From a virus: a stretch of DNA of 33,125 nucleotides. Position 1 is the first letter of the stretch. Each line of letters starts with the position of its first letter. Under the pieces are notes generated by a model that saw only the letters and a list, made by a program, of their open reading frames with translations, was not told the DNA's origin and did not search any database. The position numbers and the translations under genes were made by a program. Location: IMG/VR virus record IMGVR_UViG_3300030061_001398, positions 1 through 33,125 of that record; one strand, 5' to 3'. Shown here one piece after another: positions 1 through 33,125 of this stretch.

Positions 1-1467
1 ATTTATAGCTGTAGTATATTTTTTTATATTGTTAACTAAAGAGCTATTTTTTATAGAATCAAATCTAGCTTCAAAATCAAATCTTTCTTCTAATTCTTTT
101 TTACTATATATTTCTCCTGTTTTAGGATCTGTATAGGTTTCAGGTAGTTTACCTTTATATATTATTTCATTTTCTCTTGTTCTTTTTAAAACAAAAGCAA
201 ACAAAGCCTCTCTTTCTTCATTAGATAGTTTTTCTAAATAATCTTTTTTAAGTTGACCATTAGCTGCGTCAATTTTTTCTCTTTTTATTATTTGTCTAGC
301 TAAACCTTCTATTTCTTGTTTTGTTATAGCTTTATTACTACCTTGTTCTTTTCTTTCATTTTCTAAAATTAATCTAGCTTTATCTAATTGATCTTCAAAA
401 GGTTGAAAAACCGTAGCAGGCATATTAAGTGGAGTACGCATATTCATTTTAATATCCATACCTTCACCAGCAGCAAACCCAGCGTCAATACTTTCTTCAG
501 GTTCAAAACTTATGTTATTTACAAAGTTGTCTATTTTAATTTCTTCTTCAGGGCTTATAGTAGTTATATTTGCAAAATCATCATATTTTTGCTCTATAGA
601 TCCTTCATAGTCGCTTGGTAAAACAAAAACCTCAGAACCTCTTTTTTTATGAATATTTAAGTACTCTTTTACACTATTTATTTTTTCAAAACCCTTATCG
701 TTGTTTCTTATTCTATTATCTATTTCTTGATAAGTGTATATACTGCCATTTATTTTGTATTTACTTTTGTTTTCAACAATTAAAGGTATTTCAACTTTTA
801 TATTTTCAGAACCCATTACTAGATCTTCATCGTCATCTTCTTCTTCAGGTTGTTGCAACTCAGGTATTTCAATATCGTAATCATCAATGTTAAAATTAGG
901 ATCACCTATACCAAGTATTTGAGCTATTGTAGCTGTTCTAAGTGGATCTTCTTCAGCACTAGACCAATCTGCAGCACCAATAGGTTTAGAATAGAAAACA
1001 ACTTTACCATCTGCATTATAATTTACTTTGTATGCGCCAGCTCCTATATTATATGTTTTATCATTTTCAGGTAAATTAGATTGTCTAGCTATATTTCTAG
1101 ATTCTTCACTACCAAAAGCTTCTAAATCAAATATAACCTCACCGTCTCTTTTAGTAAAGTATGATCCCGATGAAGTATCTACCGGCGCTGATTCCGTATC
1201 TTTTTTGTCTGACTCCACAACAGGAATCGCATTCGCAGAGTCTTTTTCTTTTTTTGATGCTTCGTTTGTTTTTATAGCTGTTTCTTTAGTATCGTCTGAA
1301 AAATTATCAACATTCAAACTACCATCATCTTTAAATAAAGACTTATCCTCTTCTTTCTTTTCTAAAGGTTGATTAGCTAATTTCCACTCTTTTATTTTAG
1401 CTTTAATTTCTTCTTTACCTAAACCTTGCTCTTGAAGTGAAGCTACGTATTTTTGTAATTCGTTCAT
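1..1467 (-). CDS. Large virion-associated protein, N-terminal 489 codons (C-terminus outside window)
   Basis: An open frame starts at the ATG whose complement is at 1465-1467 and stays open to base 1, so the stop lies beyond the window; I read all 489 codons. The N-terminus begins MNELQKYVASLQEQGLGKEE and is helical. It is followed by an acidic, Lys/Glu/Ser-rich linker and a long acidic region with a run of Glu and Asp near residue 210. The visible end is charged and helical. No enzymatic motif is visible. The gene starts 5 bases after the stop of the 367-residue gene and is the last of the tail and internal-protein series. In podoviruses and crAss-like phages this place is usually held by very large internal or cargo proteins ejected with DNA, which is my inference here. 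Around 1141-1200 GC rises to about 45%, above its surroundings. Confidence 0.85.
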   Translation of the reverse strand, partial: MNELQKYVASLQEQGLGKEEIKAKIKEWKLANQPLEKKEEDKSLFKDDGSLNVDNFSDDTKETAIKTNEASKKEKDSANAIPVVESDKKDTESAPVDTSSGSYFTKRDGEVIFDLEAFGSEESRNIARQSNLPENDKTYNIGAGAYKVNYNADGKVVFYSKPIGAADWSSAEEDPLRTATIAQILGIGDPNFNIDDYDIEIPELQQPEEEDDDEDLVMGSENIKVEIPLIVENKSKYKINGSIYTYQEIDNRIRNNDKGFEKINSVKEYLNIHKKRGSEVFVLPSDYEGSIEQKYDDFANITTISPEEEIKIDNFVNNISFEPEESIDAGFAAGEGMDIKMNMRTPLNMPATVFQPFEDQLDKARLILENERKEQGSNKAITKQEIEGLARQIIKREKIDAANGQLKKDYLEKLSNEEREALFAFVLKRTRENEIIYKGKLPETYTDPKTGEIYSKKELEERFDFEARFDSIKNSSLVNNIKKYTTAIN

Positions 1468-1472
1468 TAAAT

Positions 1473-2576
1473 TTAGTTTAATTCGTTATCATCTAAAAAT
1501 TTTTGTGCTTTAGCTTTTTTAGCTTCTTCTAAATCAAACACAGCCGCGTCTTCTTTTACACTTGGTATTTGATTAGTCATAAACTCTTTTAAATAATTAT
1601 ATAAAAAATATTCTTTATATTTTTTAGAAAATAATACTTTTTTATCTTGTTTTAATGGAAGATCTTTTTTATAAGACCAAGACTTACTACCAGCATTAGC
1701 ATTTTGAACCATTTGATCATCTTCATCAGCTGTAGATCCTTGACCAATATAAACATTCCAAGCAGCAACAGCATCTTGTTCAGAGCTTAATAGACCAGCA
1801 ACCTCAGCATTTACAAAAGGATCTATTTTAGCTGATATTTTTTCTATATCATATTTTAAAATATTCCTACCTTTTCCATTGCCAAGATCTATTATTTCGT
1901 AATCTGGCTCACCATCTTCGTTTAATAATATAAACTCTTCACTTATTTTAGCGTTTGGTAGTAATTCTTCTTTTTCGCTGTCTATCATTTCATCTGCAAA
2001 TAAACCAACTTCAGTTAACAGTCTTAGCATGTCTTTGTTTATATCTGGAGTTGACACAACTAAAGAGGTATCTGAATCTACTAAGCTTTTTAAAGTATCG
2101 CTGTTAACTTTAAAATCTTGTTTAAAACCTGGACCACTAAAAATTATTTCTTGACTACCATCTTGAAGTAGATTTAATTCAACGTTATAGCCATCTGTTT
2201 TAGAAAACCCTGGACGCTTCTTTAATATACATTGAGCTACTAAAAAACTATAATCATTATTAACATCATAATTAGCATCTTCCGTAGCTTCTAGTTCTGC
2301 GTTTAAAGATTCCATAAACTCTATAGACTTTGCTGGAGCAGCTTCTAATTGTAACAACATTTTATTTTCAAACGTACAATAATCATCTTGACATTGGTTG
2401 TTTTGTATAGCTAATTTAAGTTTAGCGTATAACTTTCCAGTTTCTTTATAAGCATTGTTAAACAATCCAAAATCTGAATCATTAGCTGAAGCTACATACT
2501 CTTTATTATAAGCCATAACGTCACTTTGTAACATTTGCTTTATAACAAGATTCATAGTTATATTTTCGTTTTCCAT
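1473..2576 (-). CDS. Unknown virion-module protein (367 aa)
   Basis: A 367-residue acidic protein whose family I do not recognise. The sequence suggests a helical N-terminal part (residues 1-110) with two nearby cysteines (QCQDDYC), a beta-rich middle with short repeats of hydrophobic strands (residues 120-190), and a helical, Lys-rich C-terminus. It has no signal peptide, membrane segment or catalytic motif. It sits between an Ala/Gln-rich internal virion protein and the start of a very large protein, with gaps of 10 and 5 bases, so it is almost certainly co-expressed with them. By position it may be an internal (cargo) protein or a tail accessory protein; this rests only on context. Confidence 0.85.
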   Translation of the reverse strand: MENENITMNLVIKQMLQSDVMAYNKEYVASANDSDFGLFNNAYKETGKLYAKLKLAIQNNQCQDDYCTFENKMLLQLEAAPAKSIEFMESLNAELEATEDANYDVNNDYSFLVAQCILKKRPGFSKTDGYNVELNLLQDGSQEIIFSGPGFKQDFKVNSDTLKSLVDSDTSLVVSTPDINKDMLRLLTEVGLFADEMIDSEKEELLPNAKISEEFILLNEDGEPDYEIIDLGNGKGRNILKYDIEKISAKIDPFVNAEVAGLLSSEQDAVAAWNVYIGQGSTADEDDQMVQNANAGSKSWSYKKDLPLKQDKKVLFSKKYKEYFLYNYLKEFMTNQIPSVKEDAAVFDLEEAKKAKAQKFLDDNELN

Positions 2577-2586
2577 TTTTTAATTT

Positions 2587-3303
2587 TTATGATGCTCCCA
2601 TTCTTTGACCGCCTAATTGTGCTAAACTACCAAACATACCTGTTATAGCGCTAGTTTGATCAGCAGCAGCCTGTGCTTCAGCTCTTGCAGCTCCAGATAT
2701 TTGAGAAGCAACTCTATTCATTTTAGCAACTTCTCTTTGCTCTTGAGCGCCAAATACAAATTGCTTTCCAGCAGCCTCAGCTTGTTGAATTCTTTGACCT
2801 TCGCTAAGTTGAATCCCTTGTAGTCTTCTTGCTTCTGCTACTTTTTGCATTTCCATTTGTTGTTGACCTTGAGCTCTCTTATCTTCATTTGCTTTTTCTT
2901 GTGCTTCTATGCTAGCAGCAACGCCTTGTTTAGCTTTTAAAGCTGCTTCAGCTAAAGCTGTTGCTCCACCAGCGCTAGCTCCGGTTGCTCTTAACGTATC
3001 TAATGTATTAGCTAAAGCTATATTGCTTTGATCTATTTTCATTTCAGCGGCTTGAGTTGCTACACTTAGATTTGCAAAAGGATTACTTATTTTATTAGAC
3101 AAATCTTGAGCTAAGCTAGATAAATTCGTAACACCTGCATACGGGTTTATAACAGCTTGTCTATTATTTTCAAGCTCTGTTAATTTTTTCTCAAGCATTC
3201 TTCTGCGTTTTCGTGCTCTTCTTCTGGCTCGTCTAGCTTTACCTCCGCCGATAAGACCGCCAGCTATACTAGCTACGCCACTACCTACCATTATGTAACT
3301 CAT
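2587..3303 (-). CDS. Ala/Gln-rich internal virion protein, probable DNA-ejection component
   Basis: A 238-residue protein. Its N-terminal 20 residues are a small, Gly-rich hydrophobic segment (VGSGVASIAGGLIGGG), immediately followed by a strongly basic stretch of Arg and Lys at residues 23-40. The remainder is Ala, Gln, Glu and Lys rich and should form long helices or coiled coil. This layout (Gly-zipper membrane segment, basic patch, long Ala/Gln helix) is typical of internal core proteins of podoviruses such as T7 gp14 and P22 ejection proteins, which insert into the host envelope during DNA entry. I infer function from composition and position, not from a diagnostic motif. It overlaps the cupin gene by 4 bases (ATGA type), implying translational coupling. 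A start at Met5 is also possible. Confidence 0.8.
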   Translation of the reverse strand: MSYIMVGSGVASIAGGLIGGGKARRARRRARKRRRMLEKKLTELENNRQAVINPYAGVTNLSSLAQDLSNKISNPFANLSVATQAAEMKIDQSNIALANTLDTLRATGASAGGATALAEAALKAKQGVAASIEAQEKANEDKRAQGQQQMEMQKVAEARRLQGIQLSEGQRIQQAEAAGKQFVFGAQEQREVAKMNRVASQISGAARAEAQAAADQTSAITGMFGSLAQLGGQRMGAS

Positions 3304-3761
3304 TTTTTATCTATTTTTTTTGTTTTGTCTTGTTGTAAATAATACTGTTCGTATGTATTAACAACGTTATTTTTTTCTAATTTTTTAATGTCTTTTTCAT
3401 TAGTGGGATTAGAAAACACATTTGTAAATATACAATCTTCTAAAGCATAAACAGCTCTTTTAATACCAGGTTGAGATATTATAGTAGTAGGAGCTTCTAT
3501 AACTTGTCTTCCGTTTTCTTCATCTACAATAATCATTTTGCCTTTTAATAAAAAGCTAACATGCTCATGTAAATGTATTTTTCCAATAGCAAATATATCT
3601 TTAGGTATAGTTATTTCCCTTATATGCATGCCTTCTGCAAAAGTATTTTTAACAGGGCAATTATCAGTATCTCCAAAAAAAACGTCTAGATCTTCTGAAT
3701 TTTCTAAACTTGTTTGGAAATCAACTATGCTATTTCTAATTTTTTTAGCTAGTTTATTCAT
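3300..3761 (-). CDS. Cupin-fold protein in the tail module
   Basis: A 153-residue protein with a single cupin barrel at about residues 40-125. The motif HLHEH at residues 63-67 supplies the metal-binding histidines expected of cupin motif 1. It is followed by a strand-glycine pattern (FLLKGKMIIVDEENG) and a second motif region ending in NPTNEKD. Small cupins with this pattern recur in phage genomes, and some sit among tail genes; their role is not established, and proposals include carbohydrate binding or modification. Here the gene follows the split nozzle after a 10-base gap and overlaps the internal virion protein gene by 4 bases, so it is made with the virion parts and may be structural. 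The fold call is good; the function is unknown. Confidence 0.8.
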   Translation of the reverse strand: MNKLAKKIRNSIVDFQTSLENSEDLDVFFGDTDNCPVKNTFAEGMHIREITIPKDIFAIGKIHLHEHVSFLLKGKMIIVDEENGRQVIEAPTTIISQPGIKRAVYALEDCIFTNVFSNPTNEKDIKKLEKNNVVNTYEQYYLQQDKTKKIDKK

Positions 3762-3771
3762 TTAATTTTAT

Positions 3772-5064
3772 TTAATAAGATGATTCGTTGTATTCTGTAG
3801 ATACAGCAAATAATTCATTTTTACCAGTATCTAAAGCATTTGTAGCTGAAAAAACAGCTGTTGCAAAAAATCCTTTAACACCAGATACTTGACCGCCGTA
3901 AACAACTTCACCTTGATTAACAGACGATGTATTAATTAAATCTGCAAAATACTTGTTTTCTTTTGATTTAAATATATTTTGTAAAACTTGAGCTTCCATT
4001 TGAGCTAAAGTAGTAGGTATTACATTGACGCCTACAGGTGTTACTGTGTCATTATCGCTTGTGATAAAACTATTTAAAGCCCAATTATTATCTCCTTCGT
4101 AGTTTATAGTTCTAAATCTTTTAACTAAAGAAGGCTGTTGATTAAATATAGTCGTAATAGTTGAATCAGTAGATCCACCTTGAGCTCCATTATAAAAAGT
4201 TGCTCTGTTTACCGCTGTTGAATAATGTTGAAATATAGCTCCACTATACGTAGTATAAAAGTTATTTTGAACACTAAATAATTGATTTGGTAAATAATTA
4301 TATCTACTAGTCCAACCATTTACTTTTTCGTCAAAACTAAGTGTTGTAAATGTTCCTTGAGAAAATTTACCTTTTTCAAATAATGATAAAGTATAACACT
4401 TGTTATATATATCCCAGCCAGCTCTAACTCTATCATCGCTTAAATTAGCAAAAGCATCTCTAAAATAATCATACATACCATATGCAGATATTTCAGTAAT
4501 ACCATTATTACCTAATCTTAAAACAGCTCCTTTATCTCTGTCGGTAAAATATTTATTATAACCATATATTGCAAAACTTTCTGGGTTTCTACTTATACCC
4601 CAATCACCTGTATAAGGTTGTATTCCACCAATAACAACATTTGAAGCTGTTTGAACTGGTTGACCTTCTTGCGTATAAATAGCGTCTTTATCTATTAAAG
4701 CTCTATTAACTTTTCTTTCTTGAAATATAGTTAAATTAGTGTCTTCAGCATAAAGTTTTTGTATTGAGCCTTTGTGAGGATCAACTGTTCTTGTTATGTC
4801 TGCGCCAGAAGGAAAAACATTTGTTTGGTTTATACCTGTTCTTGAGTTAAATATACCTGAGTATATTATAGAAGACGGTCTAGGTTTTTGAGCATTATCT
4901 TCAGAAGCTAAAAAAGCTCTAGGAGCTAAACCAGTTTGCACATTGTTATAACCTCCTTTTATTCTTGACTCTTCAACAAACCAATTATAACCAGCAGGTA
5001 CACCAACTCTATTTATTTTTTTTAAAACGTAAGTATTGTAATATTTAACTCTTATAAACGTCAT
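3772..5064 (-). CDS. C-terminal part of tail nozzle (muzzle-like) protein, encoded as a separate gene
   Basis: A 430-residue protein. It contains segments such as NSRTGINQTN, DITRTVDPHKGSIQKLYAED, NRALIDKDAIYT and YGISRNPESFAIYGYNKYFTD. From memory, similar segments lie in the C-terminal half of single very long nozzle or stabilisation proteins of uncultured marine and crAss-like phages, a beta-propeller-like region. Here they begin at a new ATG, 36 bases after the stop of the 1660-residue gene, behind an A/T-rich leader that looks like a genuine initiation region. I therefore read it as the separated C-terminal portion of the nozzle, which would have to assemble with its partner in the tail. 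It lacks a signal peptide or enzymatic motif. If the memory of fused homologues is wrong, it would still be a tail protein by position. Confidence 0.75.
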   Translation of the reverse strand: MTFIRVKYYNTYVLKKINRVGVPAGYNWFVEESRIKGGYNNVQTGLAPRAFLASEDNAQKPRPSSIIYSGIFNSRTGINQTNVFPSGADITRTVDPHKGSIQKLYAEDTNLTIFQERKVNRALIDKDAIYTQEGQPVQTASNVVIGGIQPYTGDWGISRNPESFAIYGYNKYFTDRDKGAVLRLGNNGITEISAYGMYDYFRDAFANLSDDRVRAGWDIYNKCYTLSLFEKGKFSQGTFTTLSFDEKVNGWTSRYNYLPNQLFSVQNNFYTTYSGAIFQHYSTAVNRATFYNGAQGGSTDSTITTIFNQQPSLVKRFRTINYEGDNNWALNSFITSDNDTVTPVGVNVIPTTLAQMEAQVLQNIFKSKENKYFADLINTSSVNQGEVVYGGQVSGVKGFFATAVFSATNALDTGKNELFAVSTEYNESSY

Positions 5065-5100
5065 AATTTATTATTACTTGTTTTTTTTAATTTTAACATA

Positions 5101-8100
5101 CTATGGCCCAGCTGCTATAGGAACTGCTGTTTGATAGTATTGAGTACCAACCGACGTTCCTCCGCTTACATAAAAAGGATCTTGTGTTGCAGGATTAATT
5201 GTAGTTACATCAGTCGCGCCATTTATAACAACGTTTGCTCCACCTGCTTGACCTAATTGAGTAGTCCATTGTAGTAAAAAGTTAGCCCCTGTAAAATACT
5301 GAGTAAACTGCGCTCCAAAATTAACCATAGCAGAATTACTAAAATCATAAGTACCAGCAGTACCACCACTTGATGGGCTTTTTTGACCTGGTCTTACTCC
5401 AGCTGATTGCTGTACAGCGTTAGGTGTAAAAGCTTTTAATCTACAAATTACAACAGAATAAGTACCAGGTGAAGTTGTTATTGTTTGGCTTACATCTGCT
5501 TGAAAGCCAACTGGACCGTAAGTACTAGCCCAAGCTTGACCATCTGGTTTTTGACCTAATTGACCTGTGTTTCCTGGAGCAAAAGGTTGACATCTAGCTG
5601 TAGCTGATCCTTGATTAGAACCACTACCAGGAGATAATGTAGCCCAAATATCTACGTCGGATGTTGTCCAGTTTTGTATTTGACCTAACCATTTTGCGAA
5701 AGTAAAACCTGGACCACCTGTAATAGTACCCCAAGACTGAGAATCTGAATTACTATATGGAAAACCAAGTCTAGGTACTTGGCCATACGTAGATGTATTA
5801 CTTGCTTTTTGATTATACGCTTTTGTAATTACTTGACCAGTATAATTTGTAGCAGCACAGTTGTAGCATATTGTAAAGTCTACAGTATCACCGTACGTGT
5901 CAGTTAATCTTAAATCATAACAATAGTTGTATCCAGCTTGAGTACCAGCACTTGTAACATTCATAGCAAAACACCAATAACTAGGTTGGTTACCACTTGC
6001 AGAAGGAAAAATTTGTGAACCTTGAAAAGGTATGCTAGCTATATCACTTATAGGGTTGTTTCCTGTTGAATCTAAATTACCATAGTAAATAGTAGGATTA
6101 GTTCCAGCTCCAACCCAAGTTTTAGTACAATTTAATATAGTATAACCTGAGTTAGAAGGTGTTCCGTTAAAAGTTTTTGAATTATCACTAGTATGAGCTT
6201 GTTGTAAAGCATATGTATTTGCTGCGCAACCATTAGATCCTATAGGTGATGCTGCTGGACCTGTTGGACTTGAACTAGTATAATTTGGATTAGCATTAAT
6301 TACTGCTCCACCAGAATTGCTTGGTGCTATATCAAAAGTAGAAGGTACATTTTGAACTAATGGACTTGAGTTTTGTAATTGTAAATCTATTGTTTGGTCA
6401 ACAGTTACGCCATCAGCCTGCGTCCATCTAATATTTATTTGAAAATTACCTCTAGTATCTGTGTCAAATAATGTTTCACCTGACACAGCTCCGTTTCCTG
6501 CATAAAACGTATCTAAAGTTTGTATAGCATAACCACCACTACCATCAGCAACTAAACCAAGTCTATTTGTTCCGTTTGGTCCATAATCTATACTAGTATC
6601 TATAACGTTATTTGGATATGATCTAGAAAATATACTTAATATTTGTAAAGTAGCTGTTGTTACTTGTTGCCCACTTGCTGTAGGATAAAAATAAGATGTA
6701 ACAATTGTACCTATTGGATCGTTTTCAGTTAAATCTTTTACTGCATTATTCCATGTATTACCTGTTATATCAGTGTTTTCATTTTGTACATCTAAGTTTA
6801 AATCAGATATTAAACCTGTAGTTGATGTTTCGTAAAATAATTCTAAAGGAGAAACTAAAGGCGTTGTTTCTAATACAGCTAACCCCATGTTAGGTGGGTA
6901 AGGATAGTTACCTGTTCCTGAAGCTGGAGTAGCGTAATCGCTTTCTGGAATACCAACTCTTAAATTAGTAGAAAACTTAGCTAACATAGGTTGACTTTCA
7001 TCGTCATATATAGCTTCTTCTTTTATATTAGGAGCAGCTGATCCATCAATTGGAGCAGGAAATAAATCACTAACAGTACCTATTAACTCTACTTTATCAG
7101 GTGAAGTAGCTGGATCTATTTGTTTATTTATAGCAAAAAACCCAGCTGGTGCTGAATTTACATGAACTATGTTAGTAACTCTTGGATAAACTGTAGCATC
7201 ACTAGTAAATTGAACATCTCTTGGGCCTACTGACTGTAGATCTCTAGGTACTTTATTTATATTATCAGATATTAAAGTTATAAAACCTATTTCATCTAGT
7301 TCTAAGGTTTCACCTACAACTGGATAACCATTTATTATACCAGGTAAATAAACATTATAATAATCTTGTTCTATTTGTTTAACACCAAATTTGTAGCTAT
7401 AAAAACCTTTTACATTAATATCATATGTAGCAAATACTTCTTCCGTTCCATTAGTCCATGTTTTTTCAGGTCTAGTTGTAGGTGCTCCATTATATAGGTA
7501 ACTTTTATTTACTTGTTCTTTAGTCATAAAGTCTACCTTATAAACACCGTCTGTATCACTTGTTGGAGTAGCTGAAACTATTTCTGTATAATCCATGTAT
7601 TGTCCAGATAAGTATTTACCTACTCCAAAGTAGTTTTCCCATTGTGCAGGAAACTCTGGAAACAAAGGTCTAGCGGCACTAGCACTAGAAGTTGTATAAC
7701 TATAAAGATTTTGCGCAGTGTATAGTAATTGCACTTTTACATTATGATTTAAAGTTATTCCATTTGTAAAAGTTATTCTTACTTTTCCTGTTACATCAGA
7801 AACAGTATAACCCAAGTTGCTATCAGACGGATCTCTTAAAACATAACCATCTCCGCTGTTAACATAAACACTTAGTGTATTTGCGCTAGCTTGTGAATCT
7901 GCATAATCAATAGCTTGTGTTGTAAAAACTGTTTGATTTGCAGTTGCTGTAAAATACTGAGAACTATTACTCCAGAAATAAGGATATCTAGCATCAGTAG
8001 TTGACTCCATTTTAACAGTAAAATAATTACCTTGTGCGTAAGCACCAGGATATGCTCCAGATTCATCTTCTGGTATTGGTTGTAGATAATTAACTTGAAG

Positions 8101-10083
8101 AGTATCTCCTGTCCAAGCGTCTATATCATTAGTAAAAGATAATGGTTTGTAATCACTAAAATAATTAGAACCAGCCTGAGGTTTTCCTTCAGAATCTAAT
8201 TTAGCATCTTGAGAGGATAATATTATATCTGTTTGTCTACCAAATTTATCTGCAAGAACTACACCTACTTGATAGTTTCTGTTTTGTTTTAATGAGTGTT
8301 GAGGATATTCTACAAATTGCTGTTGTGATTTGTTAGTAACATCAACATAATAATCTAATGATCTAGGAGCTGTCCAACCTTCTAAGTAATTCGAATACAT
8401 CACTCTATTACCAGTAATTTCTTGAGCTAAAGCTTGTACTGGAACTTTATCAAAAACTCTTGATGTTTCAAAAGAAGGTAATGTAGTTATTGGAATTGTA
8501 GACTGATAGTTATACTGATATATATTAGTATTGTTTAAATTATTTATAAAGTCTTGATCAACTGTTATTGACTCTAAAACTTGATAAGATAGTTTATCAG
8601 ATTCTTTAAATATAATATCAATTGCTTTTATTTTATATTTATCTATTATATCAATACAAGGTAAAGGTATATTTAAAACAGCATTGTTAATAGAATTAGT
8701 CATAAATTCTACAACTGTTGTTATAAAAGCTTGGTTTTCGTCATCATTAACAAATTTACCTTCTTGAAAAGGTATAAAAACATCTTGACTAAAAGGCGCT
8801 ACTACAGAATATTCATTGTCGTCAAATTTAAATCTATAACTAAATCTAACAAATTTTTCTGTTAAAAAATCTTCGTCACCGTTCCAACCTTGGTATTGCT
8901 GACTTGAGTCTTCTATAACTCTTATAGACATGCCTGCTTTAGTATCTGTTTGACCAGACACATCAGCTGTAGCAGCGGTAGTATCACTATATTTAACAAA
9001 AGGAGTATTAGATCCTGCAGCAGAATCGCTTGTCCAGTAAAAAGCCTGACCAGTTACATGTTGAAAAGTATTAGAGTTTGTGTTTGGTCTATAACCACCA
9101 GGTCTAACATTTAAACCTGATAGGTTATTACCTGGATTATTTGCCCAATAATTTATACTTTTTTGCTGAGTCATTGTATCAGCTTGTACAATAGTTGTCC
9201 ATTCTGCTAAACTTGGAACTTTAAAACCTATTGGAGCTAAACCTCTAGGGTCTATAACAGCCCATTTATTATATAAAAAACCATAAGTTACTCCATTTCC
9301 AGTATAGTCTTCATAAATACAATATGCACCTACTTGAGCAGAATCTTTAGCATCCCACTCAGCAACTGTAAACAAAGGACCATCTATTTGATCTCCATTT
9401 CTATACTTTGTTACAGCTAAGTTTTCATTAGAAACTGTTAATATATTAGCTCTAACTGTTGATGGATCTGAAGCATCACTCATAGTTGATGGCTTTAAAT
9501 CCGGAGTACCGTACCAATTAGTTTCTGTGTCTCTTAAATTTATGTATTCAGGTGGATTTATAGGAGCAAATTTAGCAACAGATATTTGATCTTCGTTATA
9601 ATAATAACTAGAATCACTTTGTGCTCTATTTACATTTATTTTTCTAGGTTGATTTCTATTGTCTGTCCAAAAAAGTAAATCTTCAACTAAATTAATACCT
9701 GTAACACGATGCGTTTTAGAAAAATTTAACCAGCTACCACTAACTAAAACAGTTGTAGTACCTGTTTGATTACCTAAAGTTATCATTTCAATAGAACAAC
9801 TAGCAGTTGATGGTGCTACTGAGTTAGAATTATGATTTGTTTTAAGATAATAAACAATACGATTAGTATCATCAACTACATATCCTATTATTTCGGAATT
9901 AGCTGAAGTTGCGTTTCCTACTAATTGATTACCAAGTATAGCTTCTAATGCACCAACGTCACTAGCCTCTGATCTAGAAATAGCTACATTAGTAGCATCT
10001 CTATATTCGTTATTTGGAATTAATCGCTCATCTAAGTCTTTGTTCATTTTAGACTTAATGAAACTATTTTTACCTTCTGCCAT
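5101..10083 (-). CDS. Tail nozzle / muzzle-like protein with inserted FISUMP domain (1660 aa)
   Basis: The largest complete gene here. The N-terminus holds KMNKDLDERLIPNNEYRDA (residues 12-30) followed by NVAISRSEASDVGALEAILG, a start I associate with long nozzle or stabilisation proteins of crAss-like and marine podovirus-like phages that close the tail channel. Residues about 213-390 form a separate domain: NLAVTKYRNGD, YGFLYNKWAV, GLAPIGFKVPSLAEW, GGYRP, FYWTSDS and SIRVIED, in the order of a FISUMP (Fib_succ_major) domain. The nozzle sequence resumes at WNGDEDFLTEKFVRFSYRFK. The last 370 or so residues are Gly/Ser/Thr/Asn rich with scattered cysteines, resembling Ig-like beta domains. The protein stops at VPIAAGP just before a gene that looks like the rest of a nozzle. 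Its gene lies 6 bases after the connector gene. Confidence 0.85.
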   Translation of the reverse strand: MAEGKNSFIKSKMNKDLDERLIPNNEYRDATNVAISRSEASDVGALEAILGNQLVGNATSANSEIIGYVVDDTNRIVYYLKTNHNSNSVAPSTASCSIEMITLGNQTGTTTVLVSGSWLNFSKTHRVTGINLVEDLLFWTDNRNQPRKINVNRAQSDSSYYYNEDQISVAKFAPINPPEYINLRDTETNWYGTPDLKPSTMSDASDPSTVRANILTVSNENLAVTKYRNGDQIDGPLFTVAEWDAKDSAQVGAYCIYEDYTGNGVTYGFLYNKWAVIDPRGLAPIGFKVPSLAEWTTIVQADTMTQQKSINYWANNPGNNLSGLNVRPGGYRPNTNSNTFQHVTGQAFYWTSDSAAGSNTPFVKYSDTTAATADVSGQTDTKAGMSIRVIEDSSQQYQGWNGDEDFLTEKFVRFSYRFKFDDNEYSVVAPFSQDVFIPFQEGKFVNDDENQAFITTVVEFMTNSINNAVLNIPLPCIDIIDKYKIKAIDIIFKESDKLSYQVLESITVDQDFINNLNNTNIYQYNYQSTIPITTLPSFETSRVFDKVPVQALAQEITGNRVMYSNYLEGWTAPRSLDYYVDVTNKSQQQFVEYPQHSLKQNRNYQVGVVLADKFGRQTDIILSSQDAKLDSEGKPQAGSNYFSDYKPLSFTNDIDAWTGDTLQVNYLQPIPEDESGAYPGAYAQGNYFTVKMESTTDARYPYFWSNSSQYFTATANQTVFTTQAIDYADSQASANTLSVYVNSGDGYVLRDPSDSNLGYTVSDVTGKVRITFTNGITLNHNVKVQLLYTAQNLYSYTTSSASAARPLFPEFPAQWENYFGVGKYLSGQYMDYTEIVSATPTSDTDGVYKVDFMTKEQVNKSYLYNGAPTTRPEKTWTNGTEEVFATYDINVKGFYSYKFGVKQIEQDYYNVYLPGIINGYPVVGETLELDEIGFITLISDNINKVPRDLQSVGPRDVQFTSDATVYPRVTNIVHVNSAPAGFFAINKQIDPATSPDKVELIGTVSDLFPAPIDGSAAPNIKEEAIYDDESQPMLAKFSTNLRVGIPESDYATPASGTGNYPYPPNMGLAVLETTPLVSPLELFYETSTTGLISDLNLDVQNENTDITGNTWNNAVKDLTENDPIGTIVTSYFYPTASGQQVTTATLQILSIFSRSYPNNVIDTSIDYGPNGTNRLGLVADGSGGYAIQTLDTFYAGNGAVSGETLFDTDTRGNFQINIRWTQADGVTVDQTIDLQLQNSSPLVQNVPSTFDIAPSNSGGAVINANPNYTSSSPTGPAASPIGSNGCAANTYALQQAHTSDNSKTFNGTPSNSGYTILNCTKTWVGAGTNPTIYYGNLDSTGNNPISDIASIPFQGSQIFPSASGNQPSYWCFAMNVTSAGTQAGYNYCYDLRLTDTYGDTVDFTICYNCAATNYTGQVITKAYNQKASNTSTYGQVPRLGFPYSNSDSQSWGTITGGPGFTFAKWLGQIQNWTTSDVDIWATLSPGSGSNQGSATARCQPFAPGNTGQLGQKPDGQAWASTYGPVGFQADVSQTITTSPGTYSVVICRLKAFTPNAVQQSAGVRPGQKSPSSGGTAGTYDFSNSAMVNFGAQFTQYFTGANFLLQWTTQLGQAGGANVVINGATDVTTINPATQDPFYVSGGTSVGTQYYQTAVPIAAGP

Positions 10084-10089
10084 TTAATT

Positions 10090-11334
10090 TTAGTGTTTTA
10101 TCCATTTAGACTTACCTCGCATAACTTGTACTATTTCGTCAAGTTTAATGTTAGACAGTCTTATTTTAGCATTTCTTAGCTTAGCACTTTTTTCTTTTCT
10201 TAATCTTTGAACTATGTATTCTTGTACATTTGCTCTACCTGCTAATACATTGTATAGTATATATGCATATAATGCGTCCTCGGCCATCTTAGGCACCTTA
10301 GTATCCATATCGTAAGCTAAACCATCAGATAGATATTCTATTATTATAAGTTTGTTAACACAATTACTAGAAAAAGTAAACCTACCTTCTCTTTCATTTA
10401 TACCAAACCAACCATTTACTTGAGAATATTGAGGATCTAGCCCATATAATCTACCCCAATTAAAAGGTCCGTTTATACCATAATTATCCCATGCATATCC
10501 AAAGTTTTCCCAATCATTATACCAACTACCATTTATAAGTCTAGTGTTAGCTGTAGACCATCTTTCTTCTGTTATAGAAGTACCTTCAGTATTTTCAGCA
10601 TGACTATCTTGTATTGGTTGACCTGCTTTATCTTGTAAAAAAGTGTAATAAGGATTTCCTGTTAAATTATTGTTAGGATACAAAGGTCTTTTCACACCCA
10701 TACCATCTATATAAGATAAGCTAACATAATTAACATAATCTTGAGGTATTGTTAAAGAAAGTGAGTCTGGAACAGTAAGTTCTGAAGATTTAATACTTTT
10801 TAATGTATCATAGCTAAATTCTTGTAAACCTCTTTTAGCGTGAAATATTATATCTGTTCTTTTAGCTTCTGGTATTAATTTATCTTTACCTACGTAACCT
10901 ACTAAAAAATTACTTACAATATCATTTAACTTGACATAAGCATAGCTACCATAATTATTTTCTACAGTTTGACCAAAAGCTTTTTCATTATCTGTATTAC
11001 CATATTTACCGCCAGTTAAAGATTTTAATTGAACAACTATATATATGTTAGCGCCTGGAGCAGCATTTAATGTTAATGTTTTACCATCAGATCCTACTGA
11101 CATTGCTGTTGTCCATTCTAACCATGTCCCAGCAAAACCATTGGAACTAGTATATACTTTAAAATTATTTAAAACATAATCAGCATTTGTAGGATTCCAA
11201 CTATCTGCGCTACCCATTTTTAAATCTGTGTCAAAACTAGTAACAAATTTTTGATTTTGATCGTTTGCATTGTTACCTCTGAAACCTTGTGATCCAGCGT
11301 AGTATTGTTGATTTGTTTCTGTTATTAAACCCAT
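10090..11334 (-). CDS. Head-tail connector / ring protein (414 aa)
   Basis: A 414-residue protein. The N-terminal 110 residues look like a beta-sandwich (YVLNNFKVYTSSNG, TLTLNAAPGANIYIVVQLK). Then come a helical segment (KRTDIIFHAKRGLQEFSYDTL) with SLTIPQDYVNYVSLSYIDG, Trp/Tyr-rich loops, and a basic helical C-terminus rich in Lys and Arg. The combination of a helix, a PQDYVNY strand and a long C-terminal helix is one I associate with ring or gatekeeper proteins between portal and nozzle in crAss-like and marine phages, comparable in job to T7 gp11 or P22 gp4. Its stop is 6 bases before the nozzle gene and its start overlaps the preceding gene's stop by 1 base (TAATG), so the three are translationally linked. 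Function is inferred from context and remembered family features. Confidence 0.75.
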   Translation of the reverse strand: MGLITETNQQYYAGSQGFRGNNANDQNQKFVTSFDTDLKMGSADSWNPTNADYVLNNFKVYTSSNGFAGTWLEWTTAMSVGSDGKTLTLNAAPGANIYIVVQLKSLTGGKYGNTDNEKAFGQTVENNYGSYAYVKLNDIVSNFLVGYVGKDKLIPEAKRTDIIFHAKRGLQEFSYDTLKSIKSSELTVPDSLSLTIPQDYVNYVSLSYIDGMGVKRPLYPNNNLTGNPYYTFLQDKAGQPIQDSHAENTEGTSITEERWSTANTRLINGSWYNDWENFGYAWDNYGINGPFNWGRLYGLDPQYSQVNGWFGINEREGRFTFSSNCVNKLIIIEYLSDGLAYDMDTKVPKMAEDALYAYILYNVLAGRANVQEYIVQRLRKEKSAKLRNAKIRLSNIKLDEIVQVMRGKSKWIKH

Positions 11335-12272
11335 TATGATCTTTGATTTTGTTGTTCTTTAGCTACTTCTGCAGCTGCAACTTCAATTATAGTTCTATCT
11401 TTTATAACAACTCCAGCATATACTAATATTTGTAGTATAATGTTTGTTTGCTCTGTATCATCAAGCTCAAAATCTACAGAGTTTGTATTATCATATTCAT
11501 AATAACCGTTTGCTGATGTAAAATTCCACATTACATCTGCTGGTTTTTTAATATATGTAGCTTGTACTCTGTCTGAAATTGTTTGTGGATGTATTATTAT
11601 TTGTTTATTTTCATACAAATAAACTGGAAAATAATCTGTAGGCTTACTAATAGGTGACATGTTTAACTGCGCAAGCTTGTTTCTTTGTATTGGTTCTACT
11701 TCTCTATCGTCTCTATATAAAACAGTTCCTAATTTATAAAAATCATTAGGATACAATGTTATAACTAAGTTGTTAGCAGCGCCAGCAGGTAAATTACCAG
11801 CTAATAGCGTTAGTTGTCCACCTATTATAGAGTAATTGTTAGCAGGATAAACAACACCTAAATAGGTTACTACTACGTTGCTAATGTCTACTTGAGTTTG
11901 AGTTATAGTTGTTAAAGTGTAAACAGATTGAGTACTAACTGTTGTAAAGTTTTGTATTCCACTAGGTGTTCCTGAAGAAGCTGGAACACTAAAGTAACCA
12001 GGAGTGGTTGCGGTAGGAGCTGTATAAGCGCAATCGCCTATTCTTTTAAATATATCTAATTGTTCTTGAGCGTTTTTAAGTCTATTAGCATATTCTGTTT
12101 CATTTTGCAATACACGTGTTTGTTGATTAATAGTTTCAAAATAAGTGTCTATTATTTCTAATTGAACTTGTGTTGCTAGTCTATTAAACTCACTTGGAGT
12201 TAGATAACCTCTTTGTTCTTTATTTGTTATTAATAAGACTGTTTTGTATACTTGATCTACGTTTACTGCCAT
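11334..12272 (-). CDS. Head completion / ring protein (312 aa)
   Basis: A 312-residue protein. The N-terminus is helical (VDQVYKTVLLITNKEQRGYLTPSEFNRLATQ), with an Asn/Gln-rich second helix. It continues into a Thr/Val/Pro-rich beta segment at about residues 85-180 that looks like an inserted decoration domain, then a conserved-looking C-terminal part (KLAQLNMSPISKPTDYFPVY, QATYIKKPADVMW, LDDTEQTNIILQILVYAGV). An N-terminal EFN-type helix plus a C-terminal helix with TxYIKxP is what I expect of adaptor proteins bound under the portal. It is the first gene after a strong terminator and is coupled to the next connector gene by a TAATG overlap. I infer a ring or adaptor role, and no motif proves it. 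Confidence 0.7.
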   Translation of the reverse strand: MAVNVDQVYKTVLLITNKEQRGYLTPSEFNRLATQVQLEIIDTYFETINQQTRVLQNETEYANRLKNAQEQLDIFKRIGDCAYTAPTATTPGYFSVPASSGTPSGIQNFTTVSTQSVYTLTTITQTQVDISNVVVTYLGVVYPANNYSIIGGQLTLLAGNLPAGAANNLVITLYPNDFYKLGTVLYRDDREVEPIQRNKLAQLNMSPISKPTDYFPVYLYENKQIIIHPQTISDRVQATYIKKPADVMWNFTSANGYYEYDNTNSVDFELDDTEQTNIILQILVYAGVVIKDRTIIEVAAAEVAKEQQNQRS

Positions 12273-12290
12273 TTTAAATATTTTTATACT

Positions 12291-12313
12291 AAAAAGGCGG
12301 CCGAAACCGCCTT
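12291..12313 (-). terminator. Rho-independent terminator after the 272-residue head gene
   Basis: On the minus strand a perfect 7-bp stem, AAGGCGG pairing with CCGCCTT around a TTTCGG loop, is followed directly by a run of T (the A run at 12291-12295 on the plus strand). It lies 20 bases beyond the stop of the 272-residue gene. The GC content is far above its surroundings, which makes chance unlikely. Confidence 0.9.
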
Positions 12314-12332
12314 GTATTAGTATTACATGTTT

Positions 12333-13151
12333 TTATAGTTTTTTATCTATAGATCTATAAACCTCTACACCTTCATCAGTTTTAAGCCAAGCGGCAAAAG
12401 CTGAATATGGGTTTTCATCAAAAGGTACGTTCATTAGTTTTCTACCATTTGATCCCCATGTAAAAGATCTTTGATCACCTGATAATTTTATAATATTAGC
12501 TTCTGTTGCTCTAATAGCAAAGTTTCTAAGCTGAACATTATCATCATTAGCTAGATTTATAAAAAGAGCTGGATTATTTTTAGCAAACAACATTAAATCT
12601 CTTTTAAGTTCTTTAGAACTCATATTATTTACTGCAGATCCTTTTTCTACTCTTAATATAGCTTCTGCAAAATCTATATCCATATTTCTAGCTGCATTTA
12701 AAGCATCAATTTGAAGATCTAAAATATCTAATTCGTCTTCAGCTTGCTCTAAAGCACTAAATTCTTCATATACTTTTCCTTTTAAAGGGTGGTATAAAGA
12801 CAGTAATTTTTGTAAATTTTGCTTAGTTTTATCTACAATCATTTTTCCATCTTTAAAAACTATATGACCCATTGTGCATTCACCTTTTTGTTCATCAACT
12901 AATGGTGAATCTTGATTAGTAGCATATCTAAGTTCTCTTTGTTTACCTGATTCTTTATCAAAATATAGTAAAGAGTGTTTTTTTGTATGCTTACCGGGTA
13001 TGGTATGAGTTAAAGGTGTTTTATTTCCTTTTAAATAATAAATTCTATCTTTGATTTCCCAACTAGGTTTTGTTGGTTTTTGTGGTGTTTTTGTAACCAC
13101 TTCCTGAGGTGCAACCTCAACAGTTTTTTCTGCTGTAGCTTTTTTAGCCAT
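12333..13151 (-). CDS. Conserved head-module protein of unknown function (272 aa)
   Basis: A 272-residue protein with a low-complexity, Lys/Thr/Pro/Val-rich N-terminal 30 residues, then PSWEIKDRIYYLKG, a small beta domain with RELRYATNQDSPLVDEQKG, and a long helical section (residues 115-220, acidic then mixed). The C-terminus is FTWGSNGRKLMNVPFDEN plus a helix. I recall similar proteins next to the major capsid gene in uncultured marine phages but know no function. The gene is isolated transcriptionally: a terminator lies on each side (13188-13214 upstream and 12291-12313 downstream), and its leader is nearly identical to that of the scaffold gene. Candidates are a capsid auxiliary or head-vertex protein. 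Confidence 0.85.
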   Translation of the reverse strand: MAKKATAEKTVEVAPQEVVTKTPQKPTKPSWEIKDRIYYLKGNKTPLTHTIPGKHTKKHSLLYFDKESGKQRELRYATNQDSPLVDEQKGECTMGHIVFKDGKMIVDKTKQNLQKLLSLYHPLKGKVYEEFSALEQAEDELDILDLQIDALNAARNMDIDFAEAILRVEKGSAVNNMSSKELKRDLMLFAKNNPALFINLANDDNVQLRNFAIRATEANIIKLSGDQRSFTWGSNGRKLMNVPFDENPYSAFAAWLKTDEGVEVYRSIDKKL

Positions 13152-13177
13152 AATATAATATAATTAAATAGTTAATA
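13149..13177 (-). promoter_or_regulatory. A/T-rich leader shared with the scaffold gene
   Basis: The 22 bases at 13149-13170 are identical to 15925-15946, and the similarity resumes after one differing base. Both copies run from the start codon outward and contain only A and T apart from the start codon, with no Shine-Dalgarno sequence. This is probably a translation-initiation leader of the Bacteroidota type, or part of a shared late promoter. Confidence 0.6.
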
Positions 13178-13187
13178 AAAGTAATAA

Positions 13188-13214
13188 TTACCCCTGAAAT
13201 TACATCAGGGGTAA
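13188..13214 (-). terminator. Hairpin terminator after the major capsid gene
   Basis: A perfect 10-bp inverted repeat, TTACCCCTGA and TCAGGGGTAA, with a 7-base loop at 13198-13204. It lies 18 bases past the capsid gene stop. On the minus strand it is followed by a T-rich but interrupted tail (TTATTACTTTT), so termination may be partial and let some transcription continue into the 272-residue gene. Confidence 0.85.
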
Positions 13215-13232
13215 ACATTACTTATGTGATAG

Positions 13233-14708
13233 TTAGATTCCTTTGAATAGTACAAAGTTGTTAGCAGCTTGAGTTACTAAACATCTTTCAGATAGGAAGT
13301 TAACTTCCATAGCATCTAGAGTTGAAGTAAACGCACCACCAGCAGAACCAGTTAACCAAGACTTCATTCTTCTGTCGTCAGCTTGTGAAGCTCTATAACG
13401 TACGTGTAAGAAAGGTCTACGGATGTTAGTTCCTAATACTTGGTCATATACAGTAGAAGTTCCAGCAGGTACTAATACACCTTCAATTGAATTAATACCG
13501 TTGATAGCTCCACGAGTTGAAGCATCGTTTAAGTATTTCCAATCAGTTTTGTAAAAGTCATAAGAACCTCTTCTAAATCCTGAGAATCCAAGGTTAAGAG
13601 CCATTTCTTCTGAGTTTTCAAATAAACCAAAAGCAGTTCCTCCAGCGTATCCACCAGAAATGCTTGCTAGCATATCGTCAAAATCAAGAGCAGTTTGTCT
13701 CTGTAAGAAAAGCATGTTTTCTTCAATAGCACCTTGAGTATCTAAGTTTTTAAGAATAGCATCAAACTCATCTAAACCAGCAGCAGCTGTAAATCCAGAT
13801 TGTACATTACCTCTTGCTTGAATAGCAGCGAATAAACCTTCTGATCCTGGACTAGCAGCAATTCCTGCAGCACCACCAACTTGGTTAAATTCAGCTTCTA
13901 CCATAGACATTTCTAGGTAATCTTCAAAACGTAGTCTTGTTTCAGACTCAGCTTTTAAGTACCATAAATATCCAGAAGTTCCATCTTCAGTAGCAACTTC
14001 AACCCAACCGATTTGAGCCATATCAGATCCAGATACTACGTATTGGTTTCTTAGGATAATTGGTGAGTTAGAGTATTGAGTTAACTGAGGTTCAACAGAT
14101 ATTCTAGCTTGGTTAAGACCACCTGCAGCAAATGCTCCAGCAGTACTTTCACCTTTTCTGTAATCAGAACCATATACAAATAACTTTTTATCTGTAGCTA
14201 CAGACCATCCGTTACCGGCTATAAGAGCTACGTTGTCAAAAGTTTGTACAGTAAGAACTTGAGCACCAAGTCCAGAAGCTGCGTAAGCACCAGAGTCAGT
14301 AACAATAGCTTTAGCTTCAGAACCAGTAACAGGATCTAAAATAACAACAGTGTCATTTATAGAAACAACATTAGCTTGTGCAGCTGGTAAAGTTACAGCT
14401 GTTTGCGTTCCAGCAGGTCCAGCAGCAACACCAACGCCTGTATAAGCGATGTGTAATCTATTTTGTTCAGACCAAATAACTTGATCAGATGTCATTGGCA
14501 TTTCAGCGCCAACCATTCTTAAGAATCCAGATAACGTTCTGTTTCCATAACGCTCTACTTCTTGTTCGTAAACTTCAGGTAAATATTGCTGAGCAAAAGT
14601 ATTTGTATCGCCAACACCACCACCACCGTTAAATTGTAGGTAGTTGCTATTTAATACTTCCTGAGTTTGAGAAGGGATTAACCCTCCAAATTGTGGAGAT
14701 AAACTCAT
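13233..14708 (-). CDS. Major capsid protein
   Basis: A 491-residue protein starting MSLSPQFGGLIPSQTQEVLN. It has an N-terminal arm with a Gly-rich stretch (residues 28-33), NTFAQQYLPEVYEQEVERYG, long helices, and many Ala/Gly/Val-rich beta segments. Length, composition and position directly after portal and scaffold fit an HK97-fold major capsid protein, and the size matches crAss-like capsid proteins (near 490 residues). GC is clearly higher than in neighbours (35-42% in the lines I counted) and codon choice is less A/T-biased, as expected for the most highly expressed gene. A 16-base A/T-only leader separates it from the scaffold gene and a strong hairpin follows it. I am confident of the role, less so of the exact family. 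Confidence 0.88.
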   Translation of the reverse strand: MSLSPQFGGLIPSQTQEVLNSNYLQFNGGGGVGDTNTFAQQYLPEVYEQEVERYGNRTLSGFLRMVGAEMPMTSDQVIWSEQNRLHIAYTGVGVAAGPAGTQTAVTLPAAQANVVSINDTVVILDPVTGSEAKAIVTDSGAYAASGLGAQVLTVQTFDNVALIAGNGWSVATDKKLFVYGSDYRKGESTAGAFAAGGLNQARISVEPQLTQYSNSPIILRNQYVVSGSDMAQIGWVEVATEDGTSGYLWYLKAESETRLRFEDYLEMSMVEAEFNQVGGAAGIAASPGSEGLFAAIQARGNVQSGFTAAAGLDEFDAILKNLDTQGAIEENMLFLQRQTALDFDDMLASISGGYAGGTAFGLFENSEEMALNLGFSGFRRGSYDFYKTDWKYLNDASTRGAINGINSIEGVLVPAGTSTVYDQVLGTNIRRPFLHVRYRASQADDRRMKSWLTGSAGGAFTSTLDAMEVNFLSERCLVTQAANNFVLFKGI

Positions 14709-14724
14709 GATAAATAATTTTTAA

Positions 14725-15927
14725 TTAGTTAAATTTTCTTGTTTTAATTTTAAGTTTTGTAGAATCAGCACCACTAATTGATCTTACTTTAAGGCCATTT
14801 AAATAAACCTCACCCTGAGAAGAGCGAGCTTTTGAGTCAGTTAAATTTTTTGATTTCCCAACCACTTCTTTAACTGCATCCGCCTTGCCTTGTTCATAAA
14901 AATGAGCAGCAATTTTATCTACATTTTCAGCAGCATAAATAGCTTTATGATAACCTTTCGTATCAACAATATTACCTTTATTATCTAGGAACTTCCCGAT
15001 TAGGTTATTTATGTTAGATTGGTTTTCAGCTACACTTTGTTTGTTTTGAATATTATACTTATATTTTTTATCTCCAACTTTAATATCGAAACCTTCGAAT
15101 CCGTCATTAAATAATTTTTCAGTACTTTGTTTAAAAACTTCGTGTTGTTGTTCAGCTAATTCTTGTTGCTTGTTATATCGATTGAAAAAGTCAATAGCTT
15201 TTTGTTGTTCTTGATTTACGCCGGGTCTCAACTTGATTTCGTCGTAATATTTAGTTTTCAAGTCCTCTAAATAGCTTTTAGCTTTTGCAACCTCTTCTTT
15301 ATACGCAATTTTTTTCTTGCGAATTTCTTTTGGTTCATCTAGATCTTCATCAATAGAAAAATCTTCTAATAAAAGATCTATATCCTCATTTTCTAAATAA
15401 GGTTTATTTTTTTTGTAATATTCTTTTAATAATGCCTTATCATCTATTGATGAGTAATCAGCATTTAAACGAGTGTAATCCTCTATAGTACCACCAGTTT
15501 CTTCCATAAAGCTAACAAGCTTTTCGATGTTTTCAGGTAAAGGTTTACCTAATACTTTTTCATCTCTTATAGCTTCTTTAACTTCGGCTTCAACTTGTTT
15601 TACTTCTTCTTCAGTTACTTCTTTGATCGGAGAAAACCCTTCAGTAGTCTCGTTGGACTCTTGTACAGGTTCTCCCATCTTTGCGCTATCTCCGGATGGT
15701 TCTTCCACAGATACCTTCTCTGTTTCTCCGATTTGAATGGCATCTTCTTCTTGTTTTGGGATTACTACTTTTTTTACAGGATCTTCAACTTCTATAAGTG
15801 GCTCTTTCATAGACACTTTTATTGTTTCACCTTCTTTTTGAGTTAGTTGTTTTGGTTTTGTTTTTTTACCTTTCAAACTAAACTCACCTTCCTGTTTAAC
15901 AGGTTCATTTGTTTTTGTTTCTGACAT
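14725..15927 (-). CDS. Scaffolding protein (acidic, coiled coil)
   Basis: A 400-residue, highly charged protein. Residues 1-120 are Glu/Lys/Pro/Val rich and look disordered. Residues 120-200 are very acidic and hold helices with ENIEKLVSFMEETGGTIEDY and DIDLLLEDFSIDEDLDE. Residues 200-270 form a Lys/Glu-rich coiled coil, and the C-terminus ends basic (KLKIKTRKFN), a usual capsid-binding tail of scaffolds. It sits between portal and major capsid genes, the classic scaffold position. Its leader is almost identical to that of the 272-residue gene. The part coding for residues about 70-110 (15601-15720) is GC-richer (42-48%) than the rest. No protease motif is visible. Confidence 0.8.
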   Translation of the reverse strand: MSETKTNEPVKQEGEFSLKGKKTKPKQLTQKEGETIKVSMKEPLIEVEDPVKKVVIPKQEEDAIQIGETEKVSVEEPSGDSAKMGEPVQESNETTEGFSPIKEVTEEEVKQVEAEVKEAIRDEKVLGKPLPENIEKLVSFMEETGGTIEDYTRLNADYSSIDDKALLKEYYKKNKPYLENEDIDLLLEDFSIDEDLDEPKEIRKKKIAYKEEVAKAKSYLEDLKTKYYDEIKLRPGVNQEQQKAIDFFNRYNKQQELAEQQHEVFKQSTEKLFNDGFEGFDIKVGDKKYKYNIQNKQSVAENQSNINNLIGKFLDNKGNIVDTKGYHKAIYAAENVDKIAAHFYEQGKADAVKEVVGKSKNLTDSKARSSQGEVYLNGLKVRSISGADSTKLKIKTRKFN

Positions 15928-15953
15928 AATATAATATAATTAAATAATTAATA
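15925..15953 (-). promoter_or_regulatory. A/T-rich leader of the scaffold gene, copy of the 13149-13177 element
   Basis: This is the second copy of the shared leader, with 22 identical bases from the start codon outward and one mismatch before similarity resumes. It occupies the 33-base gap between portal stop and scaffold start. It contains no Shine-Dalgarno sequence. Confidence 0.6.
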
Positions 15954-15960
15954 ATACAGT

Positions 15961-18351
15961 TTAATTAACCGTTGGTAAAGGTTGTAATGTATTTTCGTTT
16001 TCAAAGTTGATAGGGCCTGTTTCATTTTTTCTTTGGCTTATCATTTCACTTTGCTGTGTTGCTTGTATTTTAGTTCTTTTATCTTTACGGTCTTCTATAG
16101 ACTGTTCTTTTTGTTGCATTGCTTGAACATCCATTTGTTTAAGCTGCATATCGTATTGAAACTGAGTTTGTAGTTTTTGTTGCTCTATTTGAGCAGCAAT
16201 TTGCATACGCTCAATTTCCATTTGATTTTTAGCTTGTTCATATTGAACATTTGCTCCAGATATAGCTTCTTGTTTTTGAACTTCTGCCATAGCTGTTTTT
16301 TCAGCTGTTTCAGCTTGAGCTTGTGCCTGCGCTTGAATATTAGCTTGTTGGTTTTCTTGATCTTTAATCATTTTTTGCTTACGTTTTATTTTAAGCATTT
16401 GATTAGCTAATTTAAGATTTTTGATTTGTCTTAAATCTATAGCATCTTCAAGATCAATACCTCCAGACTGTAAAGCTACTTGTATATTCTCTTCTAACTT
16501 AGCTTGTTCTTCTTCGTCTGGTTCTAATTCTAAATAAATACCAAAGTCATGTAAATTTAAATTACTTACTTGTTGTAATGTTTTAACATTATAAGTTGAT
16601 ATAGAATTTTCTAATGATTCTCTAGTTAATGGAAATTCTAAAGCATCAGAAACTTTTAAAGCAATGTTTTCAGCTAATCTTAATGTTAAATATAAACCAG
16701 ATTGTTTAATATGTCTTGTGGCTACATTAGATGCATTAGCTGCTAATTTTTGTAAACCTACAAGTGTTGATTTATCTGGAGTAGAGCCATCTCTAGCTTC
16801 GTTAAGCCCGGTCACATCACGTATCATTTGTAAATAATACTGATAAGTTTGTATTAAACTTTGTATTTTAGCACCTCCAGCTGATGAATTTAATTCTTGA
16901 ATAGGAACTTTACCGTGATTAAAGTCTCCATCTTGAGTCATAGATCTACCTACAATAGAACCTGTTTGAAAATACATATTTAATGCTTCAGCCGGGTTAT
17001 AATTTGTTCCATTACCTAGATCAACTTCAGCTAAACCGTCCATATCTAAATATACACCATCTGGTACCATGCGTGATAAAACCTGTTGTAACTTTAAATG
17101 CGTTAACTGTATCATATCAGCAAAACCAACACATTTACTTACTAAACTTTCTATTCTACCTTTATATATTCTAGGCGCGCATATAGCGTAATTCATTTCA
17201 ACTTTAGTAGTATCAGCATAAGGTCTCGACATGTTTTCAGCAAGCTCCCATTTTAACAATGTATTAGTTCCTAATACTTTAGCACCGCTATATAACACTT
17301 CAATAGATCTTGAAACAGTTTCAAAATTATCATTTTCTGGTGGATTAAATGTATCTGGCTTTTCTATAGCTTTCATTAATCCTTGATCAGTTTTCTTTAT
17401 TTTAAATACTTGATTATGATATGTTTTATAATCAAAGTATAATACTTGAACTGTATTTTCGTCATAATCACCCCAACCCGTAACATATGATTTGTTACCA
17501 GGCATTGCTTGTATTCTTTTAAGTTCTTCTTCTGAAATATTAGGAAACTCTTTTTTAAGTTCTGGTATTGTTATAGCTTTTAACTCACCTACATAATATA
17601 TATCTTCAAAGTTTGGATCTTCTGTGTATGAATAAACCATGTAAGCTGGATCTACGTAATCTACTGTAACTCCTTCAGCTGTATTAAAACCTGTTTTAGC
17701 AGCTGCAATACCACAAACTGTTAAATCCATATTTAATCTACGTCTGATTAAATCATATTTGTTTTGAGCAAATATAGAAGATATAGCCTCTTCTTCAGCT
17801 ATTTCAACACTTTGCTTATAAGATAATTGCATGTGTAATTCAAGCTCTTCAGCTGACTCTGGTATTACATTTTTATTAGGTGCTTGATATAAATCAACGC
17901 CTAAAGTTTGTTTTAAAGAAGATAGATATTCATTAGCAACCATATCTTCTTGTAGTCTTGAGGCATATTCAGTTCTTTTCTTTACAGATACAGGATCTTG
18001 AGCATAAGCTTTAATATCATAACTTTTAGAAGAAATACCATTAACCACAATATCTACAAACTTAGATAATATAGGAACTGGTTTCCAGTCTAAATTAAGA
18101 TAAGACAAATCACCATTTATAGATAATTCATCTTTGTATTTTTGTATTGACTGCTCGCCTCTAGCGTATTGACGCAGTTGGTGAAAGTTATTCCAATTAG
18201 TTAAATATCTATTACCATTAGTTCTTCCCTGAGAAAACCACTCCTGTTCTATTGCTTGCGCAACTTGACGACCGTATTCTATACTACTTTTTTCAGCAGT
18301 ACTTACTACTTGGCTAGGAAAAGCGCTGTTAGTGTTAGTATATATATTCAT
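15961..18351 (-). CDS. Portal protein
   Basis: A 796-residue protein directly after the large terminase (stop and start abut, no gap). The first 640 residues show an alpha/beta portal-like pattern: an N-terminal helix, WKPVPILSKFVDIVVNGISS, a helical insert, DYVDPAYMVYSYTEDPNFED, then a stem and clip region with LTHLKLQQVLSRMVPDGVYLD, and DVTGLNEARDGSTPDKSTLVG. The last 150 or so residues are a Gln/Ala/Lys/Met-rich coiled coil, fitting the portal barrel or crown inside the head. Length matches crAss-like portals (near 800). The portal forms the dodecameric DNA channel used by the terminase motor. Identity is well supported by size, neighbours and pattern, without a single diagnostic motif. 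Confidence 0.88.
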   Translation of the reverse strand: MNIYTNTNSAFPSQVVSTAEKSSIEYGRQVAQAIEQEWFSQGRTNGNRYLTNWNNFHQLRQYARGEQSIQKYKDELSINGDLSYLNLDWKPVPILSKFVDIVVNGISSKSYDIKAYAQDPVSVKKRTEYASRLQEDMVANEYLSSLKQTLGVDLYQAPNKNVIPESAEELELHMQLSYKQSVEIAEEEAISSIFAQNKYDLIRRRLNMDLTVCGIAAAKTGFNTAEGVTVDYVDPAYMVYSYTEDPNFEDIYYVGELKAITIPELKKEFPNISEEELKRIQAMPGNKSYVTGWGDYDENTVQVLYFDYKTYHNQVFKIKKTDQGLMKAIEKPDTFNPPENDNFETVSRSIEVLYSGAKVLGTNTLLKWELAENMSRPYADTTKVEMNYAICAPRIYKGRIESLVSKCVGFADMIQLTHLKLQQVLSRMVPDGVYLDMDGLAEVDLGNGTNYNPAEALNMYFQTGSIVGRSMTQDGDFNHGKVPIQELNSSAGGAKIQSLIQTYQYYLQMIRDVTGLNEARDGSTPDKSTLVGLQKLAANASNVATRHIKQSGLYLTLRLAENIALKVSDALEFPLTRESLENSISTYNVKTLQQVSNLNLHDFGIYLELEPDEEEQAKLEENIQVALQSGGIDLEDAIDLRQIKNLKLANQMLKIKRKQKMIKDQENQQANIQAQAQAQAETAEKTAMAEVQKQEAISGANVQYEQAKNQMEIERMQIAAQIEQQKLQTQFQYDMQLKQMDVQAMQQKEQSIEDRKDKRTKIQATQQSEMISQRKNETGPINFENENTLQPLPTVN

Positions 18352-20568
18352 TTAACTTATAATTTTTGATGTAGTTCCTTTGTTATCATATTTTTTAAAA
18401 CCTAGATCTACAGATTTTAATTCTCTTTTAGCTTGAGGTATGTATCTGTGTTTGTTACAGGCCATTAATGCTAAACCGGTACTAATAGAAGCATCGTGTT
18501 TAGTTCTATTATTAATATTAAAAGTAGCCCAGTCTTCTAGTGTTCTTTGAAAATACATATCTCCATATCCATTTTCTCTTAATCCAACAAAGTGTTCTAT
18601 ATATGTTTCTATAGCTGCAGCGTGTGCTTGTTTTATGTCTTCGCTAGAATTTGGTATACCACCTATTTCTCTTTCTGTTACAGATAGTTTATTTCTTTTT
18701 CTATCTGGCCTATTCATTGCAAAACCTCTATAACCTCTACGTTTAAAATGATATAAAAGTCTAGGTTTGTTATTTTCTACTAATATTGGCATACCATAAA
18801 AAACGCAAGCCATAAGTACATCTTCAAAAAATATTTCAGCTGTTTGCGGTCTAGCTATATATTCTAAGAAAAAATGATTTGGTGGCACATTTTCCATGCT
18901 AAACTTAGTTAAACCATGTAAAGATCCTTTAGAACCTCTACCGTCTACAGTACCTGATATATCATAAGGGTCACATCCAAAAGCACCTAAATGCTCATTA
19001 CCAGGATAATTAATACCGTTTTTAATATATCTTATGTTTTGAAGTTCAACAGATGGAACCCAAGTTATTTTAAATCTACCGTTTTGATTTGGTATAAATA
19101 TAACTCTAGTGTCTTTTTTACTATCTTCCCATTGAAAACTACCAGTTGTTATTGCTAATTCGTTTTTAGAATCTTCATTAAAATCTATCTGTTGATATAT
19201 TTTAGTTAAATTAAATAAAGACTCTTTAGATTCATCTCTGAAAGCATGTTTTTCAGTTCTTGGAAATTGTCTATAATATTCGTTTAAGCCGTCTTGATCA
19301 TTCTTTAAACCTTCTACTTCATTTTGCCAATACTCAATAACACCTAGTTTTATTTTTTCACCATGCGGTCCTTCAGCAGGTGTTTTTGGTGTGTTGAAGA
19401 CAGGTAAGCCATAAGAATCAATGTATCCTTCGTAATTCCATTCCATAGGTATGAACAAAGAATATAATCCGCTACGAGTCTGTCCGTTGGCGTTTCTTTT
19501 TGTAACATCTGAGTCATCATAAAGTTTTTTAAAGTTTCTACCACCTTTGTCTAAAGCATTTGATGTTGATCCCATCATACACTTACCTATAACTCTACTA
19601 CCTAATCTTAGCGTGGTTTTCGTAACCCTCCAGTTGTTGAGGATGTTGTTCGGCTTTTCCCATTTGCCGCTCTCATCATGGACGAGGAGTTTAAGTTTCT
19701 CCCCATCGTAGGAGTTGTCACCGGTATTCTTCCAGTCGATTGTGGTGTCCAGTCCCTGTAATTCGTCCTCGGTTTCGTCGTAGGCAGCGGTGAGCTTTCT
19801 ACGGGTAAACTTGGAGGCTGGTACACGGTAGGCAAGTTCGGTCTTTGGGCGGTCCATACCGTCCTGGGTCGGCTTGAAAAAGAAGGGGTAATTAACCGAT
19901 ATGGGTACCACCTTGTCTGTGAACATCTTTTTAGCATCAGGACCGGACTTTGATAATATACCATATCTAGAGTCAGATGATATGGTTGCCAGGTTAACCA
20001 CCTCTCCTGATGCCATAAAGGAAAACCCAGAACGTCTGTTCTTAAGGTAGCACAGTCCGTAAGACCGTACGTCTGCCTTACAAGCTTCCCAGAAAATGTA
20101 GAATAATCTATTTGACTCCCGAAAGTCTGGTGCCCCGACATCAATCTTACTCCACTGCAAGTACATGTAATGAGTACCAGTAATGTAAGTAGGAACATCT
20201 TTGTTATAAAACCAAAAACCTTCCTCCCTACGGGTAAACTCATTATCGATGTAATCATACCACTTTTCTTTAAAATCTTGTGGATATTGCTTCCAATCAT
20301 AAGTAGATTTAATTCTACTTAATGCTTTTGGATATTCAAATTGATTCCACTTGTTATTGTTAAATTTATGTACGTTGTTTTGTTCTGGTAATGCTATTTT
20401 TAGATTTTGTATTTCATATACTTCACCTATTTTACCAGTTTTACTTATAACTACAATATTATGATCTTCGTTATAACCATACTCCCATTTTTTATACCTA
20501 TTCATTCTTTTAAGAACTTTAGGCTTAATATGGTCTTTTACTATTTTATACAAATCTTGTTGATACAT
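18352..20568 (-). CDS. terL: Large terminase subunit (packaging ATPase and nuclease)
   Basis: A 738-residue DNA packaging motor. A Walker A-like segment, KNRRSGFS (residues 176-183), lacks the usual lysine before the final Ser. Walker B is KLLVHDE with Asp298 and catalytic Glu299, and the coupling motif is GSTSNALDKGG from residue 333. The RNase H-like nuclease has candidate metal ligands Asp533 (AFGCDPYD), Glu598 (ILVENNKP) and Asp692 (TKHDASIS). It starts at an ATG overlapping the small terminase stop (TAATG). Codon use changes abruptly inside the gene: bases about 19610-20160 (residues about 137-320) are near 50% GC, with CGN arginine and CTC/CTG leucine codons, against about 26% GC and AGA/TTA codons in flanking parts. 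The frame stays open across both junctions. Confidence 0.95.
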   Translation of the reverse strand: MYQQDLYKIVKDHIKPKVLKRMNRYKKWEYGYNEDHNIVVISKTGKIGEVYEIQNLKIALPEQNNVHKFNNNKWNQFEYPKALSRIKSTYDWKQYPQDFKEKWYDYIDNEFTRREEGFWFYNKDVPTYITGTHYMYLQWSKIDVGAPDFRESNRLFYIFWEACKADVRSYGLCYLKNRRSGFSFMASGEVVNLATISSDSRYGILSKSGPDAKKMFTDKVVPISVNYPFFFKPTQDGMDRPKTELAYRVPASKFTRRKLTAAYDETEDELQGLDTTIDWKNTGDNSYDGEKLKLLVHDESGKWEKPNNILNNWRVTKTTLRLGSRVIGKCMMGSTSNALDKGGRNFKKLYDDSDVTKRNANGQTRSGLYSLFIPMEWNYEGYIDSYGLPVFNTPKTPAEGPHGEKIKLGVIEYWQNEVEGLKNDQDGLNEYYRQFPRTEKHAFRDESKESLFNLTKIYQQIDFNEDSKNELAITTGSFQWEDSKKDTRVIFIPNQNGRFKITWVPSVELQNIRYIKNGINYPGNEHLGAFGCDPYDISGTVDGRGSKGSLHGLTKFSMENVPPNHFFLEYIARPQTAEIFFEDVLMACVFYGMPILVENNKPRLLYHFKRRGYRGFAMNRPDRKRNKLSVTEREIGGIPNSSEDIKQAHAAAIETYIEHFVGLRENGYGDMYFQRTLEDWATFNINNRTKHDASISTGLALMACNKHRYIPQAKRELKSVDLGFKKYDNKGTTSKIIS
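19610..20160. other. GC-rich mosaic block inside the large terminase gene
   Basis: Hand counting gives 155 G/C in the 300 bases 19621-19920 (52%) and 45-47% in 19981-20160, with a dip to 37% in 19921-19980. Flanks are 15/60 (19141-19200) and 16/60 (20341-20400). The block covers the terminase ATPase core from before Walker A to just after Walker B. A weaker rise (37-40%) continues leftward in patches to about 19320. It is best explained by recombination with a less AT-rich phage, though other causes are possible. Confidence 0.85.
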
Positions 20569-20843
20569 TATTTAGATCTCCCTTCTGCAAAACCCTTAAA
20601 AGTTGTTTGCTTCTTTTTTTCTTTTGGTTTATCTTCTAACATATCCTGCTCTTCTTGTATTCTATTCAATATTTCAAAAGCATCGAATATTGCTAATTTT
20701 TTTGTTGCTGCAGCATTTTTAAGTCTGTCTGCAGATATATCATCGTCTGAATCTACAATAGGTTCTTTAGCAACCTTTATAAGCTCTTCAACTGCTACTC
20801 GACCAGCTTGGATTATATTCTTCTTCGTTTCCTTCGTGCTCAT
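20568..20843 (-). CDS. Probable small terminase subunit
   Basis: A 91-residue, charged, all-helical protein (NIIQAGRVAVEELIKVAKEP, then DSDDDISADRLKNAAATKKL, then AIFDAFEILNRIQEEQDMLE) with a basic tail. It has no recognisable helix-turn-helix motif. The gene lies directly upstream of the large terminase, with stop and start overlapping by 1 base, and its size is suitable for the small, DNA-recognising subunit. The start overlaps the tail of the GroES-like gene by 56 bases; both reading frames look protein-like there. I base the call on position and helical character, so it remains provisional. Confidence 0.65.
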   Translation of the reverse strand: MSTKETKKNIIQAGRVAVEELIKVAKEPIVDSDDDISADRLKNAAATKKLAIFDAFEILNRIQEEQDMLEDKPKEKKKQTTFKGFAEGRSK

Positions 20844-21393
20844 ATTTAATTACAATATCATTTGATTTCATACAATATAGTCGTTTATTATCGACTAAAA
20901 ATTCCCATTCACCGTTAGGTGTGTAACCAACTAAGTCTCCTGGGTTAATATTAAGCTTGTTTAAGGAGCTATTGCCATATTTCAATATACCAGCAAGCTT
21001 TTGTTCTTTATCTAGCGTTAAATCGCTTTTGTCTTTTATTGGCTGTATAAAACACCTATCACCAAACGAGTGATAACCATCTTTATTTTTATATAAATAA
21101 ATTTGATCTATAGCACAAAAATATAAATTATCTTTAAAATAAGATCTTGATTTTTTCTTTTGACCTTTCATATCATAAAATGTTCTAAAAACATTTTGAT
21201 GTATTATTAATAAGTCGCCTTTATTTATACTTGTTTTAAAAGCTTTTGGTGTTTCTATAACTTCGGCTAATCTATTTACAAACTTCCAGTTTTCAATTTT
21301 TGTATTTACTATTAGCTTTTTATTACCAACATTTACTGTATTACTGTATTTTTCACCTACAGGTTTTACAATAAAATCATATAAACTTTTCAT
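20788..21393 (-). CDS. Tandem GroES-like barrel protein (putative co-chaperonin)
   Basis: A 201-residue protein that reads as two chaperonin-10-like units. Unit 1 (residues about 3-102) begins LYDFIVKPVG, has a loop ending KKLIVNT that resembles the hydrophobic tripeptide of a GroES mobile loop, then RLAEVIETP, INKGDLLIIHQNVFR and CAIDQIYLYK. Unit 2 (about 110-185) has DRCFIQPI, KLAGILKYG, INPGDLVGYTPNGEWEFLVD, and KRLYCMKSNDIVIKYE. The order of strand, GxVxxxG, GDxVxx, and Dixx matches GroES. I remember similar proteins near terminase genes in marine phage contigs. It may act as a capsid-size-adapting co-chaperonin like T4 gp31, or be a structural barrel. It overlaps both neighbours (1 and 56 bases). 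Confidence 0.6.
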   Translation of the reverse strand: MKSLYDFIVKPVGEKYSNTVNVGNKKLIVNTKIENWKFVNRLAEVIETPKAFKTSINKGDLLIIHQNVFRTFYDMKGQKKKSRSYFKDNLYFCAIDQIYLYKNKDGYHSFGDRCFIQPIKDKSDLTLDKEQKLAGILKYGNSSLNKLNINPGDLVGYTPNGEWEFLVDNKRLYCMKSNDIVIKYEHEGNEEEYNPSWSSSS

Positions 21394-21620
21394 TAATACT
21401 CTAAATCATACTCAACAGAGATAGCCATGTTAGAGTTAAACTTCTTCCACGGCAATACCTCGTTGTTTTTCTTTATATGTATATTATAAGAATTATCTGT
21501 ATCTTCAAAAAGTATATGTGATATTTCGTGACCACCATAAACTACTTGACCAATAGAATAATGCATAGCATCATTTTTATAGTCAGATCCGATACTAATT
21601 TTTCTAATATTACTTTGCAT
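21393..21620 (-). CDS. Conserved small phage protein of unknown function (75 aa)
   Basis: A 75-residue protein: RKISIGSDYKNDAMHYSIGQ, a beta-rich middle and EVLPWKKFNSNMAISVEYDL. I recall close relatives as short hypothetical proteins in many marine and Bacteroidota phages, and their function is not known. The predicted fold is a small beta barrel or sheet, without membrane or catalytic features. It overlaps the coiled-coil gene upstream by 11 bases and the GroES-like gene downstream by 1 base, so it is tightly coupled to the packaging genes. Confidence 0.8.
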   Translation of the reverse strand: MQSNIRKISIGSDYKNDAMHYSIGQVVYGGHEISHILFEDTDNSYNIHIKKNNEVLPWKKFNSNMAISVEYDLEY

Positions 21621-21858
21621 CTTTACTTTCTATTAAAGTATATGAGCCATCTGATAAATCTATATTTACTTGACCATACTTTTCTTCAAGTTCTTTTTTA
21701 GTTGCTTCAATATCGGTGTTGAGAGTTAATATTTCTTGATGAATATTTTGTTTTTGAACATCTAAAACACCAAGACTTCTTAGCATTCCATTCATTTTCA
21801 TCTGTTGTTCATTTACAACCTCTAACTCTTTTTTAGTAATTTTTTTAGCTTTTGCCAT
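21610..21858 (-). CDS. Small coiled-coil protein (82 aa)
   Basis: An 82-residue Lys/Glu-rich helical protein, MAKAKKITKKELEVVNEQQM then a long coiled coil ending ATKKELEEKYGQVNIDLSDG and a short beta tail. Such short coiled coils with an EKYGxVxIxL ending occur often among phage hypothetical proteins; no role is known to me. It is the first gene after a 54-base intergenic region that holds an AT hairpin and a 20-base leader identical to the groEL leader, so it may head its own transcription unit leading into the packaging genes. Confidence 0.8.
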   Translation of the reverse strand: MAKAKKITKKELEVVNEQQMKMNGMLRSLGVLDVQKQNIHQEILTLNTDIEATKKELEEKYGQVNIDLSDGSYTLIESKDAK

Positions 21859-21877
21859 AATTTGATTTAATTTAATT
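21858..21877 (-). promoter_or_regulatory. 20-base leader identical to the groEL leader
   Basis: On the plus strand, TAATTTGATTTAATTTAATT at 21858-21877 is identical to 29880-29899. In both places it sits just before a start codon (directly here, 4 bases away for groEL) and no Shine-Dalgarno sequence is present. A shared translation enhancer is the simplest reading. Confidence 0.6.
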
Positions 21878-21890
21878 GTTATTATATATT

Positions 21891-21908
21891 TATATAGTCA
21901 CCTATATA
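21891..21908. other. A/T-rich hairpin with GTGA loop
   Basis: The sequence TATATAG, TCAC, CTATATA forms a perfect 7-bp stem, with a GTGA (GNRA-type) loop on the minus strand. It lies in the gap between the 190-residue gene and the coiled-coil gene. It has no T run after it, so it could be an RNA processing or weak termination site, or an A/T-rich promoter region. Confidence 0.4.
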
Positions 21909-21912
21909 TTCA

Positions 21913-22485
21913 CTATTTACATATAACTATATCAGATTCTGTTATTGTGTCTAAACTAGTTATGTAATCTATAGCTATTGGTAAGTATTGTCCAGCTTGT
22001 ACTTTAAATTCAATTGATTGTGCAGCTACTGGAACACCACCATTTACAGCTGTAATAACTGCTGTAGCATCTAAAGATCCATTTGGTCTACCAGCTTGTA
22101 CAATTGTAATTATATCACCTACATTGTAACCAGAACCTGCAGCAGAAATTGTCATTGTCTGCACTAGACCTCCAGAAACAGTAATAACTACTGTTAAACC
22201 TTGAGCCATGTTGTTACTACAAGTAGTTGTTCTTGTACCAGCTGTGTAATTAGTACCTCCAGCACTTTGTTGTATAGTTTTAGCAGAACCTAAAGTTATA
22301 CCTGTTGGTATTACATTTAAACTTCCAGCTACACCACACCATACTAATGAACCATTTAGGTTAGTTCCTAAATCTCCTGATTGATTTTCAAAAACCCAAG
22401 CTGGTAATCCATCTGGAGTACCTGTTTTACCTACAGCTCTCATAGCTTTTCCAGCTATACCTGTGTCTATTCCGAATTTACTCAT
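21913..22485 (-). CDS. Gly/Thr-rich beta-structured virion protein (190 aa)
   Basis: A 190-residue protein with no charged clusters, rich in Gly, Thr, Val, Ile and Asn. Residues 80-150 contain GLTVVITVSGGLVQTMTISA, AGSGYNVGDIITIVQ and ITAVNGGVPVAA, the pattern of an Ig-like or fibre-type beta repeat. The N-terminal IDTGIAGKAMRAVGKTGTPDG looks like a linker. It has no signal peptide. It is a plausible capsid decoration or fibre protein, consistent with being co-encoded 3 bases after the holin-like gene. I do not recognise a specific family. Confidence 0.75.
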   Translation of the reverse strand: MSKFGIDTGIAGKAMRAVGKTGTPDGLPAWVFENQSGDLGTNLNGSLVWCGVAGSLNVIPTGITLGSAKTIQQSAGGTNYTAGTRTTTCSNNMAQGLTVVITVSGGLVQTMTISAAGSGYNVGDIITIVQAGRPNGSLDATAVITAVNGGVPVAAQSIEFKVQAGQYLPIAIDYITSLDTITESDIVICK

Positions 22486-22488
22486 TTT

Positions 22489-22947
22489 TTATTTTTTACT
22501 TATTGTTTTAAATTTTTCTGCGCCTCGTGAACCAAAATAAGCTACATATACAGTTATTAAAAGTGATTTAAGTAAATCTACCCAACCGCTATCAACATCG
22601 AACTGTATATTAGAGCTTTCTAGTACTATTAAAATTATTAAAGATATAGTTAAAAATATAAGAGTCATTGGGCGTGTATTTTTAGATAACCATGAATCTG
22701 ATTTCATATCACTATCCCAGCGCTTTGATATTTCTTGCATTTCTACCATATCTTGCTCTAGCAATTTTAATGCTTTTTCTTTGTCTTCTGGAGGCATTAC
22801 TACAGGATCTTCTTTGCTTATTAAGTTTTTAACTAAACCTAATACACCTTGATCTGGTAATACATCACCTACCGTACCTAATATATGTGGAGCTGTTTTA
22901 GATAAAAACTGTCCAACTTTAGTATCTTTAAATTTCTTTTTAGGCAT
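22489..22947 (-). CDS. Holin-like membrane protein
   Basis: A 152-residue protein. The basic N-terminus is followed by an amphipathic region (residues 10-45) and a charged helix (55-80). Then SWLSKNTRP precedes a hydrophobic segment at 93-109 and a second at about 122-138 (WVDLLKSLLITVYVAYFG), with the tail GSRGAEKFK. The pattern resembles the three-transmembrane holin family of gene transfer agents (GTA_holin_3TM), where a WLxxxxRP segment precedes the membrane spans. A holin would form lesions in the inner membrane to time lysis. It overlaps the next upstream gene by 1 base. A peptidase gene lies two genes upstream, but no classical endolysin is visible in this window, which leaves the lysis role unproven. 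Confidence 0.6.
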   Translation of the reverse strand: MPKKKFKDTKVGQFLSKTAPHILGTVGDVLPDQGVLGLVKNLISKEDPVVMPPEDKEKALKLLEQDMVEMQEISKRWDSDMKSDSWLSKNTRPMTLIFLTISLIILIVLESSNIQFDVDSGWVDLLKSLLITVYVAYFGSRGAEKFKTISKK

Positions 22948-23153
22948 TAGTCTATTCTTTTTTCTATAACATATTTAGCACCTGGAAAAGTATAATCATA
23001 ACCAGGATACATTACTTTAGTATAACCTCTATCATCTGTTCCTAGTACTTTAAAATTAACACCTTTCATTGTTATTTTATTTCCTTGAATTATGTTTTGA
23101 TGTTTATTTACATCAGGACTATTACTTAAATAGCCTTTTTTAGAAAACTCCAT
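22947..23153 (-). CDS. Conserved small phage protein (68 aa)
   Basis: A 68-residue protein: MEFSKKGYLSNSPDVNKHQN, ITMKGVNFKVLGTDDRGYTK, then MYPGYDYTFPGAKYVIE. I recall the pattern NSPDVN followed by ITM..V.F.V.G.D and PG..Y.FPG in other small phage proteins, all of unknown function. The Ser-Pro in NSPDVN echoes the Ser-Pro motifs in the basic proteins to the right. It overlaps both neighbours by 1 base (22947 and 23153), showing tight coupling. Confidence 0.8.
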   Translation of the reverse strand: MEFSKKGYLSNSPDVNKHQNIIQGNKITMKGVNFKVLGTDDRGYTKVMYPGYDYTFPGAKYVIEKRID

Positions 23154-23461
23154 TACGCGTTTTTATATGCTTCAGCTTCCCAAGGCAATTGTTTATTACC
23201 TTCCTCCATCTTAGCTCTTGAATACTTTTTACCTTTCCAATATACAAAATCATCGTCATAATCTAAATCACCACGTTTCATTTGGTCTATATGCACCATT
23301 TCGTGAGCAATTACTTCAGCACATTGAGATGGATCTAAATCTTTATTTAATATTATAGTTCCATTGTTATTTGCTTTACCCATAACGCCGTCTTCCATAG
23401 GTACATTATACACTGGAGTGTTGTTAATTTTATATGGAGGATTTGAAAGTTTAAAAGCCAT
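23153..23461 (-). CDS. Small HExxH zinc metallopeptidase
   Basis: A 102-residue protein with the zinc-binding motif HEMVH (His53, Glu54, His57) in VIAHEMVHIDQMKRGD and a downstream LPWEAEAY at residues 92-99 that can supply the third glutamate ligand. This is a minimal gluzincin-like peptidase domain without a signal peptide. Relatives of similar size occur in phage genomes, and roles proposed for such proteins include virion or peptide cleavage. It lies two genes upstream of a holin-like protein, so a lysis role (cell wall peptide cleavage) is possible but not shown. The start is 2 bases after the stop of a 51-residue gene. Confidence 0.75.
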   Translation of the reverse strand: MAFKLSNPPYKINNTPVYNVPMEDGVMGKANNNGTIILNKDLDPSQCAEVIAHEMVHIDQMKRGDLDYDDDFVYWKGKKYSRAKMEEGNKQLPWEAEAYKNA

Positions 23462-23463
23462 AG

Positions 23464-23619
23464 TTATTTTTTATATGGAAACATTTTATTTAATGCTCCT
23501 TTTCTAGCAGCACAACCGCAAGGGATGTTTAGTCCCTTGCTAACTGTGTCTACCATTTTTTTGATACCAGTAGCTTTAGTGAACTTTTCTATATCGTCTC
23601 CTAAACCTGTTGATCTCAT
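23464..23619 (-). CDS. Small Cys-containing phage protein (51 aa)
   Basis: The minus-strand ATG at 23617-23619 opens a 51-codon frame ending in TAA at 23464-23466. The protein begins MRSTGLGDDIEKFTKATGIK and ends CGCAARKGALNKMFPYKK. The start overlaps the previous stop by 1 base (TAATG) and the next gene begins 2 bases after its stop, exactly as elsewhere in this operon. The signature GIxxxx...CGCxxRxxxLNxxFP is one I recall from many short phage proteins; the cysteines suggest metal or nucleic acid binding, with no known function. A strong 8-bp hairpin lies within the coding sequence at 23518-23540. Confidence 0.85.
   Translation of the reverse strand: MRSTGLGDDIEKFTKATGIKKMVDTVSKGLNIPCGCAARKGALNKMFPYKK
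23518..23540. other. Perfect 8-bp hairpin inside the 51-residue gene
   Basis: GCAAGGGA and TCCCTTGC flank a 7-base loop. GC content is much higher than around it. It is not followed by a T run on the minus strand, so it is not a standard terminator. It may be an RNA structure affecting translation or stability, or chance from codon choice. Confidence 0.5.
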
Positions 23620-23999
23620 TACGCGTATAAAAATGCAGTATAAGTTACATAAACCGCGTCAGCAACGATTGGTTGACGTCCTTGTCCACCAGCGTTTGGA
23701 TTTGGGTTTTGCGCAGTGTTAACTGGCTGTCCAACAGTTGATACAACTCCTCCTGGGTTTGCAGCTAAAGCAGCATTAAAAGCAGCTAATACGTCTCCTG
23801 CAGTAGCAGAAGCTGTATGAGTTATTTCTAATGTATTAAATCCAGCTCCTTGTCCAAAAAGAATAGTTGTTTTAGTAGTTGGGTTAGCAGTAGGATCACC
23901 ATCCTCACCTGGTCTTATACCGATGATTTTGTCAGTCGCTACTAAAATTTCTGGTGTATTAGCCACTCCAGATAGTGGGATCTTTAAAAATTTTGCCAT
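23619..23999 (-). CDS. Small virion-like protein behind a hexamer-repeat leader (126 aa)
   Basis: A 126-residue protein beginning MAKFLKIPLSG with a beta-rich first half (ILVATDKIIGIRPG, TKTTILFGQGAGFNTLEITH), an Ala-rich helix (residues 66-84) and a Gly/Asn/Pro-rich linker before YVTYTAFLYA. I remember short MAKFxKI proteins in marine phages, often next to structural genes, but no proven role. GC content (about 40% in places) and more C/G-ending codons than in neighbours suggest strong expression, as for the capsid gene. Its leader is a run of five perfect 6-base repeats directly before the start codon, which is unique in this window. Confidence 0.8.
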   Translation of the reverse strand: MAKFLKIPLSGVANTPEILVATDKIIGIRPGEDGDPTANPTTKTTILFGQGAGFNTLEITHTASATAGDVLAAFNAALAANPGGVVSTVGQPVNTAQNPNPNAGGQGRQPIVADAVYVTYTAFLYA

Positions 24000-24002
24000 T
24001 TT

Positions 24003-24032
24003 GTTAGTGTTAGTGTTAGTGTTAGTGTTAGT
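24003..24032. repeat. Five tandem copies of the hexamer GTTAGT in a gene leader
   Basis: Five exact GTTAGT copies occupy 24003-24032, with a partial copy beyond. On the minus strand this reads (ACTAAC)5, ending 3 bases before the ATG of the 126-residue gene. Slippage would change leader length in 6-base steps without touching the coding frame. Confidence 0.95.
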
Positions 24033-24064
24033 GTTTGGCTGAGGTTTTTACAGTCCTCTCTGTT

Positions 24065-24967
24065 TTAAGATTTATTAAGTATATCATTAATACTATCGTT
24101 TTGCTTTTGAAGATTTTTATTGTAAGCGTCAACTCGTTTATTGTAGTTTACGTTTACATTTCTTATAGAGTCAAGTGATTTATTGTACGAGTTAACATTT
24201 CTTGCATCAATAGCGTTAGCTTTGTCAGCTTGTTCTTGAGTGTTAAATTGTAAGTCTTTAATTCTATCTCTAAAACTATTTATTTTATCACTTCTTTCTT
24301 GCATCACCTGCTTTTGATCTTGACCTTTCTCGTTAATCAAACTGCTTGGGTCTGGTCTTTCTTGATTTAAAGGTGACATTCTAGATGATTGCGCATGTTT
24401 TGACAACCAAGAAGCATGTTTAGCTACTGGGTTATCATGCATTAGGTTGTATTTTTCTTGTTTTGCAGATTCCATTTCTGCAGGACTGTGTCCCATTTTG
24501 TTTGGTGAATAATTCATATTTATATCGCTTTTTACTGTTCCTTCTCCGCTAGCATTTCTAGTGTCGTAGTTTACATTCATTCCTTGCTTTTCAGCCTGGT
24601 TTACTGTTCTTTTTAAACGATTTAACCTTCTATCAAATTTACCTAGATGAGGATCGTTTGTTCCAAAAGTTGCTCTTGATTCATCAACCTTAGATTGTCT
24701 TCTATCTAATCTTTTTTTAATTCTTTTTTGTTTGTTTGATTCCATTTCAACTGGGGAAATATTTACTATTCTTCGGTTGGCTTTTTCTTGTGGTGTTAAT
24801 TTCTTATATGCTTTAATACTCTCATCATCATGTTGCTTCGAAACTTTTTTAAATTTTTTTAACTTTCTTTTATGCTTTCTTGAGCCATCGCCTTCTAATC
24901 CGCCTAGTTCAGCTAATTGCTTAGCGGTTTTAAGCATTTTTTTGCCTTTTCTTTCTATTTTTGACAT
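24065..24967 (-). CDS. Lys-rich basic protein with repeated SP.EMES motif (300 aa)
   Basis: I start this gene at the ATG at 24965-24967, 1 base after the stop of the 140-residue gene, giving 300 residues from MSKIERKGKKMLKTAK. A longer frame runs upstream to 25081 but overlaps the neighbour by 113 bases and its added part looks like a shadow. The protein is Lys/Arg rich and helical. It contains SPVEMESNKQ and SPAEMESAKQ, an internal repeat of a ten-residue motif, plus MSPLNQERPDP. The C-terminus is a coiled coil with Asn-rich repeats (NVNSYNKSLD, NVNYNKRVDAY). No known family is recognised. Basic charge and repeated tags suggest a virion internal or DNA-associated protein. Confidence 0.75.
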   Translation of the reverse strand: MSKIERKGKKMLKTAKQLAELGGLEGDGSRKHKRKLKKFKKVSKQHDDESIKAYKKLTPQEKANRRIVNISPVEMESNKQKRIKKRLDRRQSKVDESRATFGTNDPHLGKFDRRLNRLKRTVNQAEKQGMNVNYDTRNASGEGTVKSDINMNYSPNKMGHSPAEMESAKQEKYNLMHDNPVAKHASWLSKHAQSSRMSPLNQERPDPSSLINEKGQDQKQVMQERSDKINSFRDRIKDLQFNTQEQADKANAIDARNVNSYNKSLDSIRNVNVNYNKRVDAYNKNLQKQNDSINDILNKS

Positions 24968-24968
24968 T

Positions 24969-25391
24969 TTATTTGTTTTTATTTTTATTTTTAATGTACT
25001 CGTTTCTAAGTTTTTCAGCATATTTACCTCCGTCTTTTCCTTTACCACTAAGTCTATTTCTAAATTCAGTTTTTGTTTCACCTGGTCTTATATGCTCGTG
25101 TTTAGCCATTGCACCTGTTCTTTTGTGTTTAGCTGGAGAACCATGATGCTTTTTATCATACTTCATATCGCCTGCTAACTTAGAAATATGTTTTTCATCA
25201 GCAGTCATTTTTTCGTCACTGTGACCGTGCTTAGAGTCGTATAGCACGTCACGCTTTAAATAATCTATATGAGCCGCATCATCTTTTACTGCGTCTTTAT
25301 AGTCGTGACTAGTTACAGCTGTATGTGCGTGATCCATACAACATCTTGCGTTACCAGTATATTTTCCGTAATGTCCTTTTGAGTATCCCAT
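24969..25391 (-). CDS. His/Lys-rich small phage protein (140 aa)
   Basis: A 140-residue protein very rich in His, Lys and Asp: GYSKGHYGKYTGNARCCMDH, AHTAVTSHDYKDA, then EKMTADEKHISKLAGDMKYD and HHGSPAKHKRT. The Cys-Cys-Met-Asp-His segment and many His residues suggest metal binding. I recall relatives with TADEKHISKLAxDxKYD in other phage genomes, all without a known role. HGSPAK places it in the Ser-Pro-motif group of this cluster. It lies 15 bases after the 227-residue gene. Confidence 0.8.
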   Translation of the reverse strand: MGYSKGHYGKYTGNARCCMDHAHTAVTSHDYKDAVKDDAAHIDYLKRDVLYDSKHGHSDEKMTADEKHISKLAGDMKYDKKHHGSPAKHKRTGAMAKHEHIRPGETKTEFRNRLSGKGKDGGKYAEKLRNEYIKNKNKNK

Positions 25392-25406
25392 TTTTTTATT
25401 ATTTAT

Positions 25407-26090
25407 TTAACTGCAAACACCGTTTTTATAAGTACCACCAGCTAAAATACAATCTGTCATTTCTTGCTGTTGTTTGCTATTAGTATTTGATAGATTTTCA
25501 TCTGCTCGTTCTTTAATTCTTAAGTATTTATCATCTTCGCCTTTTCTTGCCTTTCTTTTGTCAGCTCTTTTTGCTTGGTAATTACCTATGTTTTCAGGAG
25601 TCATAGCCGCCTTAGCGCCAGATACTATACTATCTTGTAGTTTTTGAAAGTCTGCAGCATTAGATACGTAATGATAATCATCAGCGTTTTGATAACTACC
25701 GTGTAAAGGTGTACCGTAGTTTACTCCGCTAGTTTTTTTTTTATCAACTGGATCTTTTTTAGCCATCTCTGTAGAATCAACTTTAGTTTTGTTTTTCATA
25801 GCTTTTTTCTCTTCTACGTGTCTTGCGTCTGCAGCTTTAGCTTTTGCTAAAAGATCTGTTACTTTTTTATTATCATAATCATAATCACCTTGCTCAGCAT
25901 CTTTAGAAAGCTCTCTAGCTTGATCTCTAAATTTTTCTCCGTGCTTATGATTTGGTGATCCCTTCATCTCTGGTGCAGCTTCTATAGCTTTCTTTAAATG
26001 ATCTGGTAATCTATTTTGTTTACCTACTAATTTTTTTTGTATGGGGTTTTTACCACAGAATTTTTTACTAAATGGTGAACTATAACTCAT
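25407..26090 (-). CDS. Basic protein with N-terminal SPFSKKF motif (227 aa)
   Basis: A 227-residue, strongly charged protein starting MSYSSPFSKKFCGKNPIQKK. The rest is Lys/Asp/Ala rich and helical, with KKTSGVNYGTPLHGSYQNAD in the middle and a Cys-containing end (DCILAGGTYKNGVCS). The N-terminal Ser-Pro-Phe followed by lysines matches two neighbouring proteins, arguing for a shared signal. No enzymatic motif or membrane span is seen. It may be packaged in the virion with DNA, though I have only charge, repeats and context for this. Confidence 0.75.
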   Translation of the reverse strand: MSYSSPFSKKFCGKNPIQKKLVGKQNRLPDHLKKAIEAAPEMKGSPNHKHGEKFRDQARELSKDAEQGDYDYDNKKVTDLLAKAKAADARHVEEKKAMKNKTKVDSTEMAKKDPVDKKKTSGVNYGTPLHGSYQNADDYHYVSNAADFQKLQDSIVSGAKAAMTPENIGNYQAKRADKRKARKGEDDKYLRIKERADENLSNTNSKQQQEMTDCILAGGTYKNGVCS

Positions 26091-26101
26091 AATTTTTATT
26101 T

Positions 26102-26353
26102 TTAATCTTTAATTGGACGTTCAGCGTCGTCTGTTTTTTTCATTTGAATTTTACCGTTTACACATTCAAATTCATTTTTTTCTCTATTGTATTCTGCTAA
26201 ATTTTCCTCTGCACTAATTGGAACTTTTACTTTTTTATACTTTCCATCAACTTTTTTTAAAGTTTCTTTATTTTTTCTTCCAGTATAACCAGATTTAAAT
26301 TTATCCCAAGCTGCTGAGCATTTATCTTGCTTAAATGGTGATTTTGATCTCAT
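26102..26353 (-). CDS. Basic protein with N-terminal SPFKQ motif (83 aa)
   Basis: I choose the ATG at 26351-26353, giving MRSKSPFKQDKCSAAWDKFK. A longer frame begins at 26416 but overlaps the previous gene by 59 bases, while the chosen start follows its stop by 4 bases behind an A/T-rich stretch. The protein is Lys-rich (YTGRKNKETLKKVDGKYKKV) with two Cys. Its N-terminal SPFKQ pairs with SPLFKKF and SPFSKKF in neighbours. Function is unknown. Confidence 0.7.
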   Translation of the reverse strand: MRSKSPFKQDKCSAAWDKFKSGYTGRKNKETLKKVDGKYKKVKVPISAEENLAEYNREKNEFECVNGKIQMKKTDDAERPIKD

Positions 26354-26357
26354 ATTA

Positions 26358-26555
26358 TTATTTTCTTTTACAACCAAAGTTTTTAGCATAGTTAGCCATC
26401 TTAACAACTTCTTCACTATACTTTTTAGTATTTTTCATCACAGCACTAGCAGCGGAACAAGCATCTTTAAAACCGTTCTTTTTTGCCCAAGCTGTAAATT
26501 TACCTTTGTTTTTCTCTTTTATTTCAGGAAACTTTTTAAATAATGGGCTAAACAT
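26358..26555 (-). CDS. Small KGKFTAWAKK-type phage protein (65 aa)
   Basis: A 65-residue basic protein: MFSPLFKKFPEIKEKNK, then GKFTAWAKKNGFKDACSAAS and a C-terminal ANYAKNFGCKRK. I recall the pattern KGKFTxxAKKxGF followed by KxxxxAxFAxN as a very common tiny protein in phages of several hosts, often beside structural genes, with no accepted function. Here it is fused to an N-terminal SPLFKKF tag. Its start overlaps the stop of the next upstream gene by 1 base. Confidence 0.8.
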   Translation of the reverse strand: MFSPLFKKFPEIKEKNKGKFTAWAKKNGFKDACSAASAVMKNTKKYSEEVVKMANYAKNFGCKRK

Positions 26556-26776
26556 TAGTAAGCTCCTCCTCCTTTACTGCATTTAGTTATAGGCATACCT
26601 TTGTAGTATGTTTTAGCTTTTAAAACCTGCATACCTGTTATACCTGAGCTAGAACCTACGCCGTGTGGTCTTCCAGTTTGATCTAATGGTCCGTCCCATA
26701 TAGCGTTTTCACCTACAACACCATGGGCATTTTTAGACGCCATTGTTTTATCGTAATTTGGATCTGTTTTGTGCAT
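26555..26776 (-). CDS. Small Gly/Lys protein of unknown function (73 aa)
   Basis: A 73-residue protein: MHKTDPNYDKTMASKNAHGV, GENAIWDGPLDQTGRPHGVG, then SSSGITGMQVLKAKTYYKGM and a Gly-rich end. No domain is recognised and no membrane or catalytic feature is seen. It lies 4 bases after the 282-residue basic protein gene and overlaps the KGKFT-type gene by 1 base. It is real by operon spacing and composition; function is unknown. Confidence 0.7.
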   Translation of the reverse strand: MHKTDPNYDKTMASKNAHGVVGENAIWDGPLDQTGRPHGVGSSSGITGMQVLKAKTYYKGMPITKCSKGGGAY

Positions 26777-26780
26777 AATT

Positions 26781-27629
26781 TTATTTTTTATTTTTTATAC
26801 TATAAAAGTTTTTACCTTGAGACACACTGTCTCTTTTTATAGCCATTGTTTTCATTTGTTCAATGTAATTATTATTCATTTCTCCTGATCTTTTCATTTT
26901 TCTTCTTTGCTTTGGAGTTATAACAATTCTATCTTTTGTATCTCGTGGATCAGCTGAACCACCATCAAGACTTAAACCAGCTACATAGTTTCCACTATTT
27001 TTATCTTTTTCAAATTCATAAGTTTGCTCTCCAATTATATTTTGATTAAAAGGAGTAGGAAAAGTATTAGGCGCGCTAACCGCATTTTGTCTCATCTGCA
27101 TATCTCCAAACATGTTATTAGCAGCAGCCATGGTTGATGGATTAAAAACAGGCTTAGACATACCCATTACGTTAGACGGCTGAGGAGGCATATTAGACAT
27201 TTGAGTTTGCGTAGGCATACCAGTTATTGGATCTACCATACTAAAAGCACTTGCTGTTTTTTTAACACCTTCTACCGCTTTTTTAATATTTCCACTTTTT
27301 ACAGCATTAACAGTATTAATAGTACCTTCTACAGCTCTACCAACTCTACTGTCTCTTACTTTTTCTACAGTTTCTTTTACTTTTTTAACAGTTCTTTTTA
27401 CGCCTCTTTTGCCCTCTGCTCTTTGCTTTTTTCTTTCAGCTCTTGCAGCTTGTCTTTTTTCTTTACCGCTTTTACCTTGTTTAGCTTTTTTTACGTCAGC
27501 TCTGTTTTTTTGTCTGCGTTCTTTACCTGTCATAGTAGCGGGTGTCTTTTTATTGTCAGGGTGTCCTTTACCACCATCTGCTTTGTCAGCGTGTACTGCT
27601 TTGCGTTGTGCGTCGCTTGCGTATCCCAT
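26781..27629 (-). CDS. Highly basic Lys/Arg-rich protein, possible DNA-binding virion protein (282 aa)
   Basis: A 282-residue protein. Residues 1-110 are extremely basic, with runs of Lys, Arg and Ala (KKTPATMTGKERRQKNRADV, AARAERKKQRAEGKRGVKRT). Residues 110-150 form a helix, and 150-210 are Met/Pro/Asn/Gln rich and disordered. Then DRIVITPKQRRKMKRSGEMN and a basic tail follow. The N-terminal part resembles histone-tail or nucleoid-protein composition, so it could condense DNA in the head, or compact host DNA. The reverse strand here also shows long frames, but they are Ser/Phe-rich shadows. The gene lies 2 bases after the winged-helix gene, so it belongs to the chaperonin operon. Confidence 0.75.
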   Translation of the reverse strand: MGYASDAQRKAVHADKADGGKGHPDNKKTPATMTGKERRQKNRADVKKAKQGKSGKEKRQAARAERKKQRAEGKRGVKRTVKKVKETVEKVRDSRVGRAVEGTINTVNAVKSGNIKKAVEGVKKTASAFSMVDPITGMPTQTQMSNMPPQPSNVMGMSKPVFNPSTMAAANNMFGDMQMRQNAVSAPNTFPTPFNQNIIGEQTYEFEKDKNSGNYVAGLSLDGGSADPRDTKDRIVITPKQRRKMKRSGEMNNNYIEQMKTMAIKRDSVSQGKNFYSIKNKK

Positions 27630-27631
27630 AA

Positions 27632-28078
27632 TTATCTGTATTTGTCTTTGTTTACGTTTTCAATAGCTTTTGATAAAACTTTATCTGTATAACTTTTACC
27701 AGCCATTAATTTATTTCTTCTAACACTTGTTGGTAAATCTTCTTCACCAAGCATTATTCTATATATTCTTTTTATAAGTTGTTTACCTTTAAATGATAAC
27801 TGGTATAAATTATGTTTTTGAGTTGATCTATTTCTTTTTCTCCATATAACAACCCAATCATTGTCTATTAACTTAGCCCAGCGCCTTGTATCCCAACTAT
27901 AAGAATATGTACCTTGTTTAAAATCTTTTATACTAAATAATCCTACACAATCTAAATAAATTAATAACTCTAAATCAGCATCATTTAAATTATTATTTTT
28001 ACAAGCCCATTTTCTTATTATTCTGTAATGCTTTAATAGGTTTAATTCTTTAATGTCACTAGCACTTAAACCTCTCAT
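27632..28078 (-). CDS. Winged-helix DNA-binding protein (MarR-like)
   Basis: A 148-residue protein. Residues 13-105 look like a winged helix: helix LLKHYRIIRKWACKNNN, the LNDADLELLIYLDCVGLFSI helix pair, a basic recognition region (YSYSWDTRRWAKLIDND) and a wing WVVIWRKRNRSTQKHNLYQL followed by SFKGKQLIKRIYRIML. The LTxxG/SxKG segment after the wing is usual in MarR-type folds. The C-terminus is basic and helical. The start overlaps the groES stop by 4 bases (ATGA type). It may regulate late genes or act as a structural DNA-binding protein; no operator is evident. Confidence 0.7.
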   Translation of the reverse strand: MRGLSASDIKELNLLKHYRIIRKWACKNNNLNDADLELLIYLDCVGLFSIKDFKQGTYSYSWDTRRWAKLIDNDWVVIWRKRNRSTQKHNLYQLSFKGKQLIKRIYRIMLGEEDLPTSVRRNKLMAGKSYTDKVLSKAIENVNKDKYR

Positions 28079-28335
28079 GTCACTACAACTACATCTTGTA
28101 CTTTTATAACTCTATAAGATTTTTTATCTATTTCAATTTTGTGACCAGCGTGTCTATCATAAAATATAATATCGTTTTCATTAACACCTTCAACTTCTGT
28201 ACCTACAGATATTACAGTTGCTTGAACGTATCTTATGTCTTCACGTTGGTTTTCTGCAAGAAGTAAACCACCTTTTGTTTTAGTAGTGCCTTCTTTTGTT
28301 TTACTTATTATTAAGTTTCTACCTATTGCCTTCAT
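28075..28335 (-). CDS. groES: GroES-type co-chaperonin
   Basis: An 86-residue protein that reads as chaperonin-10: MKAIGRNLIISKT, the mobile loop TKTKGGLLLA (hydrophobic LLL in place of bacterial IVL), ATVISVGTEVEG, NENDIIFYDRHAGHKIEIDK and YRVIKVQDVVVV. The usual length is about 95 residues, so this is slightly short, missing some of the roof. It overlaps the end of groEL by 17 bases, in the reverse order to bacterial operons, where groES comes first. It would cap the phage GroEL and host GroEL during folding of virion proteins. It is also coupled to the winged-helix gene downstream by a 4-base overlap. Confidence 0.9.
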   Translation of the reverse strand: MKAIGRNLIISKTKEGTTKTKGGLLLAENQREDIRYVQATVISVGTEVEGVNENDIIFYDRHAGHKIEIDKKSYRVIKVQDVVVVT

Positions 28336-29875
28336 CTATACGTAAATTATTGATTACACAATCAGTAGATAATATTGTTGTTGCTACAGAAGCTGCATTT
28401 TGAAGAGCGCTTTTAGTAACTAATAATGGATCAATTATACCACTATCAATCATATTTACCATATTTCCTGTAACTACATCAATACCATGACCATCTTTAC
28501 TGGCTATTTTATAACCTTCATAACCAGCGTTGTCTAATATTGTTTTATAAGGTGCTAATATGGCTTTACCTAAAACTCTTTCGCCTGCATTTATTTCTTT
28601 CATTTTTAACGCAGCGTTTAGTAAAGCAACACCACCACCTGAAACTATGCCTTCTTTAACTGCAGCTTTAGTAGCACAGATAGCGTCTTCGACTCTATCC
28701 ATTTTTTCTTTTAATTCAATTTCAGAGTTAGCGCCTACTTTGACTATAGCTATTTTAGCAGCTAACATTGCTAGTCTTTTTTCTAGTCTTACAACTAAAT
28801 TAGGATTTTTTTCTTTTAGTACTTTTTGTTTTATATCTTCAATTATAGCTTTTATTTCTTCGGATGCTTCAGCTACTTGAATTATAGTACTATCGTGTGT
28901 TGTAACACTTTTTAAACATGTACCTAAATGATCGATTTGTATCATATCCATGTCGTCACCTAAGTCTTCATTTATTATTGTAGCGCCTGTTAACATAGAT
29001 AAATCTTGCAGCATTTGCTGTTTATTTATTCCATATGTTGGAGCGTCGATAACATTTACTTTTATGTTACCTTTCATTTTATTCATTGCTAGAGCTGATA
29101 AAACACCTTGTTCTAAATCGCCTATAATAAGCAAAGGTTTGTTGTTTTTTATTACGTACTCTAGCACTGACTGAATCTGTCTAATAGTATCTACAGGAGA
29201 TTCAATTAATAACACTAGTGGATTTTCTAGTTCAGCAGCTTTGCTTTGTTTATTAGTTATAAAATGAGAATTTTTTAATCCTTTATCATATTGAACACCA
29301 TCTATAACTTCAAAACAAGTATTACCATCGGCAGCTGTTTCCATCATTACAACACCTGTGTTATCTACAGATTTAAAAGCATCGGCAATAATTTTACCAA
29401 GTTCTTTATCATTGTTTGTAGATATTGCTGCTACTTGTTCTAGCATATCATCTTTTACAGGTACTGAAACTGATTCTAAATATTTTATTACTTTTCCAAC
29501 ACCGCTACTAATACCTTCTTTTAATTCTCTTGAATTAGTTTTGTCTTGCTCTTTGTAAGCGTAGTATAATATAGCATGTGCTAATACAGTTGCAGTAGTT
29601 GTGCCGTCTCCAGCTTCTCTAACTGTTTTACGAGCTGCTTCTTTTAAAAGTGTAGCGCCCATGTTTTCAACAGGGTTTCTCAAAATAACTGAGTCGGCAA
29701 CTGTTACGCCGTCTTTAGTAATAATTGGTTTACCTGTATTGTCTTCTAACATCACACATTTACCGCTAGCTCCAAGTGTGGAGCTAACAGCATTTGTGAG
29801 TTTTGTTATACCTTTAAATACTTCTTCCCTAGCTTTGTCACCAAAGTTAAGGTTTTTGACTATTAAGTCTGACAT
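28319..29875 (-). CDS. groEL: GroEL-type chaperonin
   Basis: A 518-residue group I chaperonin. ATPase motifs are present: TKDGVTVA with Asp55, AGDGTTTATVLA with Asp90, and RVEDAICATKAAVKEG with Asp397, matching Escherichia coli Asp52, Asp87 and Asp398. The end IIDPLLVTKSALQNAASVAT is typical. The apical domain is present (KPLLIIGDLEQG, MLQDLSMLTGATII). Unlike most bacterial GroEL it lacks the Gly-Gly-Met tail and ends NNLRIDEGNR. The apical segment DRGYLSPYFI of E. coli is DKGLKNSHFI here, so two of three aromatic substrate-binding residues are changed. It likely folds capsid or tail proteins. The leader holds a 20-base element shared with the 82-residue gene. Confidence 0.97.
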   Translation of the reverse strand: MSDLIVKNLNFGDKAREEVFKGITKLTNAVSSTLGASGKCVMLEDNTGKPIITKDGVTVADSVILRNPVENMGATLLKEAARKTVREAGDGTTTATVLAHAILYYAYKEQDKTNSRELKEGISSGVGKVIKYLESVSVPVKDDMLEQVAAISTNNDKELGKIIADAFKSVDNTGVVMMETAADGNTCFEVIDGVQYDKGLKNSHFITNKQSKAAELENPLVLLIESPVDTIRQIQSVLEYVIKNNKPLLIIGDLEQGVLSALAMNKMKGNIKVNVIDAPTYGINKQQMLQDLSMLTGATIINEDLGDDMDMIQIDHLGTCLKSVTTHDSTIIQVAEASEEIKAIIEDIKQKVLKEKNPNLVVRLEKRLAMLAAKIAIVKVGANSEIELKEKMDRVEDAICATKAAVKEGIVSGGGVALLNAALKMKEINAGERVLGKAILAPYKTILDNAGYEGYKIASKDGHGIDVVTGNMVNMIDSGIIDPLLVTKSALQNAASVATTILSTDCVINNLRIDEGNR

Positions 29876-29879
29876 AATT

Positions 29880-29899
29880 TAATTTGATTTAATTTAATT
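29880..29899 (-). promoter_or_regulatory. 20-base A/T leader element before groEL
   Basis: This copy is identical to 21858-21877. It lies in the 32-base gap between groEL and the upstream gene, 4 bases from the start codon. No Shine-Dalgarno sequence is visible, so the element is a candidate for setting translation of groEL. Confidence 0.6.
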
Positions 29900-29907
29900 T
29901 ACTTTTA

Positions 29908-30222
29908 CTATTTAAAAGTCTTAACGACTTGTGGTCCGCGAATATGAGCTAATTTTTTCTCATAGTGGTTGATTGAAGCATCTATCGCTTGTTCAGCACC
30001 TTCAATTGTTTCACGTCTCGTTACGTCGATCCATGTATCTTCTGAATCTGGATCTAGGTATTCTGTTTGGTAGAAACCATTTGGTAATTGCACTATTCTC
30101 CAGTTTTTCTTTTGAACAACGTGTTCCCATAGTTTTTTGGCTTCTTCGGTTATTTGTGGTTGACTAGTCCACGAATTAGTCTGGTAATAAAATGTCATGG
30201 TTTTGGTTTTTAAGTTAGACAT
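29908..30222 (-). CDS. Conserved small phage protein (104 aa)
   Basis: A 104-residue protein: MTFYYQTNSWTSQPQITEEA, KLWEHVVQKKNWRIVQLPNG, FYQTEYLDPDSEDTWIDVTR and ETIEGAEQAIDASINHYEKK. It has an alpha/beta pattern rich in Trp and acidic residues, with a basic C-terminus. I recall close relatives in marine phages, without a known role. Two starts are possible, at 30222 or at 30198 (Met9); the second Met follows an A/C-rich stretch and may be the true one. A 5-bp hairpin lies just upstream. Confidence 0.75.
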   Translation of the reverse strand: MSNLKTKTMTFYYQTNSWTSQPQITEEAKKLWEHVVQKKNWRIVQLPNGFYQTEYLDPDSEDTWIDVTRRETIEGAEQAIDASINHYEKKLAHIRGPQVVKTFK

Positions 30223-30279
30223 TGGTTTTGCTCTTCACCGAGCAGGTATATGTTTATTATCACTGGTTTTTCACCATAT

Positions 30280-30549
30280 TTACTCTTCTCTTAATTCTTC
30301 TCTTATTTCGTTTTTAAGTCTAGTTATATTTCCATATAAACTAGTTTTAATAAAGCTTATATAATCTTCATCTCTTATTTCAGGAAAACCTGTAAATTCA
30401 CCGTGTATTTCTATAGGTGTTGAGTTTAACCAGCCAGATCTATTAGCTACTCTACCTGTGGTTGATCCAGTTAATATCCACTGTATTTCATATTTAAAGT
30501 TTTTACCTTCGCGTATTGTAACACAATTATAACCCCATCTAAATTCCAT
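30280..30549 (-). CDS. Small protein of unknown function (89 aa)
   Basis: An 89-residue protein: MEFRWGYNCVTIREGKNFKY, EIQWILTGSTTGRVANRSGW, FTGFPEIRDEDYISFIKTSL and a Glu/Arg-rich helical end. No family is recognised. It has a beta-rich first half and a charged helix at the end, without membrane segment or motif. It lies 6 bases after the collagen-like gene, and 57 bases separate it from the next gene. It may accompany the fibres, but this is position only. Confidence 0.7.
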   Translation of the reverse strand: MEFRWGYNCVTIREGKNFKYEIQWILTGSTTGRVANRSGWLNSTPIEIHGEFTGFPEIRDEDYISFIKTSLYGNITRLKNEIREELREE

Positions 30550-30555
30550 AATATA

Positions 30556-31041
30556 TTATTTTACTGTTTTTAATAAACCGTCTTCAAATGTCCATGTTTC
30601 TTTACCTACAGTCTTAGAACCTTTAAATCCACTTACAGAAGCATTACTACCAGCTGGACCTTGTGCGCCTGTTGCGCCTGTTGCACCAGTGTCGCCTTTA
30701 TCACCTTTATCACCTTTATCACCTTTAGCCCCTGTAGCTCCTGTATCACCTTTAGCTCCTTGAGAAGCAGCGCTTGATGAATCTTTACCAAATGCAGCTT
30801 TTATAAACGAATGAAGCTCTTCTATATCTTGCCTCATATTTTCTATTTCTTTTAAAAGATATATTGACCTAGCATAATTTTCATGATCATTTAGAAGTTC
30901 TGTTATATCTGCTACCGCAGCTATCTCTGAAGCTACACTTGAAGGTACAACGATTTCACCATCAGAGTCTTTATAAGCTTTTGTGGTGTTTCCGCTTTTA
31001 TAAAGCTTTTTTGTTCTTATATTGTCGTTTATATTAGCCAT
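30556..31041 (-). CDS. Collagen-like fibre or attachment protein (161 aa)
   Basis: I start at the ATG at 31039-31041, 1 base after the fibre stop, rather than at the upstream ATG at 31062 inside the fibre gene. The 161-residue protein has a helical, coiled-coil N-terminal part (residues 25-85), then twelve uninterrupted Gly-X-Y triplets at about residues 95-130 (GAKGDTGATGAKGDKGDKGD and on), and a short C-terminal beta domain with GKETWTFEDGLLKTVK. Such collagen-like rods trimerise and occur in phage fibres and appendages. It lies directly after a fibre gene, so it may be a fibre subunit or adaptor. The DNA for part of the rod is a perfect 9-base repeat at 30701-30727. Confidence 0.8.
   Translation of the reverse strand: MANINDNIRTKKLYKSGNTTKAYKDSDGEIVVPSSVASEIAAVADITELLNDHENYARSIYLLKEIENMRQDIEELHSFIKAAFGKDSSSAASQGAKGDTGATGAKGDKGDKGDKGDTGATGATGAQGPAGSNASVSGFKGSKTVGKETWTFEDGLLKTVK
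30701..30727. repeat. Three 9-base repeats coding for Gly-Asp-Lys in the collagen-like rod
   Basis: Three exact copies of TCACCTTTA occupy 30701-30727 on the plus strand. Each encodes one Gly-Asp-Lys triplet on the minus strand. Slippage would add or remove triplets without a frameshift and so change rod length. Confidence 0.9.
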
Positions 31042-31042
31042 A

Positions 31043-32182
31043 TTAAGTAATATTATATTCAAGGACTATAGCTACCGCGCCTCCACCCATAGTTTTAGAT
31101 TGAGTTCCAAACGCGTCACTAGTTTGCATTGCTATTCTGAGTAGATCACCTTCATTAAAAGTAAAATCACTGTTACCAAAATTATACTCAGCCTGCATAT
31201 TTGTGGTAGCTCCATTAGATACAGTAGCGGAATATACTGTTGATGATAATGTTCCGTTTACTTGTTTTTTAAACCTAACATTTGTAGCTGTAGGAGTTGA
31301 ACCTCCAGAGTGTCTTACATGAATTTTTTTAACTCTACCATTATAAGGCGCTACAAATGCGTTATAGTATTGATTTGTATTACCAGTTTGTACACTATTA
31401 AAAGGAATATAATTATAGTCCGCAGATGCAGCTTTTTCGTGAACAATTGTATTAATTGTGTTTTTAATATAACCTTTGTAAGCATCTGATGTAGCAGTTG
31501 CTTTAACATAACCATTTACAATTGTGTCGGTGTTATTTGTTATTTCATTAGTAGAATCATCAACTTTAATATTAGTACCACTAGTACCACCAGCCATTAA
31601 ATAGATTTCATCGCTTTCTGAATAAACCTTATTATTTCCACTTACAGCAATATCACCAACCATTCTAAGTTTTGATGCAGATACAGATAATCTTTGAGTA
31701 CCAGATATAGACCATCTAATTTCTTCTGGACTATAATTAAAATACATACCGGTAGTACTTCTTCCACTGAAATAATAAACAGGCGCTGAACTGGTCCCTT
31801 GACTTGAAGTGCTATATCTACTTGATATACCACAATTACCTTGCCCAGTAATATTACCTTGAACACTTATATTTGTTGTCCAACTAGTTGGCGCGCCAAA
31901 ATAAATAGTTGATCCATTTGCTCCACCAATGTATAAATTACCAGAAGAACTATTTGGATACAAATCTATACTACCTCTATAAACACCAGTATTATAAAAA
32001 AATATACTATCAGGACCTATTTCTGTGTAAGTTTGACCATTACTTCCACCTGCTCTAACTACTCCATTTGCATGAAATGTTGTGGCTGGTGAAGCTATAT
32101 TAACACCTACTCTAGAATTAGATGTATCTGTAGTTAATATGTTTGATTGGACTTCTACGTCACAATAATAGTTAATAGGCAT
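31043..32182 (-). CDS. Tail fibre protein (379 aa)
   Basis: A 379-residue, Gly/Ser/Thr/Asn-rich protein. The N-terminal part has SRVGVNIASPATTFHANGVV, a variant of the VGIGTxxPxxxLxVxG motif found in stalks of many tail fibres. The middle is beta-repetitive (FYNTGVYRGSIDLYP, WSISGTQRLSVSASKLRM). From about residue 235 comes YNYIPFNSVQ, NAFVAPYNGRVKKIHVRHSG and a terminal beta domain (FTFNEGDLLRIAMQTSD, AIVLEYNIT), which I remember as a C-terminal head domain of marine phage fibres. No chaperone protease or enzymatic motif is present. It sits between a terminator and the collagen-like gene, so it forms a fibre unit with that gene. Confidence 0.85.
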   Translation of the reverse strand: MPINYYCDVEVQSNILTTDTSNSRVGVNIASPATTFHANGVVRAGGSNGQTYTEIGPDSIFFYNTGVYRGSIDLYPNSSSGNLYIGGANGSTIYFGAPTSWTTNISVQGNITGQGNCGISSRYSTSSQGTSSAPVYYFSGRSTTGMYFNYSPEEIRWSISGTQRLSVSASKLRMVGDIAVSGNNKVYSESDEIYLMAGGTSGTNIKVDDSTNEITNNTDTIVNGYVKATATSDAYKGYIKNTINTIVHEKAASADYNYIPFNSVQTGNTNQYYNAFVAPYNGRVKKIHVRHSGGSTPTATNVRFKKQVNGTLSSTVYSATVSNGATTNMQAEYNFGNSDFTFNEGDLLRIAMQTSDAFGTQSKTMGGGAVAIVLEYNIT

Positions 32183-32203
32183 AAATATTAAATTTTATTA
32201 AAA

Positions 32204-32225
32204 CCCTCCTAAATTAATAGGAGGG
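32204..32225 (-). terminator. Hairpin terminator between fibre genes
   Basis: A 7-bp stem, CCCTCCT and AGGAGGG, encloses an 8-base loop in the 54-base gap after the upstream fibre gene. On the minus strand it is followed by TTTTAATAAAATTT; on the plus strand by ATTTTTTT, so it could stop transcription from either side. It lies 12 bases after the stop of the upstream fibre gene. Confidence 0.85.
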
Positions 32226-32236
32226 ATTTTTTTGTT

Positions 32237-33125
32237 TTACTCGTTAGTTACTCTTGATACAAGAACTCTTACGTCTTGACCAACAGCGCTATCAAATGTT
32301 ATTGATAAAGCATTTGTACTAGTTCTATCAACACAAGCATAAATTGTTTCTTTACTTGTATCGCCATAAAGCTGTACAATTACATCGTAAGATCCTAAAT
32401 TATGAGTTACAGGTTCAGAACCAGCAGATGGACTTGTTAAAGTAGTAGCGTAAGATTGACTACTAACTATATAATCAGCAAGTTCTCTTAGTGATACTCT
32501 TTTGTTTGTTGTTACATTTTCATCATAGAATGGGAATGCATCTGAGTCATCTAAATTAGTAGAAGCTCCAATATCTGCTAAACTACCAATACTAAGACCT
32601 ACTTTTGGTATTGGACCAGTACTGTCAGTTACATTGATACCTAAGTATGAATTAGTTGTAGAAGCTTGAACAGCAGTTACATCACCTTGTGGTATTGTTG
32701 GGAATGTTTGTAAATCACCAGCACCATCTATATATTGAGATGAAGTACCTTGTGGAGCTATTGTTATTGCCGCGGCAGTTGTAGAATTAGCCACTGAAGC
32801 CGAGTAAGCGTCACCATTTATAGTACAACCAACAGAAGTTACTGTACCGTCATATTGATCATTACTTGTAACCGTTAAAGTATTACCTGATCTTGTAACA
32901 GTACTTGTTCCTGAACCTACAATAAGTACGTCATCATTTTGACTATTACCAGATAATCTTACACCAGCTGTACCATTAGAAGATCCAACACCTTCTAAAT
33001 CATAAGTTATAGGTTGAGTATCTGTAGGAGTTACCCAAGTACCATCACCACGTAAGAACGTAGTTGCAGTACCACCAGTTGGAACATAACCTACATTACT
33101 AGATCCAGCGTATGATCTACTTGTT
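32237..33125 (-). CDS. Tail fibre protein, C-terminal part (N-terminus outside window)
   Basis: The frame ending at 32237-32239 stays open all the way to base 33125, giving 296 visible codons, so a GTG at 32792-32794 is not the true start. Upstream residues include VPTGGTATTFLRGDGTW, a motif repeated in many phage tail fibres, then a Gly/Ser/Thr-rich stretch (LIVGSGTSTVTRSGNTLTVT). The downstream part has FPFYDENVTTNKRVSLRELA and a terminal beta domain ending VRVLVSRVTNE. The protein is low in charged residues and without enzymatic motif, as expected for a trimeric fibre. It is the first gene in the window by transcription, and a hairpin terminator follows it. Confidence 0.88.
   Translation of the reverse strand, partial: TSRSYAGSSNVGYVPTGGTATTFLRGDGTWVTPTDTQPITYDLEGVGSSNGTAGVRLSGNSQNDDVLIVGSGTSTVTRSGNTLTVTSNDQYDGTVTSVGCTINGDAYSASVANSTTAAAITIAPQGTSSQYIDGAGDLQTFPTIPQGDVTAVQASTTNSYLGINVTDSTGPIPKVGLSIGSLADIGASTNLDDSDAFPFYDENVTTNKRVSLRELADYIVSSQSYATTLTSPSAGSEPVTHNLGSYDVIVQLYGDTSKETIYACVDRTSTNALSITFDSAVGQDVRVLVSRVTNE

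Follow-up and report, generated by a model that had tools for sequence, protein, structure and literature searches.

A recurring Ser-Pro motif on small basic late proteins of a marine phage as a possible cargo label

Results

The window, that is the whole 33,125-nucleotide stretch of marine phage DNA analysed here (G+C = 32.7%), carries seven consecutive genes at positions 24065–27629, all on the minus strand. Around them are late genes for structural and lysis proteins; the genes of a phage GroEL and GroES adjoin them. The 300-aa basic protein of family c7 (24065–24967) carries the tags NISPVEMESNKQ, NYSPNKMG, GHSPAEMESAKQ, and RMSPLNQ, and NYSPNKMGHSPAEM in the same protein is a double motif that an earlier note on this DNA had overlooked. 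We counted it from the ATG at 24967; starting from a GTG at 25081 would give the longest frame, of 338 aa, which runs into the next gene. The 140-aa His/Lys-rich protein c6 (24969–25391) has the tag HHGSPAKHK. The 227-aa basic protein c5 (25407–26090) has an N-terminal tag, SSPFSKKF, and a second one, KGSPNHKH, whose surroundings, MKGSPNHKHG, had also been overlooked. N-terminal tags are found as well in the 83-aa basic protein c4 (26102–26353, counted from the ATG; KSPFKQDK) and in the 65-aa protein c3 (26358–26555; MFSPLFKKF), where the tag is joined to a three-helix domain. The 73-aa conserved protein c2 (26555–26776) and the 282-aa Lys-rich protein c1 (26781–27629) are without SP in the window, and some c1 relatives begin MAYKDSPNKQL. 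The earlier note had described consecutive genes for mostly Lys-rich proteins, and this was verified: Lys and Arg make up 20–26% of six cluster proteins and 12% of the 73-aa protein. PHROGs and Pfam searches assigned no function to the cluster proteins. On the same strand, two small genes downstream of the tagged cluster, lies the gene of a 102-aa HExxH peptidase-like protein (minigluzincin/IrrE-like; 23153–23461), a candidate tag-processing enzyme or co-cargo.

Every Ser-Pro motif named in the earlier note was present. Nine SP motifs are spread over five of the seven proteins, i.e. 9 per 1200 aa against 2.91 ± 1.62 after shuffling, and 4 of 2000 shuffles reached nine. The other called genes of the window had 19 SP against 22.9 expected. 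The motif search was extended over the relatives. In 194 dereplicated basic proteins of the interval, 281 SP were counted against 89 ± 9 after shuffling (highest of 500 shuffles, 120), and the reversed dipeptide PS appeared 56 times. Five tagged families had SP at 4.1–5.8 times the expectation from their own composition (observed/expected: c3, 43/9.8; c4, 21/4.9; c5, 87/21.3; c6, 58/10.0; c7, 115/28.4), and many c7 relatives hold several SP per protein. The count for c2 was 5/24.5, and the remaining families mostly stayed at 0–2 times expectation, such as TerL (49/252) and portal (50/130). The exceptions outside the tagged families were a 68-aa protein at 22947–23153 (16/2.4, with a fixed NSPDVN) and a 272-aa structural protein (2.1 times). 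A scan of the collection found DNA encoding GSPAKM in 41 stretches and the scrambled GPSAKM in 18. Among the 39 new GSPAKM matches inspected (the other two lie at loci already in the relatives' set), 28 fell within small basic ORFs as judged by reading, against 0 of 18 controls; 26 of these 28 ORFs have at least two SP, and 12 are near-copies of one protein.

The consensus of the motif is [K/G/S/H]-S-P-[L/A/F/M]-[K/N/E/Q]-[K/M]. The residue after SP is hydrophobic in 226 of 279 contexts against a background of 30%. The first 12 residues hold 71 of the 281 SP (23 expected), and the remainder are internal. The motif is conserved: the serine of SP is better conserved than other serines in all five families and the proline than other prolines in four of five, the exception being c3 (0.49 for the SP proline and 0.86 for the domain's own prolines). 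Seventeen codon pairs encode the motif; therefore, selection acts at the protein level. The c3 tag is predicted to be flexible, with a pLDDT of about 51 for residues 1–10 and 84–90 for residues 21–60. Dialects of the motif are weakly shared within a genome (44 of 1000 permutations reached the observed value).

The tag acts both as a module and as a trait of the whole genome; in relatives it is retained or lost on most cluster proteins together. Tagged and untagged versions of one domain occur for c3 (33 of 46 distinct sequences tagged), DUF6321 (3 of 5), and the 'ATLRDWF' domain (2 of 3). Among the 53 of 78 distinct modules that have a c3 gene, the c3 domain stands behind an SP-bearing N-terminus in 45 and an untagged one in 8, and these eight are not eight independent events. 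The other basic genes of the tagged-c3 modules had 323 SP against 84 expected, and those of the untagged-c3 modules had 4 against 4.4. Counted by protein, SP was present in 155 of 197 other basic proteins in the former, so that some small basic proteins of tagged genomes are without it, and in 4 of 38 in the latter; SP density differed accordingly (Mann-Whitney p = 9e-6). In L045, DUF6321 is untagged despite a tagged c3 neighbour. On a TerL tree of 68 of 93 rows, obtained after dropping near-copies and two distant rows and with nine intermediate rows carrying no SP state, the SP state requires 5 to 9 changes.

The c3 domain was compared with the domain family of crassvirus cargo protein 1. The hhalign probability was 98.1 with an E-value of 8.6e-14, and the two have the pattern IKxxNxGxFTAxAKxxG...ANFAxN conserved. 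The pairwise matches gave E-values of 8e-10 (cr127) and 1e-8 (cr128), and c3 aligned to residues 377–419 of crAss001 gp45 with 37% identity (pairwise E 0.001). On this profile evidence, the 65-aa protein of the window is homologous to the crassvirus cargo domain. All ten crassvirus records inspected have the domain, seven of them in the protein that occupies the gp45 position (in one of these, cr127_1, the neighbours are unannotated) and three in a 72–83-aa protein adjoining portal and head genes. In crassvirus cargo protein 1 the domain is mostly embedded in a protein of 576–923 aa; in Suoliviridae it is a stand-alone 72–83-aa protein beside a portal or peptidase gene, and in the window phage it belongs to a 65-aa protein. 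The crAss001 gp45 protein is described as a virion cargo protein detected by MS, residues 425–552 of which bind the portal in the capsid (PMC10172136). Its c3-like domain sits just before this portal-bound part.

Two further Lys-rich proteins, gp69 (113 aa) and gp80 (101 aa) of phage phi40:1, are recorded as 'structural protein ... experimental MS/MS', and their genes lie upstream of the terminase-portal block in a position like that of the window cluster. Neither the phi40:1 proteins detected by MS nor crAss001 gp45 bears the tag, and gp45 lacks SP altogether; it is therefore the clients, rather than the tag, to which these virion links apply. In tblastn searches of 50,697 phage records, the 227-aa protein, the 73-aa protein, and a tagged c7 relative were all without a match; these three queries and the 65-aa protein led to no cultured phage that has a tagged protein.

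Discussion

The earlier note had read the recurring motif as a common targeting, packaging, or processing signal, possibly for loading basic proteins into the head. The first part, a common recognition tag on dissimilar proteins, is now well supported by the enrichment, the conservation, the tagged and untagged orthologs, and the concordance within genomes. The second part is graded lower: head loading is plausible, and two links that are independent of each other, though indirect, speak for it, namely the crassvirus cargo-protein domain and the small basic phi40:1 proteins detected by MS/MS. We tentatively propose that the motif is a short linear motif serving as a cargo label, read by one factor, that brings small late proteins into the head; we consider this quite possible, if short of probable. 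Attached to, or repeated inside, small and mostly Lys-rich late proteins, the motif would be read by a single trans-acting recognition factor. During head assembly, the tagged proteins would bind this candidate factor, which may be the capsid, portal, scaffold, or a cargo protein. They would enter the head alongside the DNA as internal proteins and may leave it again by ejection into a flavobacterial host. The occurrence of SP in the scaffold-like protein and in the 272-aa structural protein was independent of the SP state, and therefore neither is marked as the tag partner. In the same co-variation search, the N-terminal arm of the major capsid protein showed no more than a gradual difference from tagged to untagged genomes.

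Known systems offer partial likenesses. In the T4 internal proteins IPI–IPIII, the ten N-terminal residues of the capsid targeting sequence are described as enough for incorporation (PMC9026906). Like that sequence, the SP tag is short and common to dissimilar small proteins. The two differ in sequence, and the SP motifs are repeated and mostly internal, unlike a classic N-terminal targeting peptide, which counts against the label reading. PHROG searches with ten structural proteins of the window gave no match to a protease family, such as a gp21-like prohead protease would give; the linked HExxH peptidase is of a different kind. In encapsulins, cargo-loading peptides are short sequences by which various proteins enter an HK97-type shell. 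The SP tag likewise sits on differing proteins and may bind the capsid protein, and we know of no motif common to the two. A narrow literature search for a Ser-Pro motif in a phage or capsid context found no description; one may still be published.

Should the motif prove to be a cargo label, it would be a short tag for loading proteins into a phage head, and sequence alone would predict virion-bound, perhaps host-bound, orphan proteins of largely uncultured marine phages. The c3 domain, in addition, ties small orphan proteins of marine phages to the cargo proteins that gut crassviruses carry. A wider reading, which we regard as rather unlikely, is a general cargo code of the marine flavophages of this group. 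A transferable multi-copy motif would direct any small late protein acquiring it to the virion and then the host, a linked minigluzincin-like peptidase, often motif-bearing itself, would travel with the cargo or release it, and sister lineages lacking the code would use protamine-like cargo in its place.

Processing is the main rival of the cargo label, owing to the linkage between the tag and an HExxH peptidase gene. The motif would then be the recognition site of the phage's own metallopeptidase, which would trim the tagged late proteins while the head is being assembled or afterwards. The zinc-site residues H53, E54, H57, and E95 of this peptidase are invariant in 40 sequences. Its model (pLDDT 85) resembles the small HExxH protease fold of minigluzincins (abylysin, selecase) and IrrE/M78 peptidases, though the Foldseek matches to abylysin, IrrE, and selecase are weak (E 0.06–0.1; best 0.057) and the Pfam scores fall under the curated cut-offs. 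The peptidase was present in the queried tagged records and was not found in ten queried untagged-c3 records (L049, L051, L053, L057, L060, L070, L076, L079, L080, and L082). A close peptidase (at least 55% identity) tracked the SP state in 3–4 of five independent TerL-tree pairs and never ran opposite to it, but five pairs are too few for significance (p 0.125) and the 55% cut was chosen after the data were seen. Also, the two loci are physically linked, so that cassette exchange would yield the same pattern, and the SP-poor genomes L054, L129, L132, L135, L149, and L165 retain a divergent or ordinary peptidase. Several peptidases begin MAFKxxSPF, and that of L105 has a tagged extension, which equally fits a co-cargo. 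Overall, we judge processing to be unlikely.

The motif could also be a ligand unrelated to packaging, whose partner would be a host protein once infection has begun or the GroEL of the phage itself. Short hydrophobic motifs on flexible tails are, in our view, typical ligands; the c3 tag has this predicted flexibility, and GroEL/GroES adjoin the cluster. However, SP-poor genomes keep GroEL in 12 of 14 complete intervals, the cluster lies among late genes, and the c3 domain family occurs within a virion cargo protein. This makes such a ligand quite unlikely.

The SPKK/SPRK motifs of sperm histones are described as DNA-binding motifs of basic proteins in which Lys comes after Ser-Pro (PMC9903204). 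By analogy, SP turns and basic residues might bind AT-rich DNA and condense it, and the proteins are indeed Lys-rich in a window of low G+C, with the basic proteins of untagged relatives richer still (35–40% Lys+Arg). Both are Ser-Pro motifs in basic proteins, but the group of the window has a hydrophobic residue at +1: K/R stands there in 10 of 279 contexts, and the full S-P-K/R-K/R motif occurs in one of 279. Condensation of this type is therefore highly improbable. An origin by chance, or as a side effect of composition, codon usage, or a DNA repeat, has next to no standing; the window count of nine is small by itself, but the shuffle tests and the excess of SP over PS contradict chance, and the 17 codon pairs and the conservation contradict a DNA repeat.

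Returning to the proposed cargo label, c3 relatives turned up in three contigs when 84,980 species genomes were scanned, the best of them in a MAG titled Flavobacteriaceae, a weak hint of a flavobacterial host. In the relative G031, a second set of tagged genes follows directly after a 2337-aa ORF.

Results and discussion

The earlier note had described recurring Ser-Pro (SP) motifs on the small, mostly Lys-rich proteins of a seven-gene cluster (24065-27629, minus strand), and these were confirmed. The cluster contains 9 SP dipeptides against 2.9 by shuffling (9 or more in 4 of 2000 shuffles), and the window outside it contains 19 against 22.9 expected. Across the loci retrieved from IMG/VR and from phage records, SP reached 4.1–5.8 times the own-composition expectation in the five tagged families and stayed under the composition-based expectation in TerL and portal. 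Among 194 dereplicated basic proteins of the interval, 281 SP were counted, whereas 500 shuffles gave 89 ± 9 and at most 120; the PS control gave 56. The position after SP is mostly Leu, Ala, Phe or Met, followed by Lys, Asn, Glu or Gln and then by Lys or Met. Within these proteins, Ser and Pro residues of the motif are more conserved than those at other positions, the sole exception being Pro in c3, a 65-aa cluster protein (26358-26555, minus strand). A DNA repeat as the source of the motif was ruled out because 17 different codon pairs encode SP. The 68-aa protein (22947-23153) has a fixed NSPDVN-x-HQNII motif whose SP seems to belong to a fold and not to be a tag; the protein matches a segment of a PHROG virion structural profile 895 residues long (E 2.8e-4).

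The window, a 33-kb virus record, has a G+C content of 32.7%. By terminase and portal it lies near Flavobacterium phage elemo (Elemovirus), Cellulophaga phages phi38:1 and phi18:3, and the uncultured ctfjg026. The block genes lie on the minus strand. Between phage-encoded GroEL (28319-29875) and GroES (28075-28335) and the terminase are a phrog_17028 protein, the seven cluster genes, 126-aa, 51-aa, 102-aa HExxH, 68-aa and holin-like proteins, additional small genes, and another GroES-like protein, longer than the first (phrog_13932, 20788-21393), adjoining the terminase. The MCP family of the window was present in 39 of the 49 records searched, tagged and untagged, and the misses were records of 21 kb or less. 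In one related locus (L237, record G017), the MCP gene reading includes one in-frame TGA.

Aligned with 25 relatives, the window c3 shares at least 78% identity with every one of them, but the first residues of c3 are either SP-bearing (M..SPFFKE, MFSPLFKK) or untagged (MATRGRTKK, MAEKE). In 45 modules (the equivalent gene intervals) with tagged c3, 155 of the 197 other basic proteins carried SP (323 versus 84 expected). In contrast, 8 modules with untagged c3, which are few and related to each other, had SP in 4 of 38 (4 versus 4.4 expected). Tagged and untagged N-termini were also found for DUF6321 proteins and for the 'ATLRDWF' domain; in L045, DUF6321 is untagged although c3 of the same genome is tagged. 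Since one motif is gained or lost jointly by non-homologous proteins, a single recognising partner is suggested, with the caveat of few and related untagged modules: placed on a tree of TerL sequences, the SP state requires 9 changes, 5 of them forced by well-supported branches. The most cautious conclusion is that otherwise dissimilar late proteins of this phage group have in common a short linear motif that is modular and under selection, and to this extent the earlier idea of a common signal stood.

The motif would most likely serve to load small proteins into the head, a reading with two indirect links to virion proteins; overall, the interpretation in the earlier note was partly supported. 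The c3 domain was detected by tblastn in crassviruses cr127_1 and cr128_1, and a crassvirus query of it led to 26 phage records; comparison of the c3 and crassvirus profiles gave probability 98% and E 8.6e-14. Alignments of cr128 gp049 and DAC15 gp080 with crAss001 gp45 extend over hundreds of residues, and that of c3 covers gp45 residues 377-419. PMC10172136 describes gp45 as cargo protein 1, found by mass spectrometry, and places its residues 425-552 on the portal inside the capsid. The domain was in the gp45-position protein in 7 of 10 crassvirus records inspected (cr127_1 judged by order alone) and, in the other 3, in a small protein encoded next to portal and head genes. In phi40:1, two small, Lys-rich proteins encoded upstream of the terminase-portal block, gp69 and gp80 (sequences taken from the phi38:1 counterparts), carry a structural-protein annotation based on experimental MS/MS. 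These results support a virion location for small proteins of this type. Because gp45 and the phi40:1 proteins lack the SP tag, both links bear on the clients and not directly on the tag. Head loading by the tag would resemble the T4 capsid targeting sequence in manner, but the two are not homologous (PMC9026906).

The main rival to head loading is processing, for which the 102-aa HExxH peptidase (23153-23461, minus strand) is the candidate enzyme. H53, E54, H57 and E95 are invariant in 40 of its sequences, and its predicted structure (pLDDT 85) is similar to those of abylysin, IrrE and selecase, at weak E-values. Searches of ten records with untagged c3 and of five isolate or named records did not recover the peptidase. 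Of 5 independent pairs on the tree, 3-4 show the peptidase changing together with the tag and none shows the opposite, but significance is out of reach with five pairs, the identity threshold was chosen after the data were seen, and the peptidase and tag genes are physically linked. With these caveats, processing stays the main rival. Several peptidases start with MAFKxxSPF and that of L105 has a tagged extension; therefore, the peptidase could also be one of the clients.

In a collection scan, GSPAKM DNA matched 41 stretches and a scrambled peptide 18. By our reading, small basic, mostly SP-rich ORFs made up 28 of 39 new GSPAKM matches (12 of the 28 being near-copies) and 0 of the 18 control matches. 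One record (G031) has a second tagged gene group directly after a 2337-aa ORF, and in another (G043) several proteins carry the dialect RKTSPLN; dialect sharing was weak in a formal permutation test (44 of 1000 permutations). MAG contigs labelled Aliivibrio and Epsilonproteobacteria (L308, L309), probably co-binned phage contigs, encode c3 relatives that are 70% identical across a portion of the protein.

In untagged sister phages (L049, L051, L053, L060, L070, L071, L076 and L080), a series of very strongly basic, protamine-like proteins (35-40% Lys+Arg in many of them) takes the place of the SP-tagged ones upstream of TerL, with MSKFGDK and MAILKKL as recurring starts. The MATRGRTKK N-terminus is common to unrelated c3 and DUF6321 proteins in untagged genomes (L080 versus L049, L053, L071 and L076), as though a different tag operated there. 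A 198-aa protein of L054 has DHAAKKY/DHAAKM repeats, similar to SPAKKY/SPAKM without the Ser-Pro.
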